Shown here: positions 1 through 64,000 of the stretch, one piece after another | How positions within the stretch are numbered: the stretch's first letter is position 1 | How the letters are laid out: each line of letters begins with the position of its first letter | Assembly (NCBI GenBank): GCA_002798255.1 | Contig: NWQQ01000010.1 | Span: 62,001 to 126,000 of the forward strand | Direction: 5' to 3' | DNA length: 64,000 bases | DNA from: Lysobacteraceae bacterium NML95-0200 | Lineage (GTDB): Bacteria > Pseudomonadota > Gammaproteobacteria > Xanthomonadales > Xanthomonadaceae | Program-made: the position numbers and the translations under genes | Notes under the pieces: model-generated | The model's input: only the letters and a program-made list of their open reading frames with translations | What the model was told of the DNA's origin: nothing | The model's database searches: none

Positions 1-1
1 G

Positions 2-880
2 CTGGTGGATGATGCGGAAATCCTCGATGCCATCTTCCGCGATGCCCCCACCCCCATCATCACCCATTGCGAGGACACGCCGACCATCGATGCCCTGATG
101 GCAGCGCATCTGGCGCAATATGGCGATGCGCTTGGCGCTGACTTTCATCCCGCCATCCGCAGCCGCGAGGCCTGTCTGAAGTCGAGCACACTGGCGGTGG
201 AACTGGCACGCCGCCATGATGCCCGTCTGCATGTGCTGCATATCTCCACTGCCGATGAGCTGGCCTTGTTCGAGGCCGGCCCTTTGCTGCGTGCCGATGG
301 CAGCAAAAAGCGCATCACTGCCGAGACCTGCGTGCATTTTTTGCATTTCGCCCGTGAGGACTATGCTCGGCTTGGCAACCAGATCAAATGCAACCCTGCC
401 ATCAAGGAGGCCAGCGACCGCGACGCGCTGATTGCCGCCCTGGCAGATGACCGTATCGATGTTCTGGCCACCGACCATGCTCCGCATGGCTGGGAGGAAA
501 AACAGCAGCCCTATGCCAAGGCGCCCAGCGGCCTGCCGCTGGTGCAATACGCGCTGCTGAGCGCGCTCGAACATGTCCACAGCGGCCGCCTCAGCCGCAG
601 CCAGATCGTGCAGAAATTCGCTCACGCACCGGCACAGCTGTTCGATGTGGCTGAGCGCGGCTTCCTGCGCGAAGGCTATTTTGCCGACCTTGTGCTGGTA
701 GAAGATTCTCCGCTGACCGTGCAGCGCCAGGATGTCCTTTCCAGATGCGGCTGGTCGCCGTTTGAAGGGCATACCTTCAAATCACGCATCGCCGCTACCT
801 GGGTCAATGGGCAAATGGTCTGGGATGGCCAGACCCTGGTTGGACAGCCCAAGGGTCGCAGACTGGAGTTTGCCCGATGA
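2..880 (+). CDS. pyrC: Dihydroorotase (class I type), 5' end outside window
   Basis: Metal-dependent amidohydrolase that cyclises N-carbamoyl-aspartate to dihydroorotate, the third step of pyrimidine synthesis, in the cytoplasm. The visible 292 codons carry family motifs in order: HCED (substrate/metal region), HVLHIST, KCNPAIK and the metal/catalytic ATDHAPH segment, then a C-terminal beta-sandwich part with GYFADLVLVE. The reading frame is open to the left edge, so the N-terminal third with the first HxH metal site lies upstream and the GTG at position 5 is not the real start. The stop overlaps the start of the next gene by 4 bases. An allantoinase or hydantoinase is a less likely alternative because the KCNPAIK and ATDHAPH forms are typical of dihydroorotase. 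Confidence 0.93.
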   Translation: MVDDAEILDAIFRDAPTPIITHCEDTPTIDALMAAHLAQYGDALGADFHPAIRSREACLKSSTLAVELARRHDARLHVLHISTADELALFEAGPLLRADGSKKRITAETCVHFLHFAREDYARLGNQIKCNPAIKEASDRDALIAALADDRIDVLATDHAPHGWEEKQQPYAKAPSGLPLVQYALLSALEHVHSGRLSRSQIVQKFAHAPAQLFDVAERGFLREGYFADLVLVEDSPLTVQRQDVLSRCGWSPFEGHTFKSRIAATWVNGQMVWDGQTLVGQPKGRRLEFAR

Positions 881-1284
881 ACATGACAGCCGTTTTGGTG
901 CCTGCCTGCCTGCTGGTCGCTTGCGCTGCGCCGCAAAAACAGGAAAGCACAACGCCCCCCCATTGGGCAGTACAACGGGATACCGCCATGCCTTCTTCGC
1001 CAAAACCCCTTCCGCCCGAGCTGCGTCCGGTGCTGCCCGGCACGCCAGTCCCCGGCAGTCGTATCAGTGTTCCCCGCACGGTCAAGGCGGGGGAGGCGCT
1101 CGAGGGGCGTGTCCCGGTGGGTAGCCAGGTGACGGTTAACGGACAGGCAGTTGCCGTGGATGAAAACGGCCAGTTCAGTTACCCGGTGGAAAAATCGGCC
1201 AATGGTAGCCTGGATGTCCGCATCAAACGCCCGGCACCCGACACCCGGCCAGCGATGCCGCTGCGGGTACAAATCGTCCGTTGA
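877..1284 (+). CDS. Small lipoprotein with one Ig-like/beta domain, possible M23-peptidase remnant
   Basis: 135 aa. The N-terminus has a short hydrophobic signal and a lipobox (LVAC, Cys at residue 16), so the product is probably a lipid-anchored envelope protein. The rest is proline-rich, then holds a short beta-type module around residues 55-110 with the pattern EGRVPVGSQVTVNGQAV and DENGQFSYPV. From general knowledge of Xanthomonadales, dihydroorotase is often followed by an M23 metallopeptidase that begins with a similar module. Here the protein stops before any peptidase domain (no HxH or HxxxD zinc motif). The ATG overlaps the pyrC stop (ATGA), which suggests translational coupling. Function unknown; the remnant interpretation is inference. 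Confidence 0.75.
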   Translation: MNMTAVLVPACLLVACAAPQKQESTTPPHWAVQRDTAMPSSPKPLPPELRPVLPGTPVPGSRISVPRTVKAGEALEGRVPVGSQVTVNGQAVAVDENGQFSYPVEKSANGSLDVRIKRPAPDTRPAMPLRVQIVR

Positions 1285-1320
1285 AGCAGAGTTTTTTTAC
1301 AGAGAGGCCATGAAATGGCC

Positions 1321-1350
1321 ATAAAAAAACCACATGGCGCCATGTGGTTA
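1321..1350 (-). terminator. Rho-independent terminator of tRNA-Val
   Basis: On the minus strand a perfect palindrome (CCACATGGC/GCCATGTGG, 1330-1347) extended by AA/TT is followed by seven T residues. It sits about 20 bases downstream of the tRNA-Val 3' end, in the right orientation for it. Confidence 0.88.
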
Positions 1351-1370
1351 CTTTGGTTCCACCTGAAAGG

Positions 1371-1445
1371 TGGTGGGCGGTACAGGGTTCGAACCTGTGA
1401 CCCCTACCATGTCAAGGTAGTGCTCTACCGCTGAGCTAACCGCCC
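1371..1445 (-). tRNA. tRNA-Val(GAC)
   Basis: The complement folds as a full cloverleaf: acceptor stem GGGCGGT/ACCGCCC, D-arm TAGCTCAGCGGTAGAGC, anticodon stem CTACC/GGTAG around loop TTGACAT (anticodon GAC, valine), and T-arm with GGTTCGAACCC. The CCA end is encoded at 1371-1373. It is a single gene with its own terminator. Confidence 0.96.
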
Positions 1446-1550
1446 GAAGGAGGCGCATCTTAAACGTCTTGCAGCAGCTTGGCAAGTAGCTTGTGATTGG
1501 CGCGCGGGTAATTTTCGGTTAGTTTTGCCTGCCCTTGATTTGGAGCCTGC

Positions 1551-2435
1551 ATGACTACCGCAGCAACGCCGCGCCCGCTTGCCATTGTTTCCGCCTTGTT
1601 GGCGGTGTATGTGATTTGGGGCTCTACCTATCTCGCCATTCATTTTGCGCTGCAAGGGGGGTTCGCCCCGTTTCTTCTGGGAGGCTTACGTTTTCTGATG
1701 GCCGGGGGCTTGATGTTTGCCGTGCTGAGGTGGCGTGGGGTGGCCGCACCCACGCCTGCGCAATGGCGCAATCTGTGGGTGATGGGCGCTTTGCTGCTGG
1801 CATTGGGCAATGGCATGGTGAATTACGCCGAGCAGACCGTGTCATCGGGTTTGACGGCTGTGGCAGTCGCCTCATCGCCGATTTGGATGGGGGTGTTTGC
1901 ACTGCTGCGTGGCGAGCGTCCCAACTCAATGGAATGGCTGGGTGTGGCGGTCGGTTTTGTCGGCGTGTTATGGCTGAATGTCAACGGTATGCGTGGCGGC
2001 TCCATGGTGGGTTTGTTGGCGCTGCTGTTGGCTTCGATGGCTTGGGCCTATGGCTCCATTTGGAGTCGGGGACGCGATTTGCCCACGCCGTTCATGACCG
2101 CAGCCGGACAAATGCTCTGCGGCAGTGTGCTGATGCTGGGGATTGCGCTGGTGACTGGTGAGCGCATGTCCATGCCCGATGGCAAAGGCATGGCGGCATT
2201 TTTGTATCTGGTGTTTTTTGGCTCGATTATTGGCTTCAGTGCCTATATCTGGCTATTGCATCATGTGCGTCCAGTTCTGGCGGGCAGCTATGCCTATGTC
2301 AATCCGGTTATTGCGGTCATGCTGGGCGCCTGGCTTGCCCATGAGCGTGCCAGCGCCACCGAGCTGGGAGCCATGGCGGTTATCTTGGCTGGTGTCGTGG
2401 TGATTACCCTGGCCAGAGCCATCAAGCGTCGTTGA
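1551..2435 (+). CDS. EamA/DMT-family transporter (YedA-like)
   Basis: 294 aa inner-membrane protein of the drug/metabolite transporter superfamily. About ten hydrophobic segments form two EamA repeats (roughly residues 10-145 and 155-290). The first repeat opens with the IWGSTYLAI motif and GLRFLMAG, as in YedA-like exporters; the second has YVNPVIAVMLGAWLAHE. Such proteins export small metabolites, but the substrate cannot be read from sequence. The start ATG follows GATTTGGAGCC, a usable ribosome-binding site. The gene stands alone: tRNA-Val lies upstream on the other strand and ispA is convergent downstream. Confidence 0.88.
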   Translation: MTTAATPRPLAIVSALLAVYVIWGSTYLAIHFALQGGFAPFLLGGLRFLMAGGLMFAVLRWRGVAAPTPAQWRNLWVMGALLLALGNGMVNYAEQTVSSGLTAVAVASSPIWMGVFALLRGERPNSMEWLGVAVGFVGVLWLNVNGMRGGSMVGLLALLLASMAWAYGSIWSRGRDLPTPFMTAAGQMLCGSVLMLGIALVTGERMSMPDGKGMAAFLYLVFFGSIIGFSAYIWLLHHVRPVLAGSYAYVNPVIAVMLGAWLAHERASATELGAMAVILAGVVVITLARAIKRR

Positions 2436-2512
2436 GTCAGGCAATGCCCCATGCGCCAACTATGGGTGCGACAAACACCCTTAAGTTGAGCGGATGGGGA
2501 CGGGCTGGGCTG

Positions 2513-3415
2513 TCAGCTTTCGCGTTCCACCACGTTGCGGGCGAGCAGTGCCAGTGTATGGGTGTCGGCGTTGTTCAATGTGGCGAGGGTGTTGAGGGCG
2601 CTGTGCATGGTGGCGCTGAGTGCGGCTAGGCGCTGGCGTGAGGCTTGGATGCCGATGAGCGCCGGAAAGGTGGCCTTGTCCTGTGCGGCGTCTTTGCCTG
2701 CGGTTTTGCCGAGCGTGGCGCTGTCGCCCTCGATATCCAGAAGGTCATCCTTGATCTGGAAGGCAAGGCCCAGTGCTTGGGCATATTGGTCAAGGGCCTG
2801 TGCCTGCTCGCGGTTTGCCGCAGCAGCGAGCGCGCCCATGCGCACGGCGGCGCGCAGCAGGGCGCCGGTTTTCATGGCGTGCAGGCGCTCAAGCTGGGCG
2901 AGGCTGATGTTCTCGCCGGTGGCCTGCATGTCCAGTGCCTGGCCGCCGCACATGCCGGGCGCGCCAGCGGCCTGCGTCAGTTCGCGCAGCAGGTTGATAC
3001 GGGTTTCGGCAGGCAGCGGGGCTTCGGCCAGGCGTGCAAAGGCCAGGCTTTGCAGGGCATCGCCGGCGAGAATGGCATTAGCTTCGCCATAGGCGATATG
3101 CACGGTGGGCTGGCCGCGACGCAGGGCGTCATTGTCCATTGCTGGCAGGTCATCGTGTACCAGTGAATAGCAGTGGATGAGTTCCACTGCGACGGCGACA
3201 TCGTCCAGTATGGCCGCATCGGCGCCAAGGGCGTGGCCGGTGGCGTAGACCAGCAGGGGGCGGATGCGTTTGCCGCCATTCAGTACGGCGTGGCGCATGG
3301 CCTGGTGCAGCGGTTGCGGCTCATGGTCGGCAGCGGGCAGCGCGCGCGCCAGTGCTGCCTCGATGCGCGCGCGCCATTGTTCAAAATGCCCCCGGGGGGC
3401 GGCTGCGTCATTCAT
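2513..3415 (-). CDS. ispA: (2E,6E)-farnesyl diphosphate synthase
   Basis: 300 aa, the normal length. It condenses isopentenyl diphosphate with dimethylallyl and then geranyl diphosphate to give farnesyl diphosphate for quinones, undecaprenyl phosphate and related lipids. The first aspartate-rich motif is in [12 protein letters not shown] and the second in [22 protein letters not shown] binds the substrate diphosphate. An in-frame extension upstream to 3523 would run through xseB, so the ATG at 3415 is chosen; it overlaps the xseB stop by 8 bases. The xseB-ispA pair is widespread in Gammaproteobacteria. The frequent third partner dxs does not follow here. Confidence 0.94.
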
Positions 3416-3668
3416 GGTCGAAGTCGAAGTTTTCGCTGTTTTCCGGCTGTGCCGGGTCGGAGAGCAGGCGCACGCGCAGCTCGGCCTGTTGCAATGCGCC
3501 CTGGCATTGGCGATACAGGCCAACGCCGCGTTCGTAGGCGCTGAGTGAGTCTTCCAGGGTCATTTCGCCGCTTTCCATCCGGGCGACCAACTGCTCCAGC
3601 TCTTGCAGGGCGTGTTCGAAGTCGGCCACCGGCGAGGGCGTGGGTTCGGGGGTGCTTTTGCGTGCCAT
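3408..3668 (-). CDS. xseB: Exodeoxyribonuclease VII small subunit
   Basis: 86 aa. Small subunit of exonuclease VII, which degrades single-stranded DNA to acid-insoluble oligonucleotides together with several copies of XseA. The core [19 protein letters not shown] and [12 protein letters not shown] are the family signature: a helical hairpin in which glutamates alternate with hydrophobics. The C-terminus is acidic. Start ATG at 3668; longer in-frame extensions run into the end of ppx. It overlaps ispA by 8 bases. The large subunit gene is not in this window. Confidence 0.92.
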
Positions 3669-3699
3669 GGGGCAAGTGTGCGGGCTTGGGTGGAAAGGG

Positions 3700-5238
3700 T
3701 CAATCTTCTTGGATATGCAGCTCGATGCCGAGTGCGCGCAGGTCGTGCGGCTGGCTCTCCAGGTCGCTTTTGAGTAGCGGCTTGGCGGCCAGCCAGTCGC
3801 GGGGTAGGCTGAGTGTGAGCTGGCTGGCATTGGCCTGTAGCCTGGCGACCGACAGGTCGCGTGCCTTGTGCGAGCGATTGAGCACGACTGCCAGCCGCAG
3901 CAGAGCGGTGATGCGCCGGGTGGGCAGCAGCAGGCGTTCGGGGATGGCATTGAAGGCGTTTTTCGGGATGCTGCGGCGCTGGCAGCGCACCAGCACTGCC
4001 AATACCTGCTGCTGCTGGCGGGTAAAGCCGGGGATATCGGAGTGCTCCAGCAAATAGGCGCCATGCACATGGTGCTGGCTATGCGCCACTGCCAGGCCGA
4101 TTTCATGCAGCCAGGCGGCCCAGCCCAGTTTGGCGCGGTCTTCGGCCTGCAACTCCCAGCGCGCGGCAACCTGGTCAAACAGCTGCATGGCGGTGGCTTC
4201 CACGCGCTCGGCCTGTGCCTCATCCACCGCATAGCGTGCCATCATCAGGTCGATGGCGGCATCGCGCGGGTCATCGCCGCTGCCGCGGCCAATCATGTCG
4301 TAGAGGATGCCTTCGCGCATCGCCGCGCGGCTGACGCTCATGCGCTCGATGCCCAGGGCATTGAAGGCCGCTTCCAGAATCAGGATGCCGCCGGCAATCA
4401 CCGGCTGGCGTTCGGCGGACAGGCCGGGCAGGTCGATGGCGGCGAGGCTATCGGCCTGCAATAGCCGCTCGCGGATTTTCGGCAGCGCCTGGGCGGTAAT
4501 CGCGCCCTTGGTGAGCTTCATCTCGGTGCAAATCTTGCCAATGGCCTTGATGGTGCCGGAGGAGCCAATCACGTCATGCCAGCCGATATTGCGGTAGTGC
4601 TGGGCGAACTGCTGGAACTCGGCGGAGATTTCCGTCAGCGCCTGCTGCCACTTCTTGCGGCTCAATTTGCCGCTCGGGAAAAACCGGCGGGTGGTGGCGA
4701 CGCAGCCCATTTGCAGGCTTTCGCGCTCGATGGCGTCAAGGCCGGTGCCGATGATGCACTCGGTAGAGCCGCCGCCGATATCCATCACCAAATGCCGCTG
4801 TCCAGGTTCAGTGGGCTGGGCGCTGGCCACCCCGAGGTAAACCAGACGCGCTTCTTCGCGCCCGGCCACCACTTCGATGGCATGGCCGAGCGCCGCCTCG
4901 GCGGGGGTCAGAAAGGCCTGTGCGTCTTTGAGCTTGCGAACCGTATTGGTGGCGATGGCGCGCACCCGCTCGGCCGGAATATCGCGGATGCGCTCGCCAA
5001 AGCGTGAGAGGCATTGCAGGGCGCGCTCGCGCACCTGGGCACTCAACCCGCCCTGGGCATCCAGGCCATCGGCCATGCGCACCATTTCGCGGATACGGTC
5101 AACCACCCGGATCTGCCCCTGCACATAGCGCGCCACAATCATGTGGAAGCTGTTGGAGCCAAGGTCGATGGCGGCCATCAGGTCGCCATCTTCAAGGGGC
5201 AGCGGGGCACTGAGTGCGGTGCGACGGAGCGTGTTCAT
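3700..5238 (-). CDS. ppx: Exopolyphosphatase (Ppx/GppA family)
   Basis: 512 aa. Releases terminal phosphate from long-chain polyphosphate; cytoplasmic. The N-terminal actin-like ATPase fold shows the phosphate-1 motif [16 protein letters not shown] and the phosphate-2 motif [10 protein letters not shown], with [11 protein letters not shown] following. The C-terminal third (about residue 310 on) is the HD-type helical domain of the long Ppx form. Its ATG overlaps the ppk stop by 4 bases, so kinase and phosphatase are probably translationally coupled. GppA (pppGpp phosphatase) is the main alternative; linkage to ppk favours Ppx. Confidence 0.93.
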
Positions 5239-7310
5239 CCGCAGATTTTCTCAAGCAAAGTGGCCTGGGCGGAATAGGGCGCGACATTTTCCGGCACCTC
5301 TACCCGCCGATATTCGCCATTGGCCTGCAATTCCCAGGCGTTCTGGTTGTCCGCCAGATAGTTGTCCAGGGTTTCGGCCTTGACCCGCTGCGCCAGTGTT
5401 TCATCCAGGATGGGAAAGCAGGTTTCCACCCGGCGCAGCAGATTGCGCTCCAGCCAGTCGGCACTGGCGCAGAACAGTTCCGGCTGGCCGTCATTGGCAA
5501 ACCAATACACCCGGTGATGCTCCAGAAATTGGCCGACGATGGAGCGCACGCGGATGTTTTCGGAAATGCCGGGCACGCCCGGGCGCAGCGTGCAGGCGCC
5601 ACGCACAATCAGGTCGATTTGCACGCCGGCCTGTGATGCCTCATACAGCGCACGAATCACGCGCGGCTCGTTCAGGGCATTCATCTTGGCGATGATGCGT
5701 GCCGGTTTGCCGGCGCGTGCGTTTGCCGCCTCGCGCGCGATGCGCTCAAGCATGCCGGTATGCAGAGTGAAGGGCGATTGCAAAAGGCGTTGCAGCTGCA
5801 CCACCGGCGCAAGCCCGGAGAGCTGCTGGAAAATCTGGTGGACATCGGCGCCAATGCCGGGGTCGGCAGTGATAAGGCCGATGTCGGTATAGACCCGCGC
5901 CGTGCCGCTGTGGTAGTTGCCAGTACCAAGATGCACATAGCGGCGCAGCCCTTCGGCCTCGCGGCGCACAATCAGCAGCATCTTGGCATGGGTCTTGTAG
6001 CCGACCACGCCGTACACCACTTGCACCCCGGCTTCTTGCAGGCGGTCGGCAAAGCCCAGATTGGCTTCCTCGTCAAAGCGTGCGCGCAGCTCCACCACCG
6101 CGGTGACATCCTTGCCGTTGCGGGCGGCCTGTATCAGGCTCTCGACAATCGGCGAGTCCTTGCCGGTGCGGTACAGGGTCTGTTTGATGGCCAGTACATT
6201 GGGGTCCTCGGCGGCCTCGCGAATCAGGTCTTTCACCGGATTGAACGAGTCAAACGGGTGGTGCAGCAAGATATCGCCACGGGCAATGCGGCTGAACAGC
6301 GTTTCGGAATCATCCAGCTGGCGTGGATGCACCGGCGGGAACTTCAAGTCCGGGCGGCGCACCGCATCATACACCTGTACCACGCGATTGAGGTTGACCG
6401 GGCCGTTGATGCGGTACACCGCATCGGCGCTCAGCTCGAAGTTTTCCAGCAGCATCTGCACGATGTCTTCGGGACAGTTTTCGGCAATTTCCAGGCGCAT
6501 CGCGCGCAGATAGCCGCGGCCAACCAGCTCATCGCGCAACGCCAGCGCCAGATTGTCCACATCTTCCTCATCGACTATCAGCTCGGAATTGCGGGTGACA
6601 CGGAACTGGTAGGCGCCCTTGACCTTGAGCCCGGGGAACAACTCGTCCATGAATGCCGACAGCAGCGAGGAGAGAAACACGAAATCGTGGTAACGGTCGC
6701 CATCGCCATCGCGGTCGGGCATACGGATGATGCGCGGCAATGAGCGCGGTGCGCGGACGATGGCCAGATGTGCTTCGCGGCCGAAGGCATCGCGCCCTTC
6801 CAAGCGCACCACGATATTGAGCGATTTATTGAGAATCTGCGGGAAGGGATGCGCCGGGTCCAGCCCCAATGGCGAGAGCACCGGCATGATTTCCTTGCGG
6901 AAATAATCGCGCAGCCAGCGGGTTTGCTCGGCATTCCATTCGGTACGGTCAAGCAGGCGGATGCCTTCGGCCTCCAGCGCCGGGCGCAGCTCGTCGTAGA
7001 AGCAGCGGTATTGGGCGCTGACCAACTCGCTGGCACGCTCATGGATGCGTGCAAGGATATTGCGGTGCGCCAGGCCATCGGCGGCGCGGGCATAGCCAAG
7101 GTCGGCCGCATGGCGCACGGTAGCGGCGCGGATTTCAAAGAACTCATCCAGATTGGTGCAGGAAATGCACAGATAGCGCAGTCGCTCCAGCAGCGGTATG
7201 TCCGCATTTTGTGCCTGCGCCAGGACGCGGAAGTTGAAGTCCAGTTGCGACAGCTCGCGGTTGGCATACCACTGGGCGTCATTGAGATTGGTGGTGGGGG
7301 GCGTATCCAT
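5235..7310 (-). CDS. ppk: Polyphosphate kinase 1
   Basis: About 691 aa. Reversibly transfers the gamma phosphate of ATP to polyphosphate. The N-terminal helical domain starts with YANRELSQLDFNFRVLAQ, followed by the head domain with CTNLDEFFEIR and LGLDPAHPFP. The two C-terminal phospholipase-D-like domains carry the catalytic histidine regions GYKTHAKMLLI and HLGTGNYHSGTARVYTD. Two starts are possible: ATG at 7310, used here, or TTG at 7328 overlapping the phoR stop (TTGA) and adding six residues. Neither has a strong Shine-Dalgarno. The position after phoR puts it in the same direction as the Pho genes. Confidence 0.95.
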   Translation of the reverse strand: MDTPPTTNLNDAQWYANRELSQLDFNFRVLAQAQNADIPLLERLRYLCISCTNLDEFFEIRAATVRHAADLGYARAADGLAHRNILARIHERASELVSAQYRCFYDELRPALEAEGIRLLDRTEWNAEQTRWLRDYFRKEIMPVLSPLGLDPAHPFPQILNKSLNIVVRLEGRDAFGREAHLAIVRAPRSLPRIIRMPDRDGDGDRYHDFVFLSSLLSAFMDELFPGLKVKGAYQFRVTRNSELIVDEEDVDNLALALRDELVGRGYLRAMRLEIAENCPEDIVQMLLENFELSADAVYRINGPVNLNRVVQVYDAVRRPDLKFPPVHPRQLDDSETLFSRIARGDILLHHPFDSFNPVKDLIREAAEDPNVLAIKQTLYRTGKDSPIVESLIQAARNGKDVTAVVELRARFDEEANLGFADRLQEAGVQVVYGVVGYKTHAKMLLIVRREAEGLRRYVHLGTGNYHSGTARVYTDIGLITADPGIGADVHQIFQQLSGLAPVVQLQRLLQSPFTLHTGMLERIAREAANARAGKPARIIAKMNALNEPRVIRALYEASQAGVQIDLIVRGACTLRPGVPGISENIRVRSIVGQFLEHHRVYWFANDGQPELFCASADWLERNLLRRVETCFPILDETLAQRVKAETLDNYLADNQNAWELQANGEYRRVEVPENVAPYSAQATLLEKICG

Positions 7311-7324
7311 CGGGGCAGTGCCAT

Positions 7325-8494
7325 TCAAGAGTGGGCGGGCGAGCGTAGCAGAGTGCGTGTGTTGGGAAATACACAGCGGAAAATGCTGCCCTGGCCGAGC
7401 TGGCTTTCGATTTCCAGATGCGCATCGTGCAGGCTCAGCACATGCTTGCAGATGGCAAGGCCAAGGCCGGTGCCGCCGCTTTCGCGGCTGCGGCTTTGCG
7501 AGACGCGATAAAAGCGCTCGGTCAGCCGTGGCAGATGTTGCGGGGCGATGCCGTAGCCATTGTCCTGGACGCTGAACACCGCGCCGCCCTGTGGCAAGGC
7601 GTCAAAACGGATGTCGATTCGGCCGCCGTCGGGGGTGTAGCGCACGGCATTGCTGATGAGGTTGGAGAACGCGCTATGCAGTTCTTTTTCCATGCCCAGC
7701 AGGTCAAGTCCGGCATCCTCGTGCAGCTGGATATGCTGCCGCCCCCTGGAAAGCCCTTCGGCCTCGCGCAGCAGGTTTTGCATGAGGGGCTGCATCGGCA
7801 CTGGCTGTACGGCGACCGGTGCGGCGGCATCCAGACGCGAAAGCGTCAGAAGGTCATCCACCAGTTGTTTCATGCGCTGCGATTGCTTGTGCATTTCCGG
7901 CACGATGCCCTGCCACTCGGGGGGCGCCTCGTCCTGGAGTATGTCCAGATAGCCATGCAGTACGGTCAGCGGCGTGCGCAGTTCATGCGATACGGTGGCG
8001 ACAAAATCACGGCGCATGTCCTCAAGACGCAGCAGGCGGCTGACATCCTGCACCATGAGCATGGGCTGACCCTGGCTGGAGCGCACAAATTCCAGCTTCA
8101 GGCGCAGTGAGGCATCTTGCGGCGCGGCCAGGTTTTGGCGCGCATCAGGTGCAGGGCTTGCCAGCCAGTCGGCCAGTTGCAGCGATGGCAGTCGCGTGGT
8201 GATGGCACAGCCAATATCCCCGGGATAGGCCAGCCCCAACAGGCGCTGCGCGGCCTGATTGAACCACAGCGCATGTTCGCGGCGCTCGTCCAGCAGCACG
8301 ATGGCTTCGGGCAGGGCATCGAGCGCATCGCGGGCATGGCGCAGCCGCCGCAGCAGCAGGCGGCTGCGCTGGCGGGCGTGGCGTGGCGAGGGGAGAGGCG
8401 CAGGCTTGGCTTGTCCGCGCCAATACAGCCATGCACACAGTACGGCAAGGATGAGGCAGAGCAGCGACAAGGCAGCGGTGGGCGTAAGACTCAT
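7325..8494 (-). CDS. phoR: Phosphate regulon sensor histidine kinase
   Basis: 389 aa. Senses phosphate status through PhoU/Pst and phosphorylates PhoB. One N-terminal membrane segment (about residues 8-25) is followed by a PAS-like region (about 55-150, LDALPEAIVLLD) and the HisKA helix with phospho-acceptor His170 in VSHELRTPLT. The HATPase domain shows FSNLISNAVRYTPDGG (N box), VQDNGYGI (G1) and ESGGTGLGLAI (G2). There is no periplasmic domain, as usual for PhoR. It overlaps phoB by 4 bases. Confidence 0.94.
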   Translation of the reverse strand: MSLTPTAALSLLCLILAVLCAWLYWRGQAKPAPLPSPRHARQRSRLLLRRLRHARDALDALPEAIVLLDERREHALWFNQAAQRLLGLAYPGDIGCAITTRLPSLQLADWLASPAPDARQNLAAPQDASLRLKLEFVRSSQGQPMLMVQDVSRLLRLEDMRRDFVATVSHELRTPLTVLHGYLDILQDEAPPEWQGIVPEMHKQSQRMKQLVDDLLTLSRLDAAAPVAVQPVPMQPLMQNLLREAEGLSRGRQHIQLHEDAGLDLLGMEKELHSAFSNLISNAVRYTPDGGRIDIRFDALPQGGAVFSVQDNGYGIAPQHLPRLTERFYRVSQSRSRESGGTGLGLAICKHVLSLHDAHLEIESQLGQGSIFRCVFPNTRTLLRSPAHS

Positions 8495-9195
8495 GCCGTG
8501 GTGGTGGAAAAGCGGTAGCCGGTACCGCGCACAGTTTGCACCATCTCTTGCAGCTGATACGGCTCCAGGGCGCGGCGCAGGCGGCGGATATGCACATCCA
8601 CGGTGCGCTCCTCGACATAGCTCTCGCCGCCCCAGACATGGTCGAGCAATTGCGCGCGGGTATAGACCCGCTCCGGGTGCGACATGAAGAAGTGCAACAG
8701 GCGATATTCGCTGGGCCCCAGTTGCAGGCTGACTTCCGCCTCGTCCTGCATGGCAAATACGCGGTGGGCGATGGTGTCGATGCGCAGCGCGCCCTGCTTG
8801 AGCTGTCCGGCCTCGTCCTCGGCCTGGCTGCGGCGCAGCACCGCACGGATGCGCGCCAGCAGCTCGCGGGTGGAAAACGGCTTGATGACGTAATCATCCA
8901 CCCCCGATTCCAGGCCAATCACGCGGTCATCCTCTTCGCCGCGCGCAGTCAGCATGATGATGGGAATCTCGCGCGCCAGCGCATCGCGCCGCCAGCGCCG
9001 GGCCAGCTCCAGACCGCTGCCGCCGGGCAGCATCCAGTCCAGCAAAATCAAATCCGGTGCGCTGCGGTTGATGGCTTCCAGCGCTTCGGCGGTATCACCG
9101 GCCTGCTGCACCCGATAGTTTTCGCGGCGCAGGGCAAAGGCCACCATTTCGCGGATGGCCGGCTCGTCATCGACAATCAGGATGGTCTTGGACAT
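8491..9195 (-). CDS. phoB: Phosphate regulon response regulator
   Basis: 234 aa OmpR/PhoB-type transcription factor that binds Pho boxes after phosphorylation. The receiver domain (residues 1-120) has the acidic pocket ILIVDDEPA, phospho-acceptor Asp53 in LILLDWMLPGGSG, and the conserved switch residues in LTARGEE and YVIKPFS. The C-terminal winged helix (about 130-230) has LGPSEYRLLHFFMSHPE, DHVWG and RTVDVHIRRLR. Only 3 bases separate it from phoU upstream, so it lacks a private promoter and is probably expressed with the Pst genes. Two matching Pho boxes lie upstream in this window. Confidence 0.95.
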   Translation of the reverse strand: MSKTILIVDDEPAIREMVAFALRRENYRVQQAGDTAEALEAINRSAPDLILLDWMLPGGSGLELARRWRRDALAREIPIIMLTARGEEDDRVIGLESGVDDYVIKPFSTRELLARIRAVLRRSQAEDEAGQLKQGALRIDTIAHRVFAMQDEAEVSLQLGPSEYRLLHFFMSHPERVYTRAQLLDHVWGGESYVEERTVDVHIRRLRRALEPYQLQEMVQTVRGTGYRFSTTTA

Positions 9196-9198
9196 GGC

Positions 9199-9906
9199 TC
9201 AGGCGGGCGCGAGGTCGCTGCTGTGGTCGCGTTTTTCGCGCGGCGGCAGCGGCAGGGTGGGGTGGACGCGATACCAGACGTTTTCGGCGATATTGGTGGC
9301 ATGGTCTCCGATGCGCTCCAAATTCTTGGCCATGAACAACAGATGGGTGCAGGCCTGGACATTGCGCGCATCCTGCATCATGTAGGCGGACAGTTCGCGG
9401 AACAGCGCGGTATGCAGCATGTCCACTTCCGCATCGCGCTCACGCACCCGCTGTGCGGCTTCGGCATCAAGCTCGGCATAGGCGCGCAGCACATCGCGCA
9501 TCTGCTGGATCACGCGCATACCCAGCTCGCGCAGCGCCGGGATTTGCGGCATCGGCAGGCTGGCGTTGAGGACGATGGCGCGCTTGGCGAGGTTGGCGGC
9601 ATAGTCGCCCGAGCGCTCGATATCCGAGGCAATCCGCAAGGCCGCCAGAATCACCCGCAGGTCGCTGGCCAGCGGCCCGCGCAGGGCGAGCTTCATCACC
9701 CCCTGGCTGATGTCTTCTTCCAGCTGGTCGATGGCGGCATCGTTGCTGATGATATGCCGGGCGAGCTGATCATCGCGGCGCGCCAGCGCATCCAGTGCCG
9801 CTTCCAGCTGGGCAATCGCCATCGCCCCCATGCGCTGGATTTCGTCGGAGAGATGCTGCTGCTCTTCGTCGTAAGAGCGGACGATATGGTCGTGTTCCTG
9901 ATGCAT
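9199..9906 (-). CDS. phoU: Phosphate uptake regulator PhoU
   Basis: 235 aa. Two repeated PhoU helical bundles link PstB activity to PhoR and keep the regulon off in phosphate excess. The first bundle begins EQQHLSDEIQRMGAMAIAQLE. Family metal-cluster motifs appear as RIASDIERSGDYAANLAKRA (first) and KNLERIGDHATNIAENVWY (second). The length is standard. It lies between pstB (17-base gap) and phoB (3-base gap). Confidence 0.95.
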   Translation of the reverse strand: MHQEHDHIVRSYDEEQQHLSDEIQRMGAMAIAQLEAALDALARRDDQLARHIISNDAAIDQLEEDISQGVMKLALRGPLASDLRVILAALRIASDIERSGDYAANLAKRAIVLNASLPMPQIPALRELGMRVIQQMRDVLRAYAELDAEAAQRVRERDAEVDMLHTALFRELSAYMMQDARNVQACTHLLFMAKNLERIGDHATNIAENVWYRVHPTLPLPPREKRDHSSDLAPA

Positions 9907-9923
9907 GTCGGTTTCCTTGCGGC

Positions 9924-10733
9924 TCAGCCAAAGCGGCCGGTGATGTAGTCCTCGGTCTGCTGTTTGGCAGGCGCGGAAAACAGTTGCGTGGTGGCGGCGT
10001 GCTCGATGAGATTGCCCAGATACATGAAGGCGGTGTAGTCCGATACGCGCGCGGCCTGCTGCATATTGTGGGTGACGATGAGGATGGTGTAGCGGCCTTT
10101 GAGTTCTTCAATCAGCTGCTCGATGCGGCTGGTGGAAATCGGGTCCAGCGCCGAGGTCGGCTCGTCCAGCAACAGCACTTCCGGGCGCAGCGCCACCGCG
10201 CGGGCGATGCACAGGCGCTGCTGCTGGCCGCCGGAAAGCCCCAGCGCACTCTGGCCCAGCTTGTCCTTGACTTCATCCCAGAGCGCGCCCTGGCGCAGCG
10301 CTTCTTCCACCCGGTCATTCATTTCGCTCTTGCCGAGCTTTTCATGATGGCGGATGCCGTAGGCGATGTTCTCGTAAATGGTCATCGGAAACGGCACCGG
10401 CTTCTGGAACACCATGCCAATCTTGCTGCGCAGGCGGTTCATCGAATAACGCGCATCAAGGATATTCTCGCCATCAAGCAGGATTTCACCCGAGGCCACC
10501 AGCCCCGGATACAGCGAATAAATGCGGTTATAGGTGCGCAACAGGGTGGACTTGCCGCAGCCGGAGGGGCCAATCAGGGCGGTGACCTGGTGCTCGGGGA
10601 TGTCGAGATGGATGTCCTTGAGCACATGCGCATTGCCATAGTGGAAATTCAGCCCGCGGGTGGCGATTTTCACCGGGTGCGGGGTGCTGTCGGGGCGGTG
10701 TTGGACTTCGGTAACAAGATGAGGAGCAGTCAT
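9924..10733 (-). CDS. pstB: Phosphate ABC transporter ATP-binding protein
   Basis: 269 aa ATPase subunit of the high-affinity phosphate importer PstSCAB. Walker [14 protein letters not shown]-loop [11 protein letters not shown], signature [14 protein letters not shown], Walker [14 protein letters not shown] and H-loop IVTHNMQQA are all present. The [15 protein letters not shown] opening is typical of PstB. About 20 extra N-terminal residues precede it; the ATG at 10733 follows a GGAG-like site. Confidence 0.96.
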
Positions 10734-10748
10734 GGATGGATTCCAGAA

Positions 10749-11612
10749 TCAATCATGCGTCACGCGCTTGCGCAGCAACAGGGTGCGCGCCAGAAGGCTC
10801 ACGCACAGCACGAACAGGGTGATAAACAGTGCCCCGGCCCAGGCCAGGTTTTCCCAGTTCTCGAAGCCCGAACCGGCAAATTTGTACATCACCAGCGGAA
10901 TGGCCGACATCGGGCCGCCCGGGTCGAGGCTGAAGAATTCGTTGCCGAAGGCGGTGAACAGCAGCGGCGCGGTTTCGCCGCTGATGCGCGCCAGCGCCAG
11001 TAGCACGCCGGTGACGATGCCGGGCAGTGCCGAGCGGTACAGCACTTGCAGGGTGACCTTCCACTGCGGGATGCCCAGCGAAAGCGCCGCCTCGCGCATC
11101 TGCACCGGCACCAGGCTCAGCATTTCGTCGGTGGTGCGCACCACCACCGGCAAGACGATGAAGGCCAGCGCAATCGCCCCGGCAATGGCCGAGAAATTGC
11201 CGCCGGTCTGCACCACGAACAAGGCATAGACAAACAGGCCGAGCACGATGGAGGGCGCAGATAGCAGCAGGTCGTTGACAAAGCGCACCACTGCGGCAAG
11301 GCGGCTGCCCTTGCCGTATTCGGCCAGCCAGGTGCCGGCGGCGATGCCCAGCGGCGTGCCGATGCCCACGCCCATGGCGCACATCATCAGGCTGCCGATG
11401 ATGGCATTGCGCAGCCCGCCCTCGGCCATCGGCGGCGGCTGATCCTGGGTCAGCAGCGACAATTGCAAATGGCCAAGCCCCTTGCTGATGAGTGTCCACA
11501 GAATCCAGCCCAGGAAAAACAGGCCGATGCCCGCAGCCAGGCAGGAGAGCGTCACCGCGATGATGTTGGTGAAATGGCGACGGCGGTAAATCGACAGGCT
11601 TTGGGGATTCAT
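10749..11612 (-). CDS. pstA: Phosphate ABC transporter permease PstA
   Basis: 287 aa inner-membrane permease, six predicted membrane segments. The EAA-type coupling loop is seen as REAALSLGIPQWKVTLQVLYRSALPGI split over about residues 185-215. The start ATG overlaps the pstC stop by one base and has GGAGG upstream inside pstC. It pairs with PstC to form the phosphate channel. Confidence 0.95.
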   Translation of the reverse strand: MNPQSLSIYRRRHFTNIIAVTLSCLAAGIGLFFLGWILWTLISKGLGHLQLSLLTQDQPPPMAEGGLRNAIIGSLMMCAMGVGIGTPLGIAAGTWLAEYGKGSRLAAVVRFVNDLLLSAPSIVLGLFVYALFVVQTGGNFSAIAGAIALAFIVLPVVVRTTDEMLSLVPVQMREAALSLGIPQWKVTLQVLYRSALPGIVTGVLLALARISGETAPLLFTAFGNEFFSLDPGGPMSAIPLVMYKFAGSGFENWENLAWAGALFITLFVLCVSLLARTLLLRKRVTHD

Positions 11613-12583
11613 CAGTTGCCCTCCTTGCGTGCCAGATGGCGCAGCATCAGCCGCGCCAGGGTCAACACCACCAGGGTCACCACAAACAGCATGAAGCCCA
11701 GCAGCAGCAGCGCCGAGCGGTAGGTTTCGGTGGCTTCGCCAAAGTCATTGGCAATCAGCGCGGCGATGGTGGTGGACGGCTCAAGCAGCGAAGTGGTGAA
11801 CTGGGTGCTGTTGCCGATGACAAAGGCCACCGCCATGGTTTCGCCCAGCGCCCGTCCTAGCCCTAAGAAAATCCCGCCCAGCACGGCGGTGCGGGTATAG
11901 GGCAGCACGATGTCCCAGCTCACTTCCCAGCGCGTGGCGCCGAGCGCATAGGCCGATTCTTTAAGTCGGGTGGGCACGGTCAGGAATACCTCGCGCATCA
12001 CCGAGCTGATGAACGGAATCACCATGATGGCGAGCACGATGCCGGAAGTGAGCATGCCAGCGGCAATCGGCGGGCCCTGGAACAGCGGGCCGATCAGGGG
12101 CAGCGGCGCCAGATAGCTGTCCAGCAGCGGCAGCAGGTATTCGCGCATCACTGGCATCAGCACGAAAAAGCCCCACATGCCATAGATGATGGACGGGATG
12201 CCGGCCAGAAGTTCGATGGCAGTGCCAAGGATGCCGCGCAACTTGCGCGGCGCGACTTCGGTCAGAAAGAAGGCGATGCCAAAGCTCAGCGGCACGGCGA
12301 TCAGCATGGCGATGGCCGCCGTCACCAGGGTGCCGTAGATCGGCACCAGCGCGCCGTAGCGGTTTTCCACCGGGTTCCATTCGCTGCTGGTGAAGAACGC
12401 CAATCCCTGGCTTTGCAATGCCTCACGCCCCTGCCACAGCATGGAGATGGCCGCAGCGGCCAGAATCATCAAAACCAGCACCGCGGCGCTGGTCAACATC
12501 AAGCGAAATAATCGGTCATTGCGGGCATCACGCTGCGCTGGGGCGGCGGATGCGGCAAGGTTTTGCATGGAGGTCGCATTCAT
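11612..12583 (-). CDS. pstC: Phosphate ABC transporter permease PstC
   Basis: 323 aa permease with a long N-terminal cytoplasmic stretch, then six membrane segments. Typical motifs are VPLSFGIAFFLTEVAP, LAGIPSIIYGMWGFF and the EAA loop KESAYALGATRWEVSWDIVLPY cut short here for length. The periplasmic loop between segments 1 and 2 contains FFTSSEWNPVENRYGALVP, a hallmark of PstC. It lies between pstS (94-base gap) and pstA. Confidence 0.95.
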   Translation of the reverse strand: MNATSMQNLAASAAPAQRDARNDRLFRLMLTSAAVLVLMILAAAAISMLWQGREALQSQGLAFFTSSEWNPVENRYGALVPIYGTLVTAAIAMLIAVPLSFGIAFFLTEVAPRKLRGILGTAIELLAGIPSIIYGMWGFFVLMPVMREYLLPLLDSYLAPLPLIGPLFQGPPIAAGMLTSGIVLAIMVIPFISSVMREVFLTVPTRLKESAYALGATRWEVSWDIVLPYTRTAVLGGIFLGLGRALGETMAVAFVIGNSTQFTTSLLEPSTTIAALIANDFGEATETYRSALLLLGFMLFVVTLVVLTLARLMLRHLARKEGN

Positions 12584-12677
12584 TGCAAACAGTCATGGAC
12601 ATAAAAGGGGGCATCCTTGCCCGACAAGCCCTGCCAATCCTTGCAGGGGGCCTCATGAGCCGCTGGAGTTCTTTGGT

Positions 12678-13763
12678 TTACAGCGCACGCCAGTAGTTTT
12701 CGATTTGCGTCACCAGCTCTGGCGGCAGCGGCACATAGTCCAGCGACCTGGCTTGCGCCTGCCCCTCGCTCAATGCCCATTTGAAGAAGGCCAGCGTGGC
12801 GGCCTGTTTTTCGGCATTCTTGGGCTGCTTGTAAACCAGCATGAAATTGGTCGCGGTGATTGGCCAGGCATCGGCGCCGGGGGCATTGGTGATCACCAGG
12901 TTGAAGTCCGAAGCGCTGGCCCAATCGGCGCTGGCCGCAGCGGCGGAGAAGCTCTCGGCATTGGGTTCGACCCAATTGCCTGCGGCGTTTTGCATGGCGG
13001 CATAGGGCATCTGGTTTTGCAGTGCGTAGGAAAGCTCGACATAGCCAATCGAGCCCTTGATTTGCTTGACGTAGGCAGCCACGCCCTCATTGCCCTTGCC
13101 GCCCATGCCCACCGGGAAGTTCACCGTCGTGCCTTCGCCGATTTTTTCTTTCCAGCTACTGCTCACCTTGGAGAGGTAATTGGTGAAGTTGAAAGTGGTG
13201 CCCGAGCCATCCGAACGACGCACCACATTGATTTTTTCAGAAGGCAGGCTAAGGCCGGGGTTTTCGGCAGCCAACTTGGCATCATTCCAGTGGGTGATGC
13301 TGCCTAGATAGATTTCAGCCAGCGTTGTGCCGGAGATGCGCAGCTGTCCCGGCGCAATGCCCTGCAGATTGAATACCGGCACCACGCCACCGATGGCCGA
13401 GGGGAACTGCGCCAGCCCGGCTTCGGCCAGCTCCTCCGAGGACAGCGGACGGTCGGTGGAGCCAAAATCCACCGTGCCGGCCTTGACCTGGGCGATACCG
13501 CCGCCCGAGCCGATCGACTGGTAATTGACCTTGCCGCCGGTGGCTTGGTTGTAATCAGCCGACCAGCGCGACATCAGTGGGTAGATGAAGCTCGCGCCGG
13601 CGCCGGTGATATCGGCGGCAATTGGGGCGCCAGCCTGGGCTGCATTGTCGGCGCCCGTTCCGGGTGCAGTGCTGGAGGTGGCGTTGCTAGCGCCTCCACA
13701 GGCAGCCAGGGCAGTGGCAGAGAGGACGGCAACAACGGCAAGACGCAAAGAAACGGTTTTCAT
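12678..13763 (-). CDS. pstS: Periplasmic phosphate-binding protein PstS
   Basis: 361 aa. Binds inorganic phosphate in the periplasm and delivers it to PstCA. The signal sequence ends in a lipobox (LAACGG), so it is probably membrane-anchored. Mature-protein motifs: ITGAGASFIYPLMSRWS, IGSGGGIAQV, DFGSTDRPLS and RSDGSGTTFNFTNYL, all phosphate contacts. In-frame sequence continues upstream to 13820, but the ATG at 13763 has AAGGAA seven bases before it and starts directly on the signal peptide. A strong Pho box lies 61 bases upstream. Confidence 0.95.
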   Translation of the reverse strand: MKTVSLRLAVVAVLSATALAACGGASNATSSTAPGTGADNAAQAGAPIAADITGAGASFIYPLMSRWSADYNQATGGKVNYQSIGSGGGIAQVKAGTVDFGSTDRPLSSEELAEAGLAQFPSAIGGVVPVFNLQGIAPGQLRISGTTLAEIYLGSITHWNDAKLAAENPGLSLPSEKINVVRRSDGSGTTFNFTNYLSKVSSSWKEKIGEGTTVNFPVGMGGKGNEGVAAYVKQIKGSIGYVELSYALQNQMPYAAMQNAAGNWVEPNAESFSAAAASADWASASDFNLVITNAPGADAWPITATNFMLVYKQPKNAEKQAATLAFFKWALSEGQAQARSLDYVPLPPELVTQIENYWRAL

Positions 13764-13805
13764 CGAAAATTCCTTGGGACAAAAATCACGCCCTGGGCGT
13801 GTTGG

Positions 13806-13842
13806 CATATCAAAGCGCAAAAAAATGACAGCTTTGTGACAG
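13806..13842 (-). promoter_or_regulatory. Pho box and PhoB-dependent promoter of pstS
   Basis: On the minus strand 13842-13825 reads CTGTCACAAAGCTGTCAT, two 7-bp CTGTCA-type repeats in an 11-bp phase, close to the textbook PhoB site. About 11 bases further on lies a -10-like TTGATA or GATATG (13813-13806). The box begins 61 bases before the pstS ATG, the expected geometry for activation by PhoB. Confidence 0.88.
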
Positions 13843-13867
13843 TGGAATTTCGATGAGATGAAAAATT

Positions 13868-13899
13868 GAAAAGCCCTGAGTCAGATGGCTCAGGGCTTT
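13868..13899 (-). terminator. Terminator after the phosphate porin
   Basis: A perfect 11-bp stem AAAGCCCTGAG (13889-13899 and 13870-13880 in opposite strands) with an 8-base loop is followed on the minus strand by TTTTC and AATTTTTC. It lies just after the porin stop and before the pstS promoter, so it separates the two Pho-regulated units. Confidence 0.82.
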
Positions 13900-13905
13900 G
13901 TGGCA

Positions 13906-15183
13906 TCAGAACACGAACTGGGTGCGCAATGCGTATTGTCCAGTGTTATCGCCGTTTAGCTGGTTATCGCCACGGGTGTAATTGAGCATGAAGCGCAGCG
14001 CCGGGTTTGCGTAATAGTTAACCCCGAATGTGGTGCTGCGCGCCTGGCGGTCTGCCAGATCACGGTTGCGGATTTGGTCATGGCGGGCGACAAGCTCCCA
14101 TTGTCCGCCGCTTTCCACCTTGGCACTGCCAAACACGCCGGCCTCGGCCTTGTAAGGTTTGTGGCCGCCATTCAAAAGCCAGCTGCCCTGCACATACCAG
14201 GCATCGACGCGCTGGTCGCGGCCCATGGGCTGACCGTAACGGGCCTGCATGTATTCGGCCTGCACAAAAGCAGACCCCATGGCAGCAGCAGCTTCCAGCC
14301 CGACGACATTGACCGACTGGCCGCTGCCTTCGGGGGTGGTGGCGATAGTCAGTGATGGGCCACGGCGGCCGGCATAGTTGGCGCGGGCACTGAGCCCCGG
14401 GGTTTTGTGATTGCTGTTTTCATGGCTGAGCGACAAGCCAAGGTGCACGGTAGTGTCGTCGCTGCGCAGCGGCGCCCAGGTGGCGCGTGCGGCCACCCCC
14501 AGCCCCTCATTGCGGCTGCTGGCGGTATTGCGCAGATTGAATACCGATGCGCCCAGGGTGTAGTCCTCACCGCCGATCAGATAACCCACGCCTTGCTGGA
14601 ACTGGCGGCCATTGAAAACACCGGTGGCCGAGGCATAAGCGCGCTCGGTCATCAAGAGCTCATTGGAGCTGGTCAGCTCGTCCATCGAGCGATATGGCTT
14701 GAACTGGCCGATGGTGAGCTTGCCAGGGCCCACTTGGGTGGCGATATAGGCATCGCGCAGGCCATCGAGATTGCTGCCAGCGGCAAAATCCTGCTCCAGT
14801 TTGTATTCCCAGCCATAAGCCTTGCCCTGCAGAATCAGGCGCGCACGGCGCAGCTCGCTGGTGCCGGTGACCGGAGCAATATCGCGGTCAAAGGCATAGG
14901 CATCCCAGTGCATGCGGCCACTGAGTGAAAACTTGAAATCCTTCTCGGCGGTGCTGACTTTCACCCCGCCTTGGGTACTGACCTGCGGGCTATTGGCCGC
15001 TGCGGCCGATGCGGTTGGTTTTGTATCTGCTGCTTGTGCCTCCAGCGCCTGGATGCGCGCCTGCAGCGTTGCCAATTGCTGCTTCAGCTCGGCAAGCTCG
15101 GCTTCCGAAACCGACTGCGCCGCAAGCGGCTGGCTGATGCCCGCTGCCAAAATTAACGACAATGACAACAAAGAAACACGCAT
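13906..15183 (-). CDS. OprO/OprP-family phosphate/polyphosphate-selective porin
   Basis: 425 aa outer-membrane protein. A cleavable signal (ILAAGISQPLAAQS) precedes a short coiled coil (about residues 25-60, SEAELAELKQQLATLQARI) and then a 16-strand barrel ending in Phe (RTQFVF), as required for barrel assembly. The family is the phosphate- and polyphosphate-selective porin group. Upstream in-frame sequence to 15444 is discarded; the ATG at 15183 has AGGAG nearby. A Pho box 50 bases upstream and linkage to pst support a role in phosphate entry. Anion preference (phosphate or pyrophosphate) cannot be read from sequence. Confidence 0.9.
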   Translation of the reverse strand: MRVSLLSLSLILAAGISQPLAAQSVSEAELAELKQQLATLQARIQALEAQAADTKPTASAAAANSPQVSTQGGVKVSTAEKDFKFSLSGRMHWDAYAFDRDIAPVTGTSELRRARLILQGKAYGWEYKLEQDFAAGSNLDGLRDAYIATQVGPGKLTIGQFKPYRSMDELTSSNELLMTERAYASATGVFNGRQFQQGVGYLIGGEDYTLGASVFNLRNTASSRNEGLGVAARATWAPLRSDDTTVHLGLSLSHENSNHKTPGLSARANYAGRRGPSLTIATTPEGSGQSVNVVGLEAAAAMGSAFVQAEYMQARYGQPMGRDQRVDAWYVQGSWLLNGGHKPYKAEAGVFGSAKVESGGQWELVARHDQIRNRDLADRQARSTTFGVNYYANPALRFMLNYTRGDNQLNGDNTGQYALRTQFVF

Positions 15184-15214
15184 GGGAGCTCCTGTAGGAG
15201 TGGATGAGTGGGCG

Positions 15215-15250
15215 ATAGCCTGCGACATTTGTGTGATGAATTGATGACAG
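15215..15250 (-). promoter_or_regulatory. Pho box and promoter of the porin gene
   Basis: Minus strand 15250-15233 reads CTGTCATCAATTCATCAC. The first half is a perfect CTGTCAT; the second (TCATCAC) differs from the consensus at a few bases. A weak -10-like GGCTAT (15220-15215) lies about 12 bases downstream. The ATG is 50 bases beyond the box. Confidence 0.72.
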
Positions 15251-15376
15251 TCGATTGCACGGACGCGCAGCATCATGAGAATTATGCCGTGCAAGTGCTC
15301 ACCACGACATGCAATTGAGTTCGATACCAAGCGCTCAAAGGCAAGGCTCTGATGCCGCCGGTCGTGTAAAGCTCGC

Positions 15377-15772
15377 TTAAAGCGGATCGTCCAGCAACAC
15401 GGCATTGCGGCCGCCGAGTGATGCGGTGGACTGCAGTTGCGCAAGGTCTTGTTCGGGGTAGTTCATCACCCGCAACAACATTGGCAGACTGGCACCGGCC
15501 ACGCGCTTGCAAGGGGTGCCCAGCTGGGTCAGTTTCTGTGCCAGCTGGCTGGGGGCTGCGCCATACATATCGACCAGAATCAACACGCCATCCCCGGTAT
15601 CCACGCGCCGCAGTGCGCCGCTGGCTGCGGGCAGGAGTGTGTCAGGGTCGGTATCGAAGGGCACTTCAAAGGCTTCGGCTTTCAGGGGCAAGTTGCGCAG
15701 AATTTGCCGGGCATTATCGACAAGTGCGTGGCCGATGCCGGGATGGGTGATGACAAGAATGCCGGTTGACAT
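15377..15772 (-). CDS. PTS EIIA-Man-type protein
   Basis: 131 aa single-domain EIIA of the mannose/fructose PTS type. The active-site histidine is in GILVITHPGIG (His10), followed later by VLILVDMYGAAPSQLA and VAGASLPMLLRVMN, typical of the fold. No membrane components are encoded nearby. In related bacteria such orphan EIIA proteins sit with ptsH and ptsI in a regulatory PTS. Here the downstream neighbour is the phosphate porin instead, so its phosphate donor must be encoded elsewhere or be missing. It is separated from rapZ by 14 bases and probably shares its transcript. Confidence 0.88.
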   Translation of the reverse strand: MSTGILVITHPGIGHALVDNARQILRNLPLKAEAFEVPFDTDPDTLLPAASGALRRVDTGDGVLILVDMYGAAPSQLAQKLTQLGTPCKRVAGASLPMLLRVMNYPEQDLAQLQSTASLGGRNAVLLDDPL

Positions 15773-15786
15773 GGGGCTCTCGTGGT

Positions 15787-16662
15787 TTAATCGAGTTCAC
15801 GATGAAAGGTGGTCGCATCCGGCCAGCCGTGGTTGCGGACATGGGCGGCGAGGGTTTCGGCCAGATAGACCGAGCGATGACGGCCGCCGCTGCAACCAAA
15901 GGCGATGGTGATATAGCTGCGGGTATCCTGGCGTAGGCGCGGCAGCCAGCGCGCCAGCATGTCGCGCACTTGAGCCAGATAGGCCTGCACATCAGGCGTT
16001 TGTTCGAAAAATTCGCGTACGGCGCTGTCACGGCCAGAGAGCGGGCGCAGTGCCGGGTTCCAGTGCGGATTGGGCAATACCCGCGCATCAAATACGAAAT
16101 CGGCATCCGGTGGCAGGCCGCGCTTGTAGGCAAAGGACTGGAACAGCAAGGCCGGCGGCAGGTCATCGCCCACGCCCAGACGTTCGATGATTTCGCGGCG
16201 CAACTGGTGCACATTCATTGCGCTGCTGTCGATGATGTGGTCGGCCAGCGTGCGCAGCGGCTTCAGTGCCTGACGCTCCAGGGTGATGGCATCGGCCAGT
16301 GCCAGCCCCAGATGGCTCAAGGGATGACGGCGGCGGGTATCGGCATAGCGGCGCAGCAGGACATCGTTGCCCGAATCAATGAAGACCAGTTGTGCGGCCT
16401 GGCCTTCGCGTGCCAGCGCCGAAAGCCATTCGGGCATCTGTGCCAGGTCGCTGCGGCTGCGGATGTCGATGGCAAATGCCAGCCGTTCGGGGGATTCCAG
16501 TTCCTGCTTGCGCAGGCTGCGCAGTGATTCGGTGAGCAGTTCTGCCGGCAGGTTGTCGATGCAGTAATAGCCGGAGTCTTCCAGGGTGCGCAGTGCGATG
16601 GATTTGCCCGAACCAGACATGCCGGTCAGCAGCAGAAATGAAGATGGCGCGGTTGCAGTCAT
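15787..16662 (-). CDS. rapZ: RNase adapter protein RapZ
   Basis: 291 aa. Binds the small RNA GlmZ in enterobacteria and guides RNase E, controlling glucosamine-6-phosphate synthase; also an NTP-binding protein. The P-loop is GMSGSGKS (residues 14-21), a Walker-B-like stretch is LVFIDSGNDVLLRRY, and the C-terminal domain has YITIAFGCSGGRHRSVYLAE, the family signature. Linkage to rpoN and hpf is the usual context. The RNA target outside enterobacteria is not known from sequence. Confidence 0.95.
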   Translation of the reverse strand: MTATAPSSFLLLTGMSGSGKSIALRTLEDSGYYCIDNLPAELLTESLRSLRKQELESPERLAFAIDIRSRSDLAQMPEWLSALAREGQAAQLVFIDSGNDVLLRRYADTRRRHPLSHLGLALADAITLERQALKPLRTLADHIIDSSAMNVHQLRREIIERLGVGDDLPPALLFQSFAYKRGLPPDADFVFDARVLPNPHWNPALRPLSGRDSAVREFFEQTPDVQAYLAQVRDMLARWLPRLRQDTRSYITIAFGCSGGRHRSVYLAETLAAHVRNHGWPDATTFHRELD

Positions 16663-16729
16663 GGTCAGAAGTCCGGGGGTGATATGGGTTTATCCGGGGG
16701 TAAAAGTGTAGTCAGCCGTTTCAACAAGA

Positions 16730-16764
16730 CATCGCCATCCTGGCAGCTGGACAGGATGGCGATG
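16730..16764 (-). terminator. Perfect 13-bp hairpin between hpf and rapZ
   Basis: CATCGCCATCCTG (16730-16742) pairs perfectly with 16752-16764 around a 9-base loop. On the minus strand it lies about 55 bases after the hpf stop and is followed by only scattered T residues (TCTTGTTG). It could be an attenuator, an RNA-stabilising 3' structure or a weak terminator that reduces read-through into rapZ. Confidence 0.5.
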
Positions 16765-16819
16765 GGTTGGGAGGGTAATATCAGTGGCATGTTTCATGCC
16801 TTGCGGCATGGCGGCGGAC

Positions 16820-17149
16820 TTAACCGAACGTACCCTCACGGGCGGGGTTTTCACCGCGATGGTGGTCAACGGTTTTTTCCTTGTGCTTGAGCAGCAGGCG
16901 GTCGAACTTGTCCACGAGCATATCGATGGCGGCATACATGGTCTGGCCGCTGGCATCGGCATGGAAGTCGGCGCCGGCCAGTCTGACATTGCCTGCGGCG
17001 TGATGGTTGGGCTTGTCCACCCGCAACTGGATGCGCACATCCACATCGCGCGATACCGCATGGCGCTCAAGCCGGGCCATTTTTTCTTCGGCGTATTGCT
17101 TCAGGGCGTCGGTGACTTCGATGTTCTGGCCATGGACTTCAACTTGCAT
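16820..17149 (-). CDS. hpf: Ribosome hibernation promoting factor
   Basis: 109 aa, short HPF form. Binds the 30S decoding region and promotes 100S dimers in stationary phase. The beta-alpha-beta-beta-beta-alpha pattern opens with VEVHGQNIEVTDALKQYAEEK and continues HAVSRDVDVRIQLRVDK; the tail is short, without the long-HPF C-terminal domain. The ATG at 17149 follows GGAGGCGCACC, a strong ribosome-binding site. Position after rpoN is the standard arrangement. Confidence 0.94.
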   Translation of the reverse strand: MQVEVHGQNIEVTDALKQYAEEKMARLERHAVSRDVDVRIQLRVDKPNHHAAGNVRLAGADFHADASGQTMYAAIDMLVDKFDRLLLKHKEKTVDHHRGENPAREGTFG

Positions 17150-17273
17150 GGTGCGCCTCCTTCGGTTGGCGTGTGGTTGGAAAACTACAGCTACAGCATC
17201 GCGCAAATTGGCGGTTTTGGGGTGAAACCTGAGTTAAAAATTTTCACGGAGCCTGAAAAACTGTCTGATGGCG

Positions 17274-18704
17274 TCATAGTCGCACACGCTGCTGTGAGGA
17301 TGCTATGCCCAGCGCCTCGCGATATTTGGCGACGGTGCGGCGGGCCACCGGAATTCCGGCTTCCTTGAGTTTTTCGGTAAGCGCGGCGTCCGACAGCGGT
17401 TTGCGCGGGTTTTCGGCATCCACCAGCTCACGAATCATCGACTGGATGGCGGTGCTGGAGGCGGCTACGCCGTCGTTGTCGATGCCGGAGGAAAAGAAAT
17501 CACGGACGGCCAGCGTACCGCGCGGGGTGTGCACGTATTTGCGGGCAATGGCGCGGGAAATGGTGGACTCGTGCAACTCCAGCCGGGTGGCAAGCTCGCG
17601 CAGGGTCAAGGGGCGCAATGCGGCTTCACCGTATTCCAGAAAGGCCGACTGTTCGTGGACGAGACATTCGAGTACGCGCAGCAGGGTTTGGCCACGCTGT
17701 TCGATGTTTTTCAAAAGCCAGCGCGCTTCCTGCAGGCGGCCACGCAGGTATTGGCCATCACTGCCGGCAGCTTCTGCGGCCATGCGCGCGTATTCGCGAT
17801 TGATGGCGATGGCAGGGCGGGCGGCACGGGTCAGGCTGACGCACCAGCGGCCATTTTTTCGGGAAATCCTGGCGTCCGGGGTGATATAGGCATCGTGGTC
17901 GATGCTGCCGATGCCGCTTCCCGGGCGCGGCTCCAGGCTGCGCAACAGATCAATGGCGGCCTCGGCCTCGGTGCAGTCGCAGCCGCATTCACGGGCGATG
18001 CCAGCGGCGCCGATTTTGGGCAATTGCTCGATGTATTGGCTGGCGATTTGCAGCGCCAGCGCGCGCGCAGGCGTGTCGGCAGGCAGTTGCTGTAACTGGA
18101 TGCTGAGGCATTCGCCCAGGCTGCGGCTGCCCACCGCCAGCGGGTCGAAATGCTGGATCAGGTGCAGTACCGGCAGAATGTCATCGTGATCGATTTGCCA
18201 CTGGGCGGGCAGGGCTTCGATGATGCTTTGCAGCGGCTCGCGCAGGTAGCCGTCATTGTCGATGGCATCAATCAGCGCGGCGCCGATTTGGGTATCGCGC
18301 GGGCCAAGATGGGAAAGACCCAGTTGCCACAGCAGGTGCTCTTGCAGGCTTTCCGGTGCGGCCTGGCGCTCGGCCTGGCTTTCGCCGTCTTCATCGTTGC
18401 TGCTGCCGGAATTGCCGGGGCTCCAGTCATCATCATGCTCGACCCAGTCGGCATCGTCCTGCGCTTGCGACCAGTCCTCGTGCTCGCCGGTTTCGTTGCG
18501 CTCATCGGCCTCGGTATATTCGCGCTCGCCTTCTGTCTGGCTGTTGCCGGCTTCTTCCCATTCCAGCAGCGGGTTGGATTCGACGGCATCGGCGACTTCC
18601 TCTTCAAGTTCGGCTGCCGACATTTGCAGCACAGCCAGCGCCTGACGCAGTTGTGGCGTCAGCGCAAGCTGCTGGCTCTGGCGTGCAGTCAGATGTTGTT
18701 TCAC
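17274..18704 (-). CDS. rpoN: RNA polymerase sigma-54 factor
   Basis: 476 aa. Directs RNA polymerase to -24/-12 promoters that need AAA+ activators. Region I is glutamine/leucine-rich (LTARQSQQLALTPQLRQAL); region II is strongly acidic (EDWSQAQDDADWVEHDDDW region, about residues 60-110); the core-binding and DNA-binding parts follow, ending with the RpoN box ARRTVAKYREAL. The start is taken as GTG at 18704, preceded by GGGGAGAGG; an in-frame extension to 18737 would overlap lptB. Confidence 0.95.
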   Translation of the reverse strand: MKQHLTARQSQQLALTPQLRQALAVLQMSAAELEEEVADAVESNPLLEWEEAGNSQTEGEREYTEADERNETGEHEDWSQAQDDADWVEHDDDWSPGNSGSSNDEDGESQAERQAAPESLQEHLLWQLGLSHLGPRDTQIGAALIDAIDNDGYLREPLQSIIEALPAQWQIDHDDILPVLHLIQHFDPLAVGSRSLGECLSIQLQQLPADTPARALALQIASQYIEQLPKIGAAGIARECGCDCTEAEAAIDLLRSLEPRPGSGIGSIDHDAYITPDARISRKNGRWCVSLTRAARPAIAINREYARMAAEAAGSDGQYLRGRLQEARWLLKNIEQRGQTLLRVLECLVHEQSAFLEYGEAALRPLTLRELATRLELHESTISRAIARKYVHTPRGTLAVRDFFSSGIDNDGVAASSTAIQSMIRELVDAENPRKPLSDAALTEKLKEAGIPVARRTVAKYREALGIASSQQRVRL

Positions 18705-18733
18705 AAAGCCTCTCCCCGAGGCTTGAGAGCATA

Positions 18734-19453
18734 TCAAAGACGGAAGGTTTCACCCAGATAGACGCGACGTACATCAGGATTGGCAAGCAGTGTATCCGGC
18801 GCCCCCTGCGCCAGCACTTCGCCTTCACTGAGAATATACGCACGGTCGCAAATCCCCAAGGTTTCGCGCACATTGTGGTCGGTGATGAGCACGCCGATGC
18901 CACGGTTTTTCAGATGGGTGATGATGCGCTGGATTTCGCCGATGGAAATTGGGTCAACCCCGGCGAAAGGCTCGTCCAGCAGCATCAGGCGCGGGTTCGC
19001 GGCCAGGGCGCGGGCGATTTCCACGCGGCGGCGCTCGCCGCCGGAGAGGCTGGCGCCGTTTTGCCCGGCGACATGGGCAACTTGCAATTCGTCCATCAGA
19101 CTGGCAAGTTCGCGCTCGCGACCGGCACGGTCAAGGTCGGGACGCAGCTCCAGCACCAGACGCAGATTGTCGGCAACCGAGAGCTTGCGGAATACCGAAG
19201 GCTCCTGCGGCAGATAGCCCACGCCCAGCTTGCCGCGTTCATACATCGGCATATGGGTGATGTCCTGGCCATCGAGTTCGATGCGGCCGCCATCGACGGC
19301 CACCAGGCCGACAATCATGTAGAAACAGGTGGTTTTGCCTGCGCCATTGGGCCCCAGCAGACCAACCACTTCGCCGGCATCCAGATTCAGGCCGAAATCA
19401 CGCACCACGGTGCGCGATTTGTAGCGTTTGCGAAGACCCTGGGCTTTCAGCAT
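18734..19453 (-). CDS. lptB: LPS export ABC transporter ATPase LptB
   Basis: 239 aa. Powers extraction of lipopolysaccharide from the inner membrane with LptFG. Walker [11 protein letters not shown]-loop [12 protein letters not shown], signature [15 protein letters not shown], Walker [15 protein letters not shown]-loop ITDHNVRET. The start overlaps the lptA stop by one base. The order lptC-lptA-lptB-rpoN is conserved in Gammaproteobacteria. Confidence 0.96.
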
Positions 19454-19947
19454 CAGCCACCTGCCTTGGGCTGGATGGTCATGCGCACGCGGCCACCGCC
19501 TTCCTGGCCGCCGCTTTGCACCTGGCCGGTTTTCATGTTGTAAACCACGCGCTCACCGCGCAGGTTGCCGCGCGGCTGGTTGATTTCGACATTGCCGGTG
19601 AGGATGATGATTTCAGTATTGAAGTCATAGTCCACAGTGCTGGAGCGGGTATTGACCGGGGTGCCGTCATCCAGTTCCTGACGCATGGTCACGCCGCCAG
19701 TGAGCCTTGCCCGGCTGGGACGGCCATTGGTTTGATGGATGGTGCCTTGTGAGGCATTGATGCGCAGCGTGCCCTGGGTGATGACGATATTGCCGCGCAG
19801 CTCGCAGCTCATGCTTTCACCCAGGTTGCAGCTGCCCCAACTGCTGTCGATGTTCATTGCCTGATTGCGGTCGGAGGAGCGCGCCCAGGCGCTGCCGGCA
19901 ATGGCGAAGGCAAAGGCAGTGAGAAGGATTTTATGGATTGGGGACAT
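19453..19947 (-). CDS. lptA: LPS transport periplasmic protein LptA
   Basis: 164 aa, with a signal peptide ([16 protein letters not shown]) and an OstA/LptA beta-jellyroll fold. It forms the periplasmic bridge between LptC and LptD. Visible repeats: [19 protein letters not shown] and [19 protein letters not shown]. The C-terminus is glycine-rich. ATG at 19947 lies inside the end of lptC (17-base overlap). Confidence 0.92.
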
Positions 19948-20488
19948 AACGGCTACGAACCTCGGATTTGAGCGTGACGCGGTTCGCATCAAGCTGGGCT
20001 TCAAGCCCACGACCGCGGATTATAGTGCCGGGCTGGGTAATAAGCACTTCGGCATCGGTGCTGGCGATGCCGGCATCGGGAAAAACATTGAGCGAAGCGG
20101 TTTCCATGCGCAGCTGGCTTTCGCCTTCGGGCGCTTCAAGGCGCACCTCATCGCGCAGCCGTACTTCAGAGCCGTCGGCATTGACCCAGGCGGTGCGTGA
20201 CTGGGCGCGCCAGCGGCGCGCCTTGCTGTCGGGAAAGTAAAAACTGGGGGTGGCGATGTCCATCTCGCGGCTTTCCGGGTTGCGCTCCAGCCTGGGGGCG
20301 GCAAGGGTGAAGGCTTCGCTGCCGTCCTTGTTGAGTGTGGTGATTTGGAAATCGTGCAGGGTGTAATCGGAGTGATAGCGCGCTGTATTGTCAGTATTGC
20401 GCAGGCGCTCCTGTTGCTGCTGGATGGCAATGCCGATGCCCAGGGAGGCGGCGATAAGTGTCAGGGTCAGTGCGGTGCGCCAGTTCAT
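19931..20488 (-). CDS. lptC: LPS export protein LptC
   Basis: 185 aa bitopic protein: an N-terminal membrane anchor (LTLTLIAASLGIGIAI) and a periplasmic LptA-like domain. Receives LPS from LptBFG and hands it to LptA. Sequence is weakly conserved in this family, but the YTLHDFQITTLNKDGSEAF opening, length and place between kdsC and lptA make the call secure. ATG at 20488 overlaps the kdsC stop by 4 bases. Confidence 0.92.
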   Translation of the reverse strand: MNWRTALTLTLIAASLGIGIAIQQQQERLRNTDNTARYHSDYTLHDFQITTLNKDGSEAFTLAAPRLERNPESREMDIATPSFYFPDSKARRWRAQSRTAWVNADGSEVRLRDEVRLEAPEGESQLRMETASLNVFPDAGIASTDAEVLITQPGTIIRGRGLEAQLDANRVTLKSEVRSRYVPNP

Positions 20489-21039
20489 TGCGTCAGCTCC
20501 ATGGCAAAACTTGCCAGTACCGCCGCCTGTTTGCCTTGGGCCACCAGCAGCAGGTCGCACAGGTCGCGCGCTGCGCCGTGACCGCCGCGCTGTGGCGTAA
20601 TCCAGTGCGCATGCGGCGCGGTCCAGGCGTGGACATTGGCTGGCGCCACGGCAAGACCGACATGCGCAAAAACCCGCAAGTCCACCAGGTCATCGCCCAT
20701 GAAGGCGACTTCATCCATGCCGATGCCAAGGCGCCGTGCGATATCGCAGGTGGTGGCGAGCTTGTCATGCGCGGCGGTATGTACTTCGGCAAGGCCAAGC
20801 TCGGCGCCACGGTTTTCGGTGACGCGGCTGCGGCGGGCGGTAATTAGCGCCACTTCGATGCCGTTTTTGCGCAGCAGCGACAGCCCCATGCCGTCGTGGG
20901 CATGGAAGGATTTGTATTCGTGGCCCTGCTCGTCGAAATGCAGATGCCCTTCGGTCAGGGTGCCGTCCACATCGAAGCAGGCCAGCCGGATGCGGCGGGC
21001 ACGGGCGAGAAGTTCGGCGGGGTAGTGGGCTTGGGACAT
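20485..21039 (-). CDS. kdsC: KDO-8-phosphate phosphatase KdsC
   Basis: 184 aa HAD-superfamily phosphatase that makes free KDO for LPS inner core. Motif I is LACFDVDGTLTEG (nucleophile Asp), motif II region VALITARRS, motif III/IV EVAFMGDDLVDL. It is a capless type (tetrameric family). Start chosen at ATG 21039; a TTG five codons upstream is possible. Follows kdsD by 26 bases. Confidence 0.94.
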   Translation of the reverse strand: MSQAHYPAELLARARRIRLACFDVDGTLTEGHLHFDEQGHEYKSFHAHDGMGLSLLRKNGIEVALITARRSRVTENRGAELGLAEVHTAAHDKLATTCDIARRLGIGMDEVAFMGDDLVDLRVFAHVGLAVAPANVHAWTAPHAHWITPQRGGHGAARDLCDLLLVAQGKQAAVLASFAMELTQ

Positions 21040-21065
21040 GGGCGGCAGCGGCAAAATGGGAGCAA

Positions 21066-22040
21066 TCAGACCACGCGGGCGCGCAACAGGTCATGAATAT
21101 TAAGGGCACCGACCAGGCGCTGCTGCTTGTCAATCACCACCAGGCCACTGATTTTATGCGCTTCCATCAATTGCGCCGCCTCCACCGCCAGCGCATCGGC
21201 ATCAATGGTCTTGGGGTTGCGGGTCATGACATCGGCAATCCGGGTATTGCGCACATCCGCGCCTGCATCCAGGGTGCGGCGCAGGTCGCCATCGGTGAAC
21301 AGGCCCAGCAGACGGCCGTTGTCATCGACCACGGCGGTCATGCCCATGCGCTTGCGGCTGATTTCCATCAGCGCGTCGGTGAGCTGCGCGGTTTGCGGCA
21401 CCTGCGGAATTTCCTCATCCACATGCATCACGTCACGGATATGCAGCAGCAGCCGGCGGCCAAGGCTGCCAGCCGGATGCGAACGGGCAAAATCGTCCGG
21501 GGTAAAGCCGCGCGCTTCCAGAAGCGCCACCGCCAGCGCATCACCCAGTACCAGGGCGGCGGTGGTGGAGCTGGTGGGCGCCAGGTCGTGCGGGCAGGCT
21601 TCGGCCGGGACACTGGCATCAATATGCGCATCGGCGGCGCGGGCCAGGGTAGAGGCCGGACGGCCAGTGATGGCGACCAGCCGGTTGCCCTGCCGTGCCA
21701 GCACCGGCAGCAGCATGACGAGCTCATCGGTTTCGCCGGAATTGGACAGCGCCAGCACCAGGTCGGCATCGGTAATCATGCCCAGGTCGCCGTGACCGGC
21801 CTCGCCCGGATGCACGAAGAAAGCCGGGGTGCCGGTGGAAGCCAGCGTGGCGGCGATTTTGCGGGCGATATGCCCGGACTTGCCCATGCCGGTACAGACC
21901 ACGCGGCCGCGGGTTTGCAAAATCAATTGACAAGCGCGGGTAAAGTCGCCATCAAGACGGGCGCGCACCGCATCAAGGGCTTCGCGCTCGGTATCGAACA
22001 CGCGCTGGGCGCTGGCAAGCAGGGACTTATCGGAAGGCAT
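21066..22040 (-). CDS. kdsD: D-arabinose-5-phosphate isomerase KdsD
   Basis: 324 aa. Converts ribulose-5-phosphate to arabinose-5-phosphate, the first KDO-pathway step. An N-terminal SIS domain (VVCTGMGKSGHIARKIAAT, ALSNSGETDEL) is followed by two CBS domains (about 200-320; MHVDEEIPQV, GDLRRTLDAG). Long upstream in-frame sequence runs through the opposite-strand ibaG gene and is rejected; the ATG at 22040 begins the conserved part, although an ATG 14 codons upstream cannot be excluded. First gene of the kdsD-kdsC-lptCAB run. Confidence 0.93.
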   Translation of the reverse strand: MPSDKSLLASAQRVFDTEREALDAVRARLDGDFTRACQLILQTRGRVVCTGMGKSGHIARKIAATLASTGTPAFFVHPGEAGHGDLGMITDADLVLALSNSGETDELVMLLPVLARQGNRLVAITGRPASTLARAADAHIDASVPAEACPHDLAPTSSTTAALVLGDALAVALLEARGFTPDDFARSHPAGSLGRRLLLHIRDVMHVDEEIPQVPQTAQLTDALMEISRKRMGMTAVVDDNGRLLGLFTDGDLRRTLDAGADVRNTRIADVMTRNPKTIDADALAVEAAQLMEAHKISGLVVIDKQQRLVGALNIHDLLRARVV

Positions 22041-22106
22041 TGCGTGGCAAGGGATGAGGCCGGGGTAAAATGGCGCGCTCATTTTACGCATTTCAAGGCT
22101 TGCCCG

Positions 22107-23629
<1,523 letters not shown>

Positions 23630-23649
23630 CGGCAGCCGCCTGCTTGGTT

Positions 23650-24471
23650 TCACAGCTTGCGACCGGGCACTTGCACCAGATGCAGGTCTTCGGCGTCCAG
23701 TTGCAGGGCGGTGAGTTTGCCGCCCCAGACTGCGCCGGTATCCAGGGCGTGTACGCCATGGCCAATCATCAGTCCCAGCGTGCTCCAGTGGCCGCAGACG
23801 ATTTTCAGGTCGCGCTCGGCGCGTCCGGGTACTTCAAACCACGGGTATAGGCCGGCGGGTTGGCTGCCCGGGGTGCCTTTGTGGTCAAAGGCGATACGAC
23901 CGCCGGGGCTGCAATAGCGCATCCGGGTAAAGATGTTGATGATGGCGCGCAGCCTGTCCATGCCGCTCAGGCGTGGGTTCCAGGCGGGGCGATCGCCATA
24001 CATGCTGCGCAACAGTTTGCGGAAGTTCTTGCCGCGCAGGCGCTCTTCCACTTCGTGGGCATAGCCTTCGGCAATGGCGATGGTCCATTGCGGGGCAAGG
24101 CCGGCATGCAGCATGGCCCAGCCGTGGATGCGATCGACGTGCATCAGCGGGCGGTGACGTAGCCAGTCCAGCAGAAGGCGTGCATCTGGCGCTTCCAGAA
24201 CGCGGCGCAAGTCCGGGTTCACTTTTTGCTGGTCTTCAGGCTTGCGTTCGCCAATGGCAATCAGTGACAGGTCGTGATTGCCCAGCACCACGCTGGCCTG
24301 TTCGCGCAGGCTGTAAACCAGGCGCAGGGTTTCCAGTGATTGGCCGCCACGATTGACCAGGTCGCCACAAAACCAGAGCTGGTCGCGCGCCGGGTCAAAA
24401 TTGATTTTCTCAAGCAGCCGGCAGGTGACTTCGTAGCAGCCCTGCAAATCGCCAATTGCCCAAACCGCCAT
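23650..24471 (-). CDS. apaH: Bis(5'-nucleosyl)-tetraphosphatase, symmetrical (ApaH)
   Basis: 273 aa. Cleaves Ap4A to two ADP and removes Np4 caps from RNA. PPP-type metallophosphatase motifs: IGDLQGCYE, FCGDLVNRGGQS (GDxxxRG) and VLGNHDLS (GNHD). Its ATG overlaps the apaG stop by one base; last gene of the lptD-to-apaH run. Confidence 0.96.
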   Translation of the reverse strand: MAVWAIGDLQGCYEVTCRLLEKINFDPARDQLWFCGDLVNRGGQSLETLRLVYSLREQASVVLGNHDLSLIAIGERKPEDQQKVNPDLRRVLEAPDARLLLDWLRHRPLMHVDRIHGWAMLHAGLAPQWTIAIAEGYAHEVEERLRGKNFRKLLRSMYGDRPAWNPRLSGMDRLRAIINIFTRMRYCSPGGRIAFDHKGTPGSQPAGLYPWFEVPGRAERDLKIVCGHWSTLGLMIGHGVHALDTGAVWGGKLTALQLDAEDLHLVQVPGRKL

Positions 24472-24854
24472 CAGTGCAGGGTCCTCGGGATAGACAGGGT
24501 GAAGGCGGGGATTTCGGCAAGAAAACAGGTGCCATCATCGGCCAGCATTTCATAGCTGCCGTGCATGGTGCCAAGGCTGGTGGGCAGTACCACGCCGGAG
24601 GAGTATTCAAAGCCGTCACCGGGACGCAGCCAGGGCTGCTCGCCGACCACGCCTTCGCCGTGGATTTCTTCGACATGACCGTCGGCGTCGGTCACGAACC
24701 AGTGGCGGTGGGTCAGGCGTGCGGCTACCGCGCCCTGGTTTTCGATGCGGATGGTGTAGGCAAACACATAGCGGTTGCGCTCGGGCGAGGATTCCTCGTC
24801 GAGATAATGGGTCAGCACTTCGATGCCGATGGCGTAGGGGGTATCAATGGACAT
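24471..24854 (-). CDS. apaG: ApaG (Co2+/Mg2+ efflux-associated protein)
   Basis: 127 aa with a fibronectin-III-like beta sandwich. The family core is FAYTIRIENQGAVAARLTHR and the GEGVVGEQPWLRPG stretch with its glycine-rich loop. The biochemical role is unclear; loss affects cobalt resistance in enterobacteria. It lies between rsmA (9-base gap) and apaH. Confidence 0.95.
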   Translation of the reverse strand: MSIDTPYAIGIEVLTHYLDEESSPERNRYVFAYTIRIENQGAVAARLTHRHWFVTDADGHVEEIHGEGVVGEQPWLRPGDGFEYSSGVVLPTSLGTMHGSYEMLADDGTCFLAEIPAFTLSIPRTLH

Positions 24855-24863
24855 GCGCGGATT

Positions 24864-25700
24864 TTAACGCAGGCTGTTTTGACTGGATTGGCTGGCAAGC
24901 GCAATAAAGCCTGCGACCGGCACTTGTTCGGCCCGCATCTGCGGCTCCAGCCCGGCGGCACGGATATCGGCATCATCGCAGAGCTCGCGCAATGCGTTAT
25001 GCAGGGTTTTGCGGCGCTGGGCAAAGGCGGCGCGCACGATATCGGCAAAGCGTGCGCGGTCGGCTACCTGGATGGCTTCTGGCGGGTGTGGCACGAGGCG
25101 CACCACGGCCGAATCCACCTTGGGGGCGGGGCGGAAGGCGCCCGGTGGCACGGTGATGAGTGGCGTGACCTGGCAATAGGCTTGCAGCATGACTGACAGC
25201 CGGCCATAAACTTTGCTGCCTTCTGCTGCGGCCATGCGCTCGACCACTTCTTTTTGCAGCATGAAGTGCATGTCGCAGATAGCGTGGGCATGCGCCAGTG
25301 CGTGGAACAGAATCGGGCTGGAGAGGTTGTAGGGCAGGTTGCCGATGAGCCGGATTTTGCCGCCCAGTGTGTTGGCGAGCTGGCTGAAATCCACTTGCAA
25401 AACGTCACGATGAATCAGGTTCAGCTCGCCGCCGCTGGCCTCGGCCGCCTGGGTCAATGGCGCGATAAGGTCGCGGTCGAATTCGATGGCGGTGAGCTTG
25501 CCGGTTTTTTGCAGGATGGGCAGGGTCAGCGCGCCCTGGCCGGGGCCGATTTCGACAATGTGTTCATCTGCTTTGGGCGAGAGCGCCAGCACGATTTTTT
25601 CGATGATGCCGCGCTCGCGCAGAAAGTTCTGCCCAAGCTGTTTTTTGGCCTGCTTCAGAAAGCCGGACGGGTCGCGGGGATTGGCGTGGTATGCGTTCAT
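24864..25700 (-). CDS. rsmA: 16S rRNA dimethyladenosine transferase RsmA (KsgA)
   Basis: 278 aa. Dimethylates A1518 and A1519 near the 3' end of 16S rRNA, a late 30S maturation step. Motifs: KKQLGQNFL, SAM-binding VEIGPGQGALT, catalytic NLPYNLSSP. The C-terminal domain has KTLHNALREL. ATG at 25700 overlaps the pdxA stop by 4 bases; a longer in-frame start at 25730 is less likely. Confidence 0.95.
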   Translation of the reverse strand: MNAYHANPRDPSGFLKQAKKQLGQNFLRERGIIEKIVLALSPKADEHIVEIGPGQGALTLPILQKTGKLTAIEFDRDLIAPLTQAAEASGGELNLIHRDVLQVDFSQLANTLGGKIRLIGNLPYNLSSPILFHALAHAHAICDMHFMLQKEVVERMAAAEGSKVYGRLSVMLQAYCQVTPLITVPPGAFRPAPKVDSAVVRLVPHPPEAIQVADRARFADIVRAAFAQRRKTLHNALRELCDDADIRAAGLEPQMRAEQVPVAGFIALASQSSQNSLR

Positions 25701-26683
25701 GAAGTGCGGTGGGCGGCAAGGGCGGCACATTGTCGCGCGGCAGCGGCCAGGCTGGAAACATCGGCGATGCCGCGTCCGGCGATATCCAGCGCAGCGCCGT
25801 GGTCAACGGCCACGCGCGGGAATGGCAGTCCCAGGGTGATATTCACCGCCTGCTCCAGTCCGGCGCTTTTCAGCACCGGCAGCCCCTGGTCGTGATACAT
25901 GGCCACCACGGCATCAAAGCCGGGCAGTTTTTGCGGCAAAAATGCGGTATCGGCGGGCAGGGGGCCTATCAGTTGCAGGCCTTCGCTGCGCAATGCGTCC
26001 AGGGTCGGGATGATGATGTCGATTTCTTCGCGCCCCAGATGCCCATCTTCCCCGGCGTGCGGGTTCAGGCCAAGCACGGCGATGCGCGGCGTATTGATGG
26101 CAAAGTCATGGCGTAGCGCCCGCGCGGTGATGCGCAGAATGCGGCTGAGCGATTCTGGGGTGATGGCAGCGGCCACTTCGCGCAGCGGCAGATGGGTGGT
26201 GACCAGCACCACGCGCAGGTCGGGGCGCGCCAGCATCATGGCGACCTCGCAGCCGGCGAGCGTGGCGAGCAGTTCGGTGGTGCCGGTATAGGTGATGCCG
26301 CCCTGGTTGATGCTGGCCTTGTGGGTGGGGCCGGTAACCAGGCCATGACAGCGGCCATCCAGGCAGGCTTGGGCAGCCGCTTGCAGCGATGCCACCACGG
26401 CGGCGGCATTGGCCGGGTCGGGTTTGCCAAAAGGCGGTGGCGCACCGGGCAGTGGCACCGGCTGCAAGGGCAGCTCGCCGGGAGCTTGTGCATTGGCCTC
26501 TGGCGGCAGCAGGCGCAGCGGCAGGCCCAGTGTTTGGGCTGCACGCAGCAGCGTATCAGGGTCGGCAAAGGCCCGCAGCCGATATCCCGGAGCCATGCTT
26601 TGCACCAGCCGTACACATAATTCCGGGCCAATACCGGCAGGCTCGCCGGGCACCAGGGCAAGGCAGGGCAGGGAGGTATTCAT
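25697..26683 (-). CDS. pdxA: 4-hydroxythreonine-4-phosphate dehydrogenase PdxA
   Basis: 328 aa. NAD-dependent oxidation and decarboxylation in the DXP-dependent pyridoxal phosphate route. Metal-binding histidines are in TGPTHKASIN, LGLNPHAGEDG and AMYHDQGLPV. PGEPAGIGPEL at the N-terminus is the family opening. SerC, which acts just before it in this pathway, is also in the window (37414-38520). Confidence 0.95.
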   Translation of the reverse strand: MNTSLPCLALVPGEPAGIGPELCVRLVQSMAPGYRLRAFADPDTLLRAAQTLGLPLRLLPPEANAQAPGELPLQPVPLPGAPPPFGKPDPANAAAVVASLQAAAQACLDGRCHGLVTGPTHKASINQGGITYTGTTELLATLAGCEVAMMLARPDLRVVLVTTHLPLREVAAAITPESLSRILRITARALRHDFAINTPRIAVLGLNPHAGEDGHLGREEIDIIIPTLDALRSEGLQLIGPLPADTAFLPQKLPGFDAVVAMYHDQGLPVLKSAGLEQAVNITLGLPFPRVAVDHGAALDIAGRGIADVSSLAAAARQCAALAAHRTS

Positions 26684-26747
26684 GGGCTGTAAATAATGAC
26701 GCCGGGCAGTCCCGGCGTCATGACATCAGGCGTGAAGCTGGCGTGCA

Positions 26748-28067
26748 TCAGCCTTCGTTGCGGGAAGTGCTGATAACCGATTCGGAGCGCACATCCACAT
26801 AGGCATCGCCGCGCATTTCCTGCAGGAAGCGGTTGTATTCGTCTTCCAGTTTGCGGCGGCCGATGTTTTCCCGAATCACGGCGCGCTGCTGGTCGTCGCT
26901 GACTTCGCTGCGGCGCTCGGCCACGCGCTGCACGATATGCCAGCCGCCCGGCACCTGCATCGGCGCGCTGATTTGGCCATCACGCATGGCGGCAACGGTC
27001 GCGGCGACAGGGCCAAGCGCCTCGGCATCGACCCAGCCAATATCGCCGCCATTGTCGCGGCTGCCGGGGTCTTGTGAGTGTTCGCGTGCGAGTTTTGCAA
27101 AATCGGCGCCGCCATTGGCGCGGGCGCGCAGGGTCTCCAGCCTGGCACGGATGGCGGCATCGTCAGCGCCTTCGCTGCGGATGAGGATATGGCGCAACTG
27201 GTACTGGGTCAGCATTAAGGGGCCGGACTCGGCTGCACTGCGGGTTTGCACCAGACGCACCAGTTGGAAGCCGCTGCTGCCGCGGATTGGGCCGAGGATT
27301 TGCCCCGGTTGCAGGGTCTTGATTTCGTTTACAAAAGCTGGCGGGATTTCGGATTCCGGCCGCCAGCCAAGGTCGCCGCCCTCCAGGGCATTGGGGCTGT
27401 CGGAGTAGCGCACGGCGGCGGCGGCAAAGTCCATCTCGCCACGGTCAATCAGCGACTTGATGCCGTCGATTTTTTGCTGCCCGGTAGCGATTTGCTCGGG
27501 GGTTGCGCCTTCAGGCAGCGCCACCAGGATATGTGCCAGATGGTATTGCATACCGCCGCCCATGCCGCCGCGCGCTTGCGCCAGCGCCGCGTTGACTTCG
27601 GCTTCGCTGACGTGAATGCGCCCCTGGGCAAAGCTCTGCCGCAGGCGTTGTACGGCGATTTCATCGTGCAGCGAACGGCGGAAGTCATCCATGGTCATGC
27701 CATCACGCGCCAGTTGTGCCTGTAGTTGTTCCGGGCTGAAGCCATTTTGCTGGGCAATGCCGGCAATGGCCTGGGCAACCTCCTGGTCGCTGACGACAAT
27801 GCCGCTTTCACGGGCGCGGTTGACTTGCAGGCGGGTCAGTACCAGGCGCTCCAGCACTTGCCGTGCCAGTACATCAGCCGGGGGCAGTTGTGTGCTGCTG
27901 CCGGCATATTGCGCAGTGATATTGGCGATGGCGCGATCCAGCTCGCTTTGCAGGATGATGTCTTCATTCACCACTGCGGCGATGCGGTCAATCGGTTGGG
28001 CAGCAAGGCTTGCCGGCAGCAGTGCGGCCAGGGCGGCGGCGAGCAGGGAGGCTCGAAGTTTCATCAT
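26748..28067 (-). CDS. surA: Periplasmic chaperone and peptidyl-prolyl isomerase SurA
   Basis: 439 aa. Escorts outer-membrane proteins, LptD included, across the periplasm. A signal peptide (LLAAALAALLPASLAAQ) precedes the N-terminal chaperone domain (IAAVVNEDIILQSELD), then two parvulin domains (about 170-275 and 285-385; YHLAHILVALPE and YQLRHILIRSEG). The C-terminal helix returns to the chaperone core. The start could be either of two adjacent Met codons. Overlaps lptD by 4 bases. Confidence 0.95.
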   Translation of the reverse strand: MMKLRASLLAAALAALLPASLAAQPIDRIAAVVNEDIILQSELDRAIANITAQYAGSSTQLPPADVLARQVLERLVLTRLQVNRARESGIVVSDQEVAQAIAGIAQQNGFSPEQLQAQLARDGMTMDDFRRSLHDEIAVQRLRQSFAQGRIHVSEAEVNAALAQARGGMGGGMQYHLAHILVALPEGATPEQIATGQQKIDGIKSLIDRGEMDFAAAAVRYSDSPNALEGGDLGWRPESEIPPAFVNEIKTLQPGQILGPIRGSSGFQLVRLVQTRSAAESGPLMLTQYQLRHILIRSEGADDAAIRARLETLRARANGGADFAKLAREHSQDPGSRDNGGDIGWVDAEALGPVAATVAAMRDGQISAPMQVPGGWHIVQRVAERRSEVSDDQQRAVIRENIGRRKLEDEYNRFLQEMRGDAYVDVRSESVISTSRNEG

Positions 28068-30436
28068 GGCGTGGTTTCCGTGGAGGGGGCGGATGAGTCG
28101 TGGGTGAGCGAGGCAGGCGGCACCAGATACAGGTCATCGCGGTGATAGCCGAGGATAGCACGGCGTAGCGCGCCCTTTGTATCCTGACCGGCTGAGCCCA
28201 GCCCCTTGAATTCGATTTCCAGCATGATGGCGTTGTTGAGCTCACCTTCGCGGTTGCGGATGTATTGGCGGCCGACCAGGCGCATGGCGACGCAGCAGCT
28301 ATCCCATTGCACACCGGCAATGGACTCCAGTGTTTTCTTCTCTTTGACCGAATAGTAGTAACGGCCAACCAGGCTCCAGGCTGGCGAGACTGGATAGACG
28401 AAAGAAAAATCCGCCTGTTCCAGCACATCGCGGCGATAGCGATAGGACAGATTGACAATGCCATCGTCCTTGAACAGATAACGGCCACGTACGGCCAGCA
28501 AATCCTTGCGGCGGGCGTTTGGATCCCATTGGTAGGAGGCGCCAATCAGCCAGCGGTCGCTGGGCGCCCAGTTGGCATCGGCAATCCAGGCCGAGCGTCC
28601 GGCCAGGATGGCCGGATTGCCATTGAGGCCGCCGACCCGGACATCATCGAAATAACGGATTTGTCCCAGGCTGGCATTGAATCGCTCAAAACCGTCGGAT
28701 TCGCGCAGGATACGGGTGGTGACGGCTGTGGTCAGCTGATTGGCATCGCTTTGCCTGTCCGGGCCGGTATAGCGGTTGTCGCGGAACATCTGCCCCCAGC
28801 TGAAGGTCAGGTGGCGGGTATCGAACACCGGTAGCCTGTCCTGGTCGCGATAGGGTACGCGCAGGTAGTACAGACGTGGCTCCAGGGTTTGCAGCCAGCG
28901 TTGTTTTTTGTTGCTGAACTCACGGTCAAAAAACAGCCCGGCATCGATCGAGAAAATCGGCAGGCTGCGGCTGGGGCGAGTATCCGGGTTGCCAGGGCGG
29001 ATGGTTTCGGCCAGCGCCTTGTCGAGCTGATATCGGGTATGGCGCCAGGCAAACTTGGGCTCGATGAACCAGCTGGCGCCGGCAAATGGCAGGCTGACCC
29101 AGGGCTTGAGGTCGAAGCGGCTGCCACCGGGAACTGCGTAGCTGGGGCCGTAAGGGGTGTAGTCCGCATCCAGCTGCTGCCAGCTTTGGTGGCTGAAGCG
29201 AACCGCTTCTGTCTCAACCCCGGCACGCAGCCAGTGATTGACAGGCTTTTCCCAGTTGAACCAGACGCGTGGCATGCGCTCATAAGGCAGATGCCTGCGG
29301 GAGAGCGTGTAGTCAGCCAGCTGGTGATAATCGGCACTGATGCCGGCATCCCAGAATTGACCGCGGCCATACAGGCCGATTTCGCTGCGCGCCTGATAAT
29401 AGGACATGCCCAGCGAGGTGTTGTTGAAGTCTTCCAAAAAGCGCGGGTCGCTGATCATTGAAACCCTTGAGCCAAATCGCCAGTTGCGGCTCAGATTCTG
29501 GAATGCGTTCACCTCCAGCGAGCCGCGCCAGCGATCACGCAGCTTGTCGTGCGGCATCCACATCGCGCGGACGGTGCCGGCGCCAGAGGCGTTGAGGTAG
29601 CGGAATTCATTGCTGACCGAAAGCCCGCGCTTGCTCATCCAGCGCGGTGCAACGGTCAGGTCGTAATTGGGGGCGAGATTGAAGTAAATCGGCTGGCGAT
29701 AGTCAAAGCCATTGCGATTGGAATTGGAGAGCGCCGGGTTCAAAAGGCCGGTACGGCGGCGTTCGTCAACCGGGAATTTGAACCATGGAACATACAGCAC
29801 CGGGACATTGCCGATGCGCAAGGTGGCATGCCGGGCAGTGGCAAAGCCTTCTTCGCTGTCCACCTTGATTTGCTCGGAAACCAGTTGCCATTGCTGCGCG
29901 GATGGCGGGCAGGTGGTATAGCTGGCCTTATGCAGGATGCCGTTTTCGCCGCTGATTTCAATGCGCTCGGCACCGCCATTACCGCGCCGCTCGGTGAGCT
30001 GATATTTCAGGTTTTCGATGCTGTGCGTGTCGGCATTCTGGTCGCCCTGGGCACGCTCGGCGAGGATGCGCATGCTGTTGTCCTGGAAGCGCACATTGCC
30101 TTCGGCGGTGTAGGTTTCCTTTTCACTGTCAAATACCAGCTCGTCAGTGCCGAGGAACTGGTCGCCCCGGCGCAGTGCCACATTACCGCGAAAGATGGGC
30201 ACTTCCACGGTGCCTTGTTGCTCATCGCCTTCAAGCTCGGTGGGCTGCTGCTTGCGCTCTTCCGGCTTGAGATTGATGCCGGTGGCAGGCGCATCATCAA
30301 ATGAGGGCACGGCATCCCCCGCCGGGCACAGACTGTAGTCCGGCGGGATTTCACGCTCATGCAGTTGCTGCGCATGCAGAGGCAACACCATTGCAATGGC
30401 AAAGGGCAGGGGAAGCAAGCGGAGTGTTGGGCGCAC
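28064..30436 (-). CDS. lptD: LPS-assembly protein LptD
   Basis: 790 aa. Outer-membrane beta barrel that inserts LPS into the outer leaflet with LptE. Signal peptide (LPFAIAMVLPLHAQ), an N-terminal LptA-like periplasmic domain (about 90-220) and a barrel of about 550 residues. Four cysteines expected for the two essential disulfides are visible: SLCPAGD, YTTCPPS and the adjacent pair in WDSCCVAM. First gene of the surA-pdxA-rsmA-apaG-apaH run. Confidence 0.95.
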   Translation of the reverse strand: MRPTLRLLPLPFAIAMVLPLHAQQLHEREIPPDYSLCPAGDAVPSFDDAPATGINLKPEERKQQPTELEGDEQQGTVEVPIFRGNVALRRGDQFLGTDELVFDSEKETYTAEGNVRFQDNSMRILAERAQGDQNADTHSIENLKYQLTERRGNGGAERIEISGENGILHKASYTTCPPSAQQWQLVSEQIKVDSEEGFATARHATLRIGNVPVLYVPWFKFPVDERRRTGLLNPALSNSNRNGFDYRQPIYFNLAPNYDLTVAPRWMSKRGLSVSNEFRYLNASGAGTVRAMWMPHDKLRDRWRGSLEVNAFQNLSRNWRFGSRVSMISDPRFLEDFNNTSLGMSYYQARSEIGLYGRGQFWDAGISADYHQLADYTLSRRHLPYERMPRVWFNWEKPVNHWLRAGVETEAVRFSHQSWQQLDADYTPYGPSYAVPGGSRFDLKPWVSLPFAGASWFIEPKFAWRHTRYQLDKALAETIRPGNPDTRPSRSLPIFSIDAGLFFDREFSNKKQRWLQTLEPRLYYLRVPYRDQDRLPVFDTRHLTFSWGQMFRDNRYTGPDRQSDANQLTTAVTTRILRESDGFERFNASLGQIRYFDDVRVGGLNGNPAILAGRSAWIADANWAPSDRWLIGASYQWDPNARRKDLLAVRGRYLFKDDGIVNLSYRYRRDVLEQADFSFVYPVSPAWSLVGRYYYSVKEKKTLESIAGVQWDSCCVAMRLVGRQYIRNREGELNNAIMLEIEFKGLGSAGQDTKGALRRAILGYHRDDLYLVPPASLTHDSSAPSTETTP

Positions 30437-30779
30437 TTGTATGAACCATACAGCCTGAAAAACAGTGGCTAGCTTGCCGCATCATCGCCATGGCGGCAAT
30501 GCGGGGTGATCAAGCGTTAAGGAAATCATGGATTTTGGGAATCTGAAGATAGTGTGCATGTTGCCAGTATGCGCATGGGCAGCGGGCTGGACGCAGGTGT
30601 GTTTTTCACTTTGCGAACTTTCACATACAGGTCTATCCTAGGCTTGATGCGATTTTGTCCGGTTATCGCCGCAGTTTCGCGGGGGTGCCATGGGCAATAC
30701 ATCGGATGGGGCTGGCGCAAGCGGCTCCTGCTAGCGGCTTTATTTACATATACGCTCAATAATGTCTGGGGAGATACAC
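30437..30779. other. 343-bp divergent intergenic region, lptD and Roadblock cluster
   Basis: No convincing gene. A 7-bp inverted repeat (TTGCCGC/GCGGCAA, 30474-30480 and 30493-30499) lies on the lptD side. A weak sigma-70-like pair TTGCGA-17 bp-TATCCT (30611-30639) points toward the Roadblock cluster. A 78-codon open frame at 30554-30790 has no family look and no strong start signal. The 3' end contains GGGGAG (30768-30773) as ribosome-binding site for the next gene. Confidence 0.5.
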
Positions 30780-31142
30780 ATGCGTACTGACATGTTTCAA
30801 CGGTTGCTGGAAGACCTGACCGGCTCTTCTGCCGATATCGAGGCTTCTGCATTGACATCGACCGATGGGCTGATGATTGCCTCGTCGCTGCCGCATGATA
30901 TGGACGAAGACCGCGTGGGTGCGATGTCGGCAGCACTGCTGTCGCTGGGCGAGCGCGCTGCCCAGGAGCTCGCCCGCGGCTCTCTGGAGCGGGTCTTGAT
31001 CCAGGGCGACAAGGGCTACGTCATCATGAGTGCGGCAGGCAATGAAGCCGTGCTGATTGTGCTGGCGCGTCAAAATGCCAAGCTCGGCCTGCTGTTCCTG
31101 GATATCAAGCGTGCAGCCGAAGCGCTTGCCAAATTGATTTGA
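30780..31142 (+). CDS. Roadblock/LC7-domain protein (MglB-like)
   Basis: 120 aa, a single Roadblock/LC7 domain: helix, then strand ASALTSTDGLMIASSL, a long helix (MSAALLSLGERAAQEL), strands LERVLIQGDKGYVIMSA and EAVLIVLARQNAKLGLLFLD, and a last helix. Bacterial Roadblock proteins usually act as regulators of Ras-like GTPases (MglB with MglA). No GTPase gene is present nearby, which is odd. ATG at 30780 is chosen for the GGGGAG site just upstream. First gene of a five-gene plus-strand cluster, overlapping nothing and followed 17 bases later by the PAS gene. Confidence 0.88.
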   Translation: MRTDMFQRLLEDLTGSSADIEASALTSTDGLMIASSLPHDMDEDRVGAMSAALLSLGERAAQELARGSLERVLIQGDKGYVIMSAAGNEAVLIVLARQNAKLGLLFLDIKRAAEALAKLI

Positions 31143-31159
31143 TTGGGAGTGTTTTCATC

Positions 31160-31657
31160 ATGGCACTTTCCGACATGACCCAGCCGGCAGTACCGGCACA
31201 AGCGCATACGTGGATCTATGCCGATGGCAGCTCCCGTACCATTTATGTCACTGATAACGAGCTGCCTTTCCCGGAAGGACGCTTGATTGTTTCAAGAACC
31301 GACCTCAATGGCATCCTGACCCATGCCAATGATGCTTTTGTGGAAATTTCCGGCTACGCGCGCAGCGAGCTGATCGGTCAGCCGCATAGCATCTTGCGCC
31401 ATCCGGACATGCCGCGCGCGGCCTTCAAGGATTTGTGGGACACCTTGAATGCAGGCAAAAAATGGCATGGCTATGTCAAAAATCTTTGCAAGGATGGCAG
31501 TTATTACTGGGTGTATGCCACGGCCGTGCCCAATATCCGCGATGGCAAGGTGGTTGGCTTTGCTTCGGTACGCCGTGCACCCTCGCGGCGCAAGATTGAA
31601 GAAATGACTGCGCTCTACCAGCAGATGCGCATGGTAGAACAAGGAGGTGCGGCATGA
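31160..31657 (+). CDS. Stand-alone Aer-type PAS domain protein
   Basis: 165 aa soluble protein, one PAS domain (about residues 40-150). The pattern RHPDMPRAAF (Arg80, His81, Asp83), GKKWHGYVKN and KDGSYYWVYATAVP matches the FAD-binding PAS of the aerotaxis receptor Aer, in which the RHPD residues matter for flavin binding. Unlike Aer it lacks membrane segment, HAMP and methyl-accepting signalling domains. It ends in a short helix (KIEEMTALYQQMRMVEQ) that could dimerise or bind a partner. Its stop overlaps the next gene (ATGA). Flavin or redox sensing is inferred. Confidence 0.85.
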   Translation: MALSDMTQPAVPAQAHTWIYADGSSRTIYVTDNELPFPEGRLIVSRTDLNGILTHANDAFVEISGYARSELIGQPHSILRHPDMPRAAFKDLWDTLNAGKKWHGYVKNLCKDGSYYWVYATAVPNIRDGKVVGFASVRRAPSRRKIEEMTALYQQMRMVEQGGAA

Positions 31658-32406
31658 TGCTCAATATGCTGATTGCGCCGGATTTTGCGCCTGAGCGTTT
31701 TGCCGGATGGCATATGCTCAATACGCTGTTGCAAAAAAAGACCGGCATGCAGATTCATTTGCTGACCCCGGCTTCGGCGGCGGAGCAAGCCGAATGGATT
31801 GCTTCGGGCAAGGTGGGCGCGATTTATGCCAATCCCTTTGATGCGGCGACCATGTTGCGCGAGCAAGGCTATCGGGCTATCGCCCGCCCGGTAGGCAAGC
31901 CCGATGAAATGGTGATTGCCACTTCTGCCAGCTCGCCCTGCAACAAAATCCAGGATCTCAAGCCCGGTTGCCGTATCGCGCTTACCGACAACAAGGATGT
32001 CAAGCTGATTGGCCTGCGCCTGCTGGAAGCGGCGGATTTGACCGAAGCCGATATCAACTGGGTGCCGGTGGACACCTATCAGGCCTCGGCGCGCCTGGCC
32101 ATCAAGGGGGAAGTGGATGCTTCTTTCTTCTTGGCAGAGGCTTATCACTCGTTATCGCGCCTGAGCCAATCCCAGCTCAAGCCGCTGATTGAAAGCAGGC
32201 TGACCGATATCACCCATGTGATTTTGCTTGGCAAGCAAGTTGACGAGGAGGCCGGCGAGAAAATTTTGCAGGCCTTGCTGTCGCTCTCAGGCTCAACGGA
32301 TGGGCAGCCGGTGCTGGATGATCTGGGTATCAAGGGCGGATTTGAGGCCATGGACAGGGAAGATGCCGAATTCATGATTGACCTCATGGATACGCTTCTG
32401 GACTGA
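31654..32406 (+). CDS. PhnD-like substrate-binding-domain protein without signal peptide
   Basis: 250 aa. It resembles the PhnD/phosphonate-type periplasmic binding fold: LLTPASAAEQAEWIASGKVGAIYANPFDAATMLRE, here quoted in parts as KVGAIYANPFDA, then CNKIQDLKPGCRIALTD and GEVDASFFLAEAYHSL. There is no N-terminal signal or lipobox, and the gene is translationally coupled to a cytoplasmic PAS protein, so it probably acts in the cytoplasm as a ligand sensor, not in uptake. The last 50 residues are an acidic extension (MDREDAEFMIDLMDTLLD). No ABC permease or ATPase is adjacent. Confidence 0.78.
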   Translation: MMLNMLIAPDFAPERFAGWHMLNTLLQKKTGMQIHLLTPASAAEQAEWIASGKVGAIYANPFDAATMLREQGYRAIARPVGKPDEMVIATSASSPCNKIQDLKPGCRIALTDNKDVKLIGLRLLEAADLTEADINWVPVDTYQASARLAIKGEVDASFFLAEAYHSLSRLSQSQLKPLIESRLTDITHVILLGKQVDEEAGEKILQALLSLSGSTDGQPVLDDLGIKGGFEAMDREDAEFMIDLMDTLLD

Positions 32407-32446
32407 GCCTGCAAGTCCCTGGCCAATCTGACCTGAATCCAGAGCC

Positions 32447-33055
32447 ATGACGCTTATACCGCCTGCCGCAGGAAACCTTGAGGGGCAGGCTGTGCGTATC
32501 GCCTTCCAGCGCGCTGGTCGCAGGGTATTGGCCGCGCCTGAGGTTCACGCGCATCATCAGGCGCGTATTGCTGCCGCCATGCCAATGCCGGGCAGTGAGG
32601 CGCTGCAAGCGGCAGTGGTGGACATGCTGCATGCCTGCCCGCCGGAGCCTGAGCTGTTTGCGGAGCTGATGGCATCGCCTGATATGACCCAGCGATTGCC
32701 CGCCCATGTGCATGCAGCACTTTGCGTCGTGGCGCAGTCAGGAACATGCCTGCCACGCGTTACCCGCTGGGCAACGCGCTGGTGCATCCTGGCGACGCCA
32801 TCGCTGGATGTGCCGCGCCGTGCACTGTTGTGCGGGACAGATGATTCCCGCACATTGGCCGCAGCGGCATTGCACGCCATACTTGCGGGCGATAGGCAGG
32901 CAGAAAACGAGTTTCTGGAACACTGTCAGGCCACATTTGATACCTTGGCCTTCATGTTGGTGCGTCGTGACCTGCTCAAGCGCAAAAAGCCACTGGATAC
33001 ACGCTGGGATGTGGTTGCAGCTGCGCTTGAAAACATCAGAAGCCCAAATACTTGA
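32447..33055 (+). CDS. Unknown, mainly helical protein in the Roadblock cluster
   Basis: 202 aa; I do not recognise the family. It is alanine-rich and predicted mostly alpha-helical, with four cysteines (MLHACPPEPE, LCVVAQSGTCLP, WCILATP, LLCGTDD among them) and a basic stretch (RRDLLKRKKPLDTRW) near the C-terminus. No signal peptide or membrane segment. ATG at 32447, 40 bases after the PhnD-like gene; no strong Shine-Dalgarno. Same strand and spacing as its neighbours, so probably part of the same operon. Confidence 0.65.
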   Translation: MTLIPPAAGNLEGQAVRIAFQRAGRRVLAAPEVHAHHQARIAAAMPMPGSEALQAAVVDMLHACPPEPELFAELMASPDMTQRLPAHVHAALCVVAQSGTCLPRVTRWATRWCILATPSLDVPRRALLCGTDDSRTLAAAALHAILAGDRQAENEFLEHCQATFDTLAFMLVRRDLLKRKKPLDTRWDVVAAALENIRSPNT

Positions 33056-33096
33056 AGCCCTGTGGACTTTGGAAACGATTGCAAGCGAGAAGCGCC

Positions 33097-33726
33097 ATGC
33101 CTGACAAGACGGTCGAGCCTTATTTGATGCTGACCCCGATAGGTACCTTGCGCGCCTATGCCCAGGCCGAGCCTGATGAAGTCAGTACGGCACTGCAAAC
33201 GCTGATGGCTGCATCAGAAGCGCCATCGCGCAGTGCCTGGCTTGCGCGCAGCGGCATGGATTTGACGTTTTTGACCATGGCGCTGGCAGAGGGCTGGGTG
33301 CATGAAATCACACAGCCACTGCGCGCGCCTGATGCCAACCTGGACAATTATCTGCCGCATGCCATTGCCGGCCTTTCTGGCAGCCGCACGGCAGCACTGG
33401 CATCCAGTGACGGCTTTTGTCTTGCCCGGGTAGGGTATTCGCAAACCGAAGCCGAAGCGCTTTGTGCGGCCGCGGCAGAATTTGCCGATTTTATACAGCG
33501 CCAGCGTCAGCGCGGTTGGAGCGGCAGTGCGCGTGCGGTGTCATTTCATAACGACATCGACATGCTGTTGCCGACCACAACCCTGCTCATGTTTTGGGTG
33601 GATGGTGCCGGCTACTGGCTGATTATTGGTGATGAACCCCTCATCAACAATATTGCCTTTGTGCAACTGGTTTGGGGGTTGCGGGCGGCCAATGCCCGAT
33701 TTTCAGCGGTGTCGATGGACGCTTGA
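33097..33726 (+). CDS. Unknown protein, possible helix-turn-helix plus Roadblock-like fold
   Basis: 209 aa. Residues about 1-85 look helical with a winged-helix-like run (SAWLARSGMDLTFLTMALA then EGWVHEI). The C-terminal half has the strand-helix-strand order of a Roadblock domain: AALASSDGFCLARVG, a long helix, RAVSFHNDIDML, LLMFWVDGAGYWLIIG and a terminal helix. The SSDGFCL element parallels STDGLMI in the first gene. This similarity is my reading and needs a profile search. Start taken at ATG 33097; a TTG at 33052 overlapping the previous stop is possible. Confidence 0.62.
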   Translation: MPDKTVEPYLMLTPIGTLRAYAQAEPDEVSTALQTLMAASEAPSRSAWLARSGMDLTFLTMALAEGWVHEITQPLRAPDANLDNYLPHAIAGLSGSRTAALASSDGFCLARVGYSQTEAEALCAAAAEFADFIQRQRQRGWSGSARAVSFHNDIDMLLPTTTLLMFWVDGAGYWLIIGDEPLINNIAFVQLVWGLRAANARFSAVSMDA

Positions 33727-33731
33727 AGTGG

Positions 33732-34175
33732 TTACCAACTGACGGCAAACATCAGCTTGGCCAGCACGATGATGCCGAGCATATGGCTGAATACGCTGAT
33801 ATGGATGTGTTTTGATAGGCGCGACACCAGTTTGCCCTGACGGCGCAGCCGCATGGCGGTGATGAAATGTCCGAATACACTCAAAGCCAGTGCGATTTTC
33901 AGCGCCAGTAGTAGCCCAAAACTGTTGCCAAACGGGTCGGCCAGTGCTGCACGGTAACGCCAGGCCATGCCGATGCCGCTGCCATAGAGCAGCAGCAGTG
34001 TCCAGGGCATCAATTGCACAGCCCGGTTGCCGATGGCTTTTTCAATCGGGCGGATGATGCTGTCCGGCAAATGCTTGCGCATGCTGCCAAGAAACAATAC
34101 CTCGAAAAACACCACGCCGACAAAAACAAACGCGGCCAAAAGGTGCAGCAAATGCATCAACAGATAGTGGTTCAT
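33732..34175 (-). CDS. CopD-like integral membrane protein
   Basis: 147 aa with four hydrophobic segments (about 5-28, 50-72, 80-103, 120-145). Pattern MHLLHLLAAFVFVGVVFFE with its membrane histidines and SHMLGIIVLAKL recalls CopD/DUF-type membrane proteins linked to copper or haem, but the match is loose. ATG at 34175 is preferred over the upstream in-frame start at 34223. It follows fadD on the minus strand (72-base gap), convergent with the Roadblock cluster (5 bases). Confidence 0.7.
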   Translation of the reverse strand: MNHYLLMHLLHLLAAFVFVGVVFFEVLFLGSMRKHLPDSIIRPIEKAIGNRAVQLMPWTLLLLYGSGIGMAWRYRAALADPFGNSFGLLLALKIALALSVFGHFITAMRLRRQGKLVSRLSKHIHISVFSHMLGIIVLAKLMFAVSW

Positions 34176-34247
34176 GGTGGCTTTTACGGCGCTGGGGCGT
34201 TCATCATGAAAAATGGCAGACATTTCTGTCTGCCATTTGCGTTGAAA

Positions 34248-35948
34248 TCAGCCCTGGATTTTGGCCAGTTCCCGCTCGCGCAGTTCGCGTCGCAGAATCT
34301 TGCCGACATTGGTTTTTGGCAGTTCATCAAGAAACTCGATATGGTGCGGGCGCTTGTAGCCGGTCAGGTTTTCCTTGGCATAGCGTTTGACATCAATCAA
34401 TGTCAGCGCCGGGTCCTTTTTGACGATGAAGACCTTGACCGCTTCGCCGGAGCGTTCATCCGGGATGCCAATGGCAGCAATTTCGGCAATGCCGGGCATG
34501 GCGGAAAGTACATCTTCGATTTCATTGGGATAGACATTGAAGCCGGAGACCAGAATCATGTCTTTCTTGCGATCGACGATATACACATAGCCGCTGGGCT
34601 CGATGCGTGCCATATCGCCGGTATGCAGCCAGCCCTCATCATCCATGACCTTGGCGGTTTCATCCTCGCGTTGCCAGTAACCGCGCATCACTTGCGGGCC
34701 TTTGACGCACAGCTCGCCCACGGCCTGGCCATCCATCGGCAGGATATTGCCGTCTTCATCTTTGATGCAGACCAGGGTGGAAGAAATCGGCAGGCCAATG
34801 GCGCCGTTGTAATCGGCCAGGTCCAGCGGATTGATGCAGACCGCCGGTGAGGTTTCGGTGAGTCCATAGGCTTCAGCCAGCGTGCAGCCGGTGGTTTTTT
34901 TCCAGCGTTCGGCGACACTACGCTGTACGGCCATGCCGCCACCGAGCGAGAGCTTGAGTGCGGAAAAATCCACCTGTTCGAATCCTGGTGTATTGAGCAG
35001 GCCGTTGAACAGGGTATTGACCCCGGTGATGGCGGTGAATTTGTGCTTTTTGAGCTCTTTGACAAAGCCCGGCATATCGCGCGGATTGGTGATGAGGATG
35101 TTCTTCGCCCCCAGCTCCACAAAGGTCAGCGCGTTCGCGGTCAGCGCAAAGATGTGATACAGCGGCAGTGCGGTGATGATGATTTCTTCGCCATCTTTGG
35201 CGTTTTCGCCAATCCATGCGCGCGCCTGCAGCATATTGGCGACCAGATTGCGGTGGGTCAGCATTGCGCCCTTGGCAACCCCGGTGGTGCCGCCGGTGTA
35301 TTGCAAAAAGGCAAGATCCTGCCCGCTAATGTCCAGCTGGGGCAATGCACCGCTTGCCGCGCCTTTGTCCAGCGCATCGCGGAAGCGTACTGCCCCGGCG
35401 ATGTGATAGGCGGGCACCATTTTCTTGATGTGCTTGACCACAAAATTGACCAGCCAGCCTTTGAGGCCGCCCAGCATGTCACCAAGCCCGGTCGTGACCA
35501 CATGCTTGACCTCGGTATTGGCGATGATGTCAGCTAGGGTGTGACCGAAGTTATCGACGATGACCACGGCCGAGGTGCCGGAGTCGCGCAGCTGATGTTG
35601 CAGCTCGCGCGCGGTGTAGAGCGGATTGACATTCACGACAGTCAGGCCGGCGCGCAAAATGCCGAAGGTGGCAATGGGCTGCTGCAGGCAGTTGGGCATC
35701 ATCACCGCCACGCGCTCGCCTTTTTTCAGCCCCAGCACATTGGTCAGATAAGCGGCAAATTGCAGGCTCAGCCGGTCGAACTCGTCATAGCTGATTTCCT
35801 TGCCCATATTGTAGAAAGCGGGCTTGTGCCGGAAGCGGTCAATGGCTTTGCCGACCACGGCATTGATGGAGGCATAGGCATCCGGGTCAATTTCGTGCGG
35901 GATGCCTGCGGGATAATGGGCCAACCAGGGACGCGCTGCATGGTTCAT
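34248..35948 (-). CDS. fadD: Long-chain fatty acid-CoA ligase FadD
   Basis: 566 aa, the FadD length. Activates long-chain fatty acids to acyl-CoA, coupling import to beta-oxidation. AMP-binding motifs: YTGGTTGVAKGAMLTHRN (ATP/AMP signature), EAYGLTETSP, GWLHTGDMARI and the FACS-type VSGFNVYPNEIEDV; the C-terminal lysine is in LPKTNVGKILRRELR. ATG at 35948; the in-frame extension to 36002 lacks conservation features. No signal peptide; membrane-associated. Confidence 0.94.
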   Translation of the reverse strand: MNHAARPWLAHYPAGIPHEIDPDAYASINAVVGKAIDRFRHKPAFYNMGKEISYDEFDRLSLQFAAYLTNVLGLKKGERVAVMMPNCLQQPIATFGILRAGLTVVNVNPLYTARELQHQLRDSGTSAVVIVDNFGHTLADIIANTEVKHVVTTGLGDMLGGLKGWLVNFVVKHIKKMVPAYHIAGAVRFRDALDKGAASGALPQLDISGQDLAFLQYTGGTTGVAKGAMLTHRNLVANMLQARAWIGENAKDGEEIIITALPLYHIFALTANALTFVELGAKNILITNPRDMPGFVKELKKHKFTAITGVNTLFNGLLNTPGFEQVDFSALKLSLGGGMAVQRSVAERWKKTTGCTLAEAYGLTETSPAVCINPLDLADYNGAIGLPISSTLVCIKDEDGNILPMDGQAVGELCVKGPQVMRGYWQREDETAKVMDDEGWLHTGDMARIEPSGYVYIVDRKKDMILVSGFNVYPNEIEDVLSAMPGIAEIAAIGIPDERSGEAVKVFIVKKDPALTLIDVKRYAKENLTGYKRPHHIEFLDELPKTNVGKILRRELRERELAKIQG

Positions 35949-36053
35949 TCGATTTTCCTGCACAAAATTTGTTGAATGCCGGATTTCATCATGCAAAGCC
36001 AAATATCAGCAAGCATTCTTGCTGCTGCGGTGCAACAGGAAGGCGCTTGAGAT

Positions 36054-36081
36054 ACAAAAAAACCCGGCATTGCCGGGTTTG
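36054..36081 (-). terminator. Rho-independent terminator of tRNA-Val(CAC)
   Basis: Minus strand: AAACCCGGCA/TGCCGGGTTT stem followed by a run of seven T residues, about 10 bases beyond the tRNA 3' end. Confidence 0.9.
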
Positions 36082-36089
36082 TGTCCCTT

Positions 36090-36164
36090 TGGTGGGCAGT
36101 GCAGGGATCGAACCTGCGACCCTTGCCGTGTGAAGGCAATGCTCTACCGCTGAGCTAACTGCCC
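36090..36164 (-). tRNA. tRNA-Val(CAC)
   Basis: Complement folds with acceptor GGGCAGT/ACTGCCC, D-arm TAGCTCAGCGGTAGAGC, anticodon stem TTGCC/GGCAA with loop TTCACAC (anticodon CAC, valine), T-arm GGTTCGATCCC, and an encoded CCA (36090-36092). D-arm identical to that of the other tRNA-Val in the window. Confidence 0.96.
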
Positions 36165-36234
36165 GAAGGAGGCAGCGCAGTATAAGCAGGCTGTCGGTAT
36201 TTGCCAAGTGTTTTTTGCAAGCGCAAGTTCGGGT

Positions 36235-36510
36235 TTAACCGAGCTTTTCGGCCAGTGCCTTGCGAACGCCAGCTTCCACCATGTCCTGCATGGCCGAGAA
36301 GGGAAAGCCAAGGTTGGCGCTGAGCTGCACTTGCTGTGGCATCAGGCGGATGCTGCCGGTTACACCGGGGCGTTCAAAGCGAAGCTCATCGCCCTGCCAT
36401 TGGCAGGCAAGGCCGTATTCCTGGGTCAGCTTGGCCGCGACCTGGTCAACGGCGCTGCGTGCCTTGTCCAGGTCAAGCGTGGTTGGGTGGACGATATGGA
36501 TATTGCTCAT
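36235..36510 (-). CDS. Polyhydroxyalkanoic acid system family protein
   Basis: 91 aa. Short protein of the family annotated as PHA-granule system protein. Core: VHPTTLDLDKARSAVDQVA, WQGDELRFERPGVTGSIRL and FPFSAMQDMVEAGVRKAL. Function in polyhydroxyalkanoate biology is only suggested by family name; phbB at 53316-54056 supports a PHB pathway in this organism. A much longer in-frame reading to 38121 antisense to the FHA gene and serC is rejected; ATG at 36510. Confidence 0.85.
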   Translation of the reverse strand: MSNIHIVHPTTLDLDKARSAVDQVAAKLTQEYGLACQWQGDELRFERPGVTGSIRLMPQQVQLSANLGFPFSAMQDMVEAGVRKALAEKLG

Positions 36511-36597
36511 GCTTTGCGGAGGCCAAGATGTACGGAAAGCGGCATTGTAGTGCCCGCCGGCAATCAATTTGGCACGCGGTATGCCAAAATCTCGCGC

Positions 36598-37413
36598 GTG
36601 AATATCCCCCGACTGCCCCGACTCATTCTGCGTTTTCCGGCTCACCAGCATAGCGACTTGCCGTTGCAGCCTGGTATGAGCCGGCTTTGCCGTGACCCGG
36701 ACTTTGACCGTGGCCTGATGCTGGCGCGCGAGGGCTGCCGCTCGCTGATTGATTTTTGTCTGGATGCACGTGGTTTGTGGTTGCATGTGGCCGAAGGCGT
36801 GGCCGGTGTGCATGTCAATGGCCGGCCGGTGCGGACTCTGGCGTTGCTGCGCGCGGGCGACTGCATTCACTGCGAAGGCGTGGAGATGTGCGTGGGCGAA
36901 GTTGCCGGGCGTGCAGCCAAAGCCTTGCCCGAGCCTGATGAATTTGATGCGCCGGAGAAGCTGCCATTTCCCGTGCTGCGCGGTTTGTGTGGCGACGACC
37001 ATGGCCGCACATTGCTGATTGACCGGTCGCTGAAAATTGGCGGCAAAGATGCGGATATCGTGCTGGAAGGTGAGCAAGACATGCTGGCGCAGATTGATTG
37101 CCGGCAAGGGCAACTCTGGTTGCAGGCGGTCAAGACCGGACAGGCTGTGCAGCTCAATGGCGAAAGCGTTGAGCTTGCGCAGCTTCAGCATGGCGACCAG
37201 TTGGCATTTGCGCCGGGCAGCCGTTATCTCTTGGAAGCGCCAGGCCAATCCGCCGCCGTGTTGGCAGCGGCACAAAAGCCTGCGGCGGCTGTGCCACAGC
37301 CAGAAGCCGGGCAAAACATGTCGCCGCGCCGCTGGCAGGTGCCGTGGCTGCTGCTGGCCGCCATTTTGAGTGCCGCGTTTTTGGCGGCTTTGCTCTGGTT
37401 CGGGGTCAAATAA
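36598..37413 (+). CDS. FHA-domain membrane-anchored protein
   Basis: 271 aa. Two FHA-like beta sandwiches (about 10-105 and 125-220; DARGLWLHVAEGVAGVHVNG and LKIGGKDADIVLEGEQ, QLWLQAVKTGQAVQLNG) are followed by a proline/alanine linker and one C-terminal membrane segment (WLLLAAILSAAFLAALLWF). FHA domains usually bind phospho-threonine peptides, but the Arg/Ser pair of a phospho-site is not clearly present. Start is GTG at 36598; upstream in-frame sequence overlaps the opposite-strand PHA-system gene. Stop is followed at once by the serC start. Confidence 0.78.
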   Translation: MNIPRLPRLILRFPAHQHSDLPLQPGMSRLCRDPDFDRGLMLAREGCRSLIDFCLDARGLWLHVAEGVAGVHVNGRPVRTLALLRAGDCIHCEGVEMCVGEVAGRAAKALPEPDEFDAPEKLPFPVLRGLCGDDHGRTLLIDRSLKIGGKDADIVLEGEQDMLAQIDCRQGQLWLQAVKTGQAVQLNGESVELAQLQHGDQLAFAPGSRYLLEAPGQSAAVLAAAQKPAAAVPQPEAGQNMSPRRWQVPWLLLAAILSAAFLAALLWFGVK

Positions 37414-38520
37414 GTGACGCGCAGCGCGTCGCCTGTCACCGGGCGGGTATTCAATTTCAGCGCCGGGCCTACGGTTTTGCCCGAGCCTGTTTTGCACAAG
37501 GCAAAACAAGAGCTGCTTGACTGGCAGGGCATCGGCGCATCGGTGGCGGAAATCAGCCATCGCAGTGCGGATTTCATCGCATTGGCCGCGCAGGCCGAGG
37601 CCGATTTGCGCGCATTGCTGCAAGTGCCGGATGACTATGCGGTGTTGTTCATGCAGGGTGGGGCGACTTTGCAGCAGGCGCTGATTGCGCTGAATTTGGC
37701 TGCCCCCGGTGCGCGCGCGGACTATCTCATCACCGGACATTGGGGCAAAACCGCATTGCAGCAGGCTGCGCCCTATGTGGATGCGCATATCGTGGCCAGC
37801 GGCGAGGCGCAGGGTTTTTGTGATGTGCCTGCGCGTGAGGACTGGCAGCTTTCGGCCGATGCGGCCTATCTGCATGTCACCGACAACGAAACCATCCACG
37901 GTGTCGAGCTGAATTTGCCGCTGGATGTGGAGGTACCGGTGGTGGCCGACTTCAGCTCCAGCATCGCCTCGCGCCCCATCCGGATACGCGACTATGGGCT
38001 GATATATGCCGGAGCGCAGAAGAACTTGGGGCCTTCGGGCATTAGCGTCGTGATTGCCGCGCGTGCCTTGCTGGAGCGCAGCGGGCAAAAGCGCGCGCCG
38101 ATTCTGGATTACCGCGCCCATCTGGCGCGCGAGTCGATGCTCAATACGCCGCCGACTTTCAATTGGTATCTGCTGGCGCTATGTCTTGCCTGGATGCGCG
38201 AGCAGGGTGGGGTGGCCGCATTCGGCGCGCGTAATGCCGCGCGGGCGCAAAAGCTCTATGCCGCGATTGATGGCTCGCAAGGCTTTTATCGCAACCGGGT
38301 TGCCACAGCGCATCGCTCGCGCATGAATGTGCCGTTTTTCCTGCCCACGGCCGAGCTGGATGCGCAGTTTGTGGCGCAGGCAGAAGCGCGCGGGCTGATT
38401 GGCCTCAAGGGACATAAAGTGGTGGGCGGCATCCGTGCCTCGCTGTATAACGCTTTGCCGGATGCGGCCGTGGATGCCCTTGTCGATTTCATGCAGGAGT
38501 TTCGCCATCGTCATGTCTGA
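37414..38520 (+). CDS. serC: Phosphoserine aminotransferase SerC
   Basis: 368 aa PLP enzyme acting in serine synthesis and in pyridoxal phosphate synthesis (with pdxA in this window). [15 protein letters not shown] is the family opening, ISHRS follows, the PLP lysine is in [18 protein letters not shown] at 37414 immediately follows the upstream stop. Overlaps aroA by 8 bases. Confidence 0.95.
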
Positions 38521-39832
38521 GTTTCAGCCTGCTGCCTGGATCGCCGCATCGCCGTCCCGCCCGTTACGGGGTGAAATCAGGGTGCCGGGCGATAAGTCCA
38601 TCTCGCACCGCGCCATCATGCTGGCGGCGCTGGCCGATGGCATATCGCATGTGCGTGGCTTTCTGGAAGGCGAGGACACCCGCGCGAGCGTGCGGATTTT
38701 TCAGCAACTGGGCGTGCGTATTGATACGCCGGGCGATGGTGAGCGCATCGTGCATGGCGTGGGCATTGACGGCCTTAGCGCACCTGCGGCGGCGCTTGAT
38801 TGCGGCAATTCCGGCACTGCGATGCGGCTTTTGGCCGGGCTTCTGGCAGCGCAGCCCTTTGCCTGCCAACTGATTGGCGATGAGTCGCTCAGCCGCAGGC
38901 CGATGCGCCGCGTCACCGAGCCGCTGGCGCAGATGGGGGCAGACATCCGCAGCGCAGAAGATGGCAGGCCGCCGCTTGTGATTTCTCCGGTCGGACGTTT
39001 GCAGGGCATCGCCTATCCAAGCCCGGTGGCCAGCGCCCAGGTGAAGTCCGCGCTGCTGCTGGCGGGCTTGCAGGCAGAGGGCGAGACTTGCGTGCGCGAG
39101 CCGCATCCGACCCGCGACTACACCGAGCGCATGTTGCAGGCTTTTGGTGTGAACATTGAATATCGCCCCGGTTTTGCCCGTCTCCGTGGCGGCCAGCGCC
39201 TTGCGCCCTGCGATATCGACGTGCCGAGGGATTTTTCCTCGGCCGCATTTGCGCTGGTGGCGGCGACCCTGGTGCCGGCCTCGGACATCAGCCTGCACGA
39301 TATTGGCATCGACCCGCGCCGTACCGGGCTGTTGCAGCTGCTGCAAATGATGGGTGCGGATATCGAGCTGCAAAACCGCAGGCAAACCGCGTTGGGCGAG
39401 GTCGCCAGTCTGCGTGTTCGTCATGCACCGCTGAACGGTATTGAGGTGCCAATGACGTTGGTGCCGGACATGATTGACGAGTTTCCGGTGTGCTTCGCTG
39501 CTGCTGCCTGTGCCCGTGGCACGACCCGCATTCGCGGTGCGGCCGAATTGCGGGTGAAGGAATCCGACCGCATCCGGGCGATGGCCGAAGGCCTGTGTGC
39601 GCTGGGTATTGCCGTGGATGAAACCCCGGACGGCGCCGATATCCACGGTGGCCTGCCTGTGGGCGGGGAAGTCCAGAGCCTCGGCGACCATCGCATCGCC
39701 ATGAGTTTTGCAGTGCTGGCGCAATGCGCCCGGCAGCCGGTGCGCATTGCCGATACCGCCAATGTGGCGACTTCTTACCCCGGCTTCGTGGCACAAATGC
39801 AGCGGCTGGGCTTTGCCTTGCAGGGGATGTGA
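38513..39832 (+). CDS. aroA: EPSP synthase AroA
   Basis: 439 aa. 3-phosphoshikimate 1-carboxyvinyltransferase, the penultimate common step to chorismate. [12 protein letters not shown] binds substrate, [10 protein letters not shown] is the conserved loop, and [15 protein letters not shown] and RVKESDRI follow. The GNSGTAMR loop keeps the usual glycine, so this is a class I-like glyphosate-sensitive form by motif. Start ATG 38513 inside serC. The serC-aroA pair occurs in many Gammaproteobacteria, though pheA often lies between them in Xanthomonadales and pseudomonads. Confidence 0.95.
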
Positions 39833-40305
39833 TGGACGCTGTGGATGATGCTGACTGGATGCGAAAGGCGCTGCAACTGGCCGCGTGTGCGGTGAGCGAG
39901 GATGATGAAATCCCGGTGGGCGCGCTAGTGGTTTCCTCCGAAGGCGCGCTTATTGGCGAGGGCTGGAACCGCAATATCAGCGAGCACGACCCCAGCGCCC
40001 ATGCCGAAATCGTCGCCATGCGTCGTGCTGGGCAGGTGCTGGGCAATCACCGTCTGTCGGGCTGCACCTTGTATGTCACCCTGGAGCCGTGCGCGATGTG
40101 CGCGATGGCGATGATTCATGCCCGGCTGGCGCGGGTGGTATTTGCCGCTTTCGACCCGAAAACCGGCGCGGCCGGCAGTGTCTTCAACCTGCTGGCCGAC
40201 CCGCGGCACAATCACCGTATTGAAGTGACTGGCGGCGTGCTGGCCGATGAGGCCGGGCAGCGGCTGCGCGAGTATTTCCGCGGCAAGCGTAGCAAAAAGC
40301 CGTGA
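39832..40305 (+). CDS. tadA: tRNA-specific adenosine deaminase TadA
   Basis: 157 aa. Deaminates A34 of tRNA-Arg(ACG) to inosine. Zinc site: AHAEIVAM (catalytic Glu) and [12 protein letters not shown]. Opening [10 protein letters not shown] and [10 protein letters not shown] are typical. ATG overlaps the aroA stop by one base. Confidence 0.94.
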
Positions 40306-40337
40306 CAAATCCCGTCAACCTTCCCAAGAACAAACCC

Positions 40338-40901
40338 ATGCAAGAGAACAAGCAACAGCGCCTGATTTGGATTGACCTGGAAATGACCGGGCTGGATACC
40401 GACCGCGACGAGATTCTGGAAATCGCCACCTTGGTGACCGATGCCGAACTCAATATCCTTGCCGAAGGCCCGGAGCTTGCCATCGCCCAGCCGCTGCAAA
40501 AGCTTGAAGCGATGGACGAATGGAACCGCAATCAGCACGGCAAATCCGGCCTGTGGCGGCGGGTACTGGAAGAAGGCGTGCCGATGGCCGAGGCCGAGGC
40601 ACAGACGCTGGCCTTTTTGCGCCAATGGGTGCCCGAGCGCACTTCGCCGATGTGCGGCAATTCCATCTGCCAGGACCGGCGCTTTTTGCACCGGCAGATG
40701 CCGCAGCTGGAGCATTATTTCCACTACCGCAATCTGGATGTTTCAACGCTTAAAGAGCTGGCGCGCCGCTGGGCGCCAGAAGTGCTGGAGAGCCTGCACA
40801 AGGCGGGCGCGCATACGGCGCTGAGTGACATCCGCGAGTCGGTGGCCGAACTTAGGCACTATCGCCAGCATATCGCCGCTTTTGCCCTGCCGGGGGCTTG
40901 A
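40338..40901 (+). CDS. orn: Oligoribonuclease Orn
   Basis: 187 aa DEDDh 3'-5' exonuclease that clears di- to short oligoribonucleotides, including pGpG from c-di-GMP breakdown. Acidic residues: [20 protein letters not shown], and [10 protein letters not shown] with the catalytic His. ATG 40338 is preferred to a GTG at 40302 overlapping the tadA stop. Relevant partner of FimX-type c-di-GMP signalling also in the window. Confidence 0.95.
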
Positions 40902-40929
40902 GGGAGTAGCAGCGCATAGCTGAATATGA

Positions 40930-40964
40930 AACGCCGCGCCTGATGGGGTATCCGGCGCGGCGTT
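40930..40964. terminator. Hairpin between convergent orn and mscS
   Basis: Perfect 11-bp stem AACGCCGCGCC (40930-40940) with 40954-40964 and a 13-base loop. T tails are poor on both strands (TTGCTTC, TTTCATATTC). Position between convergent genes suggests a bidirectional terminator. Confidence 0.6.
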
Positions 40965-40983
40965 GCTTCAGGCAGCGGCTTGT

Positions 40984-41898
40984 TTATTGCTCGGATGCCG
41001 CCTGCTCCAGCAGCTTGTCCGGCAACATGCCCAGCTTACCGGGACTCGGGTGGTGATAGACATGCAGGTCGCGTTGCGGGAAGGGGATGCTGATACCTTC
41101 ATCGGTGAACTGGCGATGGATGCCTTCCAGCAGGTCGCTGCGGGTTTGAATCACATCGGCGCTCTTCACCCACACGCGCAGGGACAGATCCACACTGCTT
41201 TCGCCAAGGCCAGTGACCAGCACGGCCGTAGCCGGGTTTTTCAGCACCTTGGGATGGTTTTTTGCCAGCTCCAGCAGCACCTCGCGCGCCTGGTCGATGC
41301 GATCGTCATAGCCGATGCCCACGGCCAAATCAATCCGGCGCAGTGGCCGCCGGGTGATATTGACGATGGCGGCTTTGGTGATTTCGCTGTTGGGCAGCAC
41401 GATGACTTCGTTCTGGTAGGTGCGCAAAGTGGTGGTGAAGATACGCACTTGCTCAATGACCCCTTCTTGCCCGGCCACGCGCACGCTGTCACCGGCCTTG
41501 AACGGGCGCAGCATGATCAGCATCACCCCGGAGGCGATATTGGAAAGCGAATCCTTCAGCGCCAGGCCGATGGCAAGACCGGCGGCACCGAGTGCAGCCA
41601 GCAGTGAAGTGGTGGGGATGCCGAGTTTTTGCAGGGCGGCAATGACAATCACGACCATCAGCCCGGCGAAGGCGATATTGCGCAGGAAGCTGCGCAGGAT
41701 GTCATCCACCTGAAAGCGCAGCAGTACCCGGTCGAGCACACCAATCAGGCGCCTGGCCAGCCACCAGCCGATGATGCCGATGGCCAGAGCTGCCAAGAGG
41801 TCGAGCAATTTGTTGGCCGCACCGGCACTGAGCCAGGCCTGGAGGTCAAACAGGGTTTTGGCCGGTGTTGCGGGCACAGTGGGAGGGACTTGCATCAT
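40984..41898 (-). CDS. mscS: Mechanosensitive channel MscS
   Basis: About 304 aa. Small-conductance stretch-activated channel that releases solutes on hypo-osmotic shock. Three membrane segments (about 30-55, 65-90, 95-120) with the pore-lining TM3 glycine/alanine pattern GAAGLAIGLALKDSLSN, then the beta domain RPFKAGDSVRVAGQEG and the alpha/beta C-terminal domain. Start ATG at 41898 or 41895. The C-terminal tail is a little longer than in E. coli. Confidence 0.93.
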   Translation of the reverse strand: MMQVPPTVPATPAKTLFDLQAWLSAGAANKLLDLLAALAIGIIGWWLARRLIGVLDRVLLRFQVDDILRSFLRNIAFAGLMVVIVIAALQKLGIPTTSLLAALGAAGLAIGLALKDSLSNIASGVMLIMLRPFKAGDSVRVAGQEGVIEQVRIFTTTLRTYQNEVIVLPNSEITKAAIVNITRRPLRRIDLAVGIGYDDRIDQAREVLLELAKNHPKVLKNPATAVLVTGLGESSVDLSLRVWVKSADVIQTRSDLLEGIHRQFTDEGISIPFPQRDLHVYHHPSPGKLGMLPDKLLEQAASEQ

Positions 41899-41925
41899 GG
41901 TAAGGATTTTCCGTTTTGCGGGAAG

Positions 41926-41951
41926 GCAAACGCCCCTTGCGGGGCGTTTGG
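41926..41951 (-). terminator. Terminator after ppsA
   Basis: Stem AAACGCCCC/GGGGCGTTT (41928-41936 with 41941-41949), loop TTGC. On the minus strand only a short T run follows. Lies 40 bases after the ppsA stop and before the mscS start. Confidence 0.68.
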
Positions 41952-41990
41952 GTAAGTCTAATGGTGCAGCGTCAAGGCTGTGTTGAAGGC

Positions 41991-44375
41991 TCAAGCGGAT
42001 TTGCTGCTGGCAAGCTTCAGCCAGGTATCCACCACGGTATCGGGGTTCAGCGATACCGATTCGATGCCTTCGTCCATCAGCCACTGGGCAAGGTCGGGGT
42101 GGTCGCTCGGCCCCTGGCCGCAGATGCCGACATACTTGCCCTTGCGGCGTGCGGCCTGGATTGCCATCGACAGCATTTTCTTCACTGCCGGGTCGCGCTC
42201 GTCAAACAGGTTGGCGACGATGCTGGAATCGCGGTCAAGCCCCAGGGTGAGCTGGGTCATGTCGTTGGAGCCGATGGAGAAGCCATCGAAGATGTCGAGA
42301 AACTCCTCGGCCAGCAAGGCATTGGAGGGCACTTCGCACATCATGATGACTTTCAGGCCGTTCTCGCCTTGCTTCAGGCCATTCTTGGCCAGCACCTCGA
42401 TGACCTTGCGGCCTTCGTCCAGGGTGCGCACGAAGGGAATCATCACCCACAGATTGTCAAGGCCCATGCTCTCGCGCACGCGCTTGACCGCGCGGCATTC
42501 CAGCGCGAAAGCTTCGGCAAAGCTGGGGTCGATGTAGCGGCTGGCGCCGCGGAAGCCAATCATCGGGTTTTCTTCGTGCGGCTCGTATTTCTGCCCGCCG
42601 ATGAGGTTGGCGTATTCGTTGGACTTGAAGTCCGACAGGCGCACGATGACCGGGTTGGGCGCCACCGAGGCAGTGATGGTGGCAATACCTTCGGCCAGAC
42701 GATCCACATAGAAATCCACCGGCGAGGCATAACCGGCCATTTTCTGGTCGATGCGCTTGCGGGTTTCGGCATCCTGGCGGTCGTATTCCAGCAGCGCCTT
42801 GGGATGCACGCCGATATGGCTGGCGATAATCATTTCAAGCCGCGCCAGGCCAATCCCGGCATTGGGCATCTGGCCAAAGTCGAAGGCGCGCTCGGGGTTG
42901 GCGACGTTCATCATGATTTTCAGCGGCGCCGGCGGCATGTTGCCGAGGTCAGTGGTGTTGCGCTCAAAGGGCAGGGCGCCCTTGTAGATAAAGCCGGTGT
43001 CACCTTCGGCACAGCTCACCGTGACCGCATCGCCATCGGTGATGGTGTCAAGCGCATTGCCAGTGCCGACCACGGCCGGTACGCCCAGTTCGCGGGCGAT
43101 GATGGCGGCATGACAGGTGCGCCCGCCACGGTTGGTGACGATGGCCGCCGCGCGCTTCATTACCGGCTCCCAGTCCGGGTCGGTCATGTCGGCGACCAGC
43201 ACGTCGCCCGGCTGCACGCGGTTCATGTCATCCAGACAGCGCACCACGCGTGCGGTGCCTGCGCCGATTTTCTGGCCGATGGCGCGGCCTTCGGCCAGCA
43301 CTTCGCCGCGCTGTTGCAGGGTGTAGCGTTCAATCTGGGTGGCCTTGGCGCGCGATTTCACCGTTTCCGGGCGCGCTTGCAGGATGTAGAGCTTGCCGGT
43401 GGCGCCGTCCTTGCCCCATTCCACGTCCATCGGACGGCCATAGTGCTGCTCGATGATGAGCGCCTGGCGGGAAAGTTCGGCCACGTCCGCGTCGCTGATG
43501 GAGAACTTGCCGCGCAAATCCTGCGGCGTCTCCTCGGTGCGTACGCGCTCGCCGGGCACATCCGAATACACCATGCGCAATTGCTTGCTGCCAAGCGCGC
43601 GGCGCAGGATGGCGGGCTTGCCGGCTTTCAGGGTGGGCTTGTAGACATAGAACTCGTCCGGGTTGACCGCGCCTTGTACCACCATTTCGCCGAGGCCATA
43701 GCTGGCGGTGACAAACACCACATCGCGGAAGCCCGATTCGGTATCAAGGGTGAACAGCACGCCGGAGGCGCCGATATCCGAGCGCACCATCTGTTGCACC
43801 CCGGCGGAGAGGAATACGTCCTCGTGCTTGAAGCCGTGATGCACGCGGTAGGCGATGGCGCGGTCGTTGTAGAGGCTGGCAAACACTTCCTTGACCTTGT
43901 GCACCACATCATCGGCGCCGGTGACATTGAGGAAGGTTTCCTGCTGCCCGGCAAACGAGGCATCGGGCAGGTCTTCGGCGGTGGCCGAGGAGCGCACTGC
44001 CACGGCCAGCCTGTCGCTGCCTGCTTCCTGGGACATCTGCGCATAAGCGGCACGAATATCCGCTTCCAGCTCCGGCTGTAGCGGTGCATCAATCACCCAG
44101 CCACGGATTTCCGCGCCGGCAGCGGTCAGTGCAGGCACGTCTTCCACATCAAGACCGGTCAGGCGGTCATAGATGCGCGCATGCAGGTTGTTATGGGCGA
44201 TGAAGGCTTTGAAGGCATCTGCGGTGGTGGCAAAACCACCGGGCACCGAAACACCGAGTCCGGAAAGCTGGCCAATCATCTCGCCAAGCGAGGAATTTTT
44301 GCCGCCCACTTGGGCAAGGTCGGACAGGCGAAGGTCTTTCAGCCAGAGAATATTGGCGCTCAAGGCAGGCTCCAT
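41991..44375 (-). CDS. ppsA: Phosphoenolpyruvate synthase PpsA
   Basis: 794 aa. Makes PEP from pyruvate and ATP for gluconeogenesis. ATP-grasp N-terminal domain ([31 protein letters not shown]), the phosphohistidine in [15 protein letters not shown], and the PEP/pyruvate barrel with GFRGASRYI and [10 protein letters not shown]. Full length. Divergent from ppsR, whose product regulates it. Confidence 0.96.
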
Positions 44376-44465
44376 TGGGTAACGAGATGAAGAAAGGTGC
44401 GCGGCAGGGCCGGCAACGCGCTATTTTAGCAAGCTAAGCCGCCTTGTTTGTCCTGGAGTGTACGC

Positions 44466-45287
44466 ATGCCTCATACCCGCCCAGTTTTCTATGTGTCCGA
44501 TGGCACCGGCATTACCGCTGAAACCATTGGCCAGAGCCTGTTGACCCAATTTACCCACCATGAGTTTGCCAAGGACCGTTTGCCCTTTGTCGATACCCCG
44601 GAAAAAGCCCGTATTGCCGCCGAAACCATCCGCAAAGCCGGGGAGGCGGCAGGGGTGCGTGCCGTGGTGGTCAATACCTGCGTGGACGAGGAGCTGAGCG
44701 CTATCTTGGCTGAAAGCGGAGCGTTGATGCTGGATGTGTTCGCCCCGTTTATCGCGCCACTGGAAGAAGAATTCCAGGCCAAGCGCCAGCCGCGGGTGGG
44801 CAGGGCGCATGGCATTGTCGATTTCGACAGCTATCACCAGCGCATCAATGCCATGAACTATGCACTGACCCACGATGACGGCATGCGCGTGGACTATAGC
44901 GATGCCGACCTGATTCTGGTGGGGGTTTCGCGCGCCGGCAAAACCCCGACTTGCGTGTATCTGGCGCTGCATCATGGCGTGCGCGCGGCCAATTACCCGC
45001 TGACCGACGAAGACCTGGAAAGCGACCGTCTGCCGCCGCGCCTTCGGCCTTATCGCAACAAGCTGTTTGGCCTGACCATCGATGCCGACCGCTTGCAGCA
45101 AATCCGGCAGGAGCGCCGCCCGAACTCGCGTTACGCCGAGGCCAATACCATCAAACGCGAGCTGGAGGCTGCCGAAGCCATGTTCCGCAATGAACGCATT
45201 CCGGTGCTATCCACCACCCATGCCTCCATCGAGGAAATCGCAAGCCGGGTACTGGAAGAGCTGGGCATCAACCGTGAAATGTTCTGA
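44466..45287 (+). CDS. ppsR: PEP synthetase regulatory protein PpsR
   Basis: 273 aa bifunctional kinase/pyrophosphorylase (DUF299) that inactivates PpsA with ADP and reactivates it with phosphate. Opening [15 protein letters not shown] is diagnostic; P-loop [30 protein letters not shown] near the C-terminus. ATG 44466 follows TGGAG. Divergent from ppsA across 90 bases. Confidence 0.95.
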
Positions 45288-45296
45288 AATATCCAC

Positions 45297-45788
45297 GTGA
45301 GCGCAGTTCTCTCCCGCATCGAACGCCTGCCCAGACTCAGCCGCCTTGGCTGGCTGATGGGCTTGTATGCAGAAAACCACCGCAAGCTGGAGCGTTTGCT
45401 GTCACCTGCCAGCCTTGCCGAAGGCCGGTACCTGTGCGCGCCGGCTGGGCGGCTGCCTTTGCGGCTTGAAATCATCTGCCAGCATCGCTTCACTACCGAG
45501 CTTGCATTGAACTACGAAATGCGTGATGCGGCTGCAGCCCACAGCCTGCCTGACCCGGCAGCACATATCCGTTGCTACCACGATGCCCGCCAGGCGGAAG
45601 CCACACATTTTCACGTCAGCCGCCGCTGGCAGGATGTGCTCGGGCTTGCACCATCGCCGCAGGTGATGCTCGACCACCGCCTCAGGATGAATACCTTTCT
45701 GTCCAAATGGCTGGACTATCTGCATGAGCAGGGCTATGGCCGACAGGCGCTGCAAGCCATCCCGGCAAAGGTTTTGCCAAAAGGATGA
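45297..45788 (+). CDS. DUF1249 (YqiB-like) protein
   Basis: 163 aa cytoplasmic protein. YAENHRKLERLL, IRCYHDARQAEA and HRLRMNTFLSKWLDYL match the YqiB/DUF1249 pattern as I know it. Biochemical function unknown. GTG start 9 bases after ppsR; probably co-transcribed with it. In other bacteria the family sits near nudF and cpdA, which are not here. Confidence 0.82.
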   Translation: MSAVLSRIERLPRLSRLGWLMGLYAENHRKLERLLSPASLAEGRYLCAPAGRLPLRLEIICQHRFTTELALNYEMRDAAAAHSLPDPAAHIRCYHDARQAEATHFHVSRRWQDVLGLAPSPQVMLDHRLRMNTFLSKWLDYLHEQGYGRQALQAIPAKVLPKG

Positions 45789-45807
45789 AAATTTTTTGAA
45801 AAAAGTA

Positions 45808-45835
45808 TTGACGTCGCGAAAAAAGGCTCTATTAT
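45808..45835 (+). promoter_or_regulatory. Sigma-70 promoter of the tRNA cluster
   Basis: TTGACG (45808-45813), 16-bp spacer, TATTAT (45830-45835), 19 bases before tRNA-Ala. An A/T-rich tract upstream (45789-45804) could act as an UP element. The GC-rich discriminator typical of stringent stable-RNA promoters is not obvious. Confidence 0.85.
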
Positions 45836-45854
45836 TTCCAACTCCACAGCACGT

Positions 45855-45930
45855 GGGGCCATAGCTCAGCTGGGAGAGCGCCTGCATGGCATGCAGGAGG
45901 TCAGCGGTTCGATCCCGCTTGGCTCCACCA
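45855..45930 (+). tRNA. tRNA-Ala(GGC)
   Basis: 76 nt cloverleaf: acceptor GGGGCCA/TGGCTCC with one G-U pair at position 3, D-arm TAGCTCAGCTGGGAGAGC, anticodon stem CCTGC/GCAGG with loop ATGGCAT (GGC, alanine), T-arm GGTTCGATCCC, encoded CCA. Confidence 0.97.
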
Positions 45931-45975
45931 ATATTCGCTAAACTGGTTTGCCTCATCAGTTTTGCAAGAAACGAC

Positions 45976-46051
45976 GTCCCTATCGTCTAGAGGCCTAGGA
46001 CACAACCCTTTCACGGTTGCGACCGGGGTTCGAATCCCCGTAGGGACGCCA
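45976..46051 (+). tRNA. tRNA-Glu(TTC), first copy
   Basis: 76 nt: acceptor GTCCCTA/TAGGGAC, anticodon stem CAACC/GGTTG with loop CTTTCAC (TTC, glutamate), T-arm GGTTCGAATCC, encoded CCA. Follows tRNA-Ala by 45 bases and precedes a terminator. Confidence 0.97.
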
Positions 46052-46057
46052 CTATAA

Positions 46058-46088
46058 AGCCTCCGATGGAAGTCGGAGGTTTTCTTTT
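46058..46088 (+). terminator. Terminator after first tRNA-Glu
   Basis: CCTCCGA/TCGGAGG stem with a 6-base loop (TGGAAG), then TTTTCTTTT. Seven bases after the tRNA. Since a second tRNA-Glu follows, read-through or a separate promoter is needed for it. Confidence 0.88.
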
Positions 46089-46137
46089 CAAAACCGGCAA
46101 TATTGAAGCCTTGTCAATCTTGCCAGCAACAACCGAC

Positions 46138-46213
46138 GTCCCCATCGTCTAGAGGCCTAGGACACAACCCTTTCACGGTTGCGACCGGGGTTCGAATCCC
46201 CGTGGGGACGCCA
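46138..46213 (+). tRNA. tRNA-Glu(TTC), second copy
   Basis: Identical to the first copy except acceptor pair 6, where T-A is replaced by C-G (GTCCCCA/TGGGGAC). Same anticodon TTC and encoded CCA. Confidence 0.97.
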
Positions 46214-46219
46214 ATCTGT

Positions 46220-46252
46220 ATAAACCCTGGCTCTGTGCTGGGGTTTTTCTTT
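46220..46252 (+). terminator. Terminator after second tRNA-Glu
   Basis: AAACCC (46222-46227) pairs with GGGTTT (46241-46246) around an inner weak stem, followed by TTTCTTT. Located about 8 bases past the tRNA. Confidence 0.75.
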
Positions 46253-46350
46253 AGCCGGTTAACGCCGACGACAAAGATGTTAAGGCGTGCCTATGCGTTG
46301 ACAGGCACCGTATGCTGGATGACTCTGCATACGGCTTGGCGTGCGCAGGC

Positions 46351-47550
46351 TCAGCTCATTAGCCGCCCCAGCATTTTGGCACCGCCCAGCCACACGCCGA
46401 GGGCGGTGCCGAGGTTGGTGAGGAAGAACACCAGCATGATGCGGGCAACGCGGTTGCGGTATACCCCGCGTAGCGAGCTGATGTCATCGCGCAGTGCCAG
46501 GAAGTCGGCATAGGTGGGCTTGCGCAGTCCCGCTTCAGCCAGTGCGCTGAGCATGCCCGAAGCCAATGCCGGGTGCAGGGGGGTGATTGGTGAGGACAGC
46601 GCTGCTGCCAGCACGCTCAATGGGTGCCCGCCTGCGGCAATGCAGCCCAAGGCGCCAAGTCCTGCGGTCAGTGCCAGCCAATACAGCACAAGCTCGCTGC
46701 CCACATCCAGTCCGCCTTGCCAGAACCCCCAGGCAAAGCCGCCGAGCACGAATACGGCAAGAAAAATCGTGAACCAGGGGATGCCCGATTTGGGTTTGAG
46801 TTTGGCGAGCCTGGCAAGGATGTCAGGCGGAGTGTCTGTGCTCTCTTGCAGATGCTTGGCGGTGCCGGCCAAGTGGCCTGCGCCAATGACTGCCAGCACA
46901 TGGCGGGCATCTCCTGCGCTTTCGCGCAGGCGTGCCGCCATCCAGGCATCGCGCTCGGCAATTACCGTGTCATACAGGGCCGGGCTGTCGCTGGCAAACT
47001 CGCTGAAGCTTGCTTCGAGCATGTCGCCCTGTTTCAGCTTTTCGATGGCATCGTCTTCGACTTTTTCGTTGACGATAAGCGAGGCCAGAATGCCACTGCC
47101 AAGTTTCAGGCGCTGCCACCAGCCAAGGCGTTCGGCGGCGCGCTTGAAGGTCAGACCGACATCGCGGTCAATCAGGTGCATGGGCAGGCCATGTGCCTTG
47201 GCATCCTGTGTGGCGGCCTTGAGCTCAGCGCCCGGCTCAATGCCCAGCTGTTCGGCCAGGCGGCGCTGGTAGGCGGCAAGGCCGAGATTGGCGGCAAACA
47301 TCGGGATGCGGTTTTCGCGGATGACTTTGACGATATCGAGCCGGGCCAGTTGCTCGGGGTCATTCATCGCCGTATGCCGTTGCTCGTCCAGCTCGACGGC
47401 CACGGCATCGAATTCGCCGCTGGCAATCGCGGCTTTGACCGCATCGACACTGGCGTGGGAAACATGGGCGGTGCCGAGCAGGGTGTAGCGCACGCCATCG
47501 CGCTCGATGACGGTATGCGGCTGGCTGCGCCAGTCAAAATCCGTTGGCAT
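46351..47550 (-). CDS. TraB/PrgY (GumN-related) family protein
   Basis: 399 aa. N-terminal TIKI/TraB-like domain: LLGTAHVSHASVDAVKAAI, VAVELDEQRHTAM and LAVIGAGHLAGTAKHL carry the conserved GxxH and E residues of the presumed metal site. The C-terminal third has several membrane segments (IFLAVFVLGGFAWGFW and others). Relatives include PrgY, which reduces peptide pheromone activity, but most bacterial homologues are uncharacterised. It follows aguB by 6 bases, so is probably in the same transcript. Confidence 0.85.
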   Translation of the reverse strand: MPTDFDWRSQPHTVIERDGVRYTLLGTAHVSHASVDAVKAAIASGEFDAVAVELDEQRHTAMNDPEQLARLDIVKVIRENRIPMFAANLGLAAYQRRLAEQLGIEPGAELKAATQDAKAHGLPMHLIDRDVGLTFKRAAERLGWWQRLKLGSGILASLIVNEKVEDDAIEKLKQGDMLEASFSEFASDSPALYDTVIAERDAWMAARLRESAGDARHVLAVIGAGHLAGTAKHLQESTDTPPDILARLAKLKPKSGIPWFTIFLAVFVLGGFAWGFWQGGLDVGSELVLYWLALTAGLGALGCIAAGGHPLSVLAAALSSPITPLHPALASGMLSALAEAGLRKPTYADFLALRDDISSLRGVYRNRVARIMLVFFLTNLGTALGVWLGGAKMLGRLMS

Positions 47551-47555
47551 GGCAG

Positions 47556-48440
47556 TTAGTCGCGGTAGCGCAGGGTCAGATCGCCATAGGCATCGATACG
47601 CCGGTCGCGCAGGAACGGCCAGATGCGGCGCACGTGCTCGCTGCGCTGCATGTCCACGTCGGCGTACAGAATGGTGGCGTCAACGCCGGCCTCGGCGATG
47701 ATTTCGCCCTGTGGCCCCAGCACGATGGAATTGCCCCAGAAATCGATGCCGGAAGCGCCCAGCGGCGAGGCCTCATGACCGACCCGGTTGCAGGACAGCA
47801 CCGGCAGGCCATTGGCAACGGCATGGCCGCGATGCGACAGCACCCAGGCATCGCGCTGGCGGGTTTTCTCGGCCTCATCATCATCGGGATCCCAGCCAAT
47901 CGCCGTGGGATAGAGCAAAAGGTCAGCGCCGGCCAGCGCCATCAGCCGAGCCGCTTCTGGATACCACTGATCCCAGCACACCAGAACGCCCAGGCGACCG
48001 ACGGAGGTTTCGATCGGCTGGAAGCCCAGGTCTCCGGGGGTGAAGTAGAACTTTTCGTAAAAGCCCGGATCATCGGGGATGTGCATCTTGCGGTATTTGC
48101 CGGCCATGCGGCCATCGGTATCGAACACCACGGCGGTGTTGTGATACAGGCCGGTGGCGCGCTTTTCGAACAGTGAGCTGACCAGCACTACGCCATGTTG
48201 TTGGGCGAGCTTGCCAAGACGCTCAGTGGACGGGCCGGGGATGGTTTCGGCCAGGTCAAATTCGTCCACTGATTCGTGCTGGCAGAAATAGGCGCCGTTA
48301 TGCAGCTCCTGCAACAGCACCAGCTTGGCGCCCTGTTTGGCCGCCTCAGCTACGCGGTTTTCGATGACGGCCAGGTTGGCGTTGGCATCACCGTGGTTTT
48401 TTTCCTGAATCAGGGCAACACGAAGTGTTTTGATGGACAT
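47556..48440 (-). CDS. aguB: N-carbamoylputrescine amidase AguB
   Basis: 294 aa nitrilase-superfamily hydrolase producing putrescine, CO2 and ammonia from N-carbamoylputrescine. Glu-Lys-Cys triad: LLQELHNGAYF (Glu), YRKMHIPDDPGF (Lys), VLVCWDQWYPE (Cys). NxNxG-free but typical AguB length. It lies directly downstream of aguA, whose product is its substrate. Confidence 0.95.
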   Translation of the reverse strand: MSIKTLRVALIQEKNHGDANANLAVIENRVAEAAKQGAKLVLLQELHNGAYFCQHESVDEFDLAETIPGPSTERLGKLAQQHGVVLVSSLFEKRATGLYHNTAVVFDTDGRMAGKYRKMHIPDDPGFYEKFYFTPGDLGFQPIETSVGRLGVLVCWDQWYPEAARLMALAGADLLLYPTAIGWDPDDDEAEKTRQRDAWVLSHRGHAVANGLPVLSCNRVGHEASPLGASGIDFWGNSIVLGPQGEIIAEAGVDATILYADVDMQRSEHVRRIWPFLRDRRIDAYGDLTLRYRD

Positions 48441-48461
48441 GGGGTATCTGCGTGGTAAGCG

Positions 48462-49496
48462 TTATTGAATCAGGCCCGCAGGCAGCTGCATGGTGATGCA
48501 GTGCAGGCTGCCGTTTTGCCAAATCAGCGGTTTGCACGGTACTTGCACGATTTCACGGCCTGGGAAAGCCTCGGCCAGCACCGCGGCGGCTTTCTCGTCG
48601 GCGGCATCGCCATAGGCCGGCATCAGCACTGCGCCGTTCAGAATCAGGAAATTGGCATAGCTGGCGGCCAGGCGGCGCTCGCCATCAAGAATCGGCTGCG
48701 CCCAGGGCAACGGAAACAGCGTATAGGGCTTGCCATCCAGGGTGCGCAGCGCGGCGATTTCCCCGGCCATGGCCTTGAGCTCGGCATAGTGGCTGTCGGC
48801 CTCGTCATCGCAGGCCTGGAACACGATGGCATTGTTCGGCGCAAAGCGGGCGAGGGTGTCGATATGGGCATCGGTATCGTCGCCTTCCAGATAGCCGTGG
48901 TCCAGCCACAGTACCCGCGACTGTTGCAGCCAGGCGGCCAGTTTGGCACTCAATTCTTCGCGGCTGGCTCCGGGGTGGCGCAGCGACAGGCACTGCCAGG
49001 TGGTGAGCAGGCTGCCTTCGCCATCGGTATCAATGGCGCCGCCCTCCAGCGCAAAGTCGATGCTTTCCCGCGTGGCATCGCCCAGTTCCCCGGCTGCATG
49101 CAGGCGCTCGACCAGTTGGTCGTCATCGCTGGCCTCGAACTTGCCGCCCCAGCCGGTGAAACGGAAATCCAGCAGCCGGAAGCCATTATTGCCCACCAGG
49201 GTGATGGGGCCAGAGTCACGCAGCCAGGTGTCGTCATAGGGCACGCTGACAAAGCGCACGCGCTCCATGTCGATGCGATTGGAACGCAGCCGGGCATCGG
49301 CATAGGCCTCCACATCATCATCGGCCACGCAAATGATGACCGGCTGAAAACGGGTGATGGCCGCCACCAGCGCGATATAGGTGTCTTCCACCTCACCCAG
49401 GCGCTCGGCCCAGTCGGTATCGGCATGGGGCCAGGCAATCAGGATGGCGGATTGGGGCTCCCATTCGGCGGGGAGGCGTAAACGGTTTTCAGTCAT
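48462..49496 (-). CDS. aguA: Agmatine deiminase AguA
   Basis: 344 aa guanidine-modifying enzyme that turns agmatine into N-carbamoylputrescine. Opening RLPAEWEPQSAILIAWPH, DDTWLRDSGPITL, EGGAIDTDGEGSLL, WLDHGYLEGDDTDAHID and the catalytic Cys in NGSLHCITMQLP. The usual GGGGIHC form of the last motif is replaced by QNGSLHC, a divergent but plausible version. ATG 49496 preferred. First gene of aguA-aguB-traB. Confidence 0.94.
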   Translation of the reverse strand: MTENRLRLPAEWEPQSAILIAWPHADTDWAERLGEVEDTYIALVAAITRFQPVIICVADDDVEAYADARLRSNRIDMERVRFVSVPYDDTWLRDSGPITLVGNNGFRLLDFRFTGWGGKFEASDDDQLVERLHAAGELGDATRESIDFALEGGAIDTDGEGSLLTTWQCLSLRHPGASREELSAKLAAWLQQSRVLWLDHGYLEGDDTDAHIDTLARFAPNNAIVFQACDDEADSHYAELKAMAGEIAALRTLDGKPYTLFPLPWAQPILDGERRLAASYANFLILNGAVLMPAYGDAADEKAAAVLAEAFPGREIVQVPCKPLIWQNGSLHCITMQLPAGLIQ

Positions 49497-49547
49497 GGGC
49501 AAAAAATTACGTGCCGGGTTGCACGGCAAGCAGTTGGAAAAGATGAA

Positions 49548-49880
49548 TCAGCGAACCGGTGGCTTGGGGCCGGTTTCTTGCGGCGAGGCCTGGTTCAACA
49601 CCACATCCACTACGCGGCTGCGTTCGAAATACACGGTGTAGTCGGCATATACCCAGCGATGGATGGTCGGCCACTGGCGCTTTTGCCCGCCACGCGGCTC
49701 AAGCCGCGATTGCGGTGCGCCGAAGCGGCGCTCGACTTCGGCCATGCTCATGCCGCGGGCAGGCTGGGGGCTGGCGCTTTCCTGTTTGATGCGCTCAACC
49801 AGCAGTACATCACCGGCGCGGGCGGGAGAGAAGGCAAACAGCAGCGCGCAGGCAGCAGCAAACGTTAACTGGCGGAACAT
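49548..49880 (-). CDS. Small exported protein of unknown function
   Basis: 110 aa. Signal peptide (LTFAAACALLFAFSPARAG) then a small alpha/beta domain: MSMAEVERRFGAPQSRL and a WVYADYTVYFERSRVVDVV strand pair. This resembles the SmpA/OmlA-type pattern (helix, G-x-P, aromatic strands) seen in several periplasmic proteins, but the function is unknown. ATG follows AAGGAG. Same strand and just upstream of aguA; coupling is uncertain (51-base gap). Confidence 0.8.
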   Translation of the reverse strand: MFRQLTFAAACALLFAFSPARAGDVLLVERIKQESASPQPARGMSMAEVERRFGAPQSRLEPRGGQKRQWPTIHRWVYADYTVYFERSRVVDVVLNQASPQETGPKPPVR

Positions 49881-50007
49881 ATCCGGCTCCTTGGGTTTTT
49901 AACGGATTCGATTCTAAGGCCGGGGTGGGCATTGTGCACGTGAAATGCGTGCCATCAAACAGGTTTTTGAATCGCAGTGGCGACAACGGCGGTGCTATTG
50001 ATTGGGG

Positions 50008-50089
50008 TTTTGGGCGGTCATGCCCAAAAACAAACCCCGTTCAAATTGAACGAGGTTTGTCCGTTGTGCAGGGGCGCATATCGCGCCCC
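50008..50089 (-). terminator. Three consecutive hairpins after the TonB-dependent receptor
   Basis: Reading the minus strand from the receptor stop: GGGGCGC/GCGCCCC (50089-50071), then a 15-bp stem with one mismatch (50060-50030, ACAAACC...GGTTTGT) followed by TTTTT, then TTTTGGGC/GCCCAAAA (50029-50008). The middle one is a good rho-independent terminator. The others may back it up or act on the opposite strand. Confidence 0.78.
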
Positions 50090-50117
50090 GTTCGTTTTAC
50101 TGGCACCAGCGTTTCTA

Positions 50118-52349
50118 TCAGAAGAAGAAACGTACACCGGCCACATAGCCACGGCCCGGCAGGGGCGCCAGGTCTTTCAGGTAGGAGGTATGCACGCGCG
50201 CTTCCTTGTTGAGCAGGTTGCGGCCATCGACAAACACTTCCCAGCCTTTGCCACTGGCGGTATCGCCATGCCAGGCGAGGTGGGCGTTTACCCAGGTATA
50301 GCCCGCTGTGCCGGATTCGTTGTTGGCAACGCGATCCTGGCTGAAAACTCGTGTGCCGCTCAGGGCAGCACGCCAGCTCGGCGCTTCCCAGCGCAGTTCG
50401 GCGCCAGCGCGCATCGGGGCAATGCGCGGCAGGTTGCCGCCTTCCACCAGCCAGGCTCGGCGGTTATGGGTGTGGTCGCCGTGCAGGATGCGGATGCGTC
50501 GCTCGTGGATATCATTGCCGCGCAGGCGGCCACGGACGGTATCGCCGAACAGGCGCAGGTCGAAGTGGCCGCTATCGTTGTCAACCAGGGTAAAGGTTGA
50601 TTCGATTTCAAACCCATGCAGGCGGGCATCGTCCTGCGCCCACAGCAGCACCGGCGTGCCGTGGTCACGCAGGATTCGGGTGGCGGTCAGGTTGAGATAG
50701 CTCTGATAGATGTAGTCTTTGTAGTCGGCATAGAACCCGGTGGCTTGCAGCTTGATGCGGTCACCACGCCAGCGTGCGCCCAGTTCAATACGGTTGACGG
50801 TTTCGCGTTGCAGCTTGTCATCACCGACTTCAATCATCCCGGTGGCAACGTGGAAGCCATTGGAATAAAGCTCTTCGGCCGTTGGCGCACGCTGCGCGCG
50901 ATCCAGCCCCAATTGCAGGCTGAAGGCATCATTGATATTCCAGCGCAGGGCTGCCGAGGCATGGGTGGTGCGGAAATCGCGCTGGTTCTGGCGGCGTGGC
51001 AGCAGGGCGACCGGCTCGGCTTCGATGTCACTGCGGTCGTGACGCAGGCCAAGTTCGACCCTGACCGGGCCGAAGTCACGCTGTCCCAGCCAGAACAGGC
51101 CAAGGTCACGACTGCGGTTGTGCGGGACGAAAGCCTCGGCGCCGGTAGCATCAAAATTGCGGCGAACGCCCTGCAGGCCGAAGGCACCCTGCCAACCGGC
51201 GATGTCCTGGTGTACCAGTTCAATACGCCCTTCGTGAGTCCTGTTGTTGAACACGGTGCCGATTTCATCCCCTTCGTGCTCGGTATGGGTGTAATCGGTA
51301 TGGGCGTATTTGAAACGCAAGGTCTTGAAAATGCCAAGGTCATTCAGGCCGCCATGCAGCTCGTGACGGCGCTGATCCAGGCGGATGGTTACTTCGTGGG
51401 CTTCTTCATCGTGTCCGTGCCCATGCCCGTGTCCATGACCATGACCATGACCATGACCATGGTCGGCATGACTGTGACCGGGAACGCCATAGCGGCTGTT
51501 GTACAGGCTGGTATTGATGCCGAAATGACCGTGTTCACCGATATAGCTCACACCAAGACCGGCACTGGCGGTGCGGGTGGCACTGCTGGCCAGTTTTCCC
51601 CAGTGGTCGGCATCGCGTTCTTCGTCGTGTTCCTCGGCATGCTCGGCGCTGACGGCATGCCCCGGGATTTTGATGTCGCCGGTTTCGCGCAACAGGCCAT
51701 CGGCATGGAAGACCCAGCCGCTGCCACTGCTGGCGGTGCTGCCATCAAGGCGGAACATGCCGGTACGCTCGGCATTGACATTGCCGCCGCGCAGCTCCAC
51801 ACGGCCAGAGAACGGTGCTTCCAGCAGCGCATCGGGGCTGCGGCCATCCACCACGTTGACGGCGCCGCCAATCGCGCCACTGCCGTACAGCAGGGCGGCC
51901 GGGCCTTTCAACACTTCAATGCGGTTGGCCATGAACGGCTCGATGCTGACCGCATGGTCAATGCTGACGGTGGACACATCGCCACTGCCGGTGCCGCTGT
52001 TCAATACCTGTACGCGCGCACCGTCAAGGCCGCGGATGATGGGCCGGCCCACACCCGGGCCAAAGTAAGAGCTTTGAATGCCCGGCAGGCGCTCAAGGCT
52101 GCCGCCAAGGGTAGCGGCCTTTTCTTCATCAAGACGCTCGCCTGCCAGCACATCGACCGGCCGCGCCAAGTCCTCGGCAGTCTGGTGCAGCGGCGTGGCG
52201 GTGACTTTCACCTTGTCCAGCAGGTCATGTGCGGGGCTGCGATGCTGGTCGTGGCTTTGCGCAAAGCCGGCAGCCGGGACAGCCAGGGCAAGCAGCAGCG
52301 CATGGGTCAGAAGATGGCGACGCGGGGGGAGGGGGAGGATTTTCGTCAT
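50118..52349 (-). CDS. TonB-dependent receptor with His-rich loop (ZnuD-like)
   Basis: 743 aa outer-membrane receptor. Signal peptide (LALAVPAAGFAQS), plug domain (about 45-165: LPGIQSSYFGPGVGRPIIRG, VSTVSIDHAVSIEPF, LLYGSGAIGGAVNVVD), then a 22-strand barrel ending in Phe (YVAGVRFFF). A loop at about residues 290-315 is almost pure Gly-His repeats (HGHGHGHGHG) plus an acidic HDEEAHE, and a second HAEEHDEERDADHW loop lies near residue 240. Such loops are typical of zinc receptors like ZnuD. A Zur-like palindrome lies just upstream and a MerC-like gene is divergent. Zinc is the likely ligand; nickel or copper are alternatives. Confidence 0.9.
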   Translation of the reverse strand: MTKILPLPPRRHLLTHALLLALAVPAAGFAQSHDQHRSPAHDLLDKVKVTATPLHQTAEDLARPVDVLAGERLDEEKAATLGGSLERLPGIQSSYFGPGVGRPIIRGLDGARVQVLNSGTGSGDVSTVSIDHAVSIEPFMANRIEVLKGPAALLYGSGAIGGAVNVVDGRSPDALLEAPFSGRVELRGGNVNAERTGMFRLDGSTASSGSGWVFHADGLLRETGDIKIPGHAVSAEHAEEHDEERDADHWGKLASSATRTASAGLGVSYIGEHGHFGINTSLYNSRYGVPGHSHADHGHGHGHGHGHGHGHGHDEEAHEVTIRLDQRRHELHGGLNDLGIFKTLRFKYAHTDYTHTEHEGDEIGTVFNNRTHEGRIELVHQDIAGWQGAFGLQGVRRNFDATGAEAFVPHNRSRDLGLFWLGQRDFGPVRVELGLRHDRSDIEAEPVALLPRRQNQRDFRTTHASAALRWNINDAFSLQLGLDRAQRAPTAEELYSNGFHVATGMIEVGDDKLQRETVNRIELGARWRGDRIKLQATGFYADYKDYIYQSYLNLTATRILRDHGTPVLLWAQDDARLHGFEIESTFTLVDNDSGHFDLRLFGDTVRGRLRGNDIHERRIRILHGDHTHNRRAWLVEGGNLPRIAPMRAGAELRWEAPSWRAALSGTRVFSQDRVANNESGTAGYTWVNAHLAWHGDTASGKGWEVFVDGRNLLNKEARVHTSYLKDLAPLPGRGYVAGVRFFF
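51406..51474 (-). repeat. Hexanucleotide coding repeat for the Gly-His loop
   Basis: About eight tandem copies of a 6-bp unit, clearest as ATGACC (plus strand 51433-51461), with point variants on either side. In frame on the minus strand it encodes Gly-His repeats in the receptor loop. In-frame slippage would change loop length without breaking the gene. Confidence 0.8.
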
Positions 52350-52378
52350 GCTTTGTTGTAGAGTAGTGGTTACAAGGT

Positions 52379-52403
52379 AGCAAATGTTATATTGTTATCT
52401 GTC
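52379..52403. promoter_or_regulatory. Possible Zur-type operator between the receptor and MerC-like gene
   Basis: GCAAATGTTATATTGTTATCTG (quoted here as GCAAATGTTATA and TTGTTATCTG) starts with a half site like the Zur consensus AATGTTATA; the second half matches poorly as an inverted repeat. It is 31 bases upstream of the receptor ATG. Proposed by position and half-site only. Confidence 0.35.
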
Positions 52404-52556
52404 CTTCAGGCAAGAGCTGCACTGGGGAAATGAAGCATCGTTCGCCAGATTGTGTGTGCAACTGGCTGATTTAAAAGGTGCTTCATGCAAGGCAGAAGTG
52501 GCAATACAAGGCACGGCTACCTCGGAATTCACCACATCTAGGGCTGGACTTAAAAC

Positions 52557-52991
52557 ATGGCGCAACCAGGAACACGCCTGCAAACTGCTGACCGCATCGG
52601 CTTTGCCGCATCCATGCTGTGCGCAGTCCACTGCGCGGCATTGCCGGTGCTGTTGGCGCTGCTGCCAACCCTGGGGCTTGGCAGCCAGGGCTGGGTGGAT
52701 ATCGATCAGGGGGTAGTAGTCTTTGCCACCGTGCTGGCGGCCACCACCTTGACGATCGGCTGGCGCCGCCATCGTGCCTATTACGCCTGGGGCTTGCTGC
52801 TGCCAGCACTGCTGCTGCTGTGGTTTGGCGCTTTCGGGCCGTTCCATGCGCACGGGCATGCGCAGCCATATGCCTGGCTGCACTGGGGACTGATGGTGCC
52901 AGGCGGGGTGTTGCTGGCATTGGCGCATTTGACCAATATGCGTCTGACGCATCGTGCCGGGGTGCTGGCAGTGACAAAAAATCAGGGCTGA
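52557..52991 (+). CDS. MerC-domain membrane protein
   Basis: 144 aa with four membrane segments. The first contains SMLCAVHCAALPVLLALLP, with the paired cysteines of MerC-type metal transporters; a periplasmic or loop stretch HAHGHAQPYAWLH is His-rich. In non-mercury contexts MerC-domain proteins are often found near Zur and zinc receptors. ATG 52557 follows GGACTTAAAAC, a weak site. Divergent from the His-rich receptor, supporting a metal-uptake link. Confidence 0.82.
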   Translation: MAQPGTRLQTADRIGFAASMLCAVHCAALPVLLALLPTLGLGSQGWVDIDQGVVVFATVLAATTLTIGWRRHRAYYAWGLLLPALLLLWFGAFGPFHAHGHAQPYAWLHWGLMVPGGVLLALAHLTNMRLTHRAGVLAVTKNQG

Positions 52992-53079
52992 TTGCTGCCC
53001 GGCTTTGTGTTAGGCTTCGCGTTTACTTTTCCACTCCCTGCGCAATGGCGCAGGCCAACATCCATCAGGAGCAATTACC

Positions 53080-53241
53080 ATGGGCAAAGGCGACCGCAAG
53101 ACCGCCAAGGGCAAGCGTTACAACTGCAGCTACGGCAATATCCGTCCTAAGGCTGTCAATAAGTCTGCGGGCTCTGCCGCTGCCCCGGTGGTCAAGCCCG
53201 GCAAGCGCACCGTAAGCAAGAAAGTCAACAAGGCTGCTTGA
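53080..53241 (+). CDS. 30S ribosomal protein THX
   Basis: 53 aa, too short for many gene finders. MGKGDRKTAKGKRYNCSYG is the THX signature (Gly-Lys-Gly-Asp-Arg-Lys then SYGxxRP), followed by a basic Lys/Ala tail. THX is a small 30S protein first seen in Thermus; many Gammaproteobacteria carry longer-tailed versions. Good ribosome-binding site (AGGAGCAATTACC). Monocistronic with its own terminator. Confidence 0.9.
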   Translation: MGKGDRKTAKGKRYNCSYGNIRPKAVNKSAGSAAAPVVKPGKRTVSKKVNKAA

Positions 53242-53254
53242 GCTTTGGGTTAAC

Positions 53255-53292
53255 GACAAATCCCCGGCGTGTGCCGGGGATTTGTTTATGTG
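53255..53292 (+). terminator. Terminator of the THX gene
   Basis: AAATCCCCGGC (53258-53268) pairs with 53273-53283 around a GTGT loop, followed by TTTGTTTATG. Good rho-independent terminator, 15 bases after the stop. Confidence 0.9.
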
Positions 53293-53315
53293 TGGCTTGC
53301 AAAAGCAGTTGCGGC

Positions 53316-54056
53316 TTACCAGCCCATATGGTGGCCACCATTGATATCAAGATTGCAGCCGGTAATCCAGCCGGCCTTCTCGTCGGCCAGGAAGCCCACG
53401 CCATAGGCGATTTCTTCGGGCGTGCCGAGGCGGCCGGTGGGGATGTCGGCGACAATCTTGGCGCGCACTTCTTCGGGCACCGCCATCACCATGTCGGTGG
53501 CGATATAGCCGGGTGAGATGGTGTTGACGGTGATGCCGTTCTTGGCATTTTCGCGCGCCAGAGAGATGGTGAAGCCGTGCATGCCGGCCTTGGCGGCAGC
53601 ATAGTTGGCCTGGCCGTACTGACCCTTCAGACCGTTGATCGAGCTGATCTGGATGATGCGTCCCCATTTGCGATCGCGCATGCCCTCGATCACCTGGCGG
53701 GTGACGTTGAAGCAGGAATTGAGATTGGTATCAATGACATCGCGCCACTGATCGCCCTTCATCTTGTGGAAGGTGCCATCGCGGGTGATGCCGGCGTTAT
53801 TGACCAGGATTTCCACCGGCCCCAGTTTGGCTTCCACTTCCTTGACCATCGCCGCAGCTTGTTCTTCAGAGGTAACATCGCCCTTGACCAAGGTGATGTC
53901 ATAGCCGTCGGCCTTCATTTTTTCTGCCCAGGCGCGGGCTTTTTCTTCATTGCGGTAATTGGTGGCGACCTTGTGCCCCATGTCCGCCAGTTGCTTGATG
54001 ATGGCGGTGCCGATGCCGCCGGTGCCGCCGGTAACCAGTGCTACGCGTTGTGTCAT
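53316..54056 (-). CDS. phbB: Acetoacetyl-CoA reductase PhbB
   Basis: 246 aa short-chain dehydrogenase that reduces acetoacetyl-CoA to (R)-3-hydroxybutyryl-CoA with NADPH for polyhydroxybutyrate. Cofactor motif VTGGTGGIGTAI, NNAGITRDGTFHKM, catalytic Ser-Tyr-Lys in QISSINGLKGQYGQANYAAAKAG. The GQYGQANYAAAKAGMHGF stretch is characteristic of PhaB rather than FabG. No phaA or phaC is adjacent in the window. Confidence 0.9.
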   Translation of the reverse strand: MTQRVALVTGGTGGIGTAIIKQLADMGHKVATNYRNEEKARAWAEKMKADGYDITLVKGDVTSEEQAAAMVKEVEAKLGPVEILVNNAGITRDGTFHKMKGDQWRDVIDTNLNSCFNVTRQVIEGMRDRKWGRIIQISSINGLKGQYGQANYAAAKAGMHGFTISLARENAKNGITVNTISPGYIATDMVMAVPEEVRAKIVADIPTGRLGTPEEIAYGVGFLADEKAGWITGCNLDINGGHHMGW

Positions 54057-54095
54057 GTAATCCCCATGAGTGGTTGTTGATGTGGCAGGCTGATT

Positions 54096-55028
54096 CTAGG
54101 CCGGATTTGTGAAAACCATGTTGTGCAGCGCAGAAGGCCGGGCAGGAATACGGCCTGGCTCAAAATTTGCCAAGGCCAGCGACAGGAACTGTTGCGGATT
54201 GGCGGCGGCGGCCACCGCTTTGGCGGGTTGTCCCAGGGCTTGCCAGACCAGCCGCAGTGCCGGCAGGGCATGCTCTGTATCCAGCGGCAGGGCAGCCAAG
54301 GACTTGCTGAGCTTGCGGCCATTTTCATCAAGCAGCAGTGGCAGGTGCAGATAGCGCGGCGTGGGCAGCGCCAATGCCTTTTGCAGCAGGATTTGCCGTG
54401 CCGTGGAATCGGCAAGGTCGGCGCCGCGCACCACTTCGGTGATGCCTTGTGCGCCATCGTCCACCACCACGGCCAGTTGATAGGCCCAATGACCATCGGC
54501 GCGCTTGAGCACAAAATCGCCGACTTCCCTATCCACTTGCTGTGACTGTGAGCCGAGGACTTCGTCATGAAAATCCATCTTGCAGCCTGGATGGACGCGA
54601 AAACGAAACGCAGGCTGCGGACGCCGGCTGCGGGCAAGGCAGTGGCGGTGTAGTCCGTGATTTGCGGCAAGGTCATTACGGCTGCAATGGCATTCAAAAG
54701 CGAGGCCACGTGTCAGTAGGCTGTCCAGTGCCGCCTGGTACAGCGCACCACGCGCGGACTGGCGAACCACTTCGCCATCCCATTCCAGGCCGAAGCGGCG
54801 CAAGCTATCAAGCTGTGACTCGGCGGCACCGGGGAGTTCACGGTCACGATCCACATCTTCAATGCGTACCCACCATTCCCCGCCCTGGGCTTTGGCATGC
54901 AGATAGCTGCCAAGTGCGGTCAGCAGCGAGCCCAGATGCAGGGCGCCGGTGGGTGAGGGCGCAAAACGGCCACGCACGGGCTTTGGGGGATTCATTGGCA
55001 TCATCACATTGATTTCAGCGGCAATCAT
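54096..55028 (-). CDS. gluQ: Glutamyl-Q tRNA(Asp) synthetase GluQ
   Basis: Up to 310 aa. Truncated glutamyl-tRNA synthetase paralogue that attaches glutamate to queuosine-34 of tRNA-Asp. HIGH-like motif FAPSPTGALHLGSLL, a zinc site FECHCSRNDL with the distal Cys in HRHCLARS, GHWAYQLAVVVDD, and a KMSKS-like GRKLSKS. It lacks the anticodon-binding domain, as expected. Several Met codons compete as start (55028, 55004, 54995); homology begins only at VRGRFAPSP. Confidence 0.92.
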   Translation of the reverse strand: MIAAEINVMMPMNPPKPVRGRFAPSPTGALHLGSLLTALGSYLHAKAQGGEWWVRIEDVDRDRELPGAAESQLDSLRRFGLEWDGEVVRQSARGALYQAALDSLLTRGLAFECHCSRNDLAANHGLHRHCLARSRRPQPAFRFRVHPGCKMDFHDEVLGSQSQQVDREVGDFVLKRADGHWAYQLAVVVDDGAQGITEVVRGADLADSTARQILLQKALALPTPRYLHLPLLLDENGRKLSKSLAALPLDTEHALPALRLVWQALGQPAKAVAAAANPQQFLSLALANFEPGRIPARPSALHNMVFTNPA

Positions 55029-55071
55029 CCATATTTTCGGGGTTACCCAACTTCATATGTGAATCAGGCAA

Positions 55072-55980
55072 ATGTTGAATCGTATTTTCTTGTTTTTGGC
55101 GACCAACCTGGCAGTGCTGTTGCTGCTGGGCATTGTGATGTTCGTGCTGCAGGCAGTGTTTGGTGTGCAGCTGGGCAATAACGGCGCATTGCTGGTGATG
55201 GCAATGCTGTTTGGCTTTGGCGGCTCGTTTGTATCGCTGCTGATGTCCAAGTGGATGGCCAAGCGCGCCACCGGGGCGAAGGTGATTGCTGAGCCACGCA
55301 GTGACATGGAACGCTGGCTTGTTGCCACTGTGCAGCGCCAGGCGCAGGCGGCCGGTATCGGCATGCCGGAAGTGGCCATTTACGATGCGCCGGAAATCAA
55401 CGCATTTGCGACTGGAGCCAACCGCAATAAGGCTTTGGTGGCGGTATCTACCGGCCTTTTGCGCGGCATGAGCCGGGATGAGGCCGAAGCGGTGCTCGGA
55501 CATGAGGTGGCGCATGTAGCCAATGGCGACATGGTGACCATGGCACTGCTGCAAGGGGTGCTCAATACCTTTGTGATTGTGCTGGCACGTGTGCTGGGGC
55601 GCGCGATTGATGGTTATCTCTCAGGTGGCCGCAACGAAGGCCCGGGTTTGGCCTACTTTGCCATCGTCATCGTGCTGGACATGGTGTTTGGTCTTTTTGC
55701 CAGCATGATTGCCATGTGGTTCTCGCGCCGCCGTGAATTCCGTGCCGATATTGGCGGCGCCACGCTTGCCGGGCGTGAAAAGATGATTGCCGCACTTGAG
55801 CGACTCAAGCAAAACCATGGCGCCAGCACCCTGCCGCAGCAGGTGGCGGCCTTTGGCATCAGTGGCGCGCTCGGGCATGGCCTGAAAAAGCTGATGATGA
55901 GCCACCCGCCGCTGGAGCAGCGCATCGAAGCACTGCGCCATGCCCAGCTTGATGACAAGCGTGCTGTTGCTGCGGCTTGA
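55072..55980 (+). CDS. htpX: Protease HtpX
   Basis: 302 aa inner-membrane zinc metalloprotease of family M48 that works with FtsH in membrane-protein quality control. Two N-terminal membrane segments (about 5-28 and 38-58), the zinc motif HEVAH (residues 144-148), further membrane segments near 155-215, and [15 protein letters not shown] with the third zinc ligand region. Divergent from gluQ. Confidence 0.95.
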
Positions 55981-56008
55981 TTGGCTAGTTGTTCAATTTC
56001 GGTAGCAC

Positions 56009-56044
56009 CACAAAAAACGCCGGGGAAACTCGGCGTTTTTTGTG
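56009..56044. terminator. Bidirectional terminator between htpX and fimX
   Basis: Perfect 12-bp stem CAAAAAACGCCG (56011-56022) with 56031-56042 and an 8-base loop; T runs on both strands. Serves the convergent htpX and fimX genes. Confidence 0.92.
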
Positions 56045-56058
56045 GGTTGGGTCTTGCC

Positions 56059-58119
56059 TCAGGCCAGGGAGCTTGTTTCCGGAGCGACAAAGTCGCCCTG
56101 CACATAGGTCACGCCGGAGGTGAACAGGGCGGTCATGGTGGTTGGCGAGTCCACGCTGGGGGCGATGCAGGGGATTTGCAGCTCAGTGGCGCTGTGGATA
56201 ATTTCAACCAGGCGCTCGCGGTTTTCTTCGCTATTGAGGTCTTCCAGCAGGTCGTGGTTGAGCTTCAGGAAGCCAGGTTGCAGATGGCTCAACAACTGTG
56301 AGGAGTTAAGCCCCATACCGAACTGCTCGATGCAGAATGCTGCGCCGATTCTTTTCAGGGCTTCGTTCATTTGCTGGGCCGCGCGCAGATTGGTAAAGAC
56401 TTTGGATTCGGGTAGTTGCAGAACCAGGCAGGAGGCCGGGACGCCGGTTTCGGCCAGCATTTTGAGGATATCCGGCACCAGTTGCTCGTCTTCCAGTGAG
56501 GCCTGGGCGATGCGGATCAGTATTTTGGCTGGTTGTGCAGTGTTCTTGATGCTGTGCAAGGCATGCCGGATGGCCCAGCGGTCAAGCGCGGCAGCCAGGC
56601 CGTGCTCTTCGGCCAGGGGCACGAATTGTCCGGGTTGAATCAGGGTGTCGTCGGTGCCCTGCATGCGCAGCAGGGTTTCATGGAACTGTTCACCCTCGTC
56701 ATGCAGATTGATGATTTGGCGGTAGTGCAGTTTCAGCGAGTCATTGGTGAGTGCGTCCTTGACATGCTGGATCCAGGCCTGGATGCGTTCTTCTTCGGCG
56801 CGCTCGGTGGCGCGCGGGTCGAAGATGTGCACCTGGTTGCCGCCCATTTCACTGGCATGACGCAGGCTTTCGTTGGCTTTGTCCAGGACTTTGGCAATTT
56901 GCGCAATACGCTCGCCAATCTGTACGCCACCAATGCTGATGGTGGCGCTCAGGGTTTTTTCAGAAGTTTCCAGCAACTGGTTCTGGAAGGCGGCGCAGAG
57001 TTCTTCGGCCAGCGCATGGCTTTGCCGGTATGGGCTGTTCTGCAGCAAGATGGCGTAAGTGTGCTCGGCAACACGCGCCAGGATGATGCCTTCGGGCAGG
57101 TTTTGCCGCAGGCGTTCGGCAATGGCAGCGGCAAGGTCGTCGACATTGTCAAGCCCCACTTGCTGATAAAGCTGGGCGATATGGTCGGGCTCCAGTAGCA
57201 GCAAGGTGTGCTGATGTTCGCCGCTGGCCGCTTCGGCCACGTGTTGCTCCAGGTGTTGCAGGAAGGTTTGCCGGTTCAAAAGCCCGGTGGCCATGTCCAG
57301 GCGGCGCAGGTTGTCCACTTCCTGTGCCAGCGCCGGGTCGATATCCAGTTCCTGGCGACGGATGATGAGTTGCAGGCAGGGCTCGCCCTCGTATTTGGCC
57401 GGGGTGAACTCCATCACCGCAGGGAAGTCTTCGCCATCGCTGCCGCGCATTTGCAGTTCATGACGGGGGGGCAGGTTGTCGCTCTTGCCTAGTTCCTTCA
57501 GCAGTTGCTTGAATTCGGCCACATCGCTTGCAGATACCATGTCCAGCAGCGGCATGCCTTCAATATCGGCAAAGTCTTCATAGCCGAACATTTCCAGATA
57601 GGCGCTGTTGGCGCGGATATACATGCCTTCGTGAATATAGGCGATGGGGTCGCGCGAGGATTCAATCAGCGAGTCGCAGCGGCGCTCGGTTTCGCGCAGT
57701 TGTGCTTCCAGGCGACGCAGGCCGCGACGGGCATTGAGATCCTCAAGCTCACGCTCAATCATGACTCGCAAGTGGTTGAACTGTCCGCGTGGCAAAACGG
57801 CGCGGACACCGGCTTCGGTCAGTGACAGCAGGTGTTTGGCATCAATCTCGGCCGTTTCCACCAGGATGGGCAAGTCCCGGCCTTGTGCTTCCACCAGCAT
57901 GAACACCTCTTGCTGGCTGATGGCCGTAGAAGGCAGGGAGAGCAGCACCAGGTCGAACGGGGTCTTGTCAAGCAGCGCAGAGAGTTCGGTAGAGTCTGTT
58001 GGCCGGGATGGGCGCACGGCCATGCCGCTATTGCGCAGATGGCTGATGATGGCCTCGGCAGTGGAGACATCATCATTGATAATCAGGATGCGGATGGGCG
58101 TGTCCGGGTTTCTGGACAT
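56059..58119 (-). CDS. fimX: FimX-type protein: receiver-PAS-degenerate GGDEF-degenerate EAL
   Basis: 686 aa. Receiver-like N-terminus (about 8-130, ILIINDDVSTAEAI) lacking the usual phospho-acceptor pattern, PAS (about 150-260), GGDEF-like domain (about 270-430) and EAL-like domain (about 440-680). The GGDEF signature is replaced by AEHTY (in ARVAEHTYAILL) and EAL by ETL (in FHETLLRMQ); DDFG is replaced by EQFG and the EGVE region is lost. This is the FimX plan: catalytically dead, EAL used as c-di-GMP receptor that controls type IV pilus assembly. Function by homology; pilus genes are not in the window. Confidence 0.85.
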   Translation of the reverse strand: MSRNPDTPIRILIINDDVSTAEAIISHLRNSGMAVRPSRPTDSTELSALLDKTPFDLVLLSLPSTAISQQEVFMLVEAQGRDLPILVETAEIDAKHLLSLTEAGVRAVLPRGQFNHLRVMIERELEDLNARRGLRRLEAQLRETERRCDSLIESSRDPIAYIHEGMYIRANSAYLEMFGYEDFADIEGMPLLDMVSASDVAEFKQLLKELGKSDNLPPRHELQMRGSDGEDFPAVMEFTPAKYEGEPCLQLIIRRQELDIDPALAQEVDNLRRLDMATGLLNRQTFLQHLEQHVAEAASGEHQHTLLLLEPDHIAQLYQQVGLDNVDDLAAAIAERLRQNLPEGIILARVAEHTYAILLQNSPYRQSHALAEELCAAFQNQLLETSEKTLSATISIGGVQIGERIAQIAKVLDKANESLRHASEMGGNQVHIFDPRATERAEEERIQAWIQHVKDALTNDSLKLHYRQIINLHDEGEQFHETLLRMQGTDDTLIQPGQFVPLAEEHGLAAALDRWAIRHALHSIKNTAQPAKILIRIAQASLEDEQLVPDILKMLAETGVPASCLVLQLPESKVFTNLRAAQQMNEALKRIGAAFCIEQFGMGLNSSQLLSHLQPGFLKLNHDLLEDLNSEENRERLVEIIHSATELQIPCIAPSVDSPTTMTALFTSGVTYVQGDFVAPETSSLA

Positions 58120-58202
58120 GGGGGGCAGTCTCTTGGGGAATTGAAATCAGCGGGATGACTATAGCGAAGTTGTGATTGTAAAACTTGAAGCATGTCACAG
58201 AA

Positions 58203-59237
58203 TCAGCCAGAAGCCCTGAGCGGTCTTTTGCCGCTGTCACCGGCCACTTCGCGCACCAGCCTGGGAACCAGATAACCCGAAAGCCTGGCAGCCAGCTGGG
58301 TATGCAGCTCAAGCGCACGTGCATCGCTTACCTCGAAATGCGCCGCGCCCTGTACCCGGTCAAGTTGGTGCAGGTAATAGGGCAGTACGCCTGCGGCAAA
58401 GCTGCGCTCGGACAGCGCCGCCAGCGCATCGAGCGAATCATTCACGCCCTTGAGCAGCACCGCCTGGTTGAGCAATAACGCTCCGGTGGCGCGCAACTGG
58501 CCGAGGGCAAAATCGACAGCATCATCAAACTCTTTGGCGTGATTGGCATGAATGACGAAGGCCACCGGCCAGGGCAGGGTGTTGAGCCATTTCAGCAAGG
58601 CAGCATCGATACGGGCTGGCAACACCACCGGCAGGCGCGAATGGATGCGCAGCCGTTTGATATGCGGGATTGCCGCCAGTTGTGCGGTGAGATCGGCAAG
58701 TTTTTGGGTGCCAAGTGATAGCGGGTCGCCGCCGGAAAGCAGTACTTCTTCAATCGAGTCATCGGCTGCGATGGCCGCCACTACATCGCGCCAGCCATTT
58801 TTGGCCGCAGTTTCGCGGGCATAGGGGAAATGGCGGCGGAAGCAATAGCGGCAGTTGATGGCGCAACTGCCGGTGGCAATCAAGAGCGCCCGCCCCTGGT
58901 ATTTGCGAATCAGCCCGTTGCCGGCCTTGGCGGCGGCATCACCGACGGCATCCAGGGCAAAGCCGGGCACGAGGCGTTCTTCATCATCCAGCGGCAGCAC
59001 CTGGCGCAGCAGCGGGTCATGGGGATTGCCCAGCTCCATGCGCGCGGCAAAAGCCAGCGGCACGCGCAGCGCAAACTGCTGCATGGCCTTGGCCGAAACG
59101 CGCGTGGCGAGCTGCTCCAGCCCAAGCAATGCCAGCAGCTCATGCGGGTTACGGATGGCATCGCGCCACTGCATCTGCCAGGGCAGGGACGGCTGGAAGT
59201 CGGGAATTTTGGGTTGGGCGGCGCGTGCGGGTATCAT
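58203..59237 (-). CDS. epmB: EF-P (R)-beta-lysylation lysine 2,3-aminomutase EpmB
   Basis: 344 aa radical-SAM enzyme converting L-alpha-lysine to (R)-beta-lysine, which EpmA attaches to EF-P. The cluster motif CxxxCxxC is in GSCAINCRYCFRRHFPY; SGGDPLSLG and the PLP-binding lysine region follow. EpmB-type proteins are shorter than KamA, as here. ATG 59237. Divergent from efp with 55 bases between starts. Confidence 0.94.
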   Translation of the reverse strand: MIPARAAQPKIPDFQPSLPWQMQWRDAIRNPHELLALLGLEQLATRVSAKAMQQFALRVPLAFAARMELGNPHDPLLRQVLPLDDEERLVPGFALDAVGDAAAKAGNGLIRKYQGRALLIATGSCAINCRYCFRRHFPYARETAAKNGWRDVVAAIAADDSIEEVLLSGGDPLSLGTQKLADLTAQLAAIPHIKRLRIHSRLPVVLPARIDAALLKWLNTLPWPVAFVIHANHAKEFDDAVDFALGQLRATGALLLNQAVLLKGVNDSLDALAALSERSFAAGVLPYYLHQLDRVQGAAHFEVSDARALELHTQLAARLSGYLVPRLVREVAGDSGKRPLRASG

Positions 59238-59292
59238 ATCGCCCCATTTTATTTGATTGCCGCATCGCAGCGGCTTCCTAAGGAGTAAAGCA

Positions 59293-59859
59293 ATGGCCAC
59301 CCTTGGCATGAATGACGTCAAGAACGGACAGAAGATTCTGGTCAACAACGAACCTGCGGTCATCACCGATACCGAATACGTCAAGCCGGGCAAGGGTCAG
59401 GCCTTCACCCGGGTGAAGTTCCGCCAGATCAAGACCGGCCGCGTGCAGGAAATCACCATGAAGGCGACCGACTCGCTGGAAGTGGCCGACGTGATGGATA
59501 CCGATATGCAGTACCTGTATTCGGATGGCGAATACTGGCACTTCATGAACCCCGAAACCTTCGAGCAGGTGCAGGCTGATGCCGCCGGCATGGGCGGCGC
59601 CGAAAAATGGCTGAAGGGCGAAGAAGAATGCGTGGTGACGCTGTGGAACGGTACCCCGATTGCGGTGCAGCCGCCGAATTTCGTCGAGCTGAAAATCACT
59701 GAAACCGACCCTGGCGTGCGTGGCGATACCTCTGGCGGCGGCGGCAAGCCGGCCACCCTGGAAACCGGCGCAGTGGTGCGCGTGCCGCTGTTTGTCGGCC
59801 AGGATGAAATCATCAAGGTCGATACCCGTAGCGGCGAATACGTCAGCCGCGTGAAGTAA
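59293..59859 (+). CDS. efp: Elongation factor P
   Basis: 188 aa. Relieves ribosome stalling at polyproline. Domain I KOW-like fold with the modification loop [12 protein letters not shown]: Lys34 at the tip is the residue beta-lysylated by EpmAB. Domains II and III are OB folds; [16 protein letters not shown] is the characteristic C-terminal signature. ATG 59293 follows AAGGAG. Divergent epmB supports the Lys34-type modification. Confidence 0.97.
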
Positions 59860-59871
59860 TCCTCGACGGAT

Positions 59872-59903
59872 TCAGGGGCGCGATAGGCGCCCCTGATTTT
59901 TCT
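59872..59903 (+). terminator. Terminator of efp
   Basis: TCAGGGGCG/CGCCCCTGA stem (59872-59880 with 59888-59896), 7-base loop, then TTTTT. Immediately follows efp. Confidence 0.92.
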
Positions 59904-59938
59904 CGCCCATCTTGCAGACATACCCAGTAAACAACGCC

Positions 59939-61267
59939 ATGTCCGAACACGCCCCACAGGCCTGCGACCTCATCATCGAAGCCGGTTTGATTGTGCCGGT
60001 AATGCCCTTGGGGCAGGTATTGCATCAGCACGCGCTGGTGATTGATGGCGGGGTGATTGTGGCGATACTGCCCATGGCCGAGGCGCGGGCGCGTTTTGTC
60101 GCCCAACAGACCCATAGCCGCCCGGATTCGGTGTTGATTCCCGGCCTGGTCAACGCCCATACCCATAACCCGATGACGCTTTTGCGCGGCATCGCCGATG
60201 ACCTGCCGCTGATGGCGTGGTTGCAGGAACATATCTGGCCGGCTGAAGGCCGCGTCATCAGTCCTGAGTTCGTGGCCGATGGCTGTACCTTTGCCATTGC
60301 CGAGATGCTGCGCGGCGGCACGACCTGCTGCAACGAACATTACTTCTTCCCCGATGCGCAGGCCGAAACCTACAAGAAATACGGCTTTCGCGCCCGCATC
60401 GGCCTGCCGGTCATCGATTTTCCCACTGCCTGGGCGAAAACCGATGAGGAATACTTTGCTCGCGCCGGGGAAGTGCAGGCCGCCTGGCGCGGCGATGGCT
60501 TGATTTCGATGGCGCTGGCGCCGCATGCGCCCTATACCGTCAACGATGCCAACTTCCGCCGCGTGCATGAATTGGCTGCGCAGTGGGATATCCCGGTGCA
60601 CCTGCATCTGCACGAAACCGCGCAGGAAGTACAGCAGTCGCTGGAGCAGTACGGACAGCGCCCGATTGCGCGACTGGACAAGCTCGGCCTCATCAACGAG
60701 CGCCTGATTGCCGTGCATATGACCCAGCTTACCGAGGCTGAAATCCACCTCTGTGCTGAGCGCGGCGTCAGCGTGGTGCATTGCCCGGAGTCGAACCTGA
60801 AGCTGGCCTCCGGTTTCTGCCCGGCCTGTGCACTATTGCGCGCCGGCGTGAACCTGGCCATCGGCACCGATGGCGCAGCCAGTAATAACGACCTCGACAT
60901 GTTCGGCGAAACCCGTACCGCAGCCTTGCTTGCCAAAGCCGTGGCCGAAGATGCCACTGCACTTTCTGCTGCCGAGGCGCTGCACGCGGCCACGCTCGGC
61001 AGCGCCCGGGCAATGGGGTTGGGAGAGGTCATTGGCTCGCTGGAAGTGGGCAAACAGGCCGATATCGCCTGTATCGCACTGGATAGCCTGGAAGCGCAGC
61101 CGCTGTACAACGTCATCTCGCAAATCGTTTATGCCACAGGCCGCCACCAAGTCAGCGATGTCTGGATTGCCGGGCAGCCCAAACTCATCCATCGCAAACT
61201 GGTGGAGATGGACGAAGCCGAACTTGCCGCCAACGCCCGCCAGTGGCAGGCCAAAGTCCAGGGATAA
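59939..61267 (+). CDS. mtaD: 5'-methylthioadenosine/S-adenosylhomocysteine deaminase-like amidohydrolase
   Basis: 442 aa TRZ/ATZ-family metal-dependent deaminase. Metal ligands: PGLVNAHTHNPM (HxH), LHLHETAQE (His), VHCPESNLKL and GTDGAASNNDLDMF (Asp). These fit deaminases acting on methylthioadenosine, SAH or adenosine-type substrates; a guanine- or chlorohydrolase-like role cannot be excluded. ATG 59939. In Xanthomonadales this gene typically precedes ubiG; here an unknown opposite-strand gene lies between. Confidence 0.87.
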   Translation: MSEHAPQACDLIIEAGLIVPVMPLGQVLHQHALVIDGGVIVAILPMAEARARFVAQQTHSRPDSVLIPGLVNAHTHNPMTLLRGIADDLPLMAWLQEHIWPAEGRVISPEFVADGCTFAIAEMLRGGTTCCNEHYFFPDAQAETYKKYGFRARIGLPVIDFPTAWAKTDEEYFARAGEVQAAWRGDGLISMALAPHAPYTVNDANFRRVHELAAQWDIPVHLHLHETAQEVQQSLEQYGQRPIARLDKLGLINERLIAVHMTQLTEAEIHLCAERGVSVVHCPESNLKLASGFCPACALLRAGVNLAIGTDGAASNNDLDMFGETRTAALLAKAVAEDATALSAAEALHAATLGSARAMGLGEVIGSLEVGKQADIACIALDSLEAQPLYNVISQIVYATGRHQVSDVWIAGQPKLIHRKLVEMDEAELAANARQWQAKVQG

Positions 61268-61365
61268 AGCGATGCAGCCTTTGGATTTGAGCGGCTTGAA
61301 GCCGCTATTGGGGAAAAACGGATAGCGGCCCTTTCTTCCGTCTTTCCCATGGCGGAGCTTGGTGT

Positions 61366-62154
61366 TCAGTCGTGGCTATTGCCGTATTTCACGCTTTCTG
61401 CCGTGGCATAGGCCGCATCGGCATAGGCGCGCCAGTCCCGTGAACAATCTTCGGCGCGTTGGTCGAGCTGCGCTTCGCAGACCTCGATGTTGTAAAGCAG
61501 TTGCCGCCAGGGCGGATGGCCGGGCAGCTGGAAGACGGTACCGCTGATGAAGCGCACTGCGGACTCGTCATCGGCATGGAATACCCGGTAAAGGCGCTGG
61601 TGCAAGGCTTCGGATGGCGCGCTGCCCCAGCGCTGGTGGTAAACGGGCTCGGCCTCGCGCCATGGCAGGGTGGAGACGGCATCCAGCGGGTAGGGCAGGG
61701 TATAGCGCCATTCCAGCACGATGTCATCGAACAGCTGCGGCAGCTCATAACTGCCTTGCCCCAGCCAGCGATGCACGACCAGCGCATACAGGTTGCGGAT
61801 GCGTGTTGGGTATTGGGGATGGTGCAGCAGCAAGTCTTCGCCGGGAAACAGCGGACTTTGGCACCAGCGCATGCCCAGATGGCGCACCAGACACTCGCCG
61901 AGCGCCAGCGCCGCGAGTCGACAGAAATCCTCGCTGTCTGCGCAGAACTTGAGGTAGAGGGCTTCGTATTCGACATAACAGATGGCCGACCAGCGCGCGA
62001 AATCGGCATCCTCTGCCCAGGTTGCCAACGGATCGAGGGTGGGCAAGGCCTGCCAGCGCTGGTGAAAATCGGCCAGCCGTTGCGCACGCCAGGCGGCAAA
62101 TTCGGGGCGCTCGGGCAGTGCCGGGGGTGCAAAATCTTGGTGTTCAGGGCACAT
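61366..62154 (-). CDS. Unknown cytoplasmic protein
   Basis: 262 aa; family not recognised. No signal peptide or membrane segment; tryptophan- and tyrosine-rich, with RWSAICYVEYEALYLKF, ALALGECLVRHLGMRWCQ and IVLEWRYTLPYPLDAVSTL. The ECLVRHLGMRW stretch distantly recalls proteins of the DUF3806 type, but that is a weak impression. ATG 62154 is preferred over an upstream in-frame start at 62184. It is the only minus-strand gene between two plus-strand genes and next to the ubiG duplication. Confidence 0.7.
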   Translation of the reverse strand: MCPEHQDFAPPALPERPEFAAWRAQRLADFHQRWQALPTLDPLATWAEDADFARWSAICYVEYEALYLKFCADSEDFCRLAALALGECLVRHLGMRWCQSPLFPGEDLLLHHPQYPTRIRNLYALVVHRWLGQGSYELPQLFDDIVLEWRYTLPYPLDAVSTLPWREAEPVYHQRWGSAPSEALHQRLYRVFHADDESAVRFISGTVFQLPGHPPWRQLLYNIEVCEAQLDQRAEDCSRDWRAYADAAYATAESVKYGNSHD

Positions 62155-62277
62155 GGCAGCTTGTTTGATGCGTGATTGACGCATAATTGCACGCCCCTGT
62201 TCTGCCTGCCAGATCAGCGCCGAGCCTATCGCTCATGCTGTTGGCGGCAGAAGAAAATAGATCGGAAAGTGAATGAA

Positions 62278-62333
62278 CAACGTCAATCCGCAAGAAGTGG
62301 AAAAGTTCGCGGCCCTGGCAAGCCGCTGGTGGG
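62278..62333 (+). repeat. Direct repeat of ubiG start, copy 1
   Basis: 56 bp identical to 62453-62508 except one C/T difference (62315 and 62490), a synonymous Leu change in both frames. The copies are offset by 175 bp. See the second copy inside ubiG. Confidence 0.95.
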
Positions 62334-62341
62334 GCGAGGGT

Positions 62342-62400
62342 AGCTGCTTGCGAGCCACTGGCTCGCAGCTGCACGAGCGCCCGGCCTGCGGAGGCCGGGC
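62342..62400. repeat. Two palindromes between the ubiG repeats
   Basis: GCGAGCC/GGCTCGC (62350-62356 with 62360-62366, loop ACT) and GCCCGGCCT/AGGCCGGGC (62379-62387 with 62392-62400, loop GCGG). Together they look like a REP-type or mini mobile palindromic unit within the 119-bp spacer. A single occurrence in the window, so the repeat-family idea is inference. Confidence 0.6.
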
Positions 62401-62441
62401 CGGGGCAAGAGGTTCCAGCAGCGGCGGGTGTCGGGAGTGAA

Positions 62442-63152
62442 ATGATGAGCAGCAACGTCAATCCGCAAGAAGTGGAAAAGTTCGCGGCCTTGGCAAGCCG
62501 CTGGTGGGACAAAGACGGCCCGCAAAAGGCGCTGCATGCGCTGAACCCGGCACGGCTGTCCTATGTGGCGCGCTACCAGACGCTGCAAGATGCCAAGGTG
62601 TTGGATGTGGGCTGTGGTGGCGGCCTGTTTTCTGAGGCGCTGGCAAAAAGCGGCGCGCAGGTGACGGCCATCGACATGGCCGCGCCCTTGGTGGAAATGG
62701 CCGAGCTGCATCAGCTTGAGGCGGGACTTGCCATTGATTACCGCGTGCAGACGGTGGAGTCGCTGGCCGAGGAAATGCCGGGGCAGTTCGATGCCATCAC
62801 CTGCATGGAAATGCTGGAGCATGTGCCTGAGCCTGCCAGCATCATCGCCGCCTGCGCCAAGCTTTTGAAGCCTGGTGGTCAGCTGTTTCTTTCCACGCTC
62901 AACCGCACCCCGGCGGCATTTGCGCTGGCGATTGTCGGTGCTGAATACATTGCCCGTCTGTTGCCGCGCGGCACCCATGACTACCGCAGTTTCATCAAGC
63001 CATCGGAGCTGGCGGCTTGGTTACGTGCTGCCGGGCTGGATTTGCATGATGTCTCAGGCCTTGCCTATGAGCCGTGGCGCAATGCGGCACGGCTGTCAAC
63101 GCGCGTGGATGTGAATTACCTCGCCTGCGCGCGCAAGGGGATGCTGGCGTGA
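62442..63152 (+). CDS. ubiG: Ubiquinone O-methyltransferase UbiG
   Basis: 236 aa SAM-dependent methyltransferase making both O-methylations of ubiquinone synthesis. N-terminal [20 protein letters not shown] motif [43 protein letters not shown], and [17 protein letters not shown] are UbiG hallmarks. ATG 62442 (or the next codon) follows CGGGAG. Its first 19 codons are duplicated upstream. Overlaps gph by 4 bases. Confidence 0.96.
62453..62508 (+). repeat. Direct repeat of ubiG start, copy 2 (inside ubiG)
   Basis: Second copy of the 56-bp repeat; forms codons about 5-22 of ubiG. The high identity points to a recent event or gene conversion. Confidence 0.95.
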
Positions 63153-63811
63153 GCGCATTTCCGGCGTTGGTGCTGTTTGATCTGGATGGCACCTTGCTCG
63201 ACAGTGCCCCGGACATGGTGGCGACCATCAATCAGATGCGTGCGCGCCGTGGTTTGTCGGCACTGGCCTTGGAGGAAGTCCGCCCGCATGTTTCGCGTGG
63301 CGCGCGCGCCATGGTGGGCGCCGCTTTCCCGGACTGGAGCGAAGAAGCAATCATCGCCGCCGTACCGGAGTTTCTGGAGGTTTACGGCACTGTGCTGGGG
63401 CAATACGGCGCGGCCTTTGATGGTGTCGAAAAGCTGTTGAGCACGCTGGAGGCGGCCGGTAGCCGCTGGGGCATCATCACCAACAAGCCGATCCGCTTTG
63501 CCCAGGCGCTGATGCCGCATCTGGGTTGGGAGAAGCGCAGCGCCATTTTGCTGGGCGGGGATAGCTTGCCTGAGCGCAAGCCGCATCCGCTGCCCCTGCT
63601 GCATGCCTGCGATACGCTGGGCTTTGCGCCTGCCGATGCCGTCTATATTGGCGATGACCGCCGTGATATCGACGCTGCCCATGCCGCCGGAATGCCTGCC
63701 ATCGCTGCACTGTGGGGCTACCGCCGCAGCGATGACGACCCGCTGGCCTGGGGGGCGGACAGGAATATTGACGCGATTGATGCGCTGCTGGATGCACGGA
63801 ACTGGCCGTGA
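63149..63811 (+). CDS. gph: Phosphoglycolate phosphatase Gph
   Basis: 220 aa HAD-superfamily phosphatase removing 2-phosphoglycolate formed during DNA repair. Motif [17 protein letters not shown], motif II GIITNKP, motif [17 protein letters not shown] (Lys), motif [23 protein letters not shown] start 63149 overlaps the ubiG stop (GTGA). Usual neighbour of ubiG in Gammaproteobacteria. Confidence 0.94.
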
Positions 63812-64000
63812 GCGAATCTCCAGAGGCACAAAGTTTTATCGAAGCCTGGCAGAGATCCTTGCCAGAATGGCGGATTGCCCGGGTATTCGTGCCCGAGCCG
63901 CAGCGCGCGCTGGCCGAGCAATGGTTCGCACTGTTTGCCGCCCTGACGGAAATCGCCGCACTGGAGCCGGTACCGGCAGCCGCCAAACTGGCCTGGTGGC
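63808..64000 (+). CDS. Squalene/phytoene synthase-like protein, 3' end outside window
   Basis: First 64 residues of a longer gene, GTG start overlapping the gph stop by 4 bases. WRIARVFVPEPQRALAEQW and AAAKLAWW recall the start of trans-isoprenyl diphosphate synthases of the squalene/phytoene family (KLxWW). No catalytic aspartate motif is visible yet, so the call rests on this motif and on gene order. Confidence 0.6.
   Translation, partial: MSESPEAQSFIEAWQRSLPEWRIARVFVPEPQRALAEQWFALFAALTEIAALEPVPAAAKLAWW

Follow-up and report, generated by a model that had tools for sequence, protein, structure and literature searches.

A five-gene Roadblock and sensor cluster in a Lysobacteraceae genome that looks like a Group 3 MglA operon without its GTPase

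The window, a 64,000-nucleotide stretch of DNA from Lysobacteraceae bacterium NML95-0200, carries five open reading frames on the + strand at positions 30780-33726, here called genes A to E. The features of this cluster are as follows.

30780..31142, + strand: gene A, Roadblock/LC7 protein (MglB-like), 120 aa (Pfam PF03259 Robl_LC7)
31160..31657, + strand: gene B, stand-alone Aer-type PAS protein without an MCP part, 165 aa (PAS_3, phmmer)
31654..32406, + strand: gene C, leaderless protein with a PhnD-like substrate-binding fold, 250 aa (PF12974)
32447..33055, + strand: gene D, all-helical protein, perhaps TPR-like, 202 aa (AF2 model)
33056..33096, + strand: D-E junction, the site of genes F and G in relatives, both missing here
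33097..33726, + strand: gene E, N-terminal helical part and C-terminal Roadblock fold, 209 aa (AF2, Foldseek)

Genes A and B are separated by 17 bp, B and C overlap by 4 bp, and C and D are 40 bp apart. The gap between D and E is 41 bp with ATG 33097 as the start of E and becomes a 4-bp overlap with TTG 33052. Scanning the cluster gave one promoter-like site (2.3 expected) and four terminator-like sites (3.9 expected), no excess over shuffles. The same gene set and order were found again in many genomes, which rules out chance clustering. The five genes are a conserved unit, and the homologues, whose co-occurrence the sequence-only reading had proposed to map, do occur together.

Gene A matched Robl_LC7 with 65.2 bits against a Pfam cut-off of 23 and is the best-conserved gene of the unit, with 41 A loci in genome contigs. 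For gene B, PAS_3 scored 67.5 bits and only PAS families were above the Pfam cut-off. Its best solved relative by phmmer was the Aer aerotaxis receptor (31cj/8dik, E 5e-39 / 4e-38), to which the PAS domain aligned across 132 residues with the RHPDMP stretch in both. While B and Aer have this type of PAS domain in common, Aer has an MCP signaling domain, whereas B is a PAS alone next to a Roadblock gene. Given the Aer-type PAS, B is predicted to bind FAD and hence probably responds to a redox or respiration signal.

Gene C matched Phosphonate-bd (PF12974) with 132 bits, and as a single-sequence query against solved structures it returned no relative at E 1e-3. This fold family is shared with PhnD-type periplasmic ABC binding proteins, which carry an export signal, whereas C has none. 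Of 51 aligned rows, some of them from overlapping loci, 50 had the nearest Met at most 6 residues ahead of the first strand, and one, an over-extended ORF, had a hydrophobic 10-mer within the 40 residues ahead of that strand. C is thus predicted to be a cytoplasmic PhnD-like ligand binder. Within the class sample, C matches occurred in 17 other genomes, adjoining A in 15 of them, and C-type proteins of at least 35% identity were seen beside A only. The slot next to A differs by genome, with protoglobin, CZB, or FIST proteins elsewhere.

Family searches placed gene D in no family above cut-off. Its AF2 model (pLDDT 88.7) has 11 helices; fold comparison reached a best Z of 8.1, to a helical protein, with no significant match, and a D profile against solved structures returned nothing at E 1. 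D relatives in two loci (L048, L052) gave weak TPR matches below cut-off, and D is perhaps TPR-like. The gamma-proteobacterial D proteins are 13-17% identical to that of the window and were linked to it by profile and position. Gene E scored 17.8 for Robl_LC7, below the Pfam cut-off of 23. Its model (pLDDT 86.8) matched MglB (6hjm) in Foldseek with E 9e-4 and probability 1.00, and Roadblock/MglB chains gave Z scores of 8-10, chiefly over residues 79-200. In the model, this segment is a Roadblock fold, preceded by a helix-rich N-terminal part that closes with a strand. Together, the ORF calls and spacings, the family and phmmer matches, the leaderless starts, and the models bear out the sequence-only description of five tightly spaced, same-direction genes: a Roadblock/LC7 protein, a free-standing flavin-type PAS protein, a binding-protein fold without export signal, a helical protein without a family, and a protein with a Roadblock-like C-terminal half.

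Of 41 related loci, 28 have two more genes between D and E: F, of about 430 aa, and the small GTPase G. Over 86 A-bearing loci, the full order in relatives was A-B-C-D-F-G-E in one form and D-F-G-E-(protoglobin)-A-(B-C) in the other. In beta- and gamma-Proteobacteria, Group 3 MglA systems consist of a GTPase, a conserved protein with a receiver-like N-terminus and a winged-helix-like C-terminus, and one or two MglB proteins (PMC4316618). Their MglA carries GTPGQ in G3 and DAR in G5, with the Lys of G4 often absent (PMC4316618). In the relatives, all 20 rows of G have both GTPGQ and DAR, and 19 of the 20 lack the G4 Lys, while F fits the conserved protein by its position and its lack of a Pfam family. 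The relatives therefore share the GTPGQ/DAR MglA, the adjoining conserved protein, and MglB-type Roadblocks with Group 3. Within the window, A qualifies as MglB by PF03259 and its D29-G30 pair and E by its Roadblock fold, and the nearest named relative record, Lysobacteraceae bacterium NML07-0707, falls within the beta/gamma-Proteobacteria. On this homology, the window cluster corresponds to a Group 3 operon lacking F and G. The sequence-only reading named no described system with this composition. The core of GTPase, conserved protein, and MglB is already published as the Group 3 class; B, C, and D, however, are not mentioned in the main description of that class (PMC4316618), and literature searches, with subscription journals largely outside their reach, found no paper on the Roadblock/PAS/PhnD-like set.

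Neither ORF calls nor a profile search of the locus revealed a GTPase gene in the window cluster, in keeping with the earlier statement that no Ras-like GTPase is present. F is missing from the locus as well and was not found in the genome by a single-query search. The GTPase-free composition is probably not original, however, as the frequency of a GTPase between D and E among the related loci makes its absence here look like secondary loss. Among 65 loci that carry A, D, and E, G was present in 55 and missing in 10. A profile search of all stop-to-stop frames of these 10 loci, with filters off, found no G remnant (best 8.8 bits, L113), which rules out a misplaced or broken GTPase inside the locus. 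Supported tree branches force four separate changes in G presence and reject one single Lysobacteraceae clade, although several Lysobacteraceae rows have an odd letter make-up outside what the models allow. The first trees had a neighboring PAS protein in the place of B for some gamma-proteobacterial loci; a rerun with B picked near A, by a quick method with SH-aLRT as the sole branch support, reproduced both the four changes and the rejection. Clusters of A-B-C-D-E lacking F and G also occur in P. aestuarii and three other Lysobacteraceae genomes (L044, L139, and L140), through losses separate from that of the window.

The cluster is most likely a redox/ligand sensor working through Roadblock proteins, with a GTPase in trans or none. 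The former case, in which A and E would be GAP/GEF-type regulators of a GTPase encoded elsewhere, is unlikely but the more serious of the alternatives. An orphan GTPase, which the sequence-only reading had suggested looking for, exists on contig 12 (G000:C12:143715-144227) as the one distant relative in this genome, but it has its own adjoining Roadblock gene. It shares 42% identity across residues 5-117 with a GTPase within a relative's cluster, and each of the three genomes that have the window-type cluster encodes it, yet it also occurs in congeners lacking that cluster (G004, G009, G010, G011, G013, and G016). Two further G-less clusters belong to P. aestuarii, which retains one GTPase paralogue, and X. 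massiliensis, which retains two. On the other side, a profile search detected no related GTPase in seven of the 12 genomes with a G-less cluster (the D-E junction being visible in 10), one of the seven being a single-contig genome rated 100% complete. The profile detected G in all 11 genomes that carry a local G, six of which had contributed sequences to it. PF08477 gave nothing above cut-off in 15 genomes and is a weak control, since it also missed the contig-12 GTPase. PF00025 was detected in the Thermus and Deinobacterium controls; in G-less genomes its matches were confined to frames of at least 339 aa, presumably IF-2/EngA-type proteins, and it missed the GTPases of contig 12, L025, and L062.

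The conservation of A also bears on this alternative. The Asp of the MglB Asp-Gly pair is placed near MglA (PMC4316618); this pair is retained in A and is not conserved across E. Sixty-one positions of A reach 90% conservation or more among the 55 GTPase-bearing loci. The window's A keeps 60 of these 61, and the 54-60 kept across G-less loci count in favor of the GTPase-stripped explanation given below. Such strong conservation of its predicted GTPase-facing residue means that A could still contact a GTPase. Asp58Glu in A was considered as a mark of GTPase loss and dropped, as it does not follow the loss cleanly: it is common to two G-less clades but also present in 11 G-bearing loci, and the Asp is kept in 16 loci with no G listed, counts that take in short fragments and duplicates.

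An output in transcription or metabolism instead of motility, with a DNA-binding-like N-terminal part of E, is improbable. A transcriptional output was proposed for Group 3 from the winged-helix-like region of the conserved protein (PMC4316618), and the modeled helix-rich part of E ending in a strand would suit it. However, F is lost in the window, and the fold matches of E cover residues 79-200, so its N-terminal part was hardly probed. Decay of a horizontally acquired operon, with the cluster as its remnant, is very improbable: F and G are missing, the window's clade nests among Comamonadaceae, so that the operon was probably acquired, and just three of 17 genus genomes carry the cluster (some of these genomes 83-91% complete), but all five frames are intact, dN/dS of A to E was 0 to 0.24 against L023 (0 for A) and 0.02 to 0.40 against L024, values at which the genes look to be under purifying selection, and the five genes outlasted separate losses of F and G in the lineages named above. 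Beside FadD in 10 congeners, no other gene flanking the cluster in the window was found within the fetched stretch, except CopD in one, and the comparison thus yielded no empty insertion site.

We favor, with a probability of roughly 0.55, that the cluster is a GTPase-stripped Group 3 MglA/MglB descendant in which A and E relay sensor state by direct partner binding. In relatives, the MglA-type switch would be G, under the control of the Roadblock proteins A and E; F may provide the output, D would serve as a helical scaffold, and B and C would form a swappable sensor cassette acting on A. In the window lineage, G and F would have been lost with A to E retained, and the relay by A and E would then most likely run through direct contacts, which may be with each other, with D, and with a further target. 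This target would perhaps be the type IV pilus/PilJ pathway, as suggested by a single chemoreceptor and by analogy. The gene set, its homologies, the absence of F and G, and the selection on A to E are established parts of this explanation, and cofactor, ligand, complex, signal direction, and output are inferred. Of the earlier idea of a cytoplasmic redox-plus-ligand module feeding a Roadblock switch, the co-inherited leaderless PAS protein and ligand binder tied to a Roadblock stand, while the GTPase, which that idea lacked, was probably lost secondarily.

Conservons (Cvn systems) are operons that couple a sensor to a Roadblock protein and a small GTPase. The sensor-Roadblock operon is common to both, but conservons have the histidine kinase CvnA, whereas no kinase family was above cut-off in A to E, and soluble PAS and PhnD-like proteins stand in for the kinase sensor. 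An orphan MglB after mglA loss has been noted in actinobacterial conservons (PMC4316618). In Snodgrassella, an orphan MglB of the mgl locus, a 121-aa Roadblock apart from MglA and possibly of A type, gives motile flares on soft agar when mutated, but that genome keeps an MglA (PMC11112851). M. xanthus MglC, a Roadblock paralogue that has no GAP activity and exerts its effect via MglB (PMC11112851), likewise works in a cell with MglA, whereas the window operon has no GTPase and some genomes have no related GTPase at all. The globin-Roadblock protein HGbRL also couples sensor and Roadblock, but as one fused protein instead of separate genes (PMC4476040). MglA-MglB-SgmX of M. xanthus joins a Roadblock module to a TPR protein in type IV pilus control (PMC7519303), although with a Group 1 MglA, and D is TPR-like by weak evidence.

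Herein, loss of the switch with sensors and regulators kept indicates that the unit may work without a GTPase. Tentatively, and at somewhat less than even odds, it would be a Roadblock switch with no need for any Ras-like GTPase, in which soluble, swappable sensors act on an MglB-like dimer that signals by direct protein contact. Bacterial Roadblock proteins have been studied chiefly as partners of MglA-type GTPases. As of 2014, no orphan MglB had been characterized in the account of PMC4316618, and MglC, studied later, functions in cells having MglA (PMC11112851). The repeated natural loss of the GTPase in separate lineages, with the rest retained, provides clean test strains for Roadblock-only signaling, among them the one-contig genome without a related GTPase. 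The occupants of the swappable slot suggest redox state, gases, stress from metals or oxidants, and small ligands as inputs of the beta/gamma-proteobacterial GTPase operons of Group 3 type, a widespread class. With at least four such losses of the GTPase on this reading, the Group 3 "MglA" operons may in essence be systems of sensors and Roadblock proteins in which the GTPase is optional.

The five genes A-E lie in one direction with tight spacing, as the sequence-only reading had claimed.

30780-33726, + strand: Roadblock (A), Aer-type PAS (B), PhnD-like (C), all-helical (D), and C-terminal Roadblock fold (E) genes; spacings 17, -4, 40, and 41 bp

The product of gene A is a Roadblock protein of 120 aa (PF03259, 65.2 bits). 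The best solved relative of B, a 165-aa PAS protein, is the Aer aerotaxis receptor (E 5e-39, 132 aligned residues), and RHPDMP is common to both. C is PhnD-like (PF12974, 132 bits) and begins directly at the first strand, as do 50 of 51 aligned rows, which suggests that it is most likely cytoplasmic and agrees with the binding-protein fold without export signal described earlier. The family search with D gave no match over the cut-off; its predicted model is entirely helical (pLDDT 88.7), and fold comparison of this model gave no significant match. D relatives in two loci (L048 and L052) showed weak TPR matches, below cut-off. E matched Robl_LC7 only below cut-off, and its predicted model (pLDDT 86.8) has a Roadblock fold across residues 79-200, matching MglB (6hjm, E 9e-4) and Roadblock and MglB chains (Z 8-10); the Roadblock-like C-terminal half read from sequence was thereby recovered. 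The stretch directly before A (30437-30779) has 51% GC, against 61% for the whole window, and a consensus scan of it found no promoter-like site. Another ORF (36208-37413, + strand), adjoining serC, reads like a putative FHA-type protein.

Scanning genome_contigs with A yielded 41 loci, 28 of which carry two additional genes, F and G, between D and E. F (~430 aa) matches no Pfam family over cut-off, and G is a small GTPase of ~180 aa (ATP_bind_1, 39.6 bits versus a cut-off of 27; TIGR00231, 36.8 bits, below cut-off). In a class-wide sample, A matched at E 1e-12 in 51 of 369 genomes, the window's genome included; these neighbourhoods were added, and all gene families were mapped over the loci by profiles. 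The A-E set recurs across related loci, usually with F and G between D and E, so the co-occurrence proposed as a check was observed. In the window, this conserved unit lacks two of its members, F and G. The order A-B-C-D-F-G-E is recurrent in Comamonadaceae and Moraxellaceae, and D-F-G-E-(H)-A-(B-C), where H is a protoglobin (84 bits), in other gamma lineages. One locus (L141, G042:C40:1-20000) has two A-type Roadblocks, one with C only and the other with B and C, and its D-F-G-E genes are reordered on the opposite strand.

The available part of the description of Group 3 MglA systems of beta/gamma-Proteobacteria names MglA, MglB in one or two copies, and a conserved, uncharacterised protein whose ends are receiver-like and winged-helix-like, respectively; it gives GTPGQ in G3 and a Roadblock Asp-Gly pair for groups 2-5, and DAR in G5 with the G4 lysine often missing for groups 2 and 3 (PMC4316618). 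Among 20 rows of the relatives' G, GTPGQ and DAR occur in 20 each and the G4 lysine is missing from 19, and A retains the Asp-Gly pair. Judged by these motifs, the G-bearing relatives belong to Group 3, of which the window is a derivative lacking the GTPase; because this defining member is missing, the window locus was not filed as a Group 3 system.

G is absent from 10 of 65 loci bearing A, D, and E (window, L023, L035, L044, L045, L113, L116, L117, L139, and L140; L023 nearly duplicates the window). F is missing too from six of them (window, L023, L044, L045, L139, and L140). Trees of A+B+C+E covered 39 loci, six rows having been removed as truncated or near-identical; L116 and L117, having no B/C, lay outside. 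Supported branches force each of the four changes that the G state requires. Change counts alone cannot tell gain from loss of G, but loci with G are in the majority and surround those without it. A single Lysobacteraceae clade was rejected (AU p 1.8e-7 in the first tree and 1.6e-8 in the rerun), three of the Lysobacteraceae rows in this test having odd letter make-up. The window operon nests among Comamonadaceae, which suggests that it was probably acquired horizontally and probably lost F and G separately from the X. massiliensis group. The operon is present in 3 of 17 genus genomes examined.

Against L023, where G loss is visible in the locus, dN/dS was 0 for A, 0.12 for B, 0.06 for C, 0.24 for D, and 0.12 for E. 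Against L024, where it is inferred from a whole-genome search, values were 0.02, 0.04, 0.05, and 0.40 for A-D, E not being on the contig. Of the 61 A positions with conservation of 90% or more across 55 G-bearing loci, G-less loci retain 54-60, the G-bearing loci's own mean being 98%; in E, 10-12 of 12 conserved positions are retained. Neither dN/dS nor the conserved-position count showed decay of A. By these sequence measures, the genes appear to be still in use. At A residue 58 (30951-30953), Asp to Glu is common to two G-less clades, the window's and that of X. massiliensis/Rhodoferax, and it also occurs in 11 G-bearing loci.

A distant GTPase was sought with the G profile in 37 genomes. 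The profile was positive in 11 of 11 genomes with a local G, of which 6 had contributed sequences to it and 5 had not. Among 12 genomes with a G-less cluster (D-E junction seen in 10; the G001 locus breaks off after D at the contig end, and only A and C were seen in G429, L039), the whole-genome search gave no match in seven: G017, G022, G204, G159, G376, G428, and G429. G022 is a single contig rated 100% complete and G376 is rated 79%, with no completeness figure for G428 and G429. The other five matched: the window's genome and two close relatives once each, P. aestuarii once, and X. massiliensis twice. The orphan GTPase suggested earlier as something to look for was thus found in the window's genome, with a Roadblock gene beside it.

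G000:C12:143715-144227: GTPase, 42% identity over 113 residues to the L025 cluster GTPase
Its neighbours: Roadblock (22.0 bits by Pfam, cut-off 23; 152 bits by the A profile); 136-aa protein; 232-aa protein (MarR match below cut-off); ferredoxin-reductase-globin fusion

Six congeners that lack the window cluster have this GTPase as well, and it may serve the window's Roadblocks. Together these genes make up a second GTPase/Roadblock module (L065, G000:C12:138000-152000, ~4513-8331), in which the fusion is of 2Fe-2S/FAD/NAD/truncated-globin type; the pair of GTPase and Roadblock is found again in congeners (L143-L146, L150, and L151).

Sensor genes were counted over 86 loci bearing A, with near-duplicates, contig ends, and a few PAS proteins other than B among them. 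B+C lies in 44 and B+C+H in 4; H is present in 11 and a CZB protein in 4; B occurs alone in 3 and C alone in 1, which leaves 19 loci with none of these. Family searches of the genes after A in 3 of those 19 gave a FIST sensor protein in 2 and an MCP-type protein in 1. Conversely, C-type proteins (E 1e-20, same 369 genomes, positions matched to A by eye) were found in 17 genomes besides the window's, in 15 (at least 35% identity) beside A and in 2 (best matches 27-28%) away from it. These varied neighbours, and the placement of C-type proteins chiefly beside A, suggest that A is served by several exchangeable sensor cassettes, of which B and C are one. Two loci encode a cluster GTPase with a fused N-terminal protein kinase domain (L115:9347-10846, - strand, Pkinase 122.6 bits; L132:1596-3086, + strand, 130.7 bits), and a FIST sensor gene follows A in both.

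The earlier statement that no described system has this composition stands in part: the core of the related, G-bearing loci matches published Group 3, and the PAS/PhnD-like cassette and D seem new relative to the available part of that source, which already covers the Group 3 core as well as conservons that have lost mglA (PMC4316618). As far as literature searches show, D as a standing member of the unit is new, as are the PAS/PhnD-like, protoglobin, CZB, and FIST cassettes and the repeated loss of the GTPase from Group 3 operons that keep the rest, in genomes without a detected GTPase relative.

A chemoreceptor search, also suggested by the sequence-only reading, gave one match in the window's genome (676 aa; stretch L155:5042-11061, G000:C7), flanked by a CheW-like gene and by a gene that extends up to the end of the contig and has three Hpt matches. 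We read this order as that of a type IV pilus chemosensory operon, PilI-PilJ-ChpA. A single chemoreceptor was found in 8 of 11 genomes searched, the other three having 10, 12, and 33. Mutation of an orphan MglB in Snodgrassella is described as giving motile flares on soft agar (PMC11112851), and M. xanthus MglA as stimulating pili with a TPR protein (PMC7519303). In our proposed mechanism, B would report redox or respiratory state via flavin and C a small cytoplasmic ligand; both would bind A, which would work together with E and helical D. In relatives, this sensor/Roadblock complex would set G, and perhaps F. In the window, the Roadblock complex would act directly or on a distant GTPase, and the single chemoreceptor in its pilus-like arrangement, with the Snodgrassella and M. 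xanthus parallels, makes a type IV pilus output a plausible, tentative suggestion.
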